Shown piece after piece: positions 1 to 64,000 of a DNA stretch of 64,000 nucleotides. This DNA comes from Devosia aurantiaca (GTDB lineage Bacteria > Pseudomonadota > Alphaproteobacteria > Rhizobiales > Devosiaceae), in assembly GCF_011058215.1 (NCBI RefSeq), contig NZ_JAALFG010000002.1, positions 1 through 64,000 on the forward strand, written 5' to 3'. The number at the start of each line of letters is the position of its first letter. Position 1 is the stretch's first letter. Both the position numbers and the translations under genes were made by a program. Under the pieces are notes generated by a model. It was not told where the DNA came from. It made no database searches and was given only the letters and a program-made list of their open reading frames with translations.

Positions 1-59
1 GCCGTGATTGAGCAATGAAGAAACTGGCGGAATCAGCAGAGTTTTGCGGCAGTCGCGTT

Positions 60-505
60 CAGAGGCGCAGCCTGATCGCGCAGCAGGACGTTCCGGCTTG
101 CACCATCCAGGGCAGCGATCGCTGGTTTCACCTGGGCTGGCGCGATGCTGCAGTCGCAGCCTGACACGCGCCAGCTGATGCGCACGCAGATGCTTAGCCA
201 GACGACGGTCGCCTTCGTGTCCTGGCATCGCCCGAGGTCACCATGCTTCTGGATCGCCGGGACGCAGCGAGCGGACCGCGGGGCTTCCAGCGCGTGGATC
301 GACTTCGCGCAAGATCTTCGGCCCAGCCCAGGCGCTTGCCGGCGCCAAATGCCGGGCGTTTCGGAAAGGGCAGGCCGCATGGGCAGGGTGCCGAAGCCAT
401 CATCCTCGGCATCGACGATGATTCACGCTCATGAAAATGCTCATCAGCCATGGCATCGCGATGTTGTAGACCGGGCCGACCTGTGCGCCTGCTGCAAGAC
501 AGCGG
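60..505. repeat. Noisy inverted copy of about 1750-2330
   Basis: Read on the minus strand, this stretch matches plus-strand 1750-2330, the 3' end of the CoA transferase gene and the start of the lyase gene. The match is strongest at 250-500, where runs such as GGCGCCAAATGCCGGGCGTT and GCCGAAGCCATCATCCTCGG correspond exactly to the reverse complement of 1840-1925. It degrades toward position 1, with many one-base gaps. No open frame of the source genes survives in it. The many small indels look like raw long-read error, so a chimeric or fold-back read at a contig end is more likely than a true inverted duplication. The reverse-frame peptides here are copies, not genes. Confidence 0.75.
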
Positions 506-810
506 TCGCGCTGAAGGGTGGCCAGTCGATGCCGCTCGGTACGCCGCTCGACACTGCTGCGGGCACCGAGATCGTCTACGGCGTGCGCCCGCAGCACATC
601 ACGCTCGGGTCCGAGGGCGTGCCTGCGGAAGTGGTCGTGGTCGAGCCCACCGGCGACGCACAGGAAGTGCTGGCCCGTGTCGGCGGCGAGGACATTTCCA
701 TTGTCGTGCGCGACCACGCGCTGTTGTCGCCGGGTGAACAGATCAACCTCGTGATCGACCCGCAAAAGCTCTTCGTCTTCGACAAGGCAACGGGGCTTCG
801 GCTGCGGTGA
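506..810 (+). CDS. ABC transporter ATP-binding protein, C-terminal fragment (MalK/UgpC type)
   Basis: Only the last roughly 95 codons are present. They form the TOBE_2-type regulatory region found at the end of MalK/UgpC/MsmK-family ATPases, recognisable from YGVRPQHITL, the EPTGDAQEVLARVGG stretch and the ending DKATGLRLR. The Walker and signature motifs lie upstream and are missing, because the sequence before about 505 is the scrambled inverted copy. The 5' boundary given is where the plausible frame begins, not a start codon. The stop at 808-810 overlaps the GTG start of the next gene (GTGA), so the ATPase was probably the last transporter gene of an operon running into caiB and the lyase. 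The substrate cannot be told from this piece. Confidence 0.65.
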
Positions 811-2002
811 GTTTTGCGACGAGGCGCTTTGATCCCACCGCTACCGGACCCCTTGACGGCATTCGCGTGCTTGACCTGTCGCGGCTGATGGCTGGCAATA
901 TGCTGAGCCTCCAGCTGGCTGATTTTGGCGCAGACGTCGTCAAGATCGAGCCTCCCGAGGGCGACCCATTGCGCGACTGGAAGGACGACGGGCACTCTCT
1001 GTTCTGGAAGACCTATGGGCGCAACAAGCGCTCGGTCATGCTCAACCTGCGCCAGCCGTCGGCGATGGAAGCGCTTTGGCAGCTGGTCGATACGGCAGAT
1101 GTCTTCATCGAGAATTTCCGGCCCGGCACGCTGGAGAAGATGGGCCTGGCGCCTGATAAGCTGTTGCAGCGCAACCCCGACCTGATCGTCGTCCGGATTT
1201 CCGGCTTCGGCCAGACTGGCCCGTATTCTCAGCTGCCGGGCTTTGGCACCATTGTCGAAGCAATGAGCGGTTTTGCCGATCGCACGGGCTTCCCGGATCG
1301 CGAGCCGGTGCTGCCACCCCTGGCGCTGGCCGATATGATCGCCGGCATCTATGGGGCGTCGGCGACGATGATGGCGCTTTATGCGCGCCAGACGGGCAGG
1401 GCGCGCGGGCAGGTCATCGACTTGTCCTTGCTGGAGCCGATGTTCTCCGTGCTCGGCCCGGAGGCTGCCATCCATGCCGTGACAGGCAAGATCAAGCAAC
1501 GGTCGGCAGCGCCTCCAACACGGCCTCGCCCCGCAATGTCTACCAGTGCGCCGACGGAAAATATCTGGCACTGTCCGGGTCGACCCCAGCCGTGGCCAGG
1601 CGCATTTTCGAGGTCATCGGCCGTTCGGACATGAACGGCGATCTCCGCTTTGCCACCAATTCCGACCGCGTGAAGAACCGCGGCCTTGTCGACGCGGCGA
1701 TCGGCGCGTGGTTTGCCACCCGCAGCAGCGAAGAGGCTCTGTCGACGATGCGTGCAGCGGGCGCCACGGTCGGCCCGGTCTACAACATCGCCGATGCCAT
1801 GGCTGATGAGCATTTTCATGAGCGTGAAATCATCGTCGATGCCGAGGATGATGGCTTCGGCACCCTGCCCATGCACGACATCGTCCCGCGCCTTTCCGAA
1901 ACGCCCGGCATTTGGCGCCGGCAAGCGCCTGGCCTGGGCGAACACACGGCCGAGATCTTGCGCGAAGCCGGGATCGATCCACGCACTTTGGAAGCCCCAT
2001 GA
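807..2002 (+). CDS. CaiB/BaiF (class III) CoA-transferase, one frameshift
   Basis: Family III CoA-transferase that moves CoA from an acyl-CoA to a carboxylic acid. The N-terminal Rossmann-like part carries LDGIRVLDLSRLMAG, the middle GRNKRSVMLNL and ENFRPGTLEKMGL, and the ADMIAG motif supplies the expected catalytic aspartate (D176 from the GTG start). The frame breaks near 1501, where one G seems lost after the KIKQR codons. The second frame then continues cleanly from NTASPRNVYQCADGKYLALS to the stop. Restored length is about 398 residues, normal for the family. The GTG start overlaps the preceding stop, and the TGA overlaps the ATG of the next gene. Pairing with a CitE-like lyase suggests activation then cleavage of a C4-C6 hydroxy-dicarboxylic acid, which is inferred. 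Confidence 0.85.
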
Positions 2003-2818
2003 TCCGCTCGCTGCTCTACGTCCCGGCGCATTCCGAGCGCTTTCTTGCCAAGGCGCATGAGCGCGGCGCCGATGCGATCATCCTCGACCTCGAGGACGCT
2101 GTTCCGGAAGATGCCAAGGATCAGGCACGAGAGCATTTGCTGGAGACCGTCAAAGCTGTCGGTCGCAACGGGGCAAGCGTCTTCGTGCGCATCAACAGCG
2201 GCGAAAGAGTTGTCGAAGACGCGGCTGCAGCATGCCGCGCCGGGGCCGCAACGCTGTATGTGCCCAAGGTGCGAAGAGCCGAAGACATTGTCGAGCTGAT
2301 CGCTGCCCTGGATAAAGTGGGTGCAGAGACCGGACGGCCGCCGATCACCTTTGTCGCCCTGCTGGAAGATATCGGGGCGGTTCTGGATGCGCGTGTTATC
2401 GTCAAGGCGCCGCGCCTGCTCGGTCTCTCGGTGGGCGGCGAAGACCTGGCTTTGTCGCTCGGCGCCGAACCGACACCCGATGTGCTGCGGCTGCCAAAAC
2501 TGCTGGTTCACTATGCCGCCAAGGAGCAGGGACTGCTCTCCTTCGGGTTGCTCCAATCCACGGCTGATTACTCGGACCAAGCTGGGGTCGGAGCCGCGGC
2601 GCGGAGGCCGCACAGCATGGCTTTGACGGCGCCACCTGCGTCCATCCCAGTCTTGTTCCCATCTCAACGCGGCTTTCAGCCCGAGCGCAGCGCAGCGCGA
2701 CTGGGCCAATCGCGTGCTGCAGCGCGCAGCCGAAAGAGATGGCGCCTTCGAGGTCGATGGCCGCATGGTCGATGCCCCGGTGGTTGCCAGGGCTCGCGCG
2801 ATTCTTGGCAAGAGCTGA
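1999..2818 (+). CDS. HpcH/HpaI aldolase / CitE-like lyase, several frameshifts
   Basis: Member of the citrate lyase beta / malyl-CoA lyase family, which cleaves 3-hydroxyacyl-CoA esters. The N-terminus MIRSLLYVPAHSERFLAKA is typical, followed by DAIILDLEDAVPEDAK (metal-binding acidic motif), the VRINS strand, VPKVRRAEDI and a GGEDLALSLG segment. The frame is continuous to about 2577 and then breaks at several indels through about 2720. The remaining reading (GFDGATCVHPSLVPI, then DWANRVLQRAAERDGAFEVD and APVVARARAILGKS) can be pieced together to a TGA at 2816-2818. Total length, about 270 residues, fits the family. The ATG overlaps the caiB stop (ATGA), implying translational coupling. Indel density here is the highest in the window outside the first 500 bases. 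Confidence 0.8.
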
Positions 2819-2844
2819 AGTGCCCAGAGGCAGCCCCGCCGCGT

Positions 2845-3327
2845 CTAGCCCGTCTTGGACTTCAGGCTCGGCGCGTCGCCTTTGACGGCCTCCATCGAAA
2901 CATGCGTGCTGGTATGGGCGATGTGGGGCAGGCTGCTGATCTTTTCGCCCAGAACCTCTCGATATTCGGCGATATCCTGCGTGCGAACCTTGAGCAGGTA
3001 GTCGAAGCTTGAAGCGATCATATGCGCCTGTTCGATCTCGGGAATGGCCTGCACCGCCTTGTTGAAGGCCGCCAGTGCCGCGTTGCGGGTATCGCTGAGC
3101 TTGACTTCCACGAAGGCGACGTGGGGCCTGCCCAGGCGCTCCGGATCGATAATCGCGCGATATCCGAGAATATAGCCTGCCTGTTCGAGGCGGTTGATCC
3201 GCGCCTGGCAGGGCGTTTTGCTGAGGTTCACGCGACGGCTGAGTTCCGCCACGCTGATGCGGGCGTCGCGCGCCAGCTCAGCCAGGATGTGTTGGTCGAT
3301 CTGGTCTAAAGTGTCGTTATTCTTCAT
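2845..3327 (-). CDS. putR: Lrp/AsnC-family regulator, probable proline-responsive PutR
   Basis: A 160-residue Lrp-type regulator. Residues 1-60 form the winged helix-turn-helix (DQIDQHILAELARDARISVA, then LSRRVNLSKTPCQARINRLE), and the rest is the RAM/AsnC ligand-binding domain (PHVAFVEVKL, then SFDYLLKVRTQDIAEYREVL). I chose the ATG at 3327 (MKNNDTLDQID), because the upstream extension of the frame has no family similarity. It is transcribed away from putA with about 120-135 bp between them. In Agrobacterium, Rhodobacter and relatives, a divergent Lrp-family protein activates putA in response to proline, and the same role is inferred here. The PutA protein lacks its own DNA-binding domain, which supports this. 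Confidence 0.88.
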   Translation of the reverse strand: MKNNDTLDQIDQHILAELARDARISVAELSRRVNLSKTPCQARINRLEQAGYILGYRAIIDPERLGRPHVAFVEVKLSDTRNAALAAFNKAVQAIPEIEQAHMIASSFDYLLKVRTQDIAEYREVLGEKISSLPHIAHTSTHVSMEAVKGDAPSLKSKTG

Positions 3328-3462
3328 GGTGTAGGCGATCGTCCGCAATTGCATGCCGAATATAACGCGAAATGTGACCAGCGGCAGCCTGAAAAGGCGA
3401 AACGCCTGCAAGCGTTCTGGCATTGCTCAGGTGCCTTAGAAGGCATGCCATGGAGCGCTTCC
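3328..3462. promoter_or_regulatory. putR-putA divergent intergenic region
   Basis: This roughly 135 bp gap must hold the promoters of both divergent genes and, by analogy with other PutR systems, the Lrp-type binding sites. It contains short A/T-rich patches (around 3356-3372, GAATATAACGCGAAATGTGA) in otherwise GC-rich sequence, but I cannot define operators or -35/-10 boxes with confidence. The putA start is ambiguous. An ATG at 3445 has a purine run only one base upstream, while a TTG at 3463 has GGAG at 3452-3455 with a seven-base spacer. Confidence 0.4.
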
Positions 3463-6400
3463 TTGTCCGACATTGCTGATGCACGTCTCGCTTTTCGCGC
3501 CAAGAATCTTGCCGATGAGGCCAGTCTGGTCCGCCAGCTCATTTCGGAAACGGGCCTGACAGAGGCGGATCGCGAGGCCATTTCGACCCACGCGGAAACG
3601 CTGGTGGAAACGGTGCGCGCCGGCAATCGCCTCGGGCTGATGGAGTCGTTTCTCGCCGAGTACGGGCTCGCGACCGATGAAGGCGTCGCCCTGATGTCCC
3701 TGGCGGAAGCGCTTCTGCGCGTGCCGGACGCCCAGACTGTCGATGCGCTGATCCACGACAAGGTCGGTGGCCTCAACTGGGAAAGCCATTTTGGTGGCTC
3801 GTCGAGCGCGCTGGTCAATTTCTCGTCCTGGGCGCTGAACCTGACATCGGACGTTTTGGGCGAGCCCGAAGTCGGGCCAAAGAATGCGCTGCATCGCGCG
3901 GTGGCTCGGCTCGGCGAGCCCGTCATCCGGACGGCCGTTGCGCAAGCCATGCGGCTTTTAGGCAGTCAGTTCGTCTTCGGCCGTACCATCCAGGAAGCCC
4001 AGCAATGCCCGCAAGCCCGAAGCGCTGGGCTATCGCTACTCCTACGACATGCTGGGCGAGGCCGCCCGCACCTCGGAGGACGCGGCACGCTATCTCGATG
4101 CCTATGCTTCGGCAATCGCGCGACTGGCGCCGCATTGCACCGCCAAGTCGGTGCGCGACAATCCGGGCATTTCGATCAAGCTTTCTGCACTCCACCCGCG
4201 CTATGAGGTCGCTCAGCGCAAGCGGGTCATGACCGAATTGGTGGCGGTCACGCGCCAGCTCGCGATCGCGGCCAAGAAGGCCAATATGGGCTTCAACATC
4301 GATGCCGAAGAGGCCGATCGCCTCGATCTGTCGCTCGATATCATCGCCGAAGTCCTGACGACGCCGGAACTGGCAGGCTGGGACGGTTTTGGCGTCGTGG
4401 TGCAGGCCTATGGCAAACGCGTCTTGCCGCTGATCGATTGGCTCGAGGCCACCGCCAGCGCTCTTGACCGGCGGATCATGGTGCGGCTGGTTAAGGGCGC
4501 CTACTGGGACGCCGAGATCAAGCGTGCGCAGGTCATGGGGCTGGATGGCTATCCGGTCTTTACCCGCAAGGCGTCGACCGACATCAGCTATCTTGCGGCA
4601 GCGCGTCGCCTCTTTGCCTCGCCGAGCATCTATCCGCAATTTGCCTCGCACAATGCGCATACCGCGGCTGCCGTTCTGCATCTGGCGAAGGAGGCTGGAC
4701 GCACGCCGGAAACATACGAATTCCAGCGCCTCCACGGCATGGGTGAGCGCCTGCACGATGTGCTGCGCACCACGGCCGGAACGCGCACGCGCATCTATGC
4801 GCCGGTGGGGGCGCACAAGGATCTTCTGGCCTATCTCGTGCGGCGGCTGCTCGAAAACGGCGCCAATGGTTCCTTCGTTTATCAGATCTCCGACGAGCAC
4901 ATTCCGGCGTCCGCCGTCGCCGAGGATCCGATCGGCAAGATCCTTGCTCTCGGTGAAGCGATCGCCAATCCGGCCATTCCGGCGCCGCAAGCGATCTTGC
5001 GCGCCTCGGCGAAACTCCGCAGGGCTCGACCTTACCGATCCCATCGCTTTTGGCGAGGTGGATGACGCTCGTCATGCCTTCGAAAAAGCGCAGTGGCAGG
5101 CGCGCCCAATCCTCGCCGGACCGACAGCGATGCGCGGCGCCAAGCCAGTGATTAACCCGGCTGATCGGCGAGATCATGTCGGCAACGTGGCAGAAGCCGC
5201 AGTCGAGGATGTCAGTTTGGCCATCGCCGCAGCGAGGGGTTCGGACTGGTCACGCGTGCCGGTGGGCAAGCGTGCCGACCTGCTGCGCGCCACGGCCGAC
5301 CTCTACGAGGCCAACCGCGCCGAACTGTTTGCCCTGCTGGCGCGAGAGGCTGGAAAGACTTGGGCCGATGCCGTGGCCGAGGTGCGCGAAGCGGTCGACT
5401 TCCTGCGTTATTACGCCGAGCAGGCCGAACAGCAGGCTCCAGCGGCTCCGCTGGGCGTGGTCGTCGCGATCTCGCCGTGGAATTTTCCGCTGGCGATTTT
5501 TACCGGCCAGATCGCTGCCGCTCTGGTCGCCGGCAATGCCGTGCTCGCCAAGCCGGCGCCGCAAACGCCGCTGATTGCCTATCGCGCGGTGCAGATGATG
5601 CACGAAGCAGGCATCGCCGCCGATGCCGTCCAGCTTCTGCCGGGCGGCGGGGAGGTAGGGCAGGCACTGGTTTCAAACCCGGCGGTAAATGGTGTCGTCT
5701 TCACCGGCTCGCTGCCGACCGCGCACAGCATTGATTGCGCGATGGCCGCTAATCTGGCGCCCACCGCACCCTTGATCGCCGAAACCGGCGGTCTCAACGC
5801 GATGATCGTGGATTCGACTGCTCTGCCTGAGCAGGCGGTGCGCGATATTCTGGCCTCGGCTTTCCAGTCCGCTGGCCAGCGCTGTTCGGCGCTGCGCGTT
5901 CTTTATGTGCAGGAAGACGCCGCCGAGCGCACCCTGCACATGCTGAAGGGCGCGATGAACGAGCTGCGGCTTGGCAATCCTTGGAATCTCGCGACCGATA
6001 TCGGTCCGGTGATCGACGCCGCGGCGCGCGCCAAAATCCTCACGCATGTCGAGACCTATGCGCGGGCCGGAAAGCTGATCCATCAGCTGGCGGAGCCGGA
6101 AGAGGGCACGTTTGTGGCGCCCGCGGTGTTGCGCATTGCCGGCATCGAGGAGCTCAGCGAGGAAATCTTTGGACCGGTACTGCATGTCGCGACGTTCAAA
6201 GCGGCCGAGCTCGATGAGGTCGTCACCGCCATCAATGCCAGCGGCTACGGGCTGACCTTCGGGCTTCACACCCGGATCTCGTCGCGCGTGCGGCAGCTCT
6301 CCAGAAGCGTCCGGGCTGGCAATATCTACGTCAACCGCAACCAGATCGGTGCCGTCGTCGGATCGCAGCCCTTTGGTGGCGAGGGGCTGTCCGGCACCGG

Positions 6401-6835
6401 TCCCAAGGCTGGCGGCCCGCATTATCTCCCGCGCTTCACGCAAGGCGCACACGCTGTCGACCCGGCTGCGATGGTGATGCCGGGGCCGACCGGCGAAGCA
6501 ATGTCCTGCATTTCGGGCGCCGTGGTGTCGTGCTGTGCCTCGGTCCTACCGAGCAACACCTAGAGGCGCAGCAGGCGATGGCCGAGCAAGCCGGTTGCCG
6601 GCCGCTTCTGTCGACGCTCGAAAATGGTTTGGTTGAGACGTTCGATGCCGTCGCCTATTTTGGCGACGGGGCAGGGCTCAAGGCCGTTCGATCGGCGCTG
6701 GCCGCTCGTTCCGGCCCGATCGTGCCATTGCTAACCGCGGTAGATCAGGCTGGACTGCTCCTGCTCGAGCGCCATGTCTGCATCGACACGACGGCCGCCG
6801 GGGGCAATGCCAGCCTGATGTCTCAGGCAAGCTGA
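3463..6835 (+). CDS. putA: Bifunctional proline dehydrogenase / P5C dehydrogenase, three frameshifts
   Basis: Oxidises proline to glutamate in two steps, with FAD then NAD+, at the inner face of the membrane. The proline dehydrogenase barrel shows [18 protein letters not shown] and [15 protein letters not shown]. The aldehyde dehydrogenase half shows [26 protein letters not shown] and the catalytic cysteine in [13 protein letters not shown]. The C-terminal tail ends with [13 protein letters not shown], typical of long PutA proteins. No ribbon-helix-helix domain is present, so it is not a self-regulator. The frame shifts near 4000 (extra base in GCCCAG), near 5023, and near 6499 (one A lost in GAAAGC). 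Each piece continues the family sequence exactly, so this is one gene of about 1120 codons. The start is either TTG 3463, with the better ribosome site, or ATG 3445. Confidence 0.93.
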
Positions 6836-6928
6836 GGCTTCACCGTGGCGTGACAGTGTTTGTCGGCCTGTAACTTCGGACGCATAGTGGGCGAACAAGC
6901 CGTTAGCCAATTCAGCGCCGAGGTCATC

Positions 6929-7630
6929 ATGCCCATTCACCGCCGTTCCCTTCTCCTTGGGCTTGCCGCCCTGCCGCTCGTCGCAAGCCTGAGGCCAGTC
7001 ATTGCCCAGGAAGCGCCGGTCGTCATTCCGTCGCCCGCGCAGGACCTGACCGAAACCGGCAGCACGGCAAAGGCCATTCTCGCCGGCGGCTGCTTCTGGG
7101 GCGTTCAGGGCGTGTTCCAGCGCGTCAAGGGCGTGACCAGTGCAGTGTCGGGCTATTCCGGTGGTTCGGCCGAGACGGCTACCTATGAGCAAACCGGTCG
7201 GGGCGACACAGGACACGCCGAGACTGTCGAGATCACCTACGATCCAGGCCAGATCAGCTTCGGCACGCTCTTGCAGATCTATTTCTCGGTCGCTCACAAC
7301 CCGACGCAGCTTAATTACCAGGGTCCCGATCACGGCACGCAGTACCGCTCGACCATTTTCGTGACGAGCCCGGATCAGGAGGCGGTGGCCAAGGCCTATA
7401 TCGCCCAGCTCGACTCGGCTGGGTTGTTCGAAGGGCCGATCGTTACGACGCTGGAACAGTTCAAGGCGTTCTATCCTGCCGAGCAGTATCATCAGGACTT
7501 CCTGACGCTGAACCCGGAATGGCCCTATATCGTCGTCCACGACCTGCCCAAGGTTGCAGCGCTCGAACAAATCTTCCCGGACCACTTCCGCGCCGACCCT
7601 GTGCTTGTCGGCACGCTCCCAGCAGCCTGA
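6929..7630 (+). CDS. msrA: Exported peptide-methionine (S)-S-oxide reductase MsrA
   Basis: Reduces the S-form of methionine sulfoxide in proteins. The 233-residue product starts with a twin-arginine-like signal (HRRSLLLGLAALPLV, then an AQEA cleavage region), so it should act in the periplasm. The catalytic motif GCFWG lies about residue 53, and GHAETVEITYDP and GTQYRSTIF complete the family pattern. I chose ATG 6929 because GAGG sits five bases upstream and the signal peptide begins there. The GCFWG cysteine is the only cysteine in the protein, so there is no resolving cysteine for the usual thioredoxin-linked cycle, and an external thiol or partner would have to regenerate it. It stands alone downstream of putA, with a hairpin after the stop. 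Confidence 0.93.
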   Translation: MPIHRRSLLLGLAALPLVASLRPVIAQEAPVVIPSPAQDLTETGSTAKAILAGGCFWGVQGVFQRVKGVTSAVSGYSGGSAETATYEQTGRGDTGHAETVEITYDPGQISFGTLLQIYFSVAHNPTQLNYQGPDHGTQYRSTIFVTSPDQEAVAKAYIAQLDSAGLFEGPIVTTLEQFKAFYPAEQYHQDFLTLNPEWPYIVVHDLPKVAALEQIFPDHFRADPVLVGTLPAA

Positions 7631-7640
7631 CTCTTACTGT

Positions 7641-7672
7641 GGCCGCGGGCAGTCGCTCGCGGCCTTCTCCTT
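7641..7672 (+). terminator. Hairpin after msrA
   Basis: GGCCGCG at 7641-7647 pairs with CGCGGCC at 7658-7664 around a ten-base loop, followed by the pyrimidine stretch TTCTCCTT. It sits eleven bases after the msrA stop. The T-tract is weak, so termination is plausible rather than sure. Confidence 0.55.
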
Positions 7673-7928
7673 ACCAAAGCACTTAGAATCGACTCGCTAT
7701 TCGTTCGGAAGGACCGAATTCGACCTCGGCACAACCAACAAACCGACGCTTTCTAAGGGCATTTGTTTCAAAATGAGCCAATTGCGGGACATTCCTGCAA
7801 CAGGTGCCTTCAAATGGTCACCGTGCGTTAGCCGAACCGCCCAATTTGGCGTTTGGCTCTCTTGTCAGGCCCAGGAGCTTGAGGCATCTATCGGCTCGAC
7901 TACGGTTAACTCTATTGGGAGTGCAAGC
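7673..7928. other. Leader region before the first omp gene
   Basis: About 255 bases between the msrA hairpin and the first barrel gene, with lower GC than its surroundings. I see no supported gene here. It must hold the promoter of the omp gene. GGGAG at 7917-7921 is a good ribosome site for the ATG at 7929. No similarity to the leader of the second omp copy is evident. Confidence 0.5.
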
Positions 7929-8482
7929 ATGTTTGTACGTTCTTTGGTTCTCGGCGTTTCCGCCGCAGCTCTGATGGTTGGTGGCGCTCAGGCCGCGACC
8001 TCATCATCCCGACCACCCCGCAGCCGATCATCGCATCTGCTTCGGGCTTCGATTGGGAAGGCCTCTACGTTGGTGCCCGCGCTGGCGGTTTCTTCGCTGA
8101 CGACATCGACGCCGCTGGCGTTATCGGTGCCGCTGTTGGCGTGAACTTCATCCCGGCCGACCCGTTCCTGGTTGGTGTTGAAGTGACCGGCGACTACGTT
8201 TGGGGCGACGACATCGTCGACCAGGGTCAGTTCTTCGCTAACCTCCGCGCTGGCGCAGTCGTCACCGACTCCGTTCTCGTTTACGCCCTCGGTGGCGTTG
8301 GCGTTGCCACCGATGGCGACGACAGCGTTGGCCTCTACCAGCTCGGTGGCGGCGTTGAGTTCGCTGTGACCGACGCTGTGTCGGTTCGTGGTGAAGTTGT
8401 TGGTATCGGCTCGTTCGACGACGCTGATGACGACTTCTTCGAAGCCGCCAAGGCAACCGTCGGCGTCTTCTACCACTTCTAA
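7929..8482 (+). CDS. Small outer-membrane beta-barrel protein, copy 1, one frameshift
   Basis: The restored product, about 184 residues, has a signal peptide (MFVRSLVLGVSAAALMVGGA, cleaved after AQA) and about 160 mature residues with alternating short strands. It ends in FYHF, the terminal aromatic residue used for barrel insertion by BamA. The size suggests eight strands in the Omp25/OmpW-like porin family. It is very acidic (WGDDIVDQ, FDDADDDFFEAA). The frame breaks near 7998, where copy 2 has GCTGACCTC and this copy has GCGACCTC, a one-base loss. From about residue 35 it is nearly identical to copy 2, including the 3' untranslated end. This is a recent tandem duplicate or the product of gene conversion, and the break may be a sequencing error. 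Confidence 0.82.
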
Positions 8483-8534
8483 GATTGCAGTGTGGCGGGC
8501 TAGCCTCGCCAATATCTAACTTGCAACCCAATGC

Positions 8535-8566
8535 GGCGGACCGAGCGATCGGTTCGCCGTTTTGGT
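8535..8566 (+). terminator. Terminator after omp copy 1
   Basis: GGCGGACCGA (8535-8544) pairs with TCGGTTCGCC (8549-8558) through one wobble, with a GCGA tetraloop, followed by GTTTTGGTT. An identical hairpin follows copy 2. A smaller stem (TGGCGGG with CTCGCCA, about 8492-8511) lies between the stop codon and this terminator and is also conserved in copy 2. Confidence 0.75.
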
Positions 8567-8690
8567 TATTGTGGCATGTTTGCGACACTTGCCCGAAAGA
8601 TCGGATCGGCAAAGGCCAAACAGGGCATCCGCGCGTTGCGACTCCGGTTCTGATCTGTCAAATTTATCGAACATCTAGCGTGAGGCAAAA

Positions 8691-9242
8691 ATGATCATTC
8701 GCAAGCTTCTTCTCGGCGTTTCGCTCGCCGCCATTGGTTCGGTCGCAGCCTCTGCTGCTGACCTCATCATCCCGACCACTCCGCAGCCGATCATGGAATC
8801 GTACGGCTTTGACTGGGAAGGTCTCTACGTCGGTGCCCGCGCCGGCGGTTTCTTCGCTGACGACATTGACGCCGCTGGCGTTATCGGCGCTGCTGTTGGC
8901 GTGAACTTCATCCCGGCCGACCCGTTCCTGGTTGGTGTTGAAGTCACCGGCGACTACGTCTGGGGCGACGACATCGTCGACCAGGGTCAGTTCTTCGCTA
9001 ACCTCCGCGCTGGCGCAGTCGTCACCGACTCCGTCCTCGTTTACGCCCTCGGTGGCGTTGGCGTTGCCACCGATGGCGACGACAGCGTTGGCCTCTACCA
9101 GCTCGGTGGCGGCGTTGAGTTCGCTGTGACCGACGCTGTGTCGGTTCGTGGTGAAGTTGTTGGCGTTGGCTCGTTCGACGACGCTGATGACGACTTCTTC
9201 GAAGCCGCCAAGGCAACCGTCGGCGTCTTCTACCACTTCTAA
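8691..9242 (+). CDS. Small outer-membrane beta-barrel protein, copy 2 (intact)
   Basis: A 183-residue exported barrel protein. The signal peptide MIIRKLLLGVSLAAIGSVAA is cut before ADLIIPTTPQ. The mature part has GFDWEGLYVGARAGGFF, typical of the first strand in rhizobial Omp25/Omp31-like porins, and ends FEAAKATVGVFYHF. Acidic residues cluster in the turns (GDYVWGDDIVDQ, TDGDDSVG, DDADDDFFEAA). GAGG six bases before the ATG gives a clear ribosome site. Between residues about 40 and 183 it differs from copy 1 by only about one residue (V for I in VVGVGSF), while the signal peptides differ. The role is structural or small-pore, and no substrate can be predicted. Confidence 0.88.
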   Translation: MIIRKLLLGVSLAAIGSVAASAADLIIPTTPQPIMESYGFDWEGLYVGARAGGFFADDIDAAGVIGAAVGVNFIPADPFLVGVEVTGDYVWGDDIVDQGQFFANLRAGAVVTDSVLVYALGGVGVATDGDDSVGLYQLGGGVEFAVTDAVSVRGEVVGVGSFDDADDDFFEAAKATVGVFYHF

Positions 9243-9294
9243 GATTGCAGTGTGGCGGGCTATGCTCGCCACTATCTAACTTGCAACCCAATGC

Positions 9295-9330
9295 GGCGGA
9301 CCGAGCGATCGGTTCGCCGTTTTGGTTTTT
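9295..9330 (+). terminator. Terminator after omp copy 2
   Basis: This is the same GGCGGACCGA / TCGGTTCGCC hairpin as after copy 1, here followed by GTTTTGGTTTTT, a stronger T-tract. It separates the omp pair from the nuo operon. Confidence 0.8.
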
Positions 9331-9428
9331 GGCACAGCAAAAAGCAGAGTTATTCATGCCAAAGGCAGGTTGCCTTCTTTGTTCACGCCAGCTTGTTACA
9401 TGATGTTTTCGCTCATGTTTTCTTTCCC

Positions 9429-9455
9429 TTGAAACGGTTGATGCTTAGGTCTAAT
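9429..9455 (+). promoter_or_regulatory. Possible nuo operon promoter
   Basis: The roughly 220-base gap between the omp terminator and nuoA holds TTGAAA at 9429-9434 and TCTAAT at 9450-9455, resembling sigma-70 boxes but with a short 15-base spacer. This is the best candidate by eye. No operator is recognised. Confidence 0.3.
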
Positions 9456-9553
9456 CCGTTGCCCATCACCGCCGTGTCGGTTCGCATGCCCCAATTGCAT
9501 CGATTCCCGCACGCCCATCGGCCGCTCTGGCCGTCTGAAAACTAGGCTGCCGC

Positions 9554-9919
9554 ATGAACGATTTGCTCAGCGCTTACCTGCCGATTGTCCTCTTTATCGG
9601 CCTTGCTGCTGTTATCGCCCTGGCTTTGCTGGTGGCGCCGTTTCTGGTTTCCGTGAAGCGTCCCGATCCGGAAAAGGTTTCGGCCTTCGAAGCTGGATTC
9701 GAGGCGTTCAGCGATGCCCGCATGAAGGTCGATGTCCGCTTTTACCTGGTCGCTATCCTCTTCATCATCTTCGATCTTGAAGTCGCGTTCCTGTTTCCAT
9801 GGGCCGTCGCATTCCGGGATGTGGGCTGGTTCGGCTTCTGGTCGATGATGATTTTCCTCGGCGTGCTGACCATCGGCTTTATCTATGAATGGCGTAAGGG
9901 AGCTCTCGAATGGGATTGA
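9554..9919 (+). CDS. nuoA: NADH-quinone oxidoreductase subunit A
   Basis: Small membrane subunit of complex I at the junction of the peripheral arm and the membrane arm. The 121 residues hold three hydrophobic segments (about 8-32, 64-84 and 91-112), with the conserved loop [25 protein letters not shown]'s family pattern (E-G-F-x-x-F) between the first two and [13 protein letters not shown] in the second helix. First gene of a fourteen-gene cluster. Its end overlaps the nuoB start at 9910. Confidence 0.97.
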
Positions 9920-10490
9920 GCACCGCTTCTTCTCCTCTGGTCACGCCGCGCCCCACCGGTGCGCTTGATCCTGCGACCGGTAAGCCCGTTGGTGCCGACG
10001 ATCCGTTCTTCACCGGCGTCAACAATGAACTGGCCGACAAGGGCTTCATGGTCACGACCGTGGCACAGCTCATCACCTGGGCACGCACCGGTTCGCTGAT
10101 GTGGATGCAGACGGGCCTGGCCTGTTGCGCCGTCGAAATGATGCAGATGTCGATGCCGCGTTACGACGTCGAGCGCTTCGGTGCTGCGCCGCGTGCGTCG
10201 CCGCGCCAATCCGACGTCTTGATCGTGGCTGGCACGCTGACCAACAAGATGGCGCCTGCTCTGCGCAAGGTCTACGACCAGATGCCGGAGCCGCGCTACG
10301 TCATTTCCATGGGCTCCTGCGCCAACGGCGGCGGCTATTACCACTATTCCTATTCCGTCGTTCGCGGTTGCGACCGCGTGCTGCCGGTGGACGTCTATGT
10401 CCCGGGCTGCCCGCCGACCGCTGAAGCGCTTCTTTACGGCATTCTGTTGCTGCAAAGAAGATCCGCCGCGACGGCACCATCGAGCGCTAG
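9910..10490 (+). CDS. nuoB: NADH-quinone oxidoreductase subunit B, frameshift near the end
   Basis: Carries the N2 4Fe-4S cluster that passes electrons to quinone. The ligands are visible in [10 protein letters not shown] (tandem cysteines), GSCANGGG and [14 protein letters not shown]. An extended N-terminal segment of about 40 residues precedes the core, as in many alphaproteobacteria. The frame runs off into nuoC after YGILLLQ because one A is missing at about 10456. Restoring it gives [11 protein letters not shown] and a TAG at 10488-10490, ten bases before nuoC. Restored length is about 193 residues. Since the neighbouring complex I genes are intact, a sequencing error is the likeliest cause. 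Confidence 0.95.
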
Positions 10491-10499
10491 GGCAGGGAC

Positions 10500-11117
10500 A
10501 TGGATCAGGCCACAGTTCTCGACCGCCTCACCGCACTGGGCGAGCATATCACCACCAATCTGGGTAGCGCCGTCACTGATTTCGAGGTGGCCTTCGGTGA
10601 CCTCACGATCAACATCGAGCGCGACTCGATTGCCGAGGTCGCGCGCTTTCTGCGTGACGATCCGCAGTGCCGCTTCATTGCCTTCCTCGATGTTTGCGGT
10701 GCGGACTATCCGGCGCGCGAATTCCGCTTCGACGTCGTCTACCATTTCCTGAGCCCGCACCTGAACCATCGCGTTCGCGTCAAGCTTCAGGCCGATGACG
10801 AAACGCCGGTTCCGTCGATTTGCGACATCTATCCCGGCGCAAACTGGTTCGAGCGAGAAGTCTACGACCTCTTCGGCGTGCTGTTCTCCGGTCATCCCGA
10901 TCTGCGCCGGATCCTTACCGACTACGGCTTTGACGGGCATCCGCTGCGCAAAGACTTCCCGATGACCGGCTTTGTCGAAGTCCGTTACGACGAAGAGCGC
11001 CGGCGCGTGGTCTACGAGCCCGTCGCGCTAGCCCAGGAATTCCGCTCTTTCGATTACCTGTCACCTTGGGAAGGCACGGATTACGTGCTGCCGGGTGACG
11101 AGAAGGCTAAGAACTGA
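10500..11117 (+). CDS. nuoC: NADH-quinone oxidoreductase subunit C (30 kDa)
   Basis: Peripheral-arm subunit that packs against NuoD. The 205 residues contain the 30 kDa signature region [20 protein letters not shown] through [20 protein letters not shown], followed by [19 protein letters not shown]. It is separate from nuoD, unlike the fused NuoCD of enterobacteria. The stop overlaps the nuoD ATG by one base. Confidence 0.97.
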
Positions 11118-12307
11118 TGGCTGAAGTCGACGTTCGCAACTTCACTCTCAATTTCGGCCCCGTGCACCCCTCGGCGCACGGTGTGCTGCGCATGATCCTT
11201 GAACTGGATGGCGAGCTTGTCGAGCGCGTCGATCCGCATATCGGCCTCTTGCATCGCGGCACCGAAAAGCTGATCGAAGCCAAGACTTATCTCCAGGGCC
11301 TGCCATATTTCGACCGTCTCGATTACGTGGCGCCGATGAACCAGGAACATGCCTATGCGATCGCTATCGAGCGCATGCTGGGCATCGAAGTCCCGCGTCG
11401 TGCGCAGCTGATCCGCGTGCTTTATGCCGAAATCGGGCGCCTTTTGGCTCACCTGATGAACGTGACCACGCAGGCCATGGACATCGGCGCGCTGACGCCC
11501 CCGCTTTGGGGTTTCGAACAGCGCGAAAAGCTCATGGTGTTCTACGAGCGCGCTTCCGGCGCCCGCATGCACGCGGCCTACTTCCGTCCCGGTGGCGTCC
11601 ATCAGGACCTGCCGCAGGCGCTTGTCGACGACATCGAGTCGTTCTGCCACCAGTTTCCCAAGGCTTTGGACGACATCGACCAGTTGCTGACCGGCAATCG
11701 CATTTTCAAGCAGCGCAATGTCGATATTGGCGTCGTGCCGCTCGAAGAGGCCTGGGGCAGGGGCTTCTCCGGCGTCATGGTGCGCGCATCGGGCGCTGCC
11801 TGGGACCTGCGCAAATCGCAGCCCTACGACGCTTATGCCGAAATGGAATTTGACATTCCGACCGGCAAGAACGGCGACTGTTATGATCGCTACCTGGTCC
11901 GCATGGAAGAAATGCGCCAGGCCAACGAAATCATGAAGCAGTGCGTCGCCAAGCTCAACGCACCAGACGGCAAGGGCCCGATCGCGACGCTCGACGGCAA
12001 GGTCGCTCCGCCCAAGCGCGGCGAGATGAAGCAGTCGATGGAAGCGCTGATCCATCACTTCAAGCTTTACACCGAAGGCTTCAAGGTCCCGGCCGGAGAG
12101 ATCTATGCCGCCGTGGAAGCGCCCAAGGGTGAGTTCGGCGTTTATCTCGTGTCCGATGGCACCAACAAGCCCTATCGCTGCCATATCCGTGCGCCGGGCT
12201 TCGCCCATCTCAGCGCCATGGACCATCTTTGCAAGGGCCACATGCTGGCCGACGTCACTGCGATCCTCGGATCGATCGATATTGTGTTCGGAGAGGTTGA
12301 TCGCTGA
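11117..12307 (+). CDS. nuoD: NADH-quinone oxidoreductase subunit D (49 kDa)
   Basis: Forms the quinone pocket with NuoB. The 396 residues begin with the family pattern [20 protein letters not shown], which holds the conserved quinone-site histidines, and continue with [29 protein letters not shown] and the C-terminal [20 protein letters not shown]. It ends at a TGATGA overlap with the nuoE start. Intact and of normal length. Confidence 0.97.
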
Positions 12308-13627
12308 TGACTGTGCGACGCCTTGCAGACGAGTCGGTGCAGCCGGCAAGTTTCGCTTTTTCTGCTGAAAACGCCGCCTGGGCCGAAAAGCGCATCGGGC
12401 TTTATCCGGCCGGCCGGCAGCAGTCCGCCGTGATCCCGCTGCTCATGCGCGCGCAGGATCAGGACGGCTGGGTGACCCGCGCGACCATTGAAAAGGTCGC
12501 CGAAATGCTCGGCATGCCCTATATCCGCGTGCTGGAAGTGGCGACCTTCTATACGCAGTTCCAACTGCAGCCGGTGGGCACGCGTGCCCACGTCCAGGTT
12601 TGCGGCACGACGCCGTGCATGTTGCGCGGCGCTGAAGACCTGATCAATGTCTGCCGCAGCAAGATCCATCATGACCCGCACCATCTTAACGAAGATGGCA
12701 CCCTGTCTTGGGAAGAGGTCGAGTGTGCCGGCGCTTGCGTCAACGCACCCATGGTGGCGATTTTCCACGACACTTATGAAGACCTGACGCCGGCCCGCCT
12801 CGAAGAAATCATCGATGCTTTCCACGCTGGTAGTGGCGCAAGCATCAAGCCGGGGCCACAGATCGACCGCCAGTTCTCGGGTCCCGAGGGCGGCGAGACG
12901 ACGCTGCTGGAAACCCCGACTGCAACGCGCGAAAAGTTCGTGCCACCAGCCCCGCCGGAAGCTCCCGCTGCGCCGGCCGCAGCTCCTGCGGCCCCGCTGC
13001 TCCGCAGGCGCCCACCAATGCTGCAAAGCCCCGCGATGTCGCCGAGGAAAACGCTCCTGCGATCAAGGGTACGCCGGCTGACGCCAAGGTCAGCCAGGCG
13101 AAGGCCGAAGAAGCACGCGTCGCTGCCGATGTCGCTGCGAAGGCTGATGGCACGCCCAACACGGCCATGCGTGAAGGCTCCACCGGTGCCGAGTCCGATG
13201 CCTCCAAGGTCGACGGTGGCAAGGCGGTCGGCAAGGAGCAGGCAACTTCTCGTGCCGCTGACGGGACCTCGACGTCGCCCGAACCGGTAAAGCCCGAAAT
13301 CGTGGCGCCGGAGGCCAATCCCAAGGAAGTCAGCCCGACGCTCGACGCAGGTGCCGTGCCGCCCTTGTTCGAACGTCCTCAACGGACTGCCGACAACCTC
13401 AAGCTGATTTCCGGCGTCGGTCCGGTGATCGAAGCCAAGCTCAATGCCCTGGGCGTCACGCGCTATGACCAGATCGCCAAGTTCGGTCCGGAAGACCTCA
13501 CGCGTCTCGACACCGCGCTCAATTTTCGCGGTCGGGTTTCGCGTGACAACTGGGTCGGCCAGGCCGAGGCGCTGGCGCGTGGCGGCATCGAAGAACACCG
13601 CCGCCTATTTGGGAAGGATCCCCGCTG

Positions 13628-13628
<1 letters not shown>
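12307..13628 (+). CDS. nuoE: NADH-quinone oxidoreductase subunit E with long C-terminal extension, one frameshift
   Basis: The 24 kDa subunit bearing the N1a 2Fe-2S cluster in the NADH module. The thioredoxin-like core occupies residues 1 to about 185, with ligands C99, C104, C140 and C144 (VCGTTPC and ECAGAC). After it comes an Ala/Pro/Lys-rich linker of about 175 residues. A compact C-terminal domain (about residues 360-435) follows, with the helix-hairpin-helix-like pattern [20 protein letters not shown] and then [20 protein letters not shown]. One base is missing near 12996 in the linker. The downstream frame then runs to the TGA at 13626-13628, which overlaps the nuoF ATG. The restored length of about 440 far exceeds the usual 160-170. 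Similar extensions occur in rhizobial NuoE, and their role is not known to me. Confidence 0.93.
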
Positions 13629-14935
<1,307 letters not shown>

Positions 14936-14939
14936 GCTT

Positions 14940-17042
14940 ATGGCCAATATCAAAGTCGACGGCCAGCTCGTCGAAGTTCCGGACTACTATACCCTGATGC
15001 AGGCGGCCGAAGCCGCTGGCGCCGAGATCCCGCGCTTTTGCTACCACGATCGCCTGTCGGTCGCGGGCAATTGCCGCATGTGCCTCGTTGAAGTGAAGGG
15101 TGGCCCGCCAAAGCCGCAGGCCTCCTGCGCCATGTCGGTCAAGGACTTGCGTCCCGGCCCCAACGGCGAGCCGCCTGAAATGTTCACCAACACGCCCATG
15201 GTCAAAAAGGCCCGCGAAGGCGTGATGGAATTCCTGCTGATCAACCATCCGCTCGATTGCCCGATCTGCGATCAGGGCGGCGAATGCGATCTCCAGGACC
15301 AGGCCATGGCCTATGGCGTCTCCGGCTCGCGTTTCTTCGAGAACAAGCGCGCCGTCGAAGACAAGTATATGGGTCCGCTGATCAAGACCTCGATGAACCG
15401 CTGCATTCACTGCACGCGCTGCGTCCGTTTCACCACCGAAGTCGCCGGTATTTCCGAGCTCGGCCTACTGGGCCGTGGCGAAGATGCCGAGATCACGCCA
15501 TATCTCGAGCGCGCACTCACCAGCGAACTCCAGGGCAATGTCATCGACCTTTGCCCGGTCGGCGCGCTGACTTCCAAGCCATATGCCTTCCACGCTCGCC
15601 CTTGGGAATTGAGCAAGACCGAGAGCATCGACGTCATGGACGCCGTGGGCTCAGCCGTGCGCGTCGATGCCCGTGGCCGCGAAGTGATGCGCGTGCTGCC
15701 GCGCGTCAACGAAGCCATCAACGAAGAGTGGATCTCCGACAAGACCCGCTTCCATTGGGATGGCCTCAAGACTCAGCGTCTCGACCGCCCCTATGTGCGC
15801 AAGAATGGCCGCCTGCAGTCCACGACTTGGGACGAAGCTTTCGCCACCGTCGCCGCCCGCATCAAGCAGGCCGGCAACCGCGTTGGCGCCATCGCCGGTG
15901 ACCTTTCTGCCGTCGAAGAGATGTACGCGCTCAAGGGTCTCCTGGCCTCGATCGGCTCGGGCATGACCGATGTGCGTCCCGCCATGTCCGGCATCGATCC
16001 GTCCATGCCGCGCTCGGCCTATCTCTTCAATCCGACCATTGCCGGTATCGAAGAAGCCGACGCCATCCTCATCATCGGCGCCAATCCGCGCCGCGAGGCC
16101 GCGGTGCTGAACGCCCGCATCCGCAAGACTTGGCGCGCCAAGGGCATTCCTGTGGCCGTCATCGGCGAACAGGCCGATCTGACCTATCCTTATGAATATC
16201 TCGGCGCCGGTTTCGAAACGCTGGCCGACCTCGCCGCGGGCAACGGCGCCTTTGCAAATACGCTTGCAAATGCCCAGCGTCCGCTGATCATCGTCGGCGA
16301 AGGTGCGGTCTCGCATGCCAGCCTCGGCAAGCAGGCTGGCCGCGACACCATTGCTTTGGCGGCCAAGCTCGCCAGCGGCGCCAATGTTGCCGAAGGCTGG
16401 AACGGCTTTGCGCTGTTGCACAACGCCGCCAGCCGCGTCGGTGGTCTCGATATCGGCTTTGTGCCGCACAATGGCGGCGTCTGCTCTGCAGACCAGATCG
16501 CCATGGCGGGCAGGGGTGAGCTCGACGTCCTGATCTTGCTGGGCGCCGACGAATACGACACCTCGGCCATGGGCAATGCCTTTGTGGTCTATATCGGCTC
16601 GCACGGTGACAAGGGCGCAAACCGCGCCGATGTCATCCTGCCGGGCGCGACCTACACGGAAAAGTCCGGCACCTATGTGAACACGGAAGGTCGCGTGCAG
16701 GTAACCACCCGCGCCGTATTCCCGCCCGGCGATGCCAAGGAAGACTGGGCCATCATTCGCGCCCTGTCCGGCGTCATCGGCCAGCCGCTGCCCTATAACT
16801 CGCTGTCGCAGCTGCGCAGCGCCATCTATGCGGAATTCCCGCATCTGGCGCGCATCGATCAGATCACGCCTGGCTCGGTCGGCGATCTCGCGACTCTGGC
16901 CGGCGCTGCGATCAAGACCCAGTCGGCGCCCTACAAATCGCGGGTTTCGGACTTCTATCTCAGCAATCCGATCGCTCGTGCATCTGCCGTTATGGCCGAA
17001 TGCGCTGCGATGGCCTCCGGCATGCGCCAAGCTGCGGAGTAG
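14940..17042 (+). CDS. nuoG: NADH-quinone oxidoreductase subunit G (75 kDa)
   Basis: Largest peripheral subunit, carrying N1b, N4 and N5. The 700 residues start with a ferredoxin-type domain (CYHDRLSVAGNCRMC), then the His/Cys site HPLDCPICDQGGECDLQDQ and the MNRCIHCTRCVRF cluster. A molybdopterin-oxidoreductase-like domain follows without an obvious cofactor site (LIIGANPRREAAVLNARIRK, then LPGATYTEKSGTYVNTEGR). It begins four bases after nuoF and ends ten bases before nuoH. Intact. Confidence 0.97.
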   Translation: MANIKVDGQLVEVPDYYTLMQAAEAAGAEIPRFCYHDRLSVAGNCRMCLVEVKGGPPKPQASCAMSVKDLRPGPNGEPPEMFTNTPMVKKAREGVMEFLLINHPLDCPICDQGGECDLQDQAMAYGVSGSRFFENKRAVEDKYMGPLIKTSMNRCIHCTRCVRFTTEVAGISELGLLGRGEDAEITPYLERALTSELQGNVIDLCPVGALTSKPYAFHARPWELSKTESIDVMDAVGSAVRVDARGREVMRVLPRVNEAINEEWISDKTRFHWDGLKTQRLDRPYVRKNGRLQSTTWDEAFATVAARIKQAGNRVGAIAGDLSAVEEMYALKGLLASIGSGMTDVRPAMSGIDPSMPRSAYLFNPTIAGIEEADAILIIGANPRREAAVLNARIRKTWRAKGIPVAVIGEQADLTYPYEYLGAGFETLADLAAGNGAFANTLANAQRPLIIVGEGAVSHASLGKQAGRDTIALAAKLASGANVAEGWNGFALLHNAASRVGGLDIGFVPHNGGVCSADQIAMAGRGELDVLILLGADEYDTSAMGNAFVVYIGSHGDKGANRADVILPGATYTEKSGTYVNTEGRVQVTTRAVFPPGDAKEDWAIIRALSGVIGQPLPYNSLSQLRSAIYAEFPHLARIDQITPGSVGDLATLAGAAIKTQSAPYKSRVSDFYLSNPIARASAVMAECAAMASGMRQAAE

Positions 17043-17051
17043 GGGAGCATA

Positions 17052-18149
17052 ATGGACTTCATCAACGCTGCCCTCGACTACCTGCTCGGGATCCCGGCCA
17101 TTGGCTTGGGCACCCAGATCGGGTTTGTCTATAAGGCGCTCGCTCTCCTTGTTGGCCTCCTGATCTTCACGGCCTTTATCCTCCTGGCCGACCGCAAGGT
17201 CTGGGCGGCGGTGCAGCTGCGTCGCGGACCTAACGTCGTCGGTCCGTTCGGCCTCCTGCAATCCTTCGCCGACCTTTTGAAGTTCGTCTTCAAGGAAGCC
17301 ATTATTCCGGCCGGAGCCGACAAGATCCTGTTCCTTGCCGCCCCGCTGATCACCGCAACGCTGGCGCTTGCTGGCTGGGTCGTGGTGCCTGTGTTCGATG
17401 GCGGCGCCATGGCCAACATCAATATCGGCATTCTCTACCTCCTCGGCGTCTCCTCGCTTGGCGTCTATGGCGTCATCATCGGCGGCTGGGCATCGAACTC
17501 GAAATATCCGTTCCTTGGCGCCCTCCGCTCTGCGGCGCAGATGGTGAGCTACGAAGTCTCGATTGGCCTCGTCATCATCACCGTGCTGCTCTGCGTCGGC
17601 TCTCTCAACCTCAACGACATCATTCTGGCGCAGCGCGACATGGGCCTTGCCCATGCGATTGGCGTGCCGTGGCTGACCTTCCTCAACTGGTTCTGGCTGC
17701 CACTCTTCCCGATGTTCGTGGTGTTCTACATTTCGGCTCTGGCCGAAACCAACCGCCCGCCCTTCGACATGGTGGAAGGCGAGTCCGAACTCGTCGCCGG
17801 CTTCATGACCGAGTATTCGGCCACGCCTTACCTGCTGTTCATGCTGGGCGAGTACATCTCGATCCTCCTGATGTGCGCCATGACCACGGTGCTGTTCCTC
17901 GGTGGCTGGACGTCGCCGATCGACCTGCCACCATTCACCTGGATTCCGGGGCTCATCTGGTTCTTCATCAAGGTTACGCTGGTCTTCTTCATGTTCGCCA
18001 TGGCCAAGTCCATCGTGCCCCGCTACCGCTACGACCAACTGATGCGAATCGGCTGGAAGCTCTTCCTGCCGCTGTCGTTGATCATGGTCATTATCGTTGC
18101 TTTCGTGCTTCAGCTCACCGGCTGGGGCTGGCATGGAGGCGTTGCCTGA
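17052..18149 (+). CDS. nuoH: NADH-quinone oxidoreductase subunit H
   Basis: Membrane subunit that completes the quinone channel. The 365 residues form about eight to nine helices. Conserved features are [20 protein letters not shown], the [20 protein letters not shown] quinone-site loop and [15 protein letters not shown]. An A/GGAGC-type ribosome site precedes the ATG. Its TGA shares a base with the nuoI ATG. Confidence 0.97.
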
Positions 18150-18637
18150 TGCGCGTCGGACAAGTCGTAAATACCCTCCTGCTGCGCGAGTTCGTCTCGG
18201 CCTTCTTTCTGGCCATGCGCTACTTCTTCAGCCCCAAGCCTACGGTGAACTACCCCTTTGAAAAGGGCCCGGTCTCGCCGCGCTTTCGCGGTGAACACGC
18301 CCTCCGCCGGTATCCTAACGGCGAAGAGCGCTGCATTGCCTGTAAGCTCTGCGAAGCTATTTGCCCGGCCCAGGCCATCACCATCGAAGCCGGCCCGCGC
18401 CAGAACGACGGCACCCGCCGCACCGTGCGCTACGACATCGACATGGTGAAATGCATCTATTGCGGCTTCTGCCAGGAAGCTTGCCCGGTAGACGCCATCG
18501 TCGAAGGCCCGAACTTTGAGTTTGCGACCGAAACGCGCGAAGAGCTCTACTTCAACAAAGAGCGGCTCTTGGCCAACGGCGACCGGTGGGAACGCGAACT
18601 CGCGTCCAACCTCGCCGCCGACGCGCCATACCGCTAA
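18149..18637 (+). CDS. nuoI: NADH-quinone oxidoreductase subunit I
   Basis: Holds clusters N6a and N6b between NuoG and NuoB. The 162 residues contain two 4Fe-4S motifs of CxxCxxCxxxCP type: [18 protein letters not shown] and [19 protein letters not shown]. The N-terminal amphipathic segment ([20 protein letters not shown]) lies on the membrane. Its start overlaps the nuoH stop, so the longer upstream open frame is not used. Confidence 0.97.
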
Positions 18638-18649
18638 GAGGGAAGACGG

Positions 18650-19261
18650 ATGAGCCTTCCACTATTCTTCTTCTACATCTTCTCGGCAGTGACGGTCGCC
18701 TCGGCCTTCATGGTGATTTCCTCGCGAAATCCCGTCCATGCCGTGCTGTTCCTGATCCTGGCCTTCGTCAACGCCGCCGGTCTCTTCATGCTGGCCGGCG
18801 CTGAGTTCCTGGCGCTGATCCTGATCGTCGTCTATGTCGGCGCCGTCGCGGTGCTGTTCCTCTTCGTCGTCATGATGCTCGACGTCGACTTCGCCGACAT
18901 GCGCCGCGGCATGCTGCAATACGCGCCGGTCGGTATCGTCGTCGGCATCGTGCTGCTGCTCGAGCTTCTGCTGGTTGCCGGTAGTTTCCTCGTCGCACCC
19001 GATGCGGCGAGCGGATCGTCGCTGCCGATCGACGGCACGATGGACAATACCCGCGCACTCGGCCTCGTGCTCTACACGCGCTATGTCTTCCTGTTCCAGG
19101 GCGCTGCAGCCATCCTCCTGGTGGCCATGATCGGTGCCATCGTCCTGACCCTGCGTCACCGCACCGGCGTAAAGCGCCAGAGCACCGCAGCGCAACTCGG
19201 CCGCATGCCGGCCGACACGCTCCAGGTCGTCAAAGTCAAAAGCGGCGAGGGGCTGCAATAA
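18650..19261 (+). CDS. nuoJ: NADH-quinone oxidoreductase subunit J
   Basis: Membrane subunit near the quinone site, 203 residues with five predicted helices. The family pattern [20 protein letters not shown] and [20 protein letters not shown] (helix 3 with the pi-bulge region) is clear. The C-terminal cytoplasmic tail is about 35 residues and basic. It follows nuoI by twelve bases and overlaps the nuoK start. Confidence 0.96.
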
Positions 19262-19578
19262 TGGTCGGTACGGTTATTGGGCTCGGTCACTACCTGACCG
19301 TTGCGGCGATCCTGTTCACGCTGGGCGTGTTCGGCATCTTCCTCAACCGCCGCAACATCATCGTCATCCTGATGTCGGTGGAATTGATCCTGCTGGCGGT
19401 CAACCTCAACCTCGTGGCCTTCAGCTCGCATCTGCAGGACCTTCAGGGTCAGGTTTTTGCGCTGATGATCCTCACCGTTGCTGCTGCCGAGGCCGCTATC
19501 GGTCTCGCCATCCTCGTTACCTTCTATCGCAATCGGGGCACGATCGCGGTTGAAGACGCCAACCAGATGAAGGGTTAA
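19261..19578 (+). CDS. nuoK: NADH-quinone oxidoreductase subunit K
   Basis: Small MrpC-like membrane subunit with three helices in 105 residues. The two functionally important glutamates appear in [18 protein letters not shown] and in [19 protein letters not shown]. Normal length, intact. The ATG shares its first base with the nuoJ stop. Confidence 0.97.
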
Positions 19579-19590
19579 GGGGCACCCTCT

Positions 19591-21717
19591 ATGATCATTC
19601 AGGCGATTGTTTTCCTGCCCCTCGTCGGGGCACTCGTCGCAGGCCTGCTCGGCCGCAGCATCGGCCACCGGCCATCCGAGTTCATCACCACCGGCCTCCT
19701 AATCATCGCTGCGGTGCTGAGCTGGGTCGTCTTCCTGCCTGTCGCCTTTGGTGATGGCCTGGTTGGTGCGGTCGGCGACGGCCATGCCGCCGTGGTCAAG
19801 GTCGAGGTCATGCGCTGGATCCAGGTCGGCGACATGGACCTGCGCTGGATCCTGCGCGTCGATACGCTCACCGCCATCATGCTGGTCGTCGTGAACACGG
19901 TCTCGGCCCTCGTTCACCTTTATTCCATCGGCTACATGAACGAAGACCCGCACCGGTCGCGCTTCTTCGCCTACCTTTCGCTCTTTACCTTCGCCATGCT
20001 GATGCTGGTGACGGCTGACAACTTCTTGCAGATGTTCTTCGGCTGGGAAGGCGTGGGTCTCGCGTCATATCTCCTGATCGGCTTCTGGTACACGCGTCCC
20101 TCGGCCACCGCCGCCGCGATGAAGGCCTTCGTCGTCAACCGTGTCGGTGACTTCGGCTTCGCCCTCGGCATCTTCGGCGCTTTCCTGGTGCTCGGTCACA
20201 TCGACTTCGATGGTGCCTTCGAAGCGGCCGATGCTTTTGCGACCACCGGTCTTCCCACCATCCGGTTCCTTTCCTGGAACGTCGATGCCATGACCGTCGT
20301 CTGCCTGCTGCTCTTCATGGGTGCCATGGGCAAGTCGGCGCAGTTCCTGCTGCACACCTGGCTGCCGGACGCCATGGAAGGCCCGACGCCCGTGTCGGCG
20401 CTGATCCATGCCGCAACCATGGTGACCGCCGGCGTCTTCATGGTCGCCCGCCTGTCGCCGCTGTTCGAAACCTCACAAGTGGCGCTGACCGTCGTCATCG
20501 TCATCGGCGCCATCACTGCTTTCTTTGCCGCAACCGTCGGCCTCGTCCAGAACGACATCAAGCGCGTCATCGCGTATTCGACCTGTTCGCAGCTCGGCTA
20601 CATGTTCGTGGCCCTCGGCACCGGTGCCTATTCGGCCGGCGTTTTCCACCTCTTCACCCACGCCTTCTTCAAGGCGCTCTTGTTCCTGGGCGCCGGCTCG
20701 GTCATCCACGCGATGCACCACGAGCAGGACATGCGCAACATGGGTGGCCTCCGCAAGAAGATCCCCATCACCTATTGGATGATGATGATCGGCACGCTGG
20801 CGCTGACCGGCGTCGGCATTCCGGGCACCAATTTTGGTTTTGCCGGCTTCTTCTCCAAGGACTCGATCATCGAGAGCGCCTATGCCTATGGTGGCCAGAT
20901 CGGCAGCTTTGCCTTTTGGCTTCTGGTCATCGCCGCCATGTTCACGAGCTTCTATTCGTGGCGCCTGGTGCACCTGACCTTCCACGGCTCGCCGCGCGAC
21001 GCGCAGCATAGCCATACCACTCATCCCGATCCGGCCCATTCGGATCCGGAAACCCATCACGAGCCGATCGACGACAGCAATCTCGACGACCATGTGCATG
21101 CCGCCGTCAGCCATGACGATGCGCATCACCATGGCTCCGCCTATGACCACGCCCATGAATCGCCAAACGTCATGCTGGTGCCGCTCTATGTGCTGGCCGT
21201 CGGCGCGGTGCTTGCCGGCGCGGTCTTCTACGGCATGTTCTTCCACGAGGTCGAACACATCGAGCACTTCTTCGCCGGCGCCATTGTCGTCGACCACGAG
21301 ATCATCGAGGCGGCGCACCATGTGCCGTGGCTGGTCAAGTGGAGCGCGACCTTTGCCATGATCATCGGCTTCATCGCCGCCTACATCATGTATATCCGTC
21401 GTCCAGAAATGCCGGGCCGCATCGCCGCGACCAATCCGGGGCTCTACAAGTTCCTGCTCAACAAGTGGTACTTCGACGAGCTCTACAACACGATCTTCGT
21501 CAAGCCCGCGCTCTATATCGGCCGCGCGGTGTGGAAAGGCTTCGATGACCAGCTCATCGACCAGACCTTCACCGAAGGTCTCGGCCGCCGCGTCCAGAAC
21601 GTCACCAACTGGGTGGTCAAGCTCCAGTCCGGTTATCTTTATCACTATGCCTTCGCCATGCTGATCGGCATCGCGGCGCTCCTGACCTGGGCCATCGCGG
21701 CCGGGGGATTGATCTGA
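19591..21717 (+). CDS. nuoL: NADH-quinone oxidoreductase subunit L, with His-rich loop
   Basis: Antiporter-like proton-pumping subunit with the long lateral helix, 708 residues. Core motifs include [19 protein letters not shown], the [20 protein letters not shown] lysine helix, [14 protein letters not shown] and [19 protein letters not shown]. Between the central helices and the C-terminal amphipathic helix, about residues 464-525, lies a cytoplasmic or periplasmic loop with about fifteen histidines and many Asp/Glu. It is encoded at about 20980-21170 and is absent from the short E. coli protein. Intact, and overlaps nuoM by one base. Confidence 0.96.
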
Positions 21718-23300
21718 TGAATTTCGACAATTCGATCCTCACCATCCTCACTTGGCTGCCCGCGCTCGGCGCAGCGCTGCTGCTGGTGACGCCCAAAAGC
21801 GCCCTCAACGCCATCCGCTGGATCGCGCTTGCGGTGACGCTGGTCACTCTCGCGCTTTCCCTGGCACTGTGGCAGAGCTTCGACCCGGCCAATGCCGGCT
21901 TCCAGTTCGTGGTCAACATGCCCTGGATCGGCGAGAGCATCGGCTATCGCGTTGGCGTCGACGGCATCTCGGTGCTCTTCGTCGTGTTGACCGCGCTGCT
22001 CATGCCCTTCGCCGTTCTGGCGAGCTGGGACGTCGACCTGCGCGTCAAGGAATACATGATTGTCTTCCTCGTCCTTGAAACGCTGATGATCGGCGTGTTC
22101 ACGACGCTCGACCTGGCGATGTTCTATGTCTTCTTCGAAGGCACGCTGCTGCCGATGTTCCTGATCATCGGCATCTGGGGCGGTTCCGCCCGCATCCAGG
22201 CCGCCTATAAGTTCTTTTTCTATACCTTTGTTGGTTCGGTCTTCATGCTCGTCGCCATGATGGCGATGTATTGGGATGCCGGCACGACCGACATTTCGCG
22301 CCTCCTGACCCACGACTTCCCCGTGGCCATGCAGCCTTGGCTGTGGATCGCCTTCTTTGCCTCGCTGGCGGTCAAGATGCCCATGTGGCCGTTCCACCGC
22401 TGGCTGCCGGAAGCACACGTGCAAGCGCCGACCGCCGGTTCGGTTATCCTTGCCGCAATTCTGCTCAAGCTTGGCGGCTACGGCTTCCTGCGCTTCTCGC
22501 TGCCCATGTTCCCCGAAGCCTCGGCGAACTTTGCGCCCTTCATCTTCACCCTTTCGGTTGTCGCCATCATCCTGACCTCGCTGGTCGCCCTGGTGCAGAC
22601 CGACATCAAGAAGCTGATCGCCTATTCATCTGTCGCCCATATGGGATTCGTCACCATGGGCATCTTTGCGGGCAACGCCCTGGGCATCCAGGGTGCCATG
22701 TTCCAGATGATCAGCCACGGCATCGTCTCGGGCGCGCTCTTTCTTTGCGTTGGCGTCATTTATGACCGCATGCACACCCGCGAAATCGCGGCCTATGGCG
22801 GCCTCGTCGAGCGCATGCCGCAATATGCCTTTGCCTTCATGGTCTTCACCATGGCCAATGTCGGCCTGCCGGGGACATCGGGCTTCGTCGGTGAATTCCT
22901 CACCATGATGGGTGTCTTCCAGGTCAACACCTGGGTGGCCTTCTTTGCCGCCTTCGGCGTCATCTTCTCGGCCTGCTACGCTCTCTGGCTTTATCGACGG
23001 GTGATCTTCGGCGCGCTGACCAAGGACAGCCTCAAAGGCATCCTAGACCTGACGACCCGCGAAAAGGTAGTTCTCTACCCGCTGATCGTCCTCACCATCG
23101 TCTTCGGTTTCTATCCGGCGCCGATCCTCGATACGACCGCTTCGGCTGTCGACAACCTTGTCGCGCAGTATTCGCAGGACATCGGCCGCAACCCGGCCGT
23201 CGATCTTGCCGATGAACGTGCACCCTTGAACTATGTCGCGCCGGTTGCTGGCGCGGAACCGGCTGCCGAAGAGCACGCAGCCGAGCCTGCTGCGCACTAG
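21717..23300 (+). CDS. nuoM: NADH-quinone oxidoreductase subunit M
   Basis: Antiporter-like proton-pumping subunit, 527 residues with about fourteen helices. [20 protein letters not shown] holds the conserved glutamate, [20 protein letters not shown] the lysine helix, and [20 protein letters not shown] follows. The last roughly 35 residues form an Ala/Glu/Pro-rich hydrophilic tail beyond the usual end. Intact. Confidence 0.97.
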
Positions 23301-23309
23301 GAGCCTCAA

Positions 23310-24754
23310 GTGAACTCTGACATCACCGATTTCGCGAGCCTGGCGCCGGCATATCCAGAAATGCTGATGGCCGTCGGCGTCCTCGTGCTCATCCTCGTGG
23401 GCGTCGTCGTCAACAAGGAACGCTCGGGCTTCGTCACCTGGCTCGCCATCATCTTGATGGCCGTGACCGGCGTGCTCGTCGCCACCCAGCATGCCGATGG
23501 CGTCATCTTCAACGGCCTTTTCATTGCCGATAGTTTTTCGCGTTACATGAAGGTGCTGGTCGTTGGCGGCGCTGCCCTGGCGCTGATCCTTTCGGTCTCC
23601 AACGACGTCGAGAACGGCACCCACAAATACGAATACGCGATCCTCGCCACGCTCTCGACGCTGGGCATGATGATCATGGTGTCGACCAACGATCTCATGA
23701 CCCTCTATATCGGCCTCGAGCTGCAGTCCCTGTCGATCTACGTCATGGCCGCTATTAAGCGCGACGATAGCCGCGCCACCGAAGCGGGCCTCAAGTATTT
23801 CGTGCTCGGCGCCCTGAGCTCCGGCATGCTGCTCTATGGCGCATCGCTGATCTATGGCTTTACCGGCCACACCAACCTGCAGGAAATCGTCGTTGCGATC
23901 ACTAGCGAAGGCCGCTCCATCGGCCTGATATTCGGCGTGGTGTTCCTGCTTGCTGGCGTTGCCTTCAAGATTTCCGCCGTGCCGTTCCACATGTGGACGC
24001 CCGACGTTTACGAGGGGCGCCGACCCCGGTCACCGCCTTCATGGCCATGGCGCCCAAGGTCGCGGCGATGACGCTGATGATCCGGCTCGTGATCGACACC
24101 TTCTCGCCGATCTCCACCGATTGGCAGCAGGTCGTCATCTTCCTCTCGATCGCGTCCATGGTGCTCGCGGCCTTCGCCGCCATCGGCCAGAATTCGCTCA
24201 AGCGCATCATCGCCTACTCATCCATCGGCCATGTCGGATTCGCCTTGGTCGGTCTATCGTCCGGCACGCAAGTTGGTGTCGAAGGCGTCGCCATCTACAT
24301 GGCGATCTATGTCGCCATGACTGTGGGCTTGTTCGCCTGCATCCTCTCGCTACGCACCGAAACCGGCTATGTCGAAACCATCGGCGACCTAGCCGGCGCC
24401 GCACAGCGCCGTCCCTTCGTCGCCGCCGTCATGGCAATCCTGATGTTCTCGCTGATCGGCATGCCGCCACTCGCCGGCTTCTTTGCCAAATGGCACGTTT
24501 TCTTGGCGGCAGTGGAAGCCCATCTTTACGTGCTGGCCATCATCGGCGTTCTCGCTTCTGCCGTTAGCGCCTTCTATTATCTGCGCGTCGTCAAGACGAT
24601 GTACTTCGATCCGCCGGTCCGTGAATTCGCCGCCGTGCCGAACGAACTCAACATCATCATGGCGGTCTCGGCCTTCTTCATCGTGACCTACTTCTTCACG
24701 GTGGGTAATCCGCTCGCGCAGGTGGCGCACAACGCCGCTGGAAGCCTGTTCTAG
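23310..24754 (+). CDS. nuoN: NADH-quinone oxidoreductase subunit N, one frameshift
   Basis: Third antiporter-like pump subunit. It starts at GTG 23310 with GGAG six bases upstream. Motifs include [60 protein letters not shown] (after correction) and KRIIAYSSIGHVGFALVGLS. At about 24016 the sequence has GAGGGGCG where the protein requires one more G, so the frame jumps. Both halves are otherwise perfect, giving about 481 residues. Loss of one G from a run of five is probably a base-calling error. The stop directly abuts the birA start. Confidence 0.95.
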
Positions 24755-25585
24755 GTGAGCAATTTCTCTCTTGGTGCCAAAGCGCGGTCTGCCGGATACC
24801 GGCTGGCCGGCTTTGACACCATCGGCTCAACCAATACCGAAGCGCTCGCTGCCGCCGCAGCGGGCGATCCGGGCGGCATCTGGTTTGCCGCGCTGCAGCA
24901 AACCGAGGGCAGGGGCCGTCGTGGCCGTCAGTGGATGAGCCCACCCGGCAATCTGGCCGCCAGCCTCTTGATTGTTCCGGACGCCGACCCAGATACTATC
25001 GCGACCCTCGGCTTCGTGGCCGGCGTGGCGCTCAATCGCGCGTTGTCGTCCATTCTCCCGCAAGGCATGATCCGCATCGGCATCGATGGGGCGGACGGCC
25101 TCGATGGCCAATCCCGCATCGCTTTAAAATGGCCCAATGACGTTCTCGCCGATGGCGCCAAACTTGCCGGCATCCTTCTCGAAGCCAGCAAGACGCCAGC
25201 CGGCAACACGGCAATCGTAGTGGGCTGCGGCGTCAACGTCGTTGCCGCGCCCGAAGGCGTGCCTTATCCAGCGACATCGCTGCGCGCTCTGGGTATCGAT
25301 CGCACGGCCGAGGACGTCTTTGAAGCGTTGACCGATGCCTGGGTCGAGACCTTTGCCCTTTGGGACGATGGTCGCGGCATCGGCACCGTTCTTGAACTCT
25401 GGCGCGGCTCTGCCGCCGGCATCGGTGCGCCAGTCGCCGTCACGCAGGACGGTTTTGTCCGGCGCGGCATTTTCGAAACCATCGATTCTTCCGGTCGATT
25501 GATCATCCGCGACGACACTGGCGCGCGATTTCCGATCACCGCAGGCGATGTGCATTTTGGGGCAACGGCCAGCGCCCGAAGCTGA
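24755..25585 (+). CDS. birA: Biotin-[acetyl-CoA-carboxylase] ligase
   Basis: Attaches biotin to the carrier domain of acetyl-CoA carboxylase. The 276-residue protein has the catalytic domain only, with no N-terminal helix-turn-helix, so it is not expected to act as a biotin repressor. Motifs are the GSTNTEA strand, the biotinyl-AMP loop GRGRRGRQWMSP, and KWPNDVLADGAKLAGILLEA, with a small SH3-like C-terminal domain. It starts with GTG immediately after the nuoN stop, so it is probably co-transcribed with nuo. Confidence 0.94.
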   Translation: MSNFSLGAKARSAGYRLAGFDTIGSTNTEALAAAAAGDPGGIWFAALQQTEGRGRRGRQWMSPPGNLAASLLIVPDADPDTIATLGFVAGVALNRALSSILPQGMIRIGIDGADGLDGQSRIALKWPNDVLADGAKLAGILLEASKTPAGNTAIVVGCGVNVVAAPEGVPYPATSLRALGIDRTAEDVFEALTDAWVETFALWDDGRGIGTVLELWRGSAAGIGAPVAVTQDGFVRRGIFETIDSSGRLIIRDDTGARFPITAGDVHFGATASARS

Positions 25586-25656
25586 CCACAACATGGTCGA
25601 AACGACCGGCGACCTGAGTTCGCCCGGCGTTCCGACCGCAAGAAAAGGAACAACCC

Positions 25657-27330
25657 ATGGCTCAAACCCAAAGGGATGAACTCGTCTTTGTGCCGCTTGG
25701 CGGCGTCGGCGAAATCGGCATGAACATGGCCGCCTATGGCTTCGGCCCCGAGCGCTCGCGCAAGTGGATCGTGGTCGATTGCGGCGTCAGCTTCGGCGGC
25801 CCCGACCTGCCGGGCATCGAACTCATCATGGCCAATCCCGAATTCCTCGAGGAGAATGCCGACGACGTGCTGGCGCTGATCCTCACCCACAGCCACGAAG
25901 ACCACTATGGCGCGGTGCTCGATCTCTGGCCGGTCTTCGACAAGCCCGTCTATGCCACACCCTTCACCGCCGCCATGCTGGCTGCCAAGCGGGCAGGGGA
26001 CGGGATCGTCGAAAATGTCGATGTCACCATCATGACGCCCGGCAAGCCGTTCACCGTCGGCCCCTTCACCATCGAGCCGATCAACGTCGCCCACTCGATA
26101 CCCGAATCGAACGCCCTGCTGATCACCACCCCGATCGGCCGTGCGCTCCATACTGGCGACTGGAAGCTCGATCCAACCCCGACGCTGGGCCGTCCGACCG
26201 ACTTCGCGCGCATGGAGGCCATCGGTAACGAGAGCGACCTGCCGCTGGCGCTGATCTGCGATTCCACCAATGCGATGAAAGAAGGCGAAAGCCCCTCCGA
26301 GGAAGAGATCGGCCGCAACCTCGCGCAGCTGATTGCCGATGCGCCGAACCGCGTCGCCGTCACGACCTTTGCGTCCAATGTCGGCCGTGTCGTCTCCATC
26401 GTTCGCGCCGCACACGAGGCCGGCCGCGAAGTCGTCCTGTCCGGCCGTTCGCTCCATCGCATCATGGGCATCGCCCGGGAACTCGGCATGCTCGAAGGCC
26501 TGCCGACCCTTCATGACCAGGATGCCTACCGCACCATCGCTCGCGACAAATGCGTCCTGATCTGCACCGGCTCGCAGGGCGAGGCCCGCGCCGCCATCGC
26601 CCGCATTGCCCGCGGCGATCACCCGGTCATCGATCTCAATGCCGGCGACCGCATGATCTTCTCGTCGTGGGCAATCCCGGGCAACGAGCGCGAAGTCAAC
26701 GACATCCAGAACCTCTTGATCGATCGCGGCGTCGAGGTCATCACCGCCAGCGATGCCATGGTTCACGTCACCGGTCACCCCCGCCGCGGCGAACTGCGCA
26801 AGCTCTATTCCTGGGTCAAGCCGCAGGTGCTGGTGCCGGTCCATGGCGAAGCGATGCATCTCGAGGCCCATGCCAAGCTGGGCCGCGAAGAGGGCATCCC
26901 CAACGTGGTCGAAACGCGTAATGGCGACATGGTCCGTCTTTTTCCCGAACCTTTGGCCTTTCCGGCCGAAGTGCGCACCGGCGAGCTTTATCTCGATGGC
27001 CTCGTCCTCTGCACACCCGAAGAATCGGGCGTCAAAGGCCGCCGCCGCCTGTCCTTTGGCGGCATGATCACCGTCAGCCTTTGCGTCAATTCCAATGGGC
27101 AGGTCGTTTCCGGCCCCGAAATGGTGATCGAAGGCCTGCCCGAGACGGAAGATGAGTCGGTTTCCGACATCGTCGAAGACACGGTCGCCAACATCATCAA
27201 GTCGATGCCGCCCAAGCGCCGCAGCGACACCGAAGTGCTCAACAACGCGCTGTTCAAAGGTATCCGCAACGAAGTGAACGCCTTCTGGGGCCGCAAGCCC
27301 AACGTCTCGATCTTCGTGCACCGGGTTTGA
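25657..27330 (+). CDS. rnj: Ribonuclease J
   Basis: Metallo-beta-lactamase/beta-CASP ribonuclease with 5'-exo and endonuclease activity, used in RNA processing in alphaproteobacteria. In 557 residues the zinc motif HSHEDHYGAV (about residue 79), the LHTGDWKLDPTP aspartate motif and the beta-CASP histidines in VTGHPRRGELRKLYSW and LVPVHGEAMHLEAH are all present. The C-terminal domain continues normally. AAAGGAA precedes the ATG. Its position after nuo-birA is a common rhizobial order. Confidence 0.95.
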   Translation: MAQTQRDELVFVPLGGVGEIGMNMAAYGFGPERSRKWIVVDCGVSFGGPDLPGIELIMANPEFLEENADDVLALILTHSHEDHYGAVLDLWPVFDKPVYATPFTAAMLAAKRAGDGIVENVDVTIMTPGKPFTVGPFTIEPINVAHSIPESNALLITTPIGRALHTGDWKLDPTPTLGRPTDFARMEAIGNESDLPLALICDSTNAMKEGESPSEEEIGRNLAQLIADAPNRVAVTTFASNVGRVVSIVRAAHEAGREVVLSGRSLHRIMGIARELGMLEGLPTLHDQDAYRTIARDKCVLICTGSQGEARAAIARIARGDHPVIDLNAGDRMIFSSWAIPGNEREVNDIQNLLIDRGVEVITASDAMVHVTGHPRRGELRKLYSWVKPQVLVPVHGEAMHLEAHAKLGREEGIPNVVETRNGDMVRLFPEPLAFPAEVRTGELYLDGLVLCTPEESGVKGRRRLSFGGMITVSLCVNSNGQVVSGPEMVIEGLPETEDESVSDIVEDTVANIIKSMPPKRRSDTEVLNNALFKGIRNEVNAFWGRKPNVSIFVHRV

Positions 27331-27356
27331 TCCCGGCGCTCGTCCAGCCCACCGGA

Positions 27357-27430
27357 TGTCACCCCGGCCTTGAGCCGGGGCCCATCTTGAGATCTCAGGA
27401 TTGATCCCCGCCTGCGCGGGGATGACATCG
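27357..27430. repeat. Intergenic palindromic (REP-like) element
   Basis: Three adjacent palindromes are packed in about 74 bases: CCCCGGCCTTGAGCCGGGG (27362-27380), ATCTTGAGATCTCAGGAT (27384-27401) and ATCCCCGCCTGCGCGGGGAT (27404-27423). They are bounded by TGTCA-like ends (TGTCACC, GGATGACA). Elements of this pattern are scattered between genes in Devosia-like and other alphaproteobacterial genomes. It lies just after rnj and could also stop transcription. Confidence 0.7.
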
Positions 27431-27558
27431 AGCGTGTTGCACCGGCGGAACTCCTCCCCCGACTGACGGGTGAGGCTGGCTGGGGGCCCGCTCACACGAT
27501 CCCGTGCCGCGACACCCCGCCACTTTCGCCCACACCCGTTCCGCGCTACACCAGCACC

Positions 27559-27810
27559 ATGCAAATCGGTTCTCTCCTCGCTGTATATTTCGTCGTCTGG
27601 TGGCTGACCTTTGTCGCCGTGCTGCCGATCGGCAGTCACAGCCATCACGAAACAGGCGCGGAAGTTATTGTCGGCAATGATCCCGGCGCGCCTGTGCAGC
27701 CCATGCTGATCCGCAAGGCGCTGATTACCACGGTGCTCGCGATCGGGCTCACGGCGCTGCTGCTCTGGGGCATCAACAACCCCACGCTCCACGCCTACTG
27801 GAATCGCTAA
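27559..27810 (+). CDS. DUF1467 family membrane protein
   Basis: An 83-residue protein with two hydrophobic segments (about 5-21 and 53-74) and the family pattern VVWWLTFVAVLPIG, with a short loop after it. Function unknown. In many Hyphomicrobiales it sits directly upstream of proS, as it does here. Confidence 0.85.
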   Translation: MQIGSLLAVYFVVWWLTFVAVLPIGSHSHHETGAEVIVGNDPGAPVQPMLIRKALITTVLAIGLTALLLWGINNPTLHAYWNR

Positions 27811-27822
27811 GACAAATAAAAA

Positions 27823-27843
27823 AGCGGGGCACTGGGCCCCGCT
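27823..27843 (+). terminator. Hairpin between DUF1467 and proS
   Basis: AGCGGGGC (27823-27830) pairs perfectly with GCCCCGCT (27836-27843). An A-rich run precedes it, but no T-tract follows on the plus strand. It may act as a terminator in either direction, and activity is uncertain. Confidence 0.5.
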
Positions 27844-28091
27844 GAATTGAGTTTGTTCGACAATACGCTGGTCTTAGGCACGCTATACAGCGGCTGCCAA
27901 CGCTCCTCCCTTGACGTTGTCGACGTCCAGCGGTTTGGACCGCCTTTGTTTTATTGAGCCGGAACCTAACAACTGTTTTTGGGTCTGCCAAGCGGATTCT
28001 GCATAGCTTGCATGCTTGCATCGAATAGACGACTAAGCTTTGAGTGGGCACTAACAAGCCCTACGAGTCGAAGCCTTTTCCTGGAGTTGCC

Positions 28092-29441
28092 ATGCGCCTT
28101 TCCCGCTACTTCCTGCCGGTGCTGCGCGACGTCCCCAAGGAAGCCGAAATCGTCTCGCATCGCCTGATGTTGCGCGCCGGCATGATCCGCCAGCAGGCCT
28201 CCGGCCTCTATTCCTGGCTGCCGCTTGGCTACAAGGTCCTGATGAAGGTCCAAAAGATCATCGAGGAGGAGCAGAACCGTTCCGGCGCGATCCAGCTCCT
28301 GATGCCCACCATTCAGTCCGCCGACCTATGGCGCGAATCCGGCCGCTACGACGCCTATGGCAAGGAAATGCTGCGCATCGAGGACCGCCACGAGCGCGAA
28401 TTCCTTTATGGTCCCACCAACGAGGAGATGATCACCGACATCTTCCGGGCCTATGTAAAATCCTACAAGGACCTGCCGCTCAATCTCTACCACATCCAGT
28501 GGAAGTTCCGCGACGAGGTCCGCCCGCGTTTCGGCACCATGCGCTCCCGCGAATTCTTGATGAAGGATGCCTATTCCTTCGATCTCGACGAGCCTGCAGC
28601 CGTCGCCGCCTTCCAGCGCATGTTCGTCGCCTATCTCCGCACCTTCCGCCGCATGGGCCTTGTCGGCATTCCGATGCGCGCCGATACCGGCCCGATCGGC
28701 GGCAACCTGTCCTATGAATTCCACGTCCTGGCAGATACGGGCGAAAGCGGCGTTTTCCTCGACAAGGACTTGCTCGATAAGCCCATTCCGGGCAAGGACA
28801 CCGACTATCGCGGCGATCTCGATCCGATCTTCAAGGATTGGACTTCGCTCTTCGCCATGACCGACGAGATGACCGATGAAGCCACCTTCCGCGCCCAGGT
28901 GCCGGAAGATAAGCAACTCATGGCGCGCGGCATCGAAGTTGGCCACATCTTCTATTTCGGCACCAAATATTCCGATCCTATGAAGGCCAATGTCACCGGC
29001 CCGGATGGCAAGAACATCGCCGTCCATATGGGCTCCTACGGCATCGGCCCGACCCGCGTCGTGCCCGCCATCATCGAGGCCAGCCACGACGAGAACGGCA
29101 TTGTATGGCCGGTCTCGGTCGCGCCCTTCGAAGCGGTGCTTATCAACCTCAAAGCGGGCGACGCCGACACCGACACCGCTTGCGAGCAGCTTTATGCCGA
29201 GCTGACCGCCGCCGGTCTCGACATGCTCTACGACGATCGCGACCAGCCTGCGGGTTCGAAGTTCGCGACGGCCGATCTCGTCGGCATCCCGTACCAGATC
29301 ATCCTTGGGCCACGCGGCCTTAAATCCGGCGAAGTCGAGATCAAGCATAGAAAGACCGGCGAGCGCGAGACGCTGCCGCTTTCGGGGGCCGTCGAACGGC
29401 TCAAGAGCCTGATCGAACCCCAGCGGATGACCGACATTTGA
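28092..29441 (+). CDS. proS: Prolyl-tRNA synthetase, short alphaproteobacterial form
   Basis: Charges tRNA-Pro. The 449-residue class II enzyme has motif 2 ([20 protein letters not shown]), motif 3 ([12 protein letters not shown]) and a C-terminal anticodon-binding domain ([20 protein letters not shown]). It lacks the large editing (INS) insertion of the E. coli enzyme, as is usual in alphaproteobacteria and mitochondria, so Ala-tRNA-Pro clearance would need a separate factor. ATG 28092 was chosen because the homologous N-terminus [15 protein letters not shown] starts there. The TGA overlaps the lolC start. Confidence 0.95.
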
Positions 29442-30809
29442 GCGAGAGCCCAGCAGCAGCAAGCACCGGCCGGTCCACCCGGCCGTTCTCCCGTTTCGAA
29501 TGGCTGATCGCCGGCCGCTATCTCCGGGCCCGCCGCAAGGAAGCGTTCATTTCGGTGATCGCCAGCCTCACCATGGTTGGCGTCGCCATCGGCGTGGCGA
29601 CGCTGATCGTAGTCATGTCGGTGATGAACGGGTTTCGCGGGGAGCTGCTCGACAAGATCCTCGGGCTCAACGGCCACTTCACAGGCTTTCCGATCGAGTC
29701 CCAGTTCACTGACTACAAGGAAACCGTCACCGCTCTTGAAGGCGTCGACGGCGTCGATTTTGCCGTCTACTTCGTCGAGGGCCAGGTGCTGGCAACGGGG
29801 CAGGGTCAGTCCACGGGCGTTACCGTCCGCGGTATGGACGAGGAAAATCTCAAGAAACTGAGCCTGCTTTACAACGCTGCCGAGCAGGGGGTTCGACCAG
29901 TGGGATGAGAGCCGCGGCGTCGCCATCGGTTATCGCCTGGCGCAGACGCTTGGCGTGAACCTCGGCGACCAGGTGCAGATCATCAACCCGGAAGGCACGA
30001 TGACGCCCTTCGGGTCGACGCCGCAGATCCGCTCCTATCCGGTCAACGTCATCTATAATCTCGGCATGGTCGAGTTCGACAGCTACTTCATGTACATGCC
30101 GCTCGAGCCCGCCCAGGACTATTTCAAGATGGTCGACGAGGTGCTCAAGCCCGGCCAGGCCCAGCTTGATCCGCTCGCCACCGACGAGGAAATCGACGCG
30201 GCCTATATGCGCGTGCCTCGCGCCTCGGCGGTCGAAATCTTTATCGATGACCCCGATCAGGTCGGCCTCATGCGGCAGCGCCTGCAGTCGGCTCCTGAAA
30301 AACGACCGCTGGTGCTCACCGATTGGCAGCAGCGCAACGAGACCTTCTTTTCGGCCCTGCAGGTCGAGCGCGTCGTGATGTTTACCATCCTCTCGATGAT
30401 CATCCTGGTTGCCGCCTTCAACATCATCTCCAGCCTCATCATGCTGGTGAAGGACAAAAGTGCCGACATCGCTGTGCTGCGCACCATGGGCGCCACGCGC
30501 GGTTCGATCATGCGCATTTTCTCGATGACCGGCACCGCCATCGGCGTCATCGGCACCATTGCCGGCACGATCATCGGCCTCATCGTCGCAGCCAATGCCG
30601 AGGCCTTGCGCTCGTCCATCTCCAATCTGCTGGGCGTCACGCTCTTCCCGCCGGAGGTGTTCTTCCTTTCCTCGCTGCCGAGCCGCACCGACCCGGTGGA
30701 AGTCACCGTCGTCGTCTGCATGGCCCTGGGCCTGAGCTTCCTTGCCACGCTCTACCCGGCATGGCGCGCAGCCCAATATGACCCGGTGGAGGCCCTCCGC
30801 TATGAGTAA
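29438..30809 (+). CDS. lolC: Lipoprotein-releasing ABC permease LolC/E, one frameshift
   Basis: Inner-membrane permease that extracts mature lipoproteins for transfer to LolA. N-terminal helix after [20 protein letters not shown] (about residues 17-60), a large periplasmic domain, then three C-terminal helices ([20 protein letters not shown] onward) and the FtsX/MacB-type end [17 protein letters not shown]. It starts at TTG 29438 inside the proS stop (TTGA). The frame breaks at about 29888, where a run of five G replaces the four needed for [12 protein letters not shown]. Restored length is about 456. It overlaps lolD. A single LolC/E-type gene suggests a LolF-like homodimer. Confidence 0.93.
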
Positions 30810-31488
30810 GCCTCACCTCCGCCTCGCCGACGTCCACCGCCATTATGGCGAAGGCGATCGCACCGTCCGTGTGCTCGAAGCCGCTAACCTCACGGTGGAA
30901 AGCGGCGAAATGGTCGCCTTGGTCGCGCCTTCGGGCGCCGGCAAGTCGACTCTACTGCATCTTTGCGGCCTCCTCGAATCGCCGCAGTCCGGCGAGATCG
31001 AGATTGTCGGCCAGCCCACGAGCAAGCTGAGCGATCGCGGACGAACCCAGTTGCGCCGCTCGACCGTTGGTTATGTCTATCAGTTCCACCACCTGCTGCC
31101 CGAATTTACGGCGCTGGAAAACGTCGTCATGCCGCAGCTCATCGTCGGCAAGTCCGATAAGGAGTCGGCGGGCAGGGCCATGGAATTGCTTGGCCTGCTT
31201 GGCGTCGGTCACCGCGCGACGCACCGACCGGCCGAACTTTCCGGCGGCGAACAGCAGCGCATCGCCATTGCCCGCGCTGCCGCAAACCACCCCCGCGTCA
31301 TCCTTGCCGACGAGCCCACGGGCAATCTCGATCCGGAAACCAGCGACGTCGTCTTCGGCGCACTCAAGGACCTGATCCGCAACGAAGGCGCTGCAGCGCT
31401 CATCGCGACGCACAACTACGATCTGGCGCGGCGGGCAGACCGGATTGTCACGATTCGAGGCGGGCTGGTGGTCGCGCACGAGCTCTAA
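30802..31488 (+). CDS. lolD: Lipoprotein-releasing ABC ATPase LolD
   Basis: Powers lipoprotein release with LolC/E. The 228 residues carry Walker A ([12 protein letters not shown]), signature [14 protein letters not shown], Walker [18 protein letters not shown] and the H-loop [12 protein letters not shown] 30802 overlaps the lolC stop (ATGAGTAA). Confidence 0.96.
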
Positions 31489-31490
31489 GT

Positions 31491-31677
31491 CACCCCCTTC
31501 CGAGCACCGCTAGGCTCGTGCCTCGCCAAGCTCTGCTTGCCTTCCCCTCTGAGGAAGAAGGTGGGCATCCTGTATTGTCCACGATAGTGCCACGCCGACC
31601 GATCTCACCTTCCCCCTTGAGGGGAAGGCAAGCGCAGCTTAGGCGCGTCGCGAATTAGCGCAGCTAGGATGGGGGTG
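31491..31677. repeat. Long imperfect intergenic inverted repeat
   Basis: The left arm (31491-31558, beginning CACCCCCTTCC and containing CTGCTTGCCTTCCCCTC) matches the reverse complement of the right arm (31610-31677, containing GAGGGGAAGGCAAGCGCAG and ending GGGGGTG) along about 68 bases with mismatches. A roughly 50-base centre separates them. It has no coding potential. It resembles the intergenic repeat families common in Hyphomicrobiales and could form a transcript-terminating hairpin after lolD. Confidence 0.7.
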
Positions 31678-31740
31678 TCGGCCTCTCCTCCAACTCATCT
31701 ATCCCGCTTATCCCCTCCGTAAAATCTTCCGCTAACTTCA

Positions 31741-31950
31741 CCCCATCAGCCGGGTGGAGATGGGGTTGCAACGATCAACCGTCCGGCGACAGCCGGGAGG
31801 GGTCTTTATCGTTGAGGATCCTGGGTCCGTGGACGGGGCTTTAGTAATCATCCCCTAAGACGCTGCCTGCCAGAAAACCCGGCGCCCCGAGGCGAGCTTC
31901 GTCTCACAAACTAAACTATTCACGAGGCGAAAGCAGTCTCGGGGCTCCAT
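31741..31950 (+). ncRNA. Candidate structured RNA of unknown family
   Basis: Four to five hairpins follow one another without coding potential. CCCCATC/GATGGGG (31741-31747 with 31759-31765) is a perfect 7 bp stem. CCGGC/GCCGG (31783-31787 with 31792-31796) closes on GACA. GGGG/CCCC (31835-31838 with 31852-31855) follows. The last is long: GCCCCGAG/CTCGGGGC (31884-31891 with 31938-31945), continued by GCTTCGTCTC against GAGGCGAAAGC, with an 18-base A-rich loop (31906-31923). The strand is uncertain and is given as that of coaD. It could be a free small RNA, a coaD leader, or paired terminators. I recognised no known family. Confidence 0.4.
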
Positions 31951-32058
31951 CATCGATCACCAACCGGTGGCAAACCCAACCGGCGCTTCGGCACGTCCCG
32001 GCCCTTGCCAAGCCGCAACGCCGCATGACAAAAAACTGCCAACAACGGGGGAGACGGC

Positions 32059-32553
32059 ATGAGCGAGTTGGTGGGGTTCTATCCTGGGTCGTTCGACCCG
32101 CTGACCAATGGCCATCTCGATGTCATCGAGCGCGCCTGCAAGCTGGTGGATACGCTGGTCGTTGCGGTCGGCATCAGCGCGACCAAGAAAAGCCCGCTTT
32201 TTACCCACGAGGATCGTATTGCCATCCTCCAGCAGGTGCTGCCCGCGATCGGTAAGCGAACGGCTACCGAATTTCGCATCGTCGATTTCTCGGGCCTGAT
32301 GGTCAATGCCGCGCGCCAGCACGGCGCCAAGCTGATTATTCGCGGCCTGCGCGACACCACCGACTACAATTACGAAATGCAGATGGTGGGCATGAACGCC
32401 CAGATGGCGCCCGAACTGCAGACTGTTTTCCTGCCCTCCAGCCCGCCGGTCCGGCATATCTCGGCCACATTGGTGCGCCAGATCGCCGAGATGGGCGGAG
32501 ACATTTCCGCCTTCGTCCCGCCAATTGTCCTCAAGGCTTTGAAGTCCTCATGA
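32059..32553 (+). CDS. coaD: Phosphopantetheine adenylyltransferase
   Basis: Fourth step of coenzyme A synthesis, transferring AMP to 4'-phosphopantetheine. The 164 residues show the nucleotidyltransferase N-terminus GFYPGSFDPLTNGHLDVIE with the HxGH-type TNGH motif, RGLRDTTDYNYEMQM and the SSPPVRHISATLVRQIA end. GGGGAG lies seven bases before the ATG. The stop overlaps the next ATG (ATGA). Confidence 0.96.
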   Translation: MSELVGFYPGSFDPLTNGHLDVIERACKLVDTLVVAVGISATKKSPLFTHEDRIAILQQVLPAIGKRTATEFRIVDFSGLMVNAARQHGAKLIIRGLRDTTDYNYEMQMVGMNAQMAPELQTVFLPSSPPVRHISATLVRQIAEMGGDISAFVPPIVLKALKSS

Positions 32554-33134
32554 TCAAGATCAACCGCCGCAGCTTCGCCGCTCTCGCCCTTGGCGCGACC
32601 CTTCTCGCTTCACCCGCCTTCGCCCAGTCGGGCACGCCCCACCTGATCCTGACGCTTGAAGATGGCGCGGTCGACATCGAGCTGCTGCCCGCGATCGCAC
32701 CCAAGCACGTCGAGCGCATCGTCACGCTGACCGAGGAAGGCGCTTATAACGGCGTGGTCTTCCATCGTGTCATCGACGGCTTCATGGCTCAGACCGGCGA
32801 CGTGGCCAACGGCAATGCCGACAGCCCGAACTACAATCTGGCCGCTGCCGGCACCGGTGGCTCGGAGCTTCCGGACGTCGAAGCCGAGTTCAATTCCGAA
32901 AGCTTCCAGCGCGGCGCCGTCGGCGCAGCCCGATCGCAGGACCCGAACTCCTTCAACTCGCAGTTCTTCATCACCACCGCTGACGCCAGCTTCCTCGACG
33001 GTCAGTACACCGTCTTCGGCAAGGTTGTTTCCGGTATGGAAGCGGTCGATGCCCTCGAAAAGGGCCCGCAGGAACAGAATGGCGCCGTCGCCAATCCGGA
33101 CAAGATCGTCACCGCCACGATCGAGTACAAGTAA
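32550..33134 (+). CDS. ppiA: Periplasmic cyclophilin-type peptidyl-prolyl isomerase
   Basis: Catalyses cis-trans isomerisation of proline bonds during folding of exported proteins. An N-terminal signal peptide (RRSFAALALGATLLASPAFA) precedes a full cyclophilin domain with VVFHRVIDGFMAQTGDV, GSELPDVEAEFN and NSFNSQFFITTADASFLDG. 194 residues. It is coupled to coaD and followed by a paralogue without a signal peptide. Confidence 0.93.
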   Translation: MIKINRRSFAALALGATLLASPAFAQSGTPHLILTLEDGAVDIELLPAIAPKHVERIVTLTEEGAYNGVVFHRVIDGFMAQTGDVANGNADSPNYNLAAAGTGGSELPDVEAEFNSESFQRGAVGAARSQDPNSFNSQFFITTADASFLDGQYTVFGKVVSGMEAVDALEKGPQEQNGAVANPDKIVTATIEYK

Positions 33135-33214
33135 CAGGGCAAGTGCGGCGGCTTGCCTTGCGCCAGCCGCCCATTCCGCCTAAACCCGCCTGCAAACAAC
33201 CAAGAGGCGCCACC

Positions 33215-33727
33215 ATGGCCTACGACGATCCCGAAAACACCCTCGTCATCGAAACCACCAAGGGCAAGGTCGTCATTGCCATGCGTCCCGACGTGGCGCC
33301 CGGCCATGTCGAGCACATCAAGAAGTTGGCCCGCGAAGGCGCCTATGACGGCGTGGTGTTTCACCGCGTGATCGACGGCTTCATGGCCCAGACCGGCGAC
33401 GTCAAGTTCGGCAATTCCAACCTTGCAGACTTCAACCCGTCCCGCGCCGGCACCGGCGGTTCGAAATACCCGAACCTCAAGCAGGAATTCAACGCCGAGC
33501 CCCACAAGCGCGGCACCGCCTCGATGGCGCGTGCGCAGGATCCGAACTCGGCCAATTCGCAGTTCTTCATCTGCTTTGCCGACGCGCCCTTCCTCAACAA
33601 GCAGTACACCGTCTGGGGCAATGTCATCGAGGGCATGGATGCCGTCGATCAGATCAAGCGTGGGGAGCCGGTGATCAACCCGGACAAGATGGTCTCGGTC
33701 AAAGTTGCTGCCGACATCGCTGAATAA
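33215..33727 (+). CDS. ppiB: Cytoplasmic cyclophilin-type peptidyl-prolyl isomerase
   Basis: A second, leaderless cyclophilin of 170 residues with GVVFHRVIDGFMAQTGDVKF, SANSQFFICFADAPFLNKQY and VWGNVIEGMDAVDQIKRGE. I chose ATG 33215, preceded by AAGAGG, rather than the longer upstream open frame. The pair with the secreted form upstream is a common rhizobial arrangement giving one isomerase per compartment. Confidence 0.94.
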   Translation: MAYDDPENTLVIETTKGKVVIAMRPDVAPGHVEHIKKLAREGAYDGVVFHRVIDGFMAQTGDVKFGNSNLADFNPSRAGTGGSKYPNLKQEFNAEPHKRGTASMARAQDPNSANSQFFICFADAPFLNKQYTVWGNVIEGMDAVDQIKRGEPVINPDKMVSVKVAADIAE

Positions 33728-34139
33728 GCTTCTGCTGGCGGCTTCGGCCGCCAGCATTTTCGCCATGCCCGCCATGGCGCTCGACACCGTGTCCTGCGCC
33801 GATCGGGAAGGCGAGATCGCCTTCACCTATGTCACCGGTCCCGCCTTGGTGCAGCCTGTCCTCAGCGTCGACATGCAGATGATCGGCGATTTCGGCTTCT
33901 CAACCGACCCGGACCAACCGAAATACGACGGCGAATATGTCTCTGATGGCTTCATCGGCCGAGATGTCGAAGGCGGGGATGTCTCGTGGAATGACGAGAA
34001 TGGCAAACGCCATCACGCCATGAGCTTTCGCATCGGCCGTACCTCGCACGGCGCCCACAGCATCATCGGCGGTGTGGTCAGCGTCGCAGGCGGCGGTCTT
34101 TGGGTCGTGGAATGCAAATCCACTTCCGTCGATGAATAA
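33705..34139 (+). CDS. Small secreted protein of unknown function
   Basis: A 144-residue product with a signal peptide (LNKLLLAASAASIFAMPAMA), then a mature domain with two cysteines (SCADREGE and VVECKSTS) that could form a disulfide. I recognise no family. The only start that includes the whole signal peptide is a TTG at 33705, which overlaps the end of ppiB by 23 bases. That suggests translational coupling. The ATG at 33762 would remove the signal. Confidence 0.7.
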   Translation: MLPTSLNKLLLAASAASIFAMPAMALDTVSCADREGEIAFTYVTGPALVQPVLSVDMQMIGDFGFSTDPDQPKYDGEYVSDGFIGRDVEGGDVSWNDENGKRHHAMSFRIGRTSHGAHSIIGGVVSVAGGGLWVVECKSTSVDE

Positions 34140-34178
34140 CCGGGAGCCTAGGCGGCTCGACAGGTCAGTGCTTTGAAA

Positions 34179-34628
34179 ATGGATACGGTTCTCTGGGCGC
34201 TGATGGGCGTCATCGCCGGTGCGTGCATCGCCGCTCAGGCGCCAATCAATGCGAGCCTCGGCAAGGCGCTTCAGGTGCCGGTTGCCGCAGCAGCGGTGTC
34301 GTTCCTTGCGGGCGGCATTGTGCTCTGGGCCCTGGCCTTCATCTTCAGCAACGCCACCCACACGCCGATAAATTTCGGCGCACCCGCACCCTGGACATTC
34401 GTGGCCGGCGGCCTCCTCGGCGCCTTCTACGTCTTTTCCAACATAACCCTCACGCCGCTCATGGGCGCTGCCGCGGTGATGGCGCTGTCCGTCACCGGGC
34501 AACTGATCGGCGGCCTGCTGCTCGATAAGGTTGGCTTCATGGGCATGGCAGTCCGCGAACTCACGGTCGGCCGCCTTGCCGGCGCGGCCCTGCTGGTGAT
34601 CGGCGCCGTCATGATCCGGGTACTTTAG
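34179..34628 (+). CDS. DMT-family transporter of the YdcZ (DUF606) type
   Basis: A 149-residue membrane protein with five hydrophobic segments. [20 protein letters not shown] at the start and [20 protein letters not shown] in the middle match the YdcZ/DUF606 half-size drug/metabolite transporter family, which probably works as a dimer. ATG 34179 is preferred, and a TTG two codons upstream is possible. Substrate unknown. Confidence 0.8.
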
Positions 34629-34632
34629 CGAA

Positions 34633-35712
34633 ATGCGCGTTACCGAATTCGATTTTGACCTGCCCGAAAACCTGATCGCCCTTCATCCGGTCGAACCTCG
34701 CGACTCCGCGCGTCTCCTCGTCGTCCGCCCCGACGAGCCTTTGGTTGACGGCCACATCCCCGATCTTCTGACACTGCTTCGGCCCGGCGATACACTGGTC
34801 GTCAATGACACGCGGGTGTTGCCAGCTGAGTTGAAGGGTGTCCGCCTGCGCGGCGAAAATCGCGGCAATGTCTCCTTCAACCTCCATAAGCGCGTCGATG
34901 CCAGTTCCTGGCGCGCCTTTGCCCGGCCTGCCAAAAAGCTCGCTGTCGACGATCAGCTCGAGCTCACCAATGGCGAGATGGAGCCACTCACCGCGCGTAT
35001 CACCGGCAAGGGTGACAGCGGCGAAGTGACCATCACTTTCGACCTTGCCGGCGCTGCGCTCGATGAAGCCATCAAGTCGCACGGCGCCATGCCGCTGCCG
35101 CCCTATATCGGCGCCAAGCGGCCGGTTGAGGAGCGCGACAAGACCGACTACCAGACCGTCTACGCGGCAGAAGACGGCGCCGTCGCCGCACCAACGGCCG
35201 GCCTGCATTTCACCGAAAAATTGCTGCAGGACCTTTCCGACCTTGGCGTCGCGATGGAGCGCGTGACGCTTCACGTCGGGGCAGGGACCTTCCTCCCCAT
35301 GAAGGTCGACGACACCGAAGACCATGTCATGCATTCCGAATGGGGCGATATCGACCAAGCGACCGTCGAGCGCATCAATAGGCGCCGCGCCGCCGGCGGC
35401 CGTGTGATCGCCGTCGGCACCACGAGCCTGCGGCTGCTCGAAACCGCATCGCGCGCCACCGGCAAGCTCGAGCCCTTTATCGGCGATACCGACATCTTCA
35501 TCACGCCGGGTTTCCGCTTCCGCACGGTGGACGTGCTGATGACCAATTTCCACCTGCCCAAGTCAACGCTCTTCATGCTGGTCAGCGCCTTTTCCGGTCT
35601 CGACACGATGAAGTCGGCCTATGCCCACGCGATCGAGAACGGCTATCGCTTCTATTCTTATGGCGACTCTTCGCTGCTCCATCGTGCGCCGCATCCTGAG
35701 GATGAGGCTTGA
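34633..35712 (+). CDS. queA: S-adenosylmethionine:tRNA ribosyltransferase-isomerase
   Basis: Penultimate-stage enzyme of queuosine synthesis, adding the ribosyl moiety of SAM to preQ1 in tRNA. 359 residues with [46 protein letters not shown] and [20 protein letters not shown]. Normal length. With tgt 1.5 kb downstream it makes a queuosine cluster, interrupted here by exoD-like and mscS genes. Confidence 0.96.
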
Positions 35713-36332
35713 CGGCTCGAGCGCCGATCAACCGCTACGCCCGCCGCATCGCCTCGGCCCTGCGCCGGGCTGCTGAAACCGGAACGCACCTGACCCTCAT
35801 GGGCTTGGTGAAATTGCTCGGCCCCAAGGCGCACCGACTGCTGCTTCTGGTGGCCGCGCTCTTCAACATGATTCCGGGTCCGCCCGGTTTTGGCGGCACT
35901 ATAGCAGGGACGACCTTCCTGATCGCCCTCGCCATGGTGCTCGACCGCCCGATCCGCCTGCCGCCGCCCATCATCGGCAATCGCAAGCTGCCGCTGAAAC
36001 TCCTGATCCGCGCCAGCGACCAGGTCGTCCGCGTCACAGATATCCTCGCTCGCTTCTCACGGCCTAGAATGCGCTGGCTGACCGGGGCAGGCATGAACCT
36101 GCCTTACGGTGTCATAGTGATGCTGGTGAGCGTGATCATGGCAATACCGATCCCCTTCATCAACGCCATCCCCAACGTCGGTCTTTGCATCGTAGCTTTC
36201 TCGATGCTTAACCGGGATGGAGGCGGAGTAATCATCGGTCTTATTGCCACAGCGATCGGTGTCGTTATCGACGCAGTCATTATTTTTGGCGTGGCGTATC
36301 TGGCCGTAAATGCCATGGGAGCTATGCACTAG
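35709..36332 (+). CDS. ExoD-family membrane protein
   Basis: A 207-residue member of the exopolysaccharide synthesis ExoD family, named after the Sinorhizobium gene needed for alkali tolerance and nodule invasion. The molecular role is unknown. Hydrophobic segments lie at about 44-82, 127-175 and 180-202, with the family pattern [20 protein letters not shown]. The likely start is TTG 35709, overlapping the queA stop (TTGA). Confidence 0.85.
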
Positions 36333-36393
36333 CCCCATGCAACATTCGATGAATAGAGCAATTTCGACTGTAGTTGCTTAGGAGATAAGTCTC

Positions 36394-37174
36394 GTGAATT
36401 CTATGTTCCCGTCCATCACCGCTACCTGGCTTTTGGCCAACCTTTGGTCGCTCATCACTGCTGTGATCGTGCTCGCGATCGGGTGGTTTGTTGGGTTTTG
36501 CATCGCGAACGGTGACATCGGTTCTTTCGACGAAGCTCGGACAAAATGCCACTATTGCTCCGCTTGTTGGTCAGGCGCTTCGCTACGGCGTGCTTTTTGT
36601 AACCATCATCATCGTGCTGGGCCAGTTCGGCGTTCAGACCGCCTCGATCCTTGCCGTGCTCGGCGCCGCCGGCCTTGCTGTAGCCCTGGCCTTGCAGGGC
36701 ACGCTTTCCAACATTGCCGCTGGCATCATGCTGGTCTTCCTGCGACCCTTCAATGTCGGCGACTATATCGACGCCGATGGCATCGTCGGCACGGTAGTCG
36801 AAGTCGGCCTGTTCGCCACCCAGCTCCGCACCATCGACGGCGTCTACCTTTTCGCTCCGAACTCGAAGCTGTCTAACGCCAAAATCCTCAACTACACGCG
36901 CGAACAATCACGCGTCGTCGAGGTCAAGTTCAATGTTCCCCGCACGGCCAATCTCGACGAACTGCGCAGGACGCTCGATCAGCAGGTGCGCGGCGACTTC
37001 CCAGATAGCTCGGCACAGCCTGAATTTTGGGTCGATACGCTCAACGACGCGAACATGGTCATCGTCGCTCGCGTACCCGTTCAAAGCCGCGACTGGTGGG
37101 AGGCACGCTCTATCATCCAGGAGCGCATCCGCAACGCCGTCGACAGCGCAAATGGCTTTACGCCGGCTGCGTGA
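36394..37174 (+). CDS. mscS: Small-conductance mechanosensitive channel, one frameshift
   Basis: Opens under membrane tension to release osmolytes. The restored 259 residues hold three transmembrane helices, the TM3 pore helix AVLGAAGLAVALALQGTLSN with its Gly/Ala pattern, and the cytoplasmic beta domain (FLRPFNVGDYIDADGIVGTV, FAPNSKLSNAKILNYTRE). GTG 36394 has GGAG nine bases upstream. The frame shifts at about 36498, where TTTT should be TTT to give GWFVGFASRTVTSVLSTKLG. The upstream part is short, so this is a minimal MscS. Confidence 0.9.
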
Positions 37175-37216
37175 TCGCTCTTTCATCATGCCTGTCGAAG
37201 GGCTAGAACGCGCCCC

Positions 37217-38344
37217 ATGAAACAGGTCACCTTTACCCTTTCCGCGACGGACGGCATGGCCCGCCGCGGCCGTATCGATACGCCGCGCGGCGAGATCAAC
37301 ACGCCCGCCTTCATGCCGGTCGGCACAGCGGGCACCGTCAAGGCCATGTATCCCGAGCAGGTGCGCGACACGGGCGCGGACATCCTCCTCGGCAACACCT
37401 ATCACCTGATGTTGCGCCCCGGCGCCGAGCGCGTCGCCTCGCTGGGCGGCCTCCACACCTTCATGAACTGGGAACGGCCGATCCTCACCGATAGCGGTGG
37501 TTTCCAGGTGATGTCGCTGGCCAAACTGCGCAAGCTCACCGAGCGCGGCGTGACCTTCAAGTCGCATATCGACGGTTCTGCTTACGAGCTGACGCCGGAG
37601 CGCTCGATCGAGATCCAGACGCTGCTCGACAGCGACATCATCATGCAGCTCGACGAGTGCATCGCGCTGCCGGCCGAGCGCAAGGAGATGGAACGGGCCA
37701 TGGAGCTCTCCATCCGCTGGGCCGATCGCTCCAAGACTGCCTTCAACAACCAGCAGAACCGCATGCTGTTCGGTATCGTGCAGGGCGGCGACGATGCCGA
37801 GCTGCGCTCCCGATCGGCGGCTGGGCTGCAGTCCATCGGCTTTGACGGCTATTCGATCGGCGGCCTTGCCGTCGGCGAGCCGCAGGAGGTAATGTTCCGC
37901 GTTCTTTCCGACATCACCCCCGAACTACCTGCCGACAAGCCGCGCTACCTCATGGGCGTCGGCAAGCCGGACGATATCCTGGGTGGCATCGAGCGTGGCG
38001 TCGACATGTTCGACTGCGTCCATCCCACGCGTGCCGGCCGGCACGGCCACGCCTATACGCGCTTCGGCGTCATCAATCTGAAGAATGCTCGTCATAGGGA
38101 TGATCACCGGCCCTTGGACGAGGCATCGCCCAACCCCAATTGCCGGCGCTGGAGCCGCGCCTATCTCCATCACCTCGTTAAGACTGAAGAGATTTTGGGC
38201 GCGATGGTGCTTTCGCAGATCAACCTGGCCTACTATCAAGAGCTGACCGCGAGAGCGCGGGCGGCCATCGAAGCGGGCCGCATGACCGATTTTGCGGCAG
38301 AAACGCGGGCGGCCTGGGCCGCTGGCGATCTGCCTGTGCTTTAG
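37217..38344 (+). CDS. tgt: tRNA-guanine transglycosylase
   Basis: Exchanges guanine for preQ1 at the wobble position of GUN anticodons. 375 residues with [30 protein letters not shown] (catalytic aspartate region), [16 protein letters not shown] and zinc-site/RNA-binding [19 protein letters not shown]. The usual fourth zinc ligands appear altered: the CxCxxC pattern expected near [13 protein letters not shown] is not seen, as in the zinc-variable alphaproteobacterial enzymes I would expect, but this deserves checking. Confidence 0.92.
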
Positions 38345-38355
38345 GGAACATAGCT

Positions 38356-39996
38356 ATGGCCAAGAGCTCACGCGGCGACGAACTCATCCCGCTCGAAGCG
38401 CAGCGCAAGCGCATCAACAAGACAACGATGCGCGAAATGTTCGCCGAAGACCCCAACCGCTTCCAGCGCTTTTCGGCCAGCGGTGCCGGCATCCTTCTCG
38501 ATTATTCTAAGAACCGCATCGACGAAGAGGTGATGGACGCCTTGTTCGACTTGGCCCGTGCGGCCGGGGTCGAGGAGAGGCGTGACCAGATGTGCGAGGG
38601 CGAGCACATCAACATCACCGAAAATCGCGCCGTCATGCATATGGCGCTGCGCTACCAGGGCAATCAACCGGTGCCGGTCGACGGCAAGGACGTGATGCCC
38701 GACGTTCGGTCCGTGCTCAAGGCCATCGCCAACTACACCGACGCTGTCCGTTCCGGCCAGATCCGGGGCCATGGCGGCGAGCAGTTCACCGACATCGTCA
38801 ATATCGGCATCGGCGGTTCGGACCTCGGCCCCGCAATGGTGACCCTGGCGCTCGAGCCCTATACCCGCGCCGACCTGCGCGCGCATTATGTCTCCAATGT
38901 CGATGGCGCGCACATCCACGACACGCTGAAGCGCCTCGATCCCAAAAAGACGCTGTTTATCGTCGCGTCCAAGACCTTCACCACCGACGAAACCATGACC
39001 AACGCCCATTCGGCGCGCGAATGGATTGCCGATACGCTGGGCGAAGAGGCGGTGCCCAACCACTTCGCGGCGGTTTCGACCAACCTCGAAGCCTGCGCCA
39101 AGTTCGGCATCCGCGAAGACCGCATCTTCGGCTTTTGGGATTGGGTCGGGGGTCGCTATTCGGTATGGTCGGCCATCGGCCTGCCGATCGCGCTGGCCGT
39201 CGGCTACGACAATTTCGAGAAGTTCCTTCAGGGCGCCGACGCCATGGACCGGCACTTCCTCACGGCGCCGCTCGAGGAAAACCTGCCGGTCATCATGGCA
39301 GTCCTGGGCGTCTGGTATCGCAATGCCTGGGGCTTTTCGACCCATGCCGTCCTGCCCTACGATCAGCGCCTCAGCCGCTTTGCCGCCTATCTGCAGCAGC
39401 AGGACATGGAATCGAACGGCAAGTCCGTGACCCTAGCCGGCAAGAAGGCCGAGTGGTCGACCGGCCCCATCGTTTGGGGCGAGCCGGGCACCAATGGCCA
39501 GCACGCCTTCTACCAGCTGATCCATCAGGGCACCGATGTCATTCCGGCCGATTTCCTGATCGCCGCGCAGCCGCACGAACAGCTGCCGCCGCATCACGAC
39601 AAGCTGGTGGCCAATGTTCTCGCGCAATCGGAAGCGCTGATGCTGGGCAAGACAAAGGCCGAGGTCGTTGCCGAACTTGAGGCCCAGGGCCTCGACAAGC
39701 ACCATATCAAGGCACTGGCGCCGCATAAGGTGTTCCCCGGCAATCGACCGTCCAACACTCTGTTCTACAAGCAGCTGACGCCAGAGGTGCTAGGCTCGCT
39801 GATCGCGCTCTACGAGCACAAGGTCTTCGTCCAGGGCGTCATCTGGAACGTCAATTCTTATGACCAGTGGGGCGTGGAACTCGGCAAGCAGTTGGCCAAG
39901 GCTTTGCTGCCCAAGGTCAAGGGCGAGGCGAGTGGCGAAGACCACGATAGCTCGACCCAGGGCCTCCTTAAATACTACCTTGCCAATAAGGCCTGA
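38356..39996 (+). CDS. pgi: Glucose-6-phosphate isomerase
   Basis: Interconverts glucose-6-phosphate and fructose-6-phosphate, which also feeds GlmS downstream. 546 residues with the signatures [39 protein letters not shown] and [20 protein letters not shown]. The conserved [11 protein letters not shown] is present. Intact. Confidence 0.97.
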
Positions 39997-40000
39997 TCGC

Positions 40001-40756
40001 TTGACCATCACCACCGAAGAACAGCTCGAAAAGCTCAAGGCCATCGGCCGCATCTGCGCCGTAGCGCGCGACACCATGGCCTCCGCCATGCGCGTCGGCA
40101 TGACCACGGCAGAGCTTGACGAGATCGGCGCAAAGATCCTGGCAGAGAACGGTGCCGTCTCGGCGCCGATCCTGACCTATGACTTTCCCGGCCACACCTG
40201 CATTTCGGTCAACGAAGAAATCGCCCATGGCATTCCGGGAGACCGGGTGCTTAATGACGGCGATCTGGTCAATATCGACGTGTCCGCCGCCAAGGACGGC
40301 GTCTTTGCCGATTGCGGCGCGTCTTTTATCCTCGGCAAGGTAGATCGCCGTCTTGAAACGCTCTGCCGCGATGGCAAGAAGGCGATGTGGGCTGGTATCG
40401 GCGCCGTCAAGTCAGGCGCGCCGCTTGCCGATATCGGCACTGCCATCGGCAAGGTCGCCAAGCGCGGTGGCTATACGCTGATCCAGAACCTTGCCAGCCA
40501 TGGCGTCGGCGACAGCCTCCACGACCAGCCGGGTGAAATCCCGACCTGGCCCGACCGCTCCGAACGCCGCAAGATCTCCGACGGCCTCGTCTTCACCATC
40601 GAACCCTTCCTGTCGCTGGGCGGCAAATATGCCGAGCAGAAGTCGGAAGACGACGAGTGGACGCTGGTGGCCGATCCCATGGCCCCTTGCGTCCAGTACG
40701 AGCACACCATCGTTGCGACGCCACGCGGGGCCCTGGTCGTGACCCTGGCGGCCTAG
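40001..40756 (+). CDS. map: Methionine aminopeptidase, type I
   Basis: Removes initiator methionine. The 251-residue protein carries the dinuclear metal ligands in NIDVSAAKDGVFADCGASF (two aspartates), ASHGVGDSLHDQPGE (histidine), FTIEPFLS and QYEHTIV (glutamates). The start is probably TTG 40001, which begins MTITTEEQLEKLK four bases after the pgi stop. The longer upstream frame lies inside pgi. It converges with the next gene, with the stops overlapping. Confidence 0.92.
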   Translation: MTITTEEQLEKLKAIGRICAVARDTMASAMRVGMTTAELDEIGAKILAENGAVSAPILTYDFPGHTCISVNEEIAHGIPGDRVLNDGDLVNIDVSAAKDGVFADCGASFILGKVDRRLETLCRDGKKAMWAGIGAVKSGAPLADIGTAIGKVAKRGGYTLIQNLASHGVGDSLHDQPGEIPTWPDRSERRKISDGLVFTIEPFLSLGGKYAEQKSEDDEWTLVADPMAPCVQYEHTIVATPRGALVVTLAA

Positions 40757-41280
40757 AGCCAGACCAGAAGCACTGGCCCGAGGACCACAAGACCCAGGCC
40801 AACGACGAACCTCAGATTACCAAGGCCTCGCAGGGCTGAGACGGCCAATACTGTCGACAGCACCAGAAAGCCGATCAGGGCGACGAGCGACGGCAGCAGC
40901 GGATTAAGATTAAGCTGAGTGTTTTCAGTCAATTGCAGATAGATCATGTGCCCAAGGGCGAAGCCGAGCAGCGCCGCGATCACGACAGCCACGGCCTTGG
41001 CGGTGATCAGGAGCGCCATGTCCAGCATGCCGATCGTCACAAGAAGCGCGAGGCCAGTGGCGGTGACATGAACGGCCGCAAGGGTCGTAAAAACCCGGCT
41101 GTCGGCCAGAAGCGGTATCAGCTCTGGCGGCGCGTTGAGCGGCAGGGAGCCCACCATGGGCAGGTTGGCACCATATTGGGCCAGCAAAGCAATGCCGTAG
41201 AGCATCACGAGCGTCGTCGCTGCGAACAGCACCAACGTGACGGCAAGGACCTTGAGCAGGTCCGTCGTATCCTTTGACAT
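40753..41280 (-). CDS. Unknown multi-pass membrane protein
   Basis: A 175-residue hydrophobic protein with four to five predicted helices (about 9-32, 66-85, 87-112, 127-147 and 153-174). A hydrophilic stretch of about 25 residues sits between the first two. No recognised family. Start at ATG 41280, with a short A/G-rich stretch upstream on the minus strand. Its 3' end overlaps the map stop by four bases in convergent orientation. Confidence 0.7.
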   Translation of the reverse strand: MSKDTTDLLKVLAVTLVLFAATTLVMLYGIALLAQYGANLPMVGSLPLNAPPELIPLLADSRVFTTLAAVHVTATGLALLVTIGMLDMALLITAKAVAVVIAALLGFALGHMIYLQLTENTQLNLNPLLPSLVALIGFLVLSTVLAVSALRGLGNLRFVVGLGLVVLGPVLLVWL

Positions 41281-41332
41281 GCCTTATCCCCCTGGCGTGG
41301 CCCTAGCCGTTATGACGAGGCCAGGCTGATTC

Positions 41333-41518
41333 TCAAACGCTATTGCGTGCCGGTCTGTGCCGCGCGGGTTTCGTCGGCCGGCGCGCCAGCAGCACGCGCA
41401 CAGGCTTGCGAAACTCTTCGGAGAGTTCGCCCGCATCGGCGCGGTAATCGAGATCGGCATAGGGGTCGGGGTCGTGCGTCATTGCTCTGGGAACGGGTTC
41501 TGCCAATTCCGGATGCAT
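41333..41518 (-). CDS. Small hypothetical protein
   Basis: A 61-residue open frame with an acidic N-terminal half (DPDPYADLDYRADAGELSEE) and a very basic C-terminus (VLLARRPTKPARHRPARNSV). It lies just downstream of tRNA-Lys on the same strand. No family or strong ribosome site was seen. It is kept because the charge layout is not that of a random antisense frame. Confidence 0.35.
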   Translation of the reverse strand: MHPELAEPVPRAMTHDPDPYADLDYRADAGELSEEFRKPVRVLLARRPTKPARHRPARNSV

Positions 41519-41539
41519 GGCGGGAAACGGGAAATCAGG

Positions 41540-41614
41540 TGGTACGCCGGCTGGGATTCGAACCCAGGACCATTCGATTAAAAGTCGAATGCTCTACCAC
41601 TGAGCTACCGGCGC
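41540..41614 (-). tRNA. tRNA-Lys (UUU)
   Basis: On the minus strand GCGCCGG starts the acceptor stem and pairs with CCGGCGT, followed by A and an encoded CCA (75 bases). The D-arm is GCTCAGTGGTAGAGC and the T-loop GGTTCGAATCC. The anticodon loop CTTTTAA on the stem ATTCGA/TCGAAT gives anticodon TTT (plus-strand 41580-41582). No integrase or attachment-site duplication is visible beside it. Confidence 0.95.
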
Positions 41615-41689
41615 GCACGCTGAACACGCCCTATGGCGTCGCGGCGGAACATAGCCGGACTTGGTCCGGTGTCAACCGCCTTGGCCCGC

Positions 41690-42484
41690 TTATTCCGGCT
41701 GGCTCAAGGGCACGCCGTCATAGGGAGCCGGCATGCAGGCAATGGAGACGCGCTCGAAGCGCTCGCAAAGCGCCCGTGCTTCTGCCAGTTCGGTGATCGG
41801 GCCGACCACGATGCGCTTGCCGTCGCCATCGGTTTCGTTGGCAACGACCGGCGAAAGGCCGAACAGCAACGGCCCGAGCTTGACGGTCAAATCCGTCCAT
41901 AGCGCCGCGGTCTCCGTCTCCGGTACGGCAGCGCCAATGGCGATACCATAGCCGACGCGCTCGGGCGTTTCGAGCGCCGCAACCTGCTCGACTGGTGCTG
42001 GCAGCGGCTGGTCGAGGTTCGGCGAAGGCGGGAGGCCGGGGAGGGGCGTCTGGCGGACCGCCACCGAGCCGCCATCTGCGTCAAAGGTCAGCACCTGATT
42101 GGTGCCAATCGAAGCGGTAAGATTTTGCCGATCCACCAGGGCCGTCTCGGGGATTGCTTCGAGCAGCTTGGGAACGCTGACCTCCAGGGCGCCAACGCGC
42201 CTGACCAGTTCGGTGCCGCTGCGTTCCTGCAGCGTGAAGCGGCTGACCAAGAGGTCATTGTCGCGCCGCAACTGCCCGGTCTCGTTTTGCAGCCGCGCCA
42301 CTTCCTGCCGCAGCGTTTCGATCGATGAGCCAGCAACGCGCGGCTGATGGAGGCCGCCAATGATCGACTGCGGCACCAGCAGGGAAATGTTGGACCCGAA
42401 TACGGCCAGCCCAGCCAGAAGCAACGCCACCACGCCCCACAGGGTGACGTCCGATTGCCGGAACTGTTCGGATGCTTTAGCCAA
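41690..42484 (-). CDS. Membrane-anchored coiled-coil protein with SPOR-like end
   Basis: About 264 residues. One transmembrane helix near the N-terminus (TLWGVVALLLAGLAVFGSNI) is followed by a coiled coil (ETLRQEVARLQNETGQLRRD), a second helical segment, a Pro-rich linker, and a C-terminal domain ending RIVVGPITELAEARALCERF. This end resembles the strand-helix core of peptidoglycan-binding SPOR domains. The start is uncertain. TTG 42484 has GGGA eight bases upstream, and ATG 42607 would add residues that do not look like protein and would crowd the glmU promoter. It is divergent from glmU-glmS, which make the cell-wall precursor UDP-GlcNAc, so an envelope role is an attractive inference. Confidence 0.75.
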   Translation of the reverse strand: MAKASEQFRQSDVTLWGVVALLLAGLAVFGSNISLLVPQSIIGGLHQPRVAGSSIETLRQEVARLQNETGQLRRDNDLLVSRFTLQERSGTELVRRVGALEVSVPKLLEAIPETALVDRQNLTASIGTNQVLTFDADGGSVAVRQTPLPGLPPSPNLDQPLPAPVEQVAALETPERVGYGIAIGAAVPETETAALWTDLTVKLGPLLFGLSPVVANETDGDGKRIVVGPITELAEARALCERFERVSIACMPAPYDGVPLSQPE

Positions 42485-42623
42485 GCCAATAATCCCGTAA
42501 AGAGGCCACGAATCGCGCGCGACACGGGCTGAGAGTGGTCCTTTTGTTATCGGTTCGCCAACTCTTGGCTGCCATAAATTTGTAAAATTGCCGGCACGAC
42601 CTGCCATCCCGGAGACCTGACCT
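42485..42623. promoter_or_regulatory. Divergent promoter region of glmU and the coiled-coil gene
   Basis: This roughly 140-base region between the divergent starts contains the least GC-rich patch nearby (ATAAATTTGTAAAATTG, 42570-42586). Candidate boxes on both strands overlap and spacers are imperfect, so exact promoters are not assigned. Confidence 0.35.
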
Positions 42624-43976
42624 ATGGCCGACCTGCTTTCCATCATTCTCGCCGCCGGCGAGGGGACGCGAATGCAGTCTGCCTTGCCAAAAGTGCTCCA
42701 TCCAGTCGGTGGACTACCGATGGTGGGGCACGTGATGCGCACAGCCCTGAAGTCGGGCGCGACCGACATCTGCGTCGTCGTCGGACCCAATCATGAAGCG
42801 GTGCAGGCGGAGGTCTCCCGCCATCGTTCGGGGACGCGCTTCTTCAGCCAGCTGGATCGCCTCGGCACCGGACACGCGGTGCGCCAGGCCCGCGAAGCCT
42901 ATGAAGCGGCTCAAGGCCATGTCGTCGTCCTCTATGCCGACAACCCGCTTGTTTCGAGCCTCACGGTCGATGCCATCACCAGCCGTCTCGACGCCGGCGC
43001 CGATATCGTCGTCGTCGGCTACCGGCCAGAAGATCCGACCAATCTTGGCCGGCTGCTGACCGAAGGCGGGCGGCTTCTGGCGATACGCGAACACCGCGAC
43101 GCCACTGAGGAAGAGCGCAAGATCGGCCTCGCCAATTCCGGCATTATCGGCTTCCGCGCCGAGACACTGCGCGGCATCATCGACCGCATCGACAACAAGA
43201 ACGCCAAGGGCGAGTACTACCTCACCGATGCCGTGGAATTGGCCAATGCCGATGGCAGGCGCGTCGAGTTCATCGAGGCCGACGCGGGAGAGGTCATGGG
43301 CGTCGACGACCGCTCGCGCCTTGCCGCAGCCGAAGCGCAATTTCAGTCGCTGCGCCGCGACGACTTCATGAAAGCCGGGGTCACCTTGCGCGATCCGCAA
43401 AGCGTCTGGTTCTCGTGGGACACCGAGATCGCCCGCGACGTCACCATCTTCCCCAATGTGGTCTTCGGCCCAGGCGTCAAGATCGCCTCCAACGTCGAAA
43501 TCCGCGCCTTCTGCGACATCGAAGACGTGGTGATCGGGGAGGGCGCCTCGATCGGCCCCTTCGCCCGCATCCGCGGCGGTGCCGAAATCGGCCCCGACGT
43601 CCATTTGGGCAATTTTGTCGAGGTCAAGAAAACCAAGATCGGCGCCGGGACCAAAGCCGGGCACCTAAGCTATCTCGGCGACGCGGAGATCGGCGAAAAG
43701 ACCAATATCGGCGCAGGCACCATCACCTGTAACTATGACGGCGTGAACAAGGACAAGACGGTGATCGGCGACAACGTCTTCATCGGCTCGAACGCTTCTC
43801 TGGTTGCTCCCGTGACAATCGGCGATGGCGCCTACACGGCCTCAGGCAGCGTCATCACCAAGGATGTGCCGGCAGATGCCCTGGCTTTGGGTCGGGCGCG
43901 CCAGGAAAACAAGACGGGCTACGCGCCCAAGCTGCGCGAAAAGGCGCTGGCCAAGAAAGCGGCGAAGGGAAAATAA
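42624..43976 (+). CDS. glmU: Bifunctional UDP-N-acetylglucosamine pyrophosphorylase / GlcN-1-P acetyltransferase
   Basis: Makes UDP-GlcNAc from glucosamine-1-phosphate. N-terminal uridylyltransferase with LAAGEGTRMQSALPKVLHP and LYADNPL. C-terminal left-handed beta-helix with hexapeptide repeats (VVFGPGVKIASNVEIRAF onward) and the acetyltransferase active-site region HLSYLGDAEIGEKTNIGAGT. 450 residues, intact. glmS starts one base after its stop. Confidence 0.97.
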   Translation: MADLLSIILAAGEGTRMQSALPKVLHPVGGLPMVGHVMRTALKSGATDICVVVGPNHEAVQAEVSRHRSGTRFFSQLDRLGTGHAVRQAREAYEAAQGHVVVLYADNPLVSSLTVDAITSRLDAGADIVVVGYRPEDPTNLGRLLTEGGRLLAIREHRDATEEERKIGLANSGIIGFRAETLRGIIDRIDNKNAKGEYYLTDAVELANADGRRVEFIEADAGEVMGVDDRSRLAAAEAQFQSLRRDDFMKAGVTLRDPQSVWFSWDTEIARDVTIFPNVVFGPGVKIASNVEIRAFCDIEDVVIGEGASIGPFARIRGGAEIGPDVHLGNFVEVKKTKIGAGTKAGHLSYLGDAEIGEKTNIGAGTITCNYDGVNKDKTVIGDNVFIGSNASLVAPVTIGDGAYTASGSVITKDVPADALALGRARQENKTGYAPKLREKALAKKAAKGK

Positions 43977-43977
43977 C

Positions 43978-45804
43978 ATGTGTGGAATTGTTGGCATTGT
44001 CGGCGATGCACCCGTTGCCGGTCGTTTGGTGGATGCGCTTAAGCGCCTCGAATATCGCGGCTATGACAGCGCCGGCGTCGCAACTCTCGAAAGCGGCACC
44101 ATCGCCCGGCGCCGCGCCGAAGGAAAGCTCGGCAATCTCGCCACAAAGCTCGGCATGCTGCCGCTCGATGGCCATATCGGTATCGGCCATACCCGCTGGG
44201 CCACCCACGGCGCCCCGACGGAAACCAATGCCCATCCGCATGCCACCGATCGCGTCGCTGTCGTCCACAACGGCATTATCGAAAACTTTCGCGAGCTGCT
44301 GACCGACCTTGCCAAGGACGGTTACCGGCCGACATCGCAGACCGACACGGAATCCGTCGCGCTCTGGGCGACGCGCGAACTGGATCGCGGCGCCAATCCC
44401 GAACTGGCGGTCGCGCGCACGCTGAAAGTGCTCAAGGGTGCCTTCGCGCTGGCCTTCATGTTCAAGGGCGAGAATGGGCTGCTGATTGCTGCTCGCCACG
44501 GTGCGCCGCTCGCTGTCGGCTATGGCGCAACGGAAATGTATCTTGGCTCCGACGCTATGGCGCTGGCGCCCTTCACCTCGCGTCTGACCTATCTCGAGGA
44601 CGGCGACTGGGCCCTGATCACGCCCAATGGCGTCACCATCCGCGACGGCCAGGATGCGCTTGTTCAGCGCGAGCAGATGGTGTCGCAGGCCTCGGCGCTT
44701 CTGGTCGACAAGGGCAATCACCGCCACTTCATGGCCAAGGAAATCTACGAGCAGCCCGAGACCATCTCGCACACGCTCAGCCACTATGTGGACATGGGCA
44801 GCGAGCAGGTCTCGCTGCGCGAGGTTCTGCCCTTCGACTTTGCCGAGCTGACGCGTCTCACCATGAGCGCTTGCGGCACCGCCTATTATGCCGGGGCTGT
44901 CGCCAAATATTGGTTCGAGCGTTACGCGCGGCTGCCTGTCGACATCGATGTGGCGTCCGAATTCCGCTACCGCGAGCCGCCGATGGAAAAGGGCGGTCTT
45001 TCGCTCTTTATCTCTCAATCGGGCGAGACTGCAGATACGCTTGCCGCGCTGCGCTACTGCGCCGGGCAGGGCCAGCATGTCGCGAGCCTCGTCAATACGC
45101 TGGAGTCCACGATCGCCCGTGAATCCGGCGTGGTTTTCCCGATCCTGTGCGGTCCCGAAATTGGCGTCGCATCGACCAAGGCGCTAACGGCACAGCTGAC
45201 GGCTTTGGCCAGCCTCTCGATTGCCGCCGGGCGTGCCCGTGGCGTCATCACGGCTGAACTCGAAGCGGAGCTGGTTCGTGCCTTGACGGCACTTCCTTCA
45301 GCCGTGTCGCAGGCGCTTTCGGCCGAAACGCAGATCATGGACATTTCCAAGCGCCTCTCCAAGGCCAAGGATGTGCTTTACCTCGGCCGCGGCCCGATGT
45401 TCCCGGTTGCCATGGAAGGCGCGTTGAAGCTTAAGGAAATCAGCTACATTCATGCCGAAGGCTATGCCGCCGGCGAGCTCAAGCATGGACCGATCGCGCT
45501 TGTCGATGAAGCCATGCCGGTGATCGTCGTCGCGCCCTCCAACGAGCTGGTCGACAAGACCCTCTCCAACATGCAGGAAGTCGCGGCCCGAGGCGGCAAG
45601 ATCATCCTGATCACCGATGCCGAAGGCGCCAAGACCGTCGGGCATGGTGTCGCCGACATCATCGAAATTCCGCACGTGCACCCCTTCGTGGCGCCGATCC
45701 TCGCCACCATCCCGGTGCAACTTCTGGCCTACCACACCGCCGTGTTCATGGGCACCGACGTCGACCAGCCGCGGAATCTCGCAAAGTCCGTGACGGTCGA
45801 GTAG
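43978..45804 (+). CDS. glmS: Glutamine--fructose-6-phosphate aminotransferase
   Basis: First committed step of hexosamine synthesis. Cys2 of MCGIVGIVGD is the glutaminase nucleophile, so the ATG at 43978 is fixed. The two SIS isomerase domains show SACGTAYYAGAVAKYW, SQSGETADTLAALRYC and the terminal DQPRNLAKSVTVE. 608 residues, intact. It is in an operon with glmU, and no glmS ribozyme is expected or seen. Confidence 0.97.
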   Translation: MCGIVGIVGDAPVAGRLVDALKRLEYRGYDSAGVATLESGTIARRRAEGKLGNLATKLGMLPLDGHIGIGHTRWATHGAPTETNAHPHATDRVAVVHNGIIENFRELLTDLAKDGYRPTSQTDTESVALWATRELDRGANPELAVARTLKVLKGAFALAFMFKGENGLLIAARHGAPLAVGYGATEMYLGSDAMALAPFTSRLTYLEDGDWALITPNGVTIRDGQDALVQREQMVSQASALLVDKGNHRHFMAKEIYEQPETISHTLSHYVDMGSEQVSLREVLPFDFAELTRLTMSACGTAYYAGAVAKYWFERYARLPVDIDVASEFRYREPPMEKGGLSLFISQSGETADTLAALRYCAGQGQHVASLVNTLESTIARESGVVFPILCGPEIGVASTKALTAQLTALASLSIAAGRARGVITAELEAELVRALTALPSAVSQALSAETQIMDISKRLSKAKDVLYLGRGPMFPVAMEGALKLKEISYIHAEGYAAGELKHGPIALVDEAMPVIVVAPSNELVDKTLSNMQEVAARGGKIILITDAEGAKTVGHGVADIIEIPHVHPFVAPILATIPVQLLAYHTAVFMGTDVDQPRNLAKSVTVE

Positions 45805-45814
45805 CTTCTTCAGT

Positions 45815-45901
45815 AGACCTCATCCTGAGCCTGTCGAAGGAAGAGGTCGTGGCATAATCGTTTGCCCGACCCCATGGTTCGACAAGCTCACCATGAGGTC
45901 T
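45815..45901. repeat. Intergenic inverted repeat between convergent glmS and recG
   Basis: Arms of 24 bases, AGACCTCATCCTGAGCCTGT plus CGAA at 45815-45838 and the reverse-complementary TTCGACAAGCTCACCATGAG plus GTCT at 45878-45901, differ at about three positions and enclose 39 bases. The CTGTCGAAG/TTCGACA core is a repeat family common between genes in alphaproteobacteria. A half-copy (CATGCCTGTCGAAGGG) occurs at 37188-37203 before tgt. It probably serves as a bidirectional terminator here. Confidence 0.75.
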
Positions 45902-45911
45902 TGGAGGCCAG

Positions 45912-48018
45912 TCACCCGGCCCGGATCAGCGGCAGCGCGAGGTCCTTGCGGAAGAGGTAAAGCAGCGTTCGCGCTGCTTCTCCGTCCGGTCGTTTCAGCG
46001 CCGGGTTGCGCTCCATCAAGGCCTTGGCGTCGTCATGGGCAAATTCCAGCAGGTGCCGGTGGACATCCGGCACGGCCAGCCGATAGCCCGGCATGCCGGA
46101 CTGGCGCGTGCCCAGCAGGTCGCCCTGACCACGCAGCTCTAGATCCTTCTCGGCGATCTCGAACCCGTCTTCCGTCGACTTGATGGTCTCGAGCCGCGCT
46201 TGCGCGGTTTCGCTCAGCGGGTCCTTGAACAGCAACAGGCAGGCCGAGCGCTGTGATCCACGGCCCACCCGTCCACGCAGCTGATGCAATTGCGCGAGGC
46301 CAAAGCGTTCCGCATGCTCGATGATCATGATCGTGGCATTGGGCACATCGACCCCGACCTCGATCACCGTCGTCGCGACCAGCAACTTGATCTCGTTGGC
46401 CTTAAACCGCGCCATGACCTCCTGCTTGGCCGCTGCCGACATACGGCCATGCACCAGGGCGACCTGATCGCCGAATACCTGCCGCAGCTCGGCGAAGCGA
46501 TCCTCGGCGCTGACCACGTCCAAAGTCTCGCTTTCCTCGACGGGGGCAAACCCAATAGGCCTGCGCACCCTCCGCCAATCGCGCCTGCAACCGGGAGACG
46601 ACGCGAGAATAGTCCCCGATCGAAAGCACGGCGGTGTCGATCGGCTGGCGCCCCTTGGGTTTTTGCCGAAGCACGCTGACGGCCATGTCGCCGAAATGCG
46701 TCAGAACAAGCGTGCGCGGTATTGGCGTCGCGGTCATCACCAGGAGGTCGGTGTGTCGGCCCTTGTCGGAGAGCGCCAGGCGCTGGTGCACGCCGAACCG
46801 GTGCTGCTCATCGACCACGGTGAGACCCAGGTCCTTGAACTCGATATCCGACTGGAACAGCGCATGCGTGCCGACGGCGATATGAATCGTGCCATCCGCC
46901 AGGCCTGCCCGGATGGCGCGCCGTTCCGGCGCCGACATTTTGCCGGTGAGCAGCGCAATGCCGAGCCCGGCCTGTTCGGCGATCGGCTGGATGGTGTGGA
47001 AATGCTGGGAGGCCAGCAATTCCGTTGGTGCCATCAATGCCGATTGCGCGCTGCTTTCCGCCATGGCGGCCATCGCCATCAGCGCAACGACGGTCTTGCC
47101 CGAGCCGACATCGCCCTGCAGCAGGCGTGACATGCGCTCGGGCGCCGCAAGGTCGGCGCGTATTTCCCCAAGCGCCAGTTCTTGCCCCTCGGTCAGCTCG
47201 AACGGCAAGAGGCTACGCACCTTATCGGTGAGTTCGCCGCTGAACTGCCGCGCCACGCCATGGGCCGAAACCATGCTCGAGCGAACAAGCTGCAACGTGA
47301 TCTGCCCGGCCAGATATTCGTCATACGCCAGCCGCTGCCGGGCTGGGGACCAGAGCTGTCCCTGGTCCGGATCGTCCGGCAAATGCACCTGCCGCATGGC
47401 CTCGGCAAAGGGTGGCCACTTGCGTCCCGACAATGTGTCCGCCGGGATCCACTCGGGCAGCGCCGGGACGCTATCGACCGCCTGCCGCACCAGCTTGGCA
47501 AGTGCCTTGGAGTTTAAGCCATTGGTGAGCGGATAAACCGGCTCTACGAGGGGCAGGGTGGCGAACTTGTCGGCTTCGACGATGTAGTCGGGATGCGTGA
47601 TCTGCTTTTCACCGTTGAAGAAGGCGATCTGCCCTGAAACCCATCGCTCTTCGCCGACGGGCAGAGCCTTTTCGACCCAGCCGCCTTGTGCACGAAAGAA
47701 GACGAGGCTGATGTCTCCGGTCTCATCGTGGGCGAAGACCCGGTGCGGAATGTGCGGTTTGCCGCGCGGCGGCGGTTGGTGCCGGTCGATATGGAGGCGA
47801 AGGGTCACCACCTGGTTCATATAGGCTTCGACAATGCCGACCTGTCGCCGCCGGTCGACGACGCCGGAGGGCATATGCATCAGGATGTCGAGGACGATTG
47901 CCTCCTGACCCTCGGGTGCGCCGAAAAAACGCGTCAGCAGGGCAGCCAGCTTGTCGCCCACGCCTTTGATGGAATGGAGCGAACGGAACAGCGGTTGAAG
48001 CGTTTCGGGTCTAGACAC
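45912..48018 (-). CDS. recG: ATP-dependent DNA helicase RecG, one frameshift
   Basis: Remodels stalled replication forks and Holliday junctions. N-terminal wedge domain, then the helicase core: GDVGSGKTVVALMAM (Walker A), VVDEQHRFGVHQRL (DEQH box), [11 protein letters not shown], and the C-terminal HQLRGRVGRGSQRSACLLLF. The frame breaks at about 46546 in a run of C after QAYWVCP and resumes at VEESETLDVVSAEDR. Restored length is about 701 residues. Start at ATG 48018. Divergent from sdhE-mfd. Confidence 0.94.
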
Positions 48019-48130
48019 CGGCGATTCTCATGACGCGAAAGTGGCGTGCGTCGGGAGGGCTGACAATCCCCAACAAGCCGCGTAAGAGACATGTCCAAAT
48101 CGAGAACAAAATTTGATCATGGAAGTCGAT

Positions 48131-48409
48131 ATGACGGCCGGTGAGGACATTGCTATTCGGCGCAAGCGCCTGCGCTATCGCGCCTGGCATCGCGGCACCA
48201 AGGAGATGGACCTGATCCTGGGTCCGTTTGCCGATGCCAACATCGAAAGCTATGGCGCCGCTGAACTCGATCGGCTCGAGGCGCTGATGAACGAGGAAGA
48301 TCCGCCTCTGCTTAAATGGGTGATGCGCCAGGAACAGCCGCCGGCGTCTGTGGATCGCAACTTCCTCGACCTCGTTATCGCCGATCACCAGGCCCGGATC
48401 GGAAAATGA
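48131..48409 (+). CDS. sdhE: FAD assembly factor SdhE (DUF339)
   Basis: Promotes covalent flavin attachment to succinate dehydrogenase. A small helical protein of 92 residues with the hallmark RGxxE motif in AWHRGTKEMDLILG. I prefer the ATG at 48131, which has GGAAG five bases upstream. An in-frame ATG at 48119 is the alternative. The TGA overlaps the mfd ATG (ATGA). Confidence 0.9.
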   Translation: MTAGEDIAIRRKRLRYRAWHRGTKEMDLILGPFADANIESYGAAELDRLEALMNEEDPPLLKWVMRQEQPPASVDRNFLDLVIADHQARIGK

Positions 48410-51400
48410 ACGAACAATCACCCATCAAGACCCCGGTCCGCACCATCTCCAACGTACCCGATGGCATGCAGCCGATGGCATTGGCGAAGCTGGTCGAAGA
48501 CCGCATCAAGGCGGCGCCCGATGATCCGGCAAGCGTCGTCTTCGTGGCACGCGATGGCCGGCGATTGCAGCGCATGGCCGAGATCCTGGGCGCCATGCTG
48601 CCGGGACACACGATCCTGACGCTGCCCGCCTGGGACTCTCTGCCCTATGACCGGGTCTCGCCCAACAATGTGACGCTGGCTGCGCGCATGAACACCTTGG
48701 CCGCGTTAACCAGCGGCGCCAAGGGCGCCGTCGTGCTGACGGCGGTGAACGCCTTCATCCAAAAACTGCCGCCGCGCGACGTCGTCGGAAAGATGAGTTT
48801 CTCGGCTGCCGTGGGACGCGTGGTGGATAGCGAAAAGCTGATCGCCTGGGCGTCCAACAACGGCTATCTGCGGGTGCCGACGGTTCGGGAAAGCGGTGAA
48901 TATGCTGTGCGCGGCGGCTTGGTCGACCTTTACCCGGCCAGCGCCGAGGCACCGCTCCGCTTCGATTTCTTTGGCAGTCAGCTGGAAACGATCCGCACCT
49001 TCGATCCCGACTCGCAGCGCACGACCGGAACGCTGAAACGCATCGATCTGACGCCGATGAGCGAAGTGGTTCTGACCGAAGAGACCATCCGTCGCTTCCG
49101 GCAGAACTACACCGCCGCCTTCGGTGGCAATACCGTCGATGACACGCTTTATGCCTCGGTCAGCGGCGGCTCTCGTTATTCCGGCACGGAGCATTGGCTG
49201 CCGTTCTTTTACGAACACATGGATCGGCTCGCCGATTACGTGGGCGACGCGCCCTTCGTCTTCGACGATCAGGTCAAGGAAGCCTTCGCCGACCGCGCCG
49301 GCCAGATCGCCGACTATTACGAAGCGCGCGAAACCGCGCGGCTGGCGCCGCCGGTGGCCGGGGCAGGGGCCCCATACAAGCCGATAAAGCCCGAGCTGCT
49401 CTATGACATCGACGTGGAGCCGACCGAACTTGCCGGCACGACCGTCATCCAGTTTTCGCCCTTCCTGTCGCCGCAGACGCGAAAGGGTGACGATGCCGGG
49501 GTCGCATTGCCCCAAGCTTTGCCGCCGAGCGCGTCGCCTCCGACGTCAACCTGTTCCAGGCCGTAGTCGATCGGCTTCTGGCCGAGCGCAAGGCAGGCCG
49601 CCGGGCGATCATTGCCTGCTGGAGCGCCGGCACGCGCGACCGCATGGCCCAGGTTCTCAAGGATCATGGCCTCACCAATCCGCGCCTTGCCGAAAACTGG
49701 CGCGATGCCGAAACCACCAGCGCCGCCACGACATCGCTTGTGGTTTTGCCGCTCGAATCAGGGTTCGAAACCGAAGACCTCCTTGTTCTCTCCGAACAGG
49801 ACATCCTCGGCGAACGTATCCTCCGCCCGCAGCGCAAGAAGAAGGCCTCCGACGCGCTGACAGAGGCCGCGAGCCTCAATGCCGGCGACCTCGTGGTCCA
49901 TGTCGATCACGGTATCGGCCGCTTCCTCGGGCTCAAGGTCATCGAGGCTGGCGGCGCGCCGCACGAATGCGTCGAACTCGAATATGGCGGTGACACCAAG
50001 CTCTACCTGCCGGTCGAAAATATCGAACTCCTGACCCGCTATGGGTCGGACGACGGCAATGTGACGCTCGACAAGCTCGGCGGCGTCGCCTGGCAGGCCA
50101 AGAAGGGCAAGCTCAAGAAGCGCATTCGCGAGATGGCGGAGCAGCTCATCAAGCTTGCTGCGCAACGCTTGCTGGTCAAAGCCGACGTCATGGACATCAA
50201 TGCCGGCGCCTATGACGAGTTCGCCGCGCGTTTCCCGTACGAAGAAACCGAGGACCAGCTGACCGCGATCGATGCCGTTTTTGACGACATTACCTCGGGC
50301 AAGGTCATGGATCGCCTCGTTTGCGGCGATGTTGGCTTCGGCAAGACCGAAGTGGCACTCCGAGCGGCCTTTGCGGTCGCACTTTCGGGCAAGCAGGTTG
50401 CCGTGGTGGTCCCCACGACGCTGCTCGCGCGTCAACATTTTAAGACTTTTTCCGAGCGCTTCCAGGGCCTCCCGGTCCGCGTCCGCCATGCCTCCCGCAT
50501 GGTACCCGCGGCCGAGCTCAAGGCCACCAAGGACGGGCTGGCCGATGGTCAGGTCGACATCGTCGTCGGCACCCATGCTTTGCTGTCGAAGACAATCAAG
50601 TTCAAGGACTTGGGCCTCCTCATCATCGACGAAGAACAGCATTTCGGCGTTACTCACAAGGAGCGCCTAAAGGAGCTCAAGGCGAACGTTCACGTGCTGA
50701 CGCTCACCGCAACGCCCATCCCGCGCACCCTGCAACTGGCACTCACCGGCGTCCGCGACCTCTCGCTGCTCGCCACCCCGCCGGTCGATCGCCTGGCGAT
50801 CCGCACCTTCATCTCGCCCTTCGATCCGCTCTCCATCCGCGAAGCGCTGTTGCGTGAAAAATATCGTGGCGGGCAGAGCTTTTACGTCGTGCCGCGGATC
50901 AAGGATCAGCCGGACATTGCCGAGTTCCTCCGCACCCAGGTGCCGGAAGTTTCGTTCGTTGCCGCCAACGGCCAGATGGCGCCGGGGAACTCGACGACAT
51001 CATGAACGCCTTCTACGACAACAAATTCGACGTCCTGCTGGCGACGACGATCGTCGAATCGGGCCTCGATATCCCCAACGCCAATACCCTGATCGTGCAT
51101 CGGGCTGACAATTTCGGCCTGGCCCAGCTTTACCAGATCCGCGGCCGCATCGGCCGTGCCAAGGCGCGTGCCTATGCCCTGTTCACCGTGCCGGCCGACA
51201 AGAAGCTTACCGACACGGCGGAGCGGAGACTGGGCGTGCTGCAATCGCTGGAAACACTTGGCGCTGGCTTCCAGCTGGCCAGTCACGACCTCGATATTCG
51301 TGGTGCCGGCAACCTGCTTGGCGACGAGCAGTCCGGCCACATCCGCGAAGTCGGCTACGAGCTTTATCAGTCGATGCTCGAAGAGGCCGTGGCAAACCTT

Positions 51401-51892
51401 AAGTCCGGCGAAGAGGAATACGAAGACCAGAACGAGTGGAGCCCGCAGATCTCGCTGGGCATGCCGGTGATGATCCCCGAGCACTACGTGCCTGACTTGA
51501 CGCTGCGCATGCAGCTTTACCGCAAGCTCGGCGATCTCGACGATATTCGCGACATCGACGCGGCAGGCGCAGAACTGATCGACCGCTTCGGGCCGCTGCC
51601 GGAGGAAGTCGAGTCGCTCCTCAAGGTCATCCTGGTCAAGGCGCTGTGCCGCCAGGCCAATGTCGAAAAGGTCGATGCCGGCCCCAAGGGCGCCGTGCTC
51701 ACCCTGCGCAATAACGAGTTCCCCAATCCGGCAGGACTGGTGAAGCTGGTGAGCGATCCAGCCAACCAGGTTCGCATCAAACCCGATCAGAAACTCGTGT
51801 TCGTGCGCAATTGGCCCTCGGCGGAACAGCGTCTCAAGGGGGCCGCGGCCATCCTCTCCAAGCTTGCAAGACTGGCAGAAATCGGGGCTTGA
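48406..51892 (+). CDS. mfd: Transcription-repair coupling factor, two frameshifts
   Basis: Removes RNA polymerase stalled at lesions and recruits UvrA. UvrB-homology N-terminus ([29 protein letters not shown]), RNA-polymerase interaction domain ([16 protein letters not shown]), then translocase motifs [56 protein letters not shown] and [16 protein letters not shown]. It breaks at about 49500 and about 50986, each time where GGGG should be GGGGG, and continues exactly in the next frame. Restored length is about 1162, normal for the family. Starts inside the sdhE stop. Confidence 0.95.
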
Positions 51893-52037
51893 GAGCCCGG
51901 GAGTAAAGCCGTCTGACCATAATCTTTTAGCAAGGGTCCTCGGTCATGTTATTGCCCGATTTGAGCCCTTGAAGGGCATGACATTTCTCGAGGTGGCGAG
52001 GAGCCGCCGCGACCGCCATGGAAGGCAAGGACATTTG

Positions 52038-52838
52038 ATGAACTTCAGCAAACCTCTCGTTGCGGGTTTTACGGCCGCCGCGCTCATGCTGTCCCCGCTG
52101 TCGGTTTTCGCCCAGGAAACCACCAACACCACTGAGACGCCTGCCGCTGAAACCCCAGCTGCCGCAACGCCTGCCGAAGGCGCTTCGGATGACGTCGCTG
52201 CAGCCGTCAACAATCTTGCTTCGCAGAACTGGCTCAAGGTTTGCGACCCGCTCGAAGACGGCCAGAAGGCATGCCTTCTGCGTCAGGTCGTGCTCGCCAA
52301 TGGCCAATTCCTCGGCTCGTTCCTCCTGCGCGACGATCCGGGCCAGGAATCGCGCCTGCTCGCCGTTGCCGCGGTTCCGCTCGGGGTGCTGCTGCCTTTT
52401 GGCCTCACCTGGCAGATCGACAATGCCAAGCCGGTGCGCGTGCCCTACATGCTGTGCGACACCATGTCGTGCTCGGCGCAACTCGTGATCAACGAGCAGT
52501 ATGTCAATTCGCTCAAGCGCGGCGGTAAGCTGGTGCTGACTGCCAAGAACCGCCAGAACCAAGATCTTGCTATCGAGATCAACCTTTCCGGTTTCACCGC
52601 CAGCTATGACAGTGACGAAGCGCTGACCTTCGAACAGCTGCAGCAGCAGGAATCGGGCCAGAACGCGCTTGAGCAGGTCCTTCAGGATCGCGCCGAACAG
52701 CTTCGCCAGGAACTTTCCACCGACGGCACTGCGGCCACGCCGCCGGCCGATGGTGCAGCAACGCCGGCTCCGGCCGCTGACGGCGCCGCCGCGCCGGCTG
52801 CTCCTGATGCCGCCGCTCCAGCCGCTCCGGCTCAGTAA
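52038..52838 (+). CDS. Invasion-associated locus B (IalB) family periplasmic protein
   Basis: A 266-residue exported protein. Signal peptide KPLVAGFTAAALMLSPLSVF with an AQE cleavage site, a low-complexity Thr/Pro/Ala/Glu linker, then the IalB domain (WLKVCDPLEDGQKACLLRQV; LPFGLTWQIDNAKPVRVPYM; CDTMSCSAQLVINEQYV), whose four cysteines probably form two disulfides. It ends in an Ala/Pro-rich tail. Named after a Bartonella factor, but widespread in free-living alphaproteobacteria. The exact role is unsettled. ATG 52038 begins the signal peptide. Confidence 0.9.
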   Translation: MNFSKPLVAGFTAAALMLSPLSVFAQETTNTTETPAAETPAAATPAEGASDDVAAAVNNLASQNWLKVCDPLEDGQKACLLRQVVLANGQFLGSFLLRDDPGQESRLLAVAAVPLGVLLPFGLTWQIDNAKPVRVPYMLCDTMSCSAQLVINEQYVNSLKRGGKLVLTAKNRQNQDLAIEINLSGFTASYDSDEALTFEQLQQQESGQNALEQVLQDRAEQLRQELSTDGTAATPPADGAATPAPAADGAAAPAAPDAAAPAAPAQ

Positions 52839-52862
52839 GCCAGGCTTATATAGTTTGATCGA

Positions 52863-52890
52863 GGGCGCGGGGGACCGCGCCCTTTTCTTT
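52863..52890 (+). terminator. Strong intrinsic terminator after ialB-like gene
   Basis: GGGCGCGG (52863-52870) pairs perfectly with CCGCGCCC (52875-52882) around GGGA, followed by TTTTCTTT. This is the best rho-independent terminator in the window, between the convergent IalB and UbiH-family genes. Confidence 0.9.
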
Positions 52891-52895
52891 GCCAC

Positions 52896-54050
52896 TCACC
52901 GCTGTCCCATGCCGAGGGCGAAAGCCTGGCGGCGCAGGGGTGGCAGGAGCTTGAGTGCCCAAAGGCCTCCGGCGCGAAGCGCCTGCGTCGGCAGCATCTC
53001 GGCCAGCAACGAACGGAACAGCGTGTCCACCATGCCGCCGGTGCGAGCAAGATCGCCAGCCCGACGCTGAGCATAGCCGGTTGACGCGGTAAGCGCCCAA
53101 TTGGGCAGGCTACGATCGGTCGCCATAACGGCCTCCAGCATATCGGCGACATCGCGAAGGCCCAGGTTCAAACCCTGCGCGCCGATAGGCGGAAAGGCGT
53201 GAGCCGCTTCGCCGACCAGCATCGTCCCGTCATGTCCAGCCTCATCGACGGTTAAGGTGCTGAGTGGAAAGACAAAGCTGGGCGAAGCGAGCATTATCGC
53301 GCCAAAAAGGCGTTGCGATCGTTCGTTCAAAGTGGCGGTGAGGGCTTCCGGACCTTCTGCCTGCACCTGCCGAAGCCTTTGCTCCTGTTCGATCCACACC
53401 AGATTGGCGCGCTTTCCTCCGGCGGGAACGAGGGTGAATGGTCCATTGGGGTAGTGGAACTCGACCGACGTGTTGCCGATCGGGCGGCCAAGGTCGAGAT
53501 CAGCGACCAGCGCCGCCTGCTCGAAATGATGCTCTCGCGTGCCGATATTGGCCGCAGCCCGGATCAGGGATTTCTTGCCATCCGCCCCCACGACGAGCGG
53601 CGCCCGAAGCTCGGAGCCATCGACGAGTGTAACGAGGCCTTCATTGTCCTCGCGCATGTAAGCGGTAACCGCGGCGTTGCGAGTCTTAAGGGTCTCAGGT
53701 GCAGCCGCATCAAACTGGGCCAGCAGCGTCGCATTGGCGAAGTTCCAGCCGAAGGCTGCCAGACCTGTTTCAGCAGCGTCGAATAGAGTCTCCGGCGCCC
53801 GGATCAACCGAGGTGTGGCGTCGATGATGCGGATGGCGCTGAGCGGATGGCCGATGGCTGCGGGATCATCGACGAGGCCACTGTCACGCAGAAAGTCGAC
53901 ACTCGGCATCATCAGCGCCGATGTCCGGCGATCCGGTGGCGCGACCGGCGCGAGATGAATGACGTCGAGACCGGCACGGGCCAGCGCGACAGCCGCCGCA
54001 AGGCCGGCCAGCCCGCCACCAACGACGATGACATCGGCATCCTGGGTCAT
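52896..54050 (-). CDS. UbiH/UbiF/UbiL-family FAD monooxygenase
   Basis: Flavoprotein hydroxylase of the type that hydroxylates the ubiquinone ring. 384 residues with the N-terminal dinucleotide fold VIVVGGGLAGLAAAVALARA, the DG motif VVGADGKKSLIR and the family-specific GEAAHAFPPIGAQGLNLGLR. Which ring position it acts on cannot be told from sequence. The ATG overlaps the stop of the upstream YedE-type gene, so it is the third gene of a small operon. Confidence 0.88.
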   Translation of the reverse strand: MTQDADVIVVGGGLAGLAAAVALARAGLDVIHLAPVAPPDRRTSALMMPSVDFLRDSGLVDDPAAIGHPLSAIRIIDATPRLIRAPETLFDAAETGLAAFGWNFANATLLAQFDAAAPETLKTRNAAVTAYMREDNEGLVTLVDGSELRAPLVVGADGKKSLIRAAANIGTREHHFEQAALVADLDLGRPIGNTSVEFHYPNGPFTLVPAGGKRANLVWIEQEQRLRQVQAEGPEALTATLNERSQRLFGAIMLASPSFVFPLSTLTVDEAGHDGTMLVGEAAHAFPPIGAQGLNLGLRDVADMLEAVMATDRSLPNWALTASTGYAQRRAGDLARTGGMVDTLFRSLLAEMLPTQALRAGGLWALKLLPPLRRQAFALGMGQR

Positions 54051-54499
54051 GCAGGCAGCTCCTTAAGGCGTGGTCGCAGCATAATGCCGCCGGCGAATGA
54101 GCCTACGAACATGGCGATCAGGAAAAGCCACAGTCCGTCCGGTTGAAAGGTGATCAGCGACAGGGCAGGGCCGGGACAAATGCCGGACATGCCCCAGCCG
54201 AGGCCAAAAAGCGCAGCCCCACCGATGAGCGGGGCGTCGATCCGGGTCTGTGCCGGCTCGTGAAAGCGCGCGTCGAACACGGGAGCCTGGCACCGCTTGC
54301 CGATCTGCACCGCAACGAACATGACGAGGATGGCGGGCACGATGACGAAGGCTAGGCTCGGATCCCAGCCACCGGTCGGGATTGCGGTGAAATCGAGAAA
54401 GCGCAGAACCTTCAGCGGGTCGACCATTTGCGAGACATAGAGGCCTGCGCCGAAAAGGGCACCGCTGACTGCAGCGGTAACAAGCTGGGCCACGCGCAT
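54047..54499 (-). CDS. YeeE/YedE family membrane protein (DUF6691-type half)
   Basis: A 150-residue, four- to five-helix protein with GALFGAGLYVSQMVDPLKVL and the hallmark GLGWGMSGICPGPALSLI, whose cysteine is conserved in the YeeE/YedE thiosulfate/sulfur-compound transporters. It pairs with the adjacent half-protein of the same length, which overlaps it by one codon, so the two probably make one transporter. Often linked to sulfide or persulfide detoxification, though no such regulator is visible here. Confidence 0.87.
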   Translation of the reverse strand: MRVAQLVTAAVSGALFGAGLYVSQMVDPLKVLRFLDFTAIPTGGWDPSLAFVIVPAILVMFVAVQIGKRCQAPVFDARFHEPAQTRIDAPLIGGAALFGLGWGMSGICPGPALSLITFQPDGLWLFLIAMFVGSFAGGIMLRPRLKELPA

Positions 54500-54951
54500 C
54501 AGACGATCCCCGTCACAGCAACCGTGAAAATGGCGACACCGAAAAAGATCGCGACGGCGACCATGGATCGCGGCGACAATCGCGCAAGGCCGCAAACGCC
54601 ATGACCAGACGTGCAGCCATTGCCGATGCGCGTTCCCAGGCCGGTCAGCAATCCAGCGATTACAAGCCAGACTGGCATGGGCACCGACCAGCCGGCAGGC
54701 GGCGCAACAAGCTCGGCGGGCAATGCGCCACCGACACCTAGCTGCGGAAAAGCACGCGCTGTCAGCCAGGTAGCAGCGACAAGGGCGACGAGAAACACGG
54801 CGCGCCACAGCGTAGTATGTGCCGGCGGAAGCAAGTTACCAAAAATGCCGGATATGCCGGCGATGCGGCCATTGCCCAGCCACAACACGGCGGCCGCAAG
54901 GCCGACGAGGGTGCCGCCAAGCGCCGCAGTCAAAGGTGTAAAAGAGTTCAT
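54499..54951 (-). CDS. YeeE/YedE family membrane protein (first half)
   Basis: A 150-residue membrane protein with the characteristic GTRIGNGCTSGHGVCGLARL followed by SPRSMVAV, plus TPLTAALGGTLVGLAAAVLW at the start. With the downstream half it gives the two cysteine-containing repeats of a full YeeE/TsuA-type transporter. First gene of the minus-strand operon. The ATG is at 54951. Confidence 0.88.
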   Translation of the reverse strand: MNSFTPLTAALGGTLVGLAAAVLWLGNGRIAGISGIFGNLLPPAHTTLWRAVFLVALVAATWLTARAFPQLGVGGALPAELVAPPAGWSVPMPVWLVIAGLLTGLGTRIGNGCTSGHGVCGLARLSPRSMVAVAIFFGVAIFTVAVTGIV

Positions 54952-55130
54952 GGTCGATCTCGGATCGATTGCGTTGCCCCAAGACTATCACCCGCAACTG
55001 CCCCGAAGCCAGCAGTGCCAGGAAACGGAGATGGCGCGCAGTGTCGCGGCCCAACAATTCTCTTGCAGGCCCTTCACCGCGGAAGAGCTGCCCCTAGATT
55101 GTCGACGACCAGACTCGGATGGAGCCTACG

Positions 55131-56063
55131 ATGCTTGAACTTCTCGCCGATCCCAATGTGTGGATCGCGTTTGCGACGCTGACGATCATGGAGATCGTGC
55201 TCGGCATCGACAATATCGTCTTCATCTCCGTTTTGGTGTCGCGCCTGCCGCGCGAACAGGCCGAATTCGCTCGCAAGCTCGGCATCGGCCTGGCCCTCGC
55301 ATTCCGCATTGTTCTGCTGTTCCTCATCAGCTGGATCGTACAGCTGCAAGACCCTGTTTTCGAAGCCTTTGGCCGCGGTTTTTCGTGGAAGGACATCATC
55401 CTCGTCGCGGGTGGCGGCTTCCTGATCTATAAAGCCACGCACGAAATGCATGCCGCGATCGAAGACGATCATGAGGTCGGCCCTGGCGACGCGGTCAAGG
55501 CGTCGCTGCAGGCAATCCTGTTGCAGATCGTCGTCATCGACATGGTGTTCTCCATCGACTCGATCATCACTGCAGTCGGCATGGTGCCGGCAGACCAGGT
55601 GTTCGTCATGGTCGCGGCCGTGCTCGTTGCTGTGGCGGTGATGTTCGTCGCCTCTGGCCCGATCGCAAAGTTCGTCGCCGATCATCCGACCACCAAGATG
55701 CTGGCGCTGGCCTTCCTCCTGCTCATCGGCACGACGTTGGTAGCCGATGGCCTGGGCTTCTATATTCCCAAGGGCTACATTTATTCGGCCATGGCCTTCT
55801 CGGTACTGGTTGAAGCGTTCAACGTCTTCGCCAAGAGCCGCAAGGCAAGGCGCGCCGGACACAAGAACACCTTTACGCCCTTCACCGGTGATACCGGTTC
55901 GGTCTCGTCCGACGCAGCGCTGGCCGCCCTCGGTGGTTCGGCGGTGAGTGCGACGCGAGCGACGACATCGCCGGTCGCGCCCGCCGTTCAGCCAGCACGG
56001 CCCAAGAACCCATCGCAATCGCGACCGAAGTCGGCGCCGCGCAAGCCGAAGGCACCACGATGA
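55131..56063 (+). CDS. TerC family integral membrane protein
   Basis: A 310-residue member of the TerC/Alx family, linked to tellurium resistance and manganese homeostasis. The two acidic signature helices are TIMEIVLGIDNIVFISVLVS and VVIDMVFSIDSIITAVGMVP. After about residue 240 it carries a basic Ala/Ser/Pro/Arg/Lys-rich cytoplasmic tail of about 50 residues. ATG 55131 was chosen for GGAG seven bases upstream (55120-55123). An in-frame ATG at 55119 has none. It overlaps the next gene. Confidence 0.92.
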   Translation: MLELLADPNVWIAFATLTIMEIVLGIDNIVFISVLVSRLPREQAEFARKLGIGLALAFRIVLLFLISWIVQLQDPVFEAFGRGFSWKDIILVAGGGFLIYKATHEMHAAIEDDHEVGPGDAVKASLQAILLQIVVIDMVFSIDSIITAVGMVPADQVFVMVAAVLVAVAVMFVASGPIAKFVADHPTTKMLALAFLLLIGTTLVADGLGFYIPKGYIYSAMAFSVLVEAFNVFAKSRKARRAGHKNTFTPFTGDTGSVSSDAALAALGGSAVSATRATTSPVAPAVQPARPKNPSQSRPKSAPRKPKAPR

Positions 56064-57031
56064 CACGGGTCGTTGCAGTCAACCGTACCGGCGGACCGGA
56101 CGTCCTTAGTATCGAGGACTGGACCGTTGGCGAACCCGGCCCAGGACAGGTGAAGCTACGGCAGACGGCAATCGGCCTCAACTTCATCGACAACTATCAG
56201 CGTACCGGCCTTTACCCGCTGCCGCTGCCCTTCGTCGCCGGCAATGAAGCCGCCGGCGTGGTGACGGCCGTCGGCGAAGGCGTGACCGAGGTGAAGGTCG
56301 GCGACCGCGTCTGCTATCAGGGCACGCCTGGTGCTTATGCCGATGAACGGCTCGCGCCGGCCGCCAAATTGGTGCCCATTCCGGACGGTCTCGATGAACA
56401 GATTGCGGCGGCAGTTCTGCTCAAGGGGCTGACTGCCTATTACCTGCTGTTCAAGACTTGGCCTTTGCAGGCAGGTGAAACCATTCTCTGGCACGCCGCC
56501 GCCGGTGGCACTGGCCTCATCGCGACGCAGTGGGCAAAGTCGCTCGGTGCGACGGTGATCGGTACGGCAGGTGGCCCTCAGAAGGTCGCCCTAGCCAAAG
56601 CGCATGGCTGCGACTATGTGATCGACTACCGGGCCGAAGACTTTGTCGCTCGGGTCAAGGACATCACCGGGGGCAGGGGTGTCGATGTCGTCTATGACGG
56701 GGTCGGGCAGGCCACCTTCGAACCCTCGCTCGATTGCCTGAGGCCACGCGGGCTCATGGTCAGCTTCGGCAATGCTTCCGGCCCCGTAACGGTGCCTGAT
56801 CTCGGCATTCTCGCCCGCAAGGGTTCGCTCTACGTGACGCGGCCCACCAGCATGCACTATTTTCCGGATCGCACGGCGCTTCTGGAAGGGGCGACGGCGC
56901 TTTTTGGAGCCATTCAGTCCGGCGCGATCAAGGTCGAAATCGGTCGCACCTATAGCCTCGGCGACGTCGCCAAGGCGCATCGCGCCTTGGAGGCACGCGA
57001 GACCACGGGGTCGGTCGTCTTCACGATCTAA
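56060..57031 (+). CDS. NADPH:quinone reductase (zeta-crystallin type)
   Basis: Medium-chain dehydrogenase/reductase without zinc, one-electron quinone reductase. 323 residues with GLNFIDNYQRTGLYPLPLPF, GNEAAGVVTAVGEGV, AAAVLLKGLTAYYLLFKT and the cofactor loop AAAGGTGLIATQWAKSLGA. It starts at an ATGA overlap with terC. Closest to QorA. Confidence 0.93.
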   Translation: MTRVVAVNRTGGPDVLSIEDWTVGEPGPGQVKLRQTAIGLNFIDNYQRTGLYPLPLPFVAGNEAAGVVTAVGEGVTEVKVGDRVCYQGTPGAYADERLAPAAKLVPIPDGLDEQIAAAVLLKGLTAYYLLFKTWPLQAGETILWHAAAGGTGLIATQWAKSLGATVIGTAGGPQKVALAKAHGCDYVIDYRAEDFVARVKDITGGRGVDVVYDGVGQATFEPSLDCLRPRGLMVSFGNASGPVTVPDLGILARKGSLYVTRPTSMHYFPDRTALLEGATALFGAIQSGAIKVEIGRTYSLGDVAKAHRALEARETTGSVVFTI

Positions 57032-57085
57032 ACGGCACGGCGACCCCTAGACAGTTCGGCGTGTCGCCGCTAAACGCACAGACAC

Positions 57086-57174
57086 GGGCAGGTGGCAGAG
57101 CGGTTGATTGCTCCGGTCTTGAAAACCGGCGAAGGTGAAAGCCTTCCGGGGTTCGAATCCCTCCCTGCCCGCCA
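57086..57174 (+). tRNA. tRNA-Ser (UGA)
   Basis: 89 bases with encoded CCA. The acceptor stem GGGCAGG pairs with CCTGCCC. The anticodon loop CTTGAAA (57118-57124) on GGT/ACC gives TGA. A long variable arm (GCGAAGGTGAAAGCCTTCC) and the T-loop GGTTCGAATCC fit class II serine tRNA. Confidence 0.96.
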
Positions 57175-57194
57175 CAGTGTCCAAGGCATTTTCG

Positions 57195-57431
57195 ATGAGC
57201 CGCAAAGAGTTTGATGCATCGCGCATGCGCCGGATGAAGCGGGTCGCCGGACGGCACAAGCTGACGATCCTGACGGCAGAAAAGCTCAAGGTGCTGGGTC
57301 AGCCTGGCGGCCATCAGCTACGGGACGACGAGACGTTCAAGATCGTCTATGGCGATATCCCGAAGCCGTTTTCCGCGTCGCTCGACGATATCGAGATCTA
57401 TCTCGAAAAGCTGGAAGCGGGCGAAGCGTAA
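57195..57431 (+). CDS. Conserved-looking small hypothetical protein
   Basis: A 78-residue protein starting 20 bases after tRNA-Ser. The N-terminal third is basic (RKEFDASRMRRMKRVAGRHK) and the remainder has a regular strand/helix pattern (LTILTAEKLKVLG; FKIVYGDIPKPFSASLDDIE). No family recognised. ATG 57195 was chosen because the upstream frame runs through the tRNA. Confidence 0.6.
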   Translation: MSRKEFDASRMRRMKRVAGRHKLTILTAEKLKVLGQPGGHQLRDDETFKIVYGDIPKPFSASLDDIEIYLEKLEAGEA

Positions 57432-57633
57432 GCGTTGCTGACCTTCTGTTCAAGGCCGACTTCAGCCGCTCGCCCAAGATAACGTTATTTAAAACGTAAC
57501 AGGAATCGTCCCACACTGGTCCTTGTAGGCTCGTTCAGGGCGTATGGCCCTGGACTTGTGTGGCTGCGGGAACTCTGTGCAGACAGGAATCCTTGTCTTC
57601 ACATCCTGCTCTAGTGTGGAGGCGCGTTTTACC

Positions 57634-57810
57634 GTGTTTACTCTCATCAACGCCGACGCCGACGAAGACGACGCAGAAATCACCGATCCCCAGGAAATTG
57701 CCGAGCTGTTCGCAGCCATAGCTGCCGTGGCCATCGAGACCATCGGTTCCGGCCAAGCCCGCCTTCTCTTCGAGGCCGTGGTTGAGCAGGAGGGCCGCGA
57801 CCCCAATTGA
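57634..57810 (+). CDS. Small acidic hypothetical protein
   Basis: A 58-residue acidic peptide (VFTLINADADEDDAEITDPQ, then a helical AELFAAIAAVAIETIG). GTG 57634 has GGAGG at 57618-57622, eleven bases upstream, and the frame could extend to ATG 57544. No family recognised. The rest of 57432-57940 holds no gene that I can support. Confidence 0.35.
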   Translation: MFTLINADADEDDAEITDPQEIAELFAAIAAVAIETIGSGQARLLFEAVVEQEGRDPN

Positions 57811-57940
57811 ACCCACACACCTTTATTATCAGATAGCCCGCAATTTTAAGTGCGGTTGACGATCAGGCTTCGGCGTAGAAGGTAAGGTCCTTGGATCAAG
57901 CTATTATGCCGAAGTCTTCATTGAGAAAGTCGGAAGGTCC

Positions 57941-58594
57941 GTGACACAGGATCGCGCCACGATCATGCCGCTGGGCGACAGTGCGCTGCTGGTCCGATTC
58001 AGCGACACGCTCGATGACGAGGCTAATCGGCGCGCCGTCAGTTTTGCGCATGCGCTGGAAAACGATGCGATCGAGCACGTCCTCGACGTCGTGCCCAGCC
58101 TTGTGTCAGTTTTGGTTCGATACGACCCTCGCAAGGCCAATCCAACGCGTCTCGCCGGAGAATTGTCTCTTCGCCTGCGCGCAAACCCGGTCGTTGGCGA
58201 TAATCATCTTCACCGGATCGACGTCCACTTTGGTGGCGAAGATGGTCCGGACCTGGAAGACGTTGCGTCCAAGCTGGACCTATCGACCCAAGCTTTCGTC
58301 GAACACCATAACGCAGCGTCTCTTCGCGTGCTGACGACAGGTTTTGCGCCCGGCTTCGTTTATTGCGGCTTTCACCCCGAGCACATGGTCGTCCCTCGCC
58401 GCGCGAGTGTGCGGCCGCTGGTGACCGCTGGAAGCATTCTCTTTGCGGCGGGGCAAACAGCCATCGCTGCTACCGATATTCCCACTGGTTGGCACGTCAT
58501 CGGCCGTACCAGCTTTCGCAACTTCGATCCTGCCCGAATGCCGCCCACGAGCTTGAGGGTCGGCGACCTGGTCGAGTTCGTTAGCGCCGGATGA
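57941..58594 (+). CDS. pxpB: 5-oxoprolinase subunit B (KipI family)
   Basis: Part of the bacterial ATP-dependent 5-oxoprolinase that opens pyroglutamate to glutamate. 217 residues with IMPLGDSALLVRFSDTLDDE, VVPSLVSVLVRYDP, TGFAPGFVYCGFHPEHMVVP and GWHVIGRTSF. It starts at GTG 57941. The stop overlaps pxpC (ATGA). Confidence 0.93.
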   Translation: MTQDRATIMPLGDSALLVRFSDTLDDEANRRAVSFAHALENDAIEHVLDVVPSLVSVLVRYDPRKANPTRLAGELSLRLRANPVVGDNHLHRIDVHFGGEDGPDLEDVASKLDLSTQAFVEHHNAASLRVLTTGFAPGFVYCGFHPEHMVVPRRASVRPLVTAGSILFAAGQTAIAATDIPTGWHVIGRTSFRNFDPARMPPTSLRVGDLVEFVSAG

Positions 58595-59487
58595 CCACGC
58601 TGCTGCAAATCGAGCGGGCAGGGCCACTGACCACGATTCAGGACCATGGCCGCTTTGGCCTGCTGCAGCACGGCATCAGCGCTTCGGGGCCGATGGACCG
58701 CGGCGCCTTCGATCGCGCCGGCCGCCGCGCGGGAGCTGCCGACGATAGCGGCATCGAGTTCACGCAAACGCTGGACTTGACCGTAGCTGGAGAGCCAGTT
58801 CGTATAGGTTGGGATGGCGGCGTTTTTCGCGCACGGATCAACGGACTCGACGTGCCGTGGCCACATTCTACTGTGGTCTCTAAAGGCGATTGCCTGTCGA
58901 TCATCCCAGGCCCGAGCGGCGTCTATGGCTATCTTCGTTTCGGCAAGATGCTAGAGCTGCCAAGCGTCCTAGGAAGCCGGGCTACCAGTTCACGATCAAG
59001 GTTGGGCGGACTCGGCGGCCGCATGCTGCAGGCGGGTAACGAACTCACCTTGATAGGCGAAGGTTTGCCGCCGCAACATATCACGGACGACCCGGGAACC
59101 GATGGGCCCATCCGCTTCATCTGGGGCGTACATTCCGAGCATTTTAGCCGCGACGTCCGGCAACACTTTGCCACCGCGACCTTCAGGGTCAGCGCGGCCA
59201 TGGACCGGATGAGCGTGCGCCTGATCGACGCGGAAAACGTCTTTAAGGGCGCCAGCATTCTCTCGCTCGTTTCCGAACCAGTCATGCCGGGCGACATCCA
59301 GATTCTTGGCGACGGCACGCCGATCGTCCTTATGCGTGACCATCAACCGACCGGCGGTTATCCGCGCATCGGCACCGTCATCAGCGCCGATCTTGACCGT
59401 TTCGCACAGCTGCGCAGCGGCAGTTCGGTTGCCTTTGCACCCGTGACGGTCGAGCATGCGCATCAGTTGTTGCGGAGCTCCCTATGA
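58591..59487 (+). CDS. pxpC: 5-oxoprolinase subunit C (KipA family)
   Basis: Partner of PxpB in the ATP-using half of 5-oxoprolinase. 298 residues with IERAGPLTTIQDHGRFGLLQ, GISASGPMDRGAFDRA and QILGDGTPIVLMRDHQPTGG followed by YPRIGTVISADL, the KipA/biotin-dependent carboxylase-like signature. Overlaps pxpA by four bases. Confidence 0.94.
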   Translation: MTTLLQIERAGPLTTIQDHGRFGLLQHGISASGPMDRGAFDRAGRRAGAADDSGIEFTQTLDLTVAGEPVRIGWDGGVFRARINGLDVPWPHSTVVSKGDCLSIIPGPSGVYGYLRFGKMLELPSVLGSRATSSRSRLGGLGGRMLQAGNELTLIGEGLPPQHITDDPGTDGPIRFIWGVHSEHFSRDVRQHFATATFRVSAAMDRMSVRLIDAENVFKGASILSLVSEPVMPGDIQILGDGTPIVLMRDHQPTGGYPRIGTVISADLDRFAQLRSGSSVAFAPVTVEHAHQLLRSSL

Positions 59488-60245
59488 ACAGCATCGATCT
59501 CAACGCTGATCTTGGCGAAGGCATGGGCTCGGACGATGACCTGCTCAGCATTGTCTCAAGCGCGTCAATTGCCTGCGGCGGCCATGCCGGCGATGCGGCG
59601 ACGATCCGGCATGTGCTCAAACTCTGCAAGGCGCGTGGGGTCAAGGCAGGCGCGCATCCCGGCTACGCCGACCGCCAACGCTTTGGTCGTTTTCGGCTGG
59701 ACCTGACGCAAGAGCAGATGCAGGGCCAGATCCAGGAGCAGCTCTTTCTCGTGCGCTTCATTGCCGAAGAAGTCGGGCTGCCGATCTCTTATGTGAAGCT
59801 GCATGGCGCGCTTGCCAATCAGGCCGCAGAGTCGCTTGAGTTCGCCGTTGGCATCTTTGCCGGCATAGAAGCGATCGATCCCAAACTTGCCATCCTGGCA
59901 CTCGACAACAGCGAACAGGTGCGCGCCGCGCAAGCGCTCGGGCTGCCCGTGATTCGAGAAGCCTATGCAGACCGGACATACACCGCGGACGGAATGCTCG
60001 TTTCTCGAGCCGAGCCAGGAGCCGTCATCCACAATATGGACGCCGTGGTCGAGCGCTGCGTGCGGCTGGCCAAGACAGGCGAGATTATCGCCGTTGACGG
60101 AACGGTGCTGCGCTCGTCGGCGCGGTCGATCTGCCTGCACGGCGACACGCCCGGCGCGGTCGACATGGCGCGTGAGGTTCGCGACGCACTCGAGGGTGAG
60201 GACATTACGATCGCTGCGGCCCTCCCGGAAACAGGCGTACTCTGA
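59484..60245 (+). CDS. pxpA: 5-oxoprolinase subunit A (LamB/YcsF family)
   Basis: Hydrolytic subunit of 5-oxoprolinase. 253 residues beginning IDLNADLGEGMGSDDDLLSI, with SIACGGHAGDAATIRHVLKL, KAGAHPGYADRQRFGR and ISYVKLHGALANQA. The order pxpB-C-A with overlapping ends makes one operon. It converges on livF. Confidence 0.95.
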   Translation: MNSIDLNADLGEGMGSDDDLLSIVSSASIACGGHAGDAATIRHVLKLCKARGVKAGAHPGYADRQRFGRFRLDLTQEQMQGQIQEQLFLVRFIAEEVGLPISYVKLHGALANQAAESLEFAVGIFAGIEAIDPKLAILALDNSEQVRAAQALGLPVIREAYADRTYTADGMLVSRAEPGAVIHNMDAVVERCVRLAKTGEIIAVDGTVLRSSARSICLHGDTPGAVDMAREVRDALEGEDITIAAALPETGVL

Positions 60246-60305
60246 GACCTCCGAAGGGAGAGGGTGAGATCGGCATTATGCCTTTAGGACGAAGGTCTCA
60301 GAGTA
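60238..60305. terminator. Inverted repeat between convergent pxpA and livF
   Basis: TACTCTGAGACCTCCG (60238-60253) and CGAAGGTCTCAGAGTA (60290-60305) are complementary with one mismatch over 16 bases, enclosing about 36 bases. The left arm covers the pxpA stop. Placement between two converging genes suggests a bidirectional terminator, though there is no T-tract. Confidence 0.6.
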
Positions 60306-60327
60306 ACTTGGGCGGCGCTAGGCCGGA

Positions 60328-61098
60328 TTAAATTGCCAGATATTCGTGGCGGAGCTCGGCGTTATCGAGCACTTCCTTGGCGGTGCCGGCAAAGACCACT
60401 TCGCCGGTATCGAGGATCAGGGCTCGGTCCGCTAATTTCAGCGCAGCGACTGCATTTTGCTCGACGATGATCGTGGTGATGCCCAGCGGTTTGATGGAGT
60501 GGAGAATGCGTTCGATCTCGTGAACGATGACCGGGGCAAGCCCCTCATAGGGTTCGTCGAGCAGCAAAAGCTTGAGGTCACGCGCCAGCGCTCGGGCAAT
60601 GGCAAGCATCTGCTGTTCGCCGCCGGAAAGCGTCACGCCATCCTGCTTGCGTCGTTCGGCCAGCCGCGGGAAGCTCTGGTAGATTTGCTCAAGACTCCAG
60701 CCATTGCCCGGTGCCACCTTGGCAAGCGTAAGGTTCTCCTCGACCGTTAGACCCTGGATGATGCGCCGATCTTCCGGCACTAGCTGAATGCCGGAGCGCG
60801 CGGCTTCAAAACTCTTCATCTTGTGAATGGGCTGACCGTCGAGCCAGATTTCGCCCTGCCGCATTTCAGGATTGTCGGTGCGCGCGATCGTCCGCAGGGT
60901 CGAGGTCTTGCCGGCGCCGTTGCGGCCGAGCAGCGCCAGGATCTCGCCCTTGCGCACATCGAGTGAGACGCCCTGGACGATATAGCTCTCCCCATAATAG
61001 GCGTGCATGTCGCGCACGGAAAAGAACGGGCGTGTCGTTTCGATCTCCGCAGCCTGGCTCACGCCGGCATGGTCGGTCGTCATGGCGATAGCACTCAT
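60328..61098 (-). CDS. livF: Branched-chain amino acid-type ABC ATPase LivF
   Basis: ATPase of a HAAT-family importer. 256 residues with Walker A (LLGRNGAGKTSTLRTI), signature TLSGGEQQMLAIARAL, Walker B LLLLDEPYEGLAP and VEQN for the H-loop region. The N-terminal roughly 25 residues are extra. The ATG overlaps the livG stop. Confidence 0.93.
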   Translation of the reverse strand: MSAIAMTTDHAGVSQAAEIETTRPFFSVRDMHAYYGESYIVQGVSLDVRKGEILALLGRNGAGKTSTLRTIARTDNPEMRQGEIWLDGQPIHKMKSFEAARSGIQLVPEDRRIIQGLTVEENLTLAKVAPGNGWSLEQIYQSFPRLAERRKQDGVTLSGGEQQMLAIARALARDLKLLLLDEPYEGLAPVIVHEIERILHSIKPLGITTIIVEQNAVAALKLADRALILDTGEVVFAGTAKEVLDNAELRHEYLAI

Positions 61099-61862
61099 CA
61101 GTGGGTGCCTCCGAGATAGGCTTCCTGGACCTTGGGATTGCCGCGCACCTCATCGGGGCTGCCGTCGGCGATGATGCGGCCCTGGGCGAGTACGGAAATC
61201 TTATCGGCTAGCGAGAACACCACATGCATGTCGTGCTCGATGATGACCTTGGTCATGCCGCGCGCCTTGATCTTCTGTAGCAGCTCGATCGTGGTGTTGG
61301 TGTCATGGCGGCTCATCCCTGCGGTTGGCTCATCGAGCAGCAGCAGGCGCGGATGCTGGATCAGGCACATGGCGAGTTCCATCCGGCGCTTGTCGCCACG
61401 ACTGAGACTGCCGGCCAGCATGTCGCGGCGGGCAAGCATGCCGACATCCTCGAGCATGTCTTCGGCTTCGGCACGGATGCCGGTTTCGCTATCGAGAGCG
61501 CGCAGCATGTTGAGCTTGAACATGCCGTCGCGCTTGGCGAGGGCCGGGATCATCACATTGTGCAGCACGCTGAGGTCGGCAAAAATTTCCGGCGTCTGGA
61601 ACACGCGGGCAATGCCGAGCTGGTTGATCTGAAACGGCTTCCGCCCCGTCAGCACAGCCCCATCGAACACGACCTGACCACTCGACGGTGCCAGCTTGCC
61701 GATGATCACATTGAGCAGCGTCGACTTGCCGGCGCCATTTGGCCCGATGATTGCATGGGTCTTGCCTTCTTCGACCTGAAGATCGATGTCGGCCAGGGCA
61801 TGAAGTCCCCCGAAGCGCTTGTGGACGTCAGCGACGTGAAGGACGACGTTTGGATTGGTCAT
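61098..61862 (-). CDS. livG: Branched-chain amino acid-type ABC ATPase LivG
   Basis: Second ATPase, 254 residues, with Walker A ([16 protein letters not shown]), Walker B LLLLDEPTAGMSRHDT and IIEHDMHVVFSLADKISVLA. The signature motif reads LSRGDKRRMELAMCL rather than canonical LSGGQ, a variant of the LivG-type LSYGxxRRLE. ATG 61862 starts the family-like MTNPNVVLHVADVHKRFGGL. The longer frame upstream overlaps livM. Confidence 0.92.
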   Translation of the reverse strand: MTNPNVVLHVADVHKRFGGLHALADIDLQVEEGKTHAIIGPNGAGKSTLLNVIIGKLAPSSGQVVFDGAVLTGRKPFQINQLGIARVFQTPEIFADLSVLHNVMIPALAKRDGMFKLNMLRALDSETGIRAEAEDMLEDVGMLARRDMLAGSLSRGDKRRMELAMCLIQHPRLLLLDEPTAGMSRHDTNTTIELLQKIKARGMTKVIIEHDMHVVFSLADKISVLAQGRIIADGSPDEVRGNPKVQEAYLGGTH

Positions 61863-61873
61863 CGCGAGGATCC

Positions 61874-63010
61874 TTATTCTGCCGGCTGCGTGCGGGTGGC
61901 GGGAGAGCTGCCGGAGCGGCGCCGGAACATGCCCGCGATCCTCCGCACGCCTTCCATGATGCCACCAGGCAGGAAAATCACGACGATGACGAAGACGAGG
62001 CCAAGCGTCAGGAACCATCCATCGCCCACGAACTTGCCGGTGATGGCAACCATCGTGTCTGCTGCACCGTCAGGAAGGAAGCTCCAGAAGCGGGCGAGGA
62101 TCTGGTCGTTGAGCGCCGAAAGGATGTTCTCGAAATACTTGATCAGCCAGGCACCGATGACCGGCCCGATCAGCGTACCCACACCACCGAGAATGGTCAT
62201 CAGCACGACCTCACCCGAGGCGGTCCATTGCATGCGCTCGGCGCCGGCAAGCGGATCGGTGACGGCAAGGAGCGCACCGGCCAGACCCGCATACATGCCG
62301 GAAATGACAAAGGCGGAGAGCGCGTAGGGCCGCGTGTTGAAGCCCGTGAACTGCATGCGCGTCTGGTTCGACTTGATGGCCTTGAGCATCATGCCGAAGG
62401 GCGAACCGGCAATGCGCTGCGCAAGGAAAAAGGCGAGGATCAGGAAGCCGGCGCAGAAGTAGAAGCCGGCATAGCCCGAGAGCGGCTGGCCCAGAAGATT
62501 GGGTACCGGCTGGCCGGCAACGCTCTGGCCGAGAACGGCGTCGAGGCTGCGCGGATCGTTGAGGGTCAGCTGCAGCCCGGTCTCGCCATTGGTGATCGGC
62601 GTCAAAACCGAATAGGCCAGATTGTAGCTCATCTGCGCGAAAGCGAGCGTCAGGATCGAGAAATAGATGCCGGAGCGGCGGAGGCAGAGATAGCCGATGA
62701 CGAGAGCAAAGAGCCCGGAAATGATCACGGCGAAAAGGATCGCCGGAATGGCATCGAGCGTCAGCAGCTTGAACGACCAAACGGCGGCATAGGACCCGAC
62801 GCCGAAGAAGGCTGCGTGGCCGAAGCTCAGATAGCCGGTGAGGCCAAAGAGGATGTTGAAGCCGACGGCAAAGATGCCGAAGATCATGAAACGCTGCAGC
62901 AGGTCCGGGTAGCCGGCGCCAAAGGGCGCCAGCCAGATCGGCATGGTGAGGACGACCAGGGTAAAACCGGCAAACAGCAGCAGGTCGTTACGGGACATCA
63001 AATTGGTCAT
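61874..63010 (-). CDS. livM: Branched-chain amino acid-type ABC permease LivM
   Basis: Permease with about nine to ten helices in 378 residues. [20 protein letters not shown] and the EAA-like [20 protein letters not shown], then [16 protein letters not shown], are typical. A periplasmic insert of about 40 residues follows [13 protein letters not shown] 63010 was chosen, eleven bases upstream of the RNDLLLF run. It follows livH by one base. Confidence 0.93.
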
Positions 63011-63011
63011 C

Positions 63012-64000
63012 TTAGGCCTCCATGACCCCACGGCGACCGAAGAGGCCTCGCGGACGAACGAGAAGAATGATGACGGCGACCAGGTAGATGATGATCTGGT
63101 CGATGCCCGGGACGATGGCCTTGACCTGGTTCATCGAGGCGAAGGACTGGAGGATGCCAAGGAGGAAACCTGCCGCCACGGCGCCCGGCAGCGAGCCCAT
63201 GCCGCCCACCACGACCACGACGAAGCTGAGGACCAGGAAGTCCATGCCGAGGTGGTAATTGGGCGGCAGCAGCGGCGTATACATGACGCCTGCCATGCCG
63301 GCGACGACCGCCGCGAGCCCAAACATGATGGTGAAGCGGCGATCGATATTGATGCCGAGGAGACCAACCGTTTCCCGGTCCGCCATGCCGGCGCGTACCA
63401 CCATGCCGAACGTCGTGAATTGCAGGAAGGCGAAGACGCCGCCGATGACGACCGCAGCGAAGACGAAATAGATCAGGCGCCAGATCGGGTAGGTGATTAT
63501 GTTTGCCTGCATGCCGAGGAAAGCGCCGATATCGGCTGCGCCCCGCAGGTCGGTCGGCATGGGCTGAGGAATGGGATTGGGTCCGAAGACGGACTTGATG
63601 ACTTCCTGCGCCACGATGGCGAGGCCGAAGGTCACGAGGATCTGCTCGGCATGCGGGCGCTTGTAGAAGTGCTTGATGATGCCGCGCTCAAGCGCGATGC
63701 CCACCAAGAGCATGATCGGGATGGTGATCAGGATCGAGAGCGGGACGGAATAATTGACGAGGACCGCACCAAAATCGCCGAGCCAGGCTTGCACCAGCGG
63801 CTCCCGGATTTCGAGCGGCGATCCCCACGGCGAAAGCTGTTCGGGATCGATGGTCACCGTTTCCATGGTGAGCAGCATGCGCACCGTGACCGCACAAAAG
63901 GCGCCAAGCATGAAGAGCGCGCCATGGGCAAAGTTGACGACGCCCAGCGTGCCGAAGACCAAGGTCAGTCCAAGAGCGATCAGGGCATAGGCGGCGCCTT
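63012..64000 (-). CDS. livH: Branched-chain amino acid-type ABC permease LivH, cut by window edge
   Basis: The N-terminus lies beyond position 64000. The visible part, about 328 residues, has the opening helix [20 protein letters not shown], then [10 protein letters not shown], and [20 protein letters not shown], the EAA-like [20 protein letters not shown], and [20 protein letters not shown]. No binding-protein gene is in the window and it may lie upstream. Convergent proximity to pxpBCA hints at amide or pyroglutamate-related substrates, but the family alone only says amino acid or amide. Confidence 0.92.

What the first reader, a model, noticed from the sequence alone, without database searches (positions are those of the whole stretch)
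31741..31950. Unclassified structured RNA candidate upstream of coaD
A run of stable hairpins, with a perfect 7 bp stem at one end and a roughly 18 bp compound stem with an A-rich 18-base loop at the other, fills gene-free sequence. The density of complementary segments exceeds what I see in other intergenic regions here. It could be a small RNA, a riboswitch-like leader for coaD, or paired terminators.
Basis: partly seen in the sequence, partly recalled or inferred. Interest (0 to 1): 0.6.

Follow-up and report, generated by a model that had tools for sequence, protein, structure and literature searches.

The report
Multicopy Devosia RNA with kissing loops
The sequence in front of coaD is one of 14 found copies, in this genome, of an unlisted structured RNA seen only in the Devosia group of bacteria; its folded shape is kept by paired mutations although its letters change, so it probably works as an RNA, but its job is not known.

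Summary
The structure is real. Window ~31745-31998 is one copy of a multicopy structured RNA family: 14 places in this genome, five of the window's subtype (A) and nine of another (D). A model of the 3' hairpin hits 84 of 136 genomes of the same bacterial family; in an order-wide draw all 14 genomes with hits belong to it. No Rfam match. In 27 subtype-A sequences the hairpins and a loop-loop (kissing) helix keep 94.8% of pairs, with far more double changes than shuffles; subtype B agrees; the kissing helix covaries between subtypes, weakly in D. Promoter-like boxes lie just upstream. A coaD leader is not supported (25 of 30 coaD loci examined lack a clear hit), nor are intrinsic terminators. 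One orthologous site carries subtype A in one species and D in another between 93-95% identical flanks. Best reading: a stand-alone small RNA with a genome-specific partner; transcription untested, function inferred.

The parts
31707..31715 (+). CTTATCCCC box, promoter-like upstream element
   Evidence: TTATCC in 104 of 128 upstream regions of copies, base-shuffled mean 2.6, max 8 of 200; the regions are related to one another, so this shows conservation, not independent gain
31733..31738 (+). TAACTT, -10-like hexamer (TAnnnT), 17 bases after ATCCCC
   Evidence: box plus spaced TAnnnT in 58 of 128, shuffled mean 1.1, max 4; TAnnnT alone 84 of 128 against 59.7, max 73; no match to the standard sigma-70 consensus
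31745..31998 (+). whole RNA as inferred: start about 6 bases after the -10-like box, end after the conserved tail; ends not measured
   Evidence: alignments of copies and identity profiles
31749..31787 (+). hairpin H1: 31749-31755 with 31781-31787, inner 31764-31768 with 31776-31780
   Evidence: 96.8% and 97.8% of cells paired; 6 of 7 outer pairs have a change on both sides
31770..31775 (+). AACGAT in the H1 loop, pairs with ATCGTT 31808-31813 (kissing helix)
   Evidence: 92.0% of cells paired in subtype A, 97.1% in subtype B; covaries between subtypes
31800..31821 (+). hairpin H2: 31800-31804 with 31817-31821, loop holds ATCGTT
   Evidence: 96.9% paired, 5 of 5 pairs have a change on both sides
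31835..31855 (+). hairpin H3, GGGG 31835-31838 with CCCC 31852-31855; weakest helix
   Evidence: 78.7% paired
31884..31945 (+). long 3' hairpin H4 with 18-base A-rich loop 31906-31923; most widely conserved part, basis of model R1
   Evidence: 17 pairs, 5 with both sides changed in 34 sequences; 98.9% and 95.2% paired
31964..31998 (+). conserved 3' tail (CCGG...CCGGCGCTTCGGCACGTCC)
   Evidence: similar tails seen by eye after H4 in many copies; not counted
32059..32553 (+). coaD (downstream neighbour, not part of the RNA)
   Evidence: relatives found

Best explanation
It is one copy of a multicopy, lineage-specific structured small RNA (about 200-255 nt) made as its own transcript from promoter-like boxes just upstream. 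Shown: the fold (H1, H2, a loop-loop helix joining them, H3, the long hairpin H4) is kept by compensatory change; copies lie between genes, mostly co-directional with the next gene; bodies are much alike within a genome and differ in letters between species. Inferred: it is transcribed; it acts in trans; and since the copies of one subtype in a genome share one body while other species have another, the body fits a common partner of that genome (a protein most likely), with H4 as a stabilising 3' end and the many copies giving dose or site-specific expression.
For: 27 subtype-A sequences: 94.8% of 1183 cells paired, 63 cells changed on both sides against 17.0 shuffled, 0 of 500; slid versions 38.6-48.1%. 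29 subtype-B sequences: 95.8%, 52 against 17.1, 0 of 500. Kissing helix: own partner 5.53, permuted mean 4.68 (max 5.06 of 300), partner from another subtype 4.35; 47 non-redundant sequences. U-G pair kept in 31 of 34 at columns 42/67, which fits RNA of the + strand. Promoter-like boxes. Next gene on the same strand in 66 of 80 copies; 43 fully co-directional against 4 reversed. Body blocks mostly 0.9-1.0 identical among paralogues of four genomes. Neighbouring genes unrelated.
Against: No transcript data. No standard sigma-70 match. No partner found. 12 of 75 same-genus genomes had no hit in a search with stricter filters, so it is not needed by the whole genus. Two subtypes can share a genome (A and D in G000). 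Kissing pairs do not change on both sides within subtype A or B alone and reach only 4-4.4 in subtype D, L030, L226 and L247. The possible closing helix 31792-31797 with 31878-31883 does not covary. In one search the count of further pair types is no better than shuffles (151 of 500). I drew the structures after seeing the alignments, and shuffles ignore relatedness. In G149 and the G010 set the promoter stretch is about as alike as the body, so recent copying is an alternative there.
Confidence: 0.5

Rival explanations
1. A selfish, non-autonomous mobile element: the RNA fold serves its own spread or tolerance, and copies are alike through recent transposition or gene conversion rather than through a host function.
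For: Dispersed copies, different subtypes at orthologous sites, one bacterial family only, mosaic bodies within a genome, promoter stretch about as alike as the body in G149 and the G010 set.
Against: Orientation bias, 43 against 4 between co-directional genes; in G027 and G028 the H4 loop and upstream stretch differ between copies with near-identical bodies; no hit in viral contigs (exact pattern), plasmids or phages; the copy before coaD is shared by G000 and G113 with 94.5% identity including flanks.
Confidence: 0.25
2. A DNA- or mRNA-level repeat of the REP/BIME kind (terminator, mRNA stabiliser or insulator), not an RNA with its own job.
For: Intergenic, multicopy, long hairpin H4; promoter-like sequence seems to follow some copies (my reading). 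Transcriptional activity at S. meliloti REP elements and repeats is reported (PMC2873474, passages seen).
Against: Several hairpins and a kissing helix kept by compensation; own promoter-like boxes; no T run on the + strand; over 200 bases, REPs being 20-40 bp (PMC3733652, abstract seen).
Confidence: 0.15
3. A riboswitch or attenuator leader of coaD.
For: Same strand, 107 bases between the hairpin model's end and the coaD start; the orthologous copy exists in G113, and G002, G009 and G011 also have a copy before coaD.
Against: 25 of 30 coaD loci examined lack a clear hit; coaD's own TGACAAAA-like motif stands in all 13 forward-strand loci with readable upstream DNA, 10 of them without the element; other copies precede leuD-, pgk-, valS-, clpB- and dapD-like genes (names recalled from the sequences).
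Confidence: 0.04

Closest known systems
REP/BIME and rhizobial intergenic mosaic elements
   Same: dispersed, intergenic, hairpin-forming, many copies, mosaic (recalled for RIME/BIME)
   Different: REPs are 20-40 bp palindromes (PMC3733652 abstract); this is a 200+ nt multi-hairpin unit with a loop-loop helix and promoter-like boxes
Multicopy bacterial trans-acting small RNAs (Qrr, LhrC, cuckoo RNAs; recalled)
   Same: several copies per genome with separate promoters
   Different: here the two 5' apical loops pair with each other, copies are more numerous and subtypes replace one another; no Rfam family matches
Guide RNAs of mobile elements (IscB/TnpB omega RNA, IS110 bridge RNA; recalled)
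   Same: structured, multicopy, some with pseudoknots
   Different: no Rfam family of that kind among matches up to E 5; TnpB domain in 1 of 136 family genomes; no guide-like variable end seen. IscB and IS110 proteins were not searched

Membership tests
Rfam families (4227) | score at or above a family's gathering threshold | tested here: not met
   only two tRNAs in the whole window; in 31480-32070 at E<=5 five hits, all far below their thresholds
coaD riboswitch/leader | conserved association with the regulated gene | tested here: not met
   clear hit in 5 of 30 coaD loci held, the 30 best of 72 found; one marginal (E 0.11); L223 had only about 200 bases upstream
coaD riboswitch/leader | ligand-responsive control of downstream expression | not testable with these tools
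   needs a reporter assay
intrinsic terminator pair | G+C-rich hairpin followed at once by a T run | tested here: not met
   none on the + strand; one on the - strand, 0.7 expected
MITE-type element | terminal inverted repeats | tested here: inconclusive
   one inverted pair in 31480-32060, inside the neighbouring repeat; the search also missed the interrupted H4 stem, so it is not sensitive
MITE-type element | target-site duplication at an empty site | not tested
   no close genome with a clean empty site was looked for
REP/BIME | short 20-40 bp palindromic unit | tested here: not met
   conserved unit spans about 200-255 bases
stand-alone structured small RNA | conserved secondary structure with compensatory changes | tested here: met
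stand-alone structured small RNA | own promoter | tested here: inconclusive
   conserved spaced boxes; consensus scan negative
stand-alone structured small RNA | a discrete transcript | not testable with these tools
   no RNA data
TnpB omega RNA | a TnpB partner in the genome | tested here: not met
   PF07282 in 1 of 136 family genomes, not in G000
reverse-transcriptase-linked RNA (retron, group II intron) | a reverse transcriptase in carriers | tested here: not met
   PF00078 in 37 of 136 genomes; none in G000, G010, G027, G113, which carry copies

The most novel reading that the evidence does not exclude
A bacterial RNA gene family whose transcribed body is exchanged as a cassette between fixed chromosomal sites, leaving flanks and promoter stretch in place, so that copies in one genome share a folded body while related species carry another at the same site. 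The body would co-evolve with one genome-specific partner, with the two 5' loops kept complementary to each other throughout.
Probability: 0.2. Interest if true: 0.8.

Novelty: new variant of a known kind. Interest (0 to 1): 0.6.

Why it matters
Bacterial RNAs that combine many copies with an elaborate tertiary fold are uncommon (recalled). A family with 14 copies in this genome, a fold kept by double mutations, different subtypes at the same site in near relatives, and a sharp taxonomic limit gives a tractable system for asking how dispersed RNA genes are kept alike and what partner their body fits. It may also matter for assembly: some copies lie at contig starts.

Tried and rejected
No phage, plasmid or viral-contig match. 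The closing helix 31792-31797/31878-31883 is compatible (96.9% of cells) but does not covary. Hits in genus g53 (L253-L256) share H4 but I could not place H1/H2 in them; they may be another RNA. The base table was misaligned and is not used; one search replaces it, but covers only the 65 of 131 regions with a TAnnnT at the searched spacing, so those columns are fixed by construction.

Limits of the counts; 80 copies of nine genomes; I fetched 80 loci, mostly the best-scoring listed hits plus four low-scoring ones of G000, dropped L168 (no R1 hit; its H4 is split by an insertion) and added the window; orthologues are included and gene calls are home-made; 27 of 30 subtype-A sequences (left out L159, L167 with an insertion, L169); 29 of 30 subtype-B sequences (left out L149, which lacks H2); 3 of 56 entries had a wrongly placed loop (L149, L080, L041) and stayed in the mean; the search region is wide and a few best matches lie outside the H2 loop (for example L102, L105, L037); subsets were chosen, 10 of 15 fetched copies of G028, 9 of 11 of G027, 6 of 13 of G010, 6 of 6 of G149. 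Shuffles keep base content only; permutes partners. Match numbers count both strands of the hairpin and at most 33 scored candidates, so they are not copy numbers; at E 0.01 one or two of the 84 genomes could be chance. One search scored 11 candidates per genome.

Papers: searched an open library; I saw the top 10-15 rows of long lists (one search found none) and none of the titles and abstract starts describes this family; passages of PMC2873474 and PMC3733652 were seen, no paper was read whole. 'Unlisted' means Rfam 15 and these searches only.

Full report
Names. A is the window's subtype; B and C are large subtypes of other genomes; D is the second subtype of the window's genome G000. The genus is Devosia: four contig lengths of G008 equal those of Devosia sp. 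Root436. That the family is Devosiaceae is recalled; the tool gives only 'f1'.

Observation. The stretch 31741-31950 folds better than each of 200 shuffles on the + strand (z -3.38) and less clearly on the - strand (z -1.94, 7 of 200). The long 3' hairpin with an 18-base A-rich loop is as described; the 7-bp 5' stem exists but is not conserved. Among the window's intergenic stretches it ranks high, below two other places. No Rfam family fits.

A repeat family. Window 31690-32058 matches five places of its own genome, itself included, at 76-100% identity. A covariance model R1 of the 3' hairpin, built from 34 copies, finds 14 places: five of subtype A (81-84 bits) and nine at 33-45 bits, all nine of which I read and place in subtype D; the other 14 hits are the same hairpins on the other strand. 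In the family, 84 of 136 genomes have a hit at E<=0.01, in 8 of 16 genera; 12 of 75 same-genus genomes have none. In a draw of 397 genomes of the order, the 14 with hits at E<=0.001 are all of this family. An exact hairpin pattern found 30 stretches in named genomes, titled Devosia, Rhizobiales or Alphaproteobacteria, plus one in a MAG titled Opitutus, and none in viral contigs. Plasmids and phages gave nothing.

Anatomy. 5' to 3': a CTTATCCCC box; 17 bases on, a TAnnnT box; then a conserved body from about 31745: H1, H2, a variable H3, the long H4 and a tail. On 27 A sequences, 94.8% of cells pair, 19 pairs and 63 cells have changes on both sides (shuffled 8.6 and 17.0; 0 of 500), and slid controls fall to 38.6-48.1%. 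On 29 B sequences: 95.8%, 8 pairs against 4.8 (1 of 500), 52 cells against 17.1 (0 of 500), but further pair types only 20 against 19.0 (151 of 500). I drew both structures after seeing the sequences, and the shuffles ignore relatedness; the slid versions are a partial guard.

Kissing loops. The H1 and H2 loops are complementary: AACGAU with AUCGUU in A, GGCGAA with UUUGCC, UUCGCC or UUCGCU in B, GCGACC with GGUCGC in C, AACGAC with GUCGUU in L028. Within A or B no pair of this helix changes on both sides, so the support is between subtypes: over 47 non-redundant sequences the own-partner score is 5.53, against 4.68 +/- 0.12 (max 5.06 of 300) with partners permuted, and 4.35 (1562 combinations) with partners from other subtypes (a cruder set of 56, gives 5.82 against 5.13 +/- 0.11). 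Subtype D, L030, L226 and L247 reach only 4-4.4. Copies in two other genera (G156 in g54, G149 in g52) show TTATC boxes, loop pairs of this kind and H4, the G149 loops weakly.

Context. Of 80 oriented copies the next gene is on the same strand in 66: 43 co-directional on both sides, 22 after a divergent gene, 1 with no upstream gene called; 10 are convergent and 4 reversed. Downstream genes called in G000 and G010 look like unrelated housekeeping genes (my reading). R1 finds a clear hit before coaD in 5 of the 30 loci held, those best matching the window's coaD, and a marginal one in L244. In 13 forward-strand loci with readable upstream DNA coaD keeps a TGACAAAA-like motif; 3 have the element, 10 do not. 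So the RNA is a neighbour of coaD, not its leader.

Evolution. The window copy has an orthologue in G113, 94.5% identical over 3 kb. At another site G113 carries A (L151) and G000 carries D (L180): flanks 93.0% and 95.0%, promoter stretch 75%, no significant alignment across the body, H4 or tail. L178/L137 (D and B) differ likewise, between flanks of 78% and 83%. In L148/L126 and L145/L121 (B and C) the bodies differ but alignment resumes just before H4, so the exchanged part need not be the whole transcript. Among paralogues, body blocks are mostly 0.9-1.0 identical with some at 0.68-0.88. In G027 and G028 the H4 loop (0.5-0.8) and upstream stretch (0.4-0.9) vary more. In G149 and the G010 set the upstream stretch is 0.85-1.0 and the loop 0.77-0.88, which recent copying could also explain. 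Flanks fall to 0.1-0.7, but in G149 they stay at 0.6-0.8 downstream.

How it may work. Alike bodies within a genome, other bodies in other species, and a fold always kept suggest a shared trans-acting partner. Reverse transcriptases (37 of 136 genomes, not in G000) and the TnpB domain (1 of 136) do not track the RNA; other partners were not searched. This step is inference.

Verdict. A multicopy structured RNA family not in Rfam 15 and not met in my literature searches (capped listings), most likely a stand-alone small RNA. Transcription and function are not shown.

Noticed in passing
window 31490-31690: A second, separate intergenic repeat directly upstream: self-complementary, about 190 bases (arms 31528-31549 and 31619-31640; z -10.5), with dozens of matches in the genome; it lies just before some copies of the RNA.
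   Followed up: partly
window 45805-46014: Very strongly folding intergenic stretch on both strands (z -7.3 and -6.1), possibly another repeat.
   Followed up: no
L212 (record JANPZY010000001.1): A MAG contig titled Opitutus sp. carries a hairpin scoring the same as one in a Devosia ginsengisoli MAG (L207); perhaps a mislabelled bin, or a real copy outside the family. Flanks not compared.
   Followed up: no
L253-L256 (G153, genus g53): Hairpins like H4 follow long, different bodies that resemble each other in part; possibly a related or independent multicopy RNA.
   Followed up: partly
G031:C36, G031:C40, G060:C70, G060:C190, G110:C73: Copies lie at the start of contigs, so the family may break assemblies.
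   Followed up: no
L110, L112, L113 (G028): Mosaic bodies: the usual H1-H2 part joined to a different H3 part, as seen in other genomes.
   Followed up: no
L168 and L167 (G001): Copies interrupted before or within H4 by an insertion.
   Followed up: no
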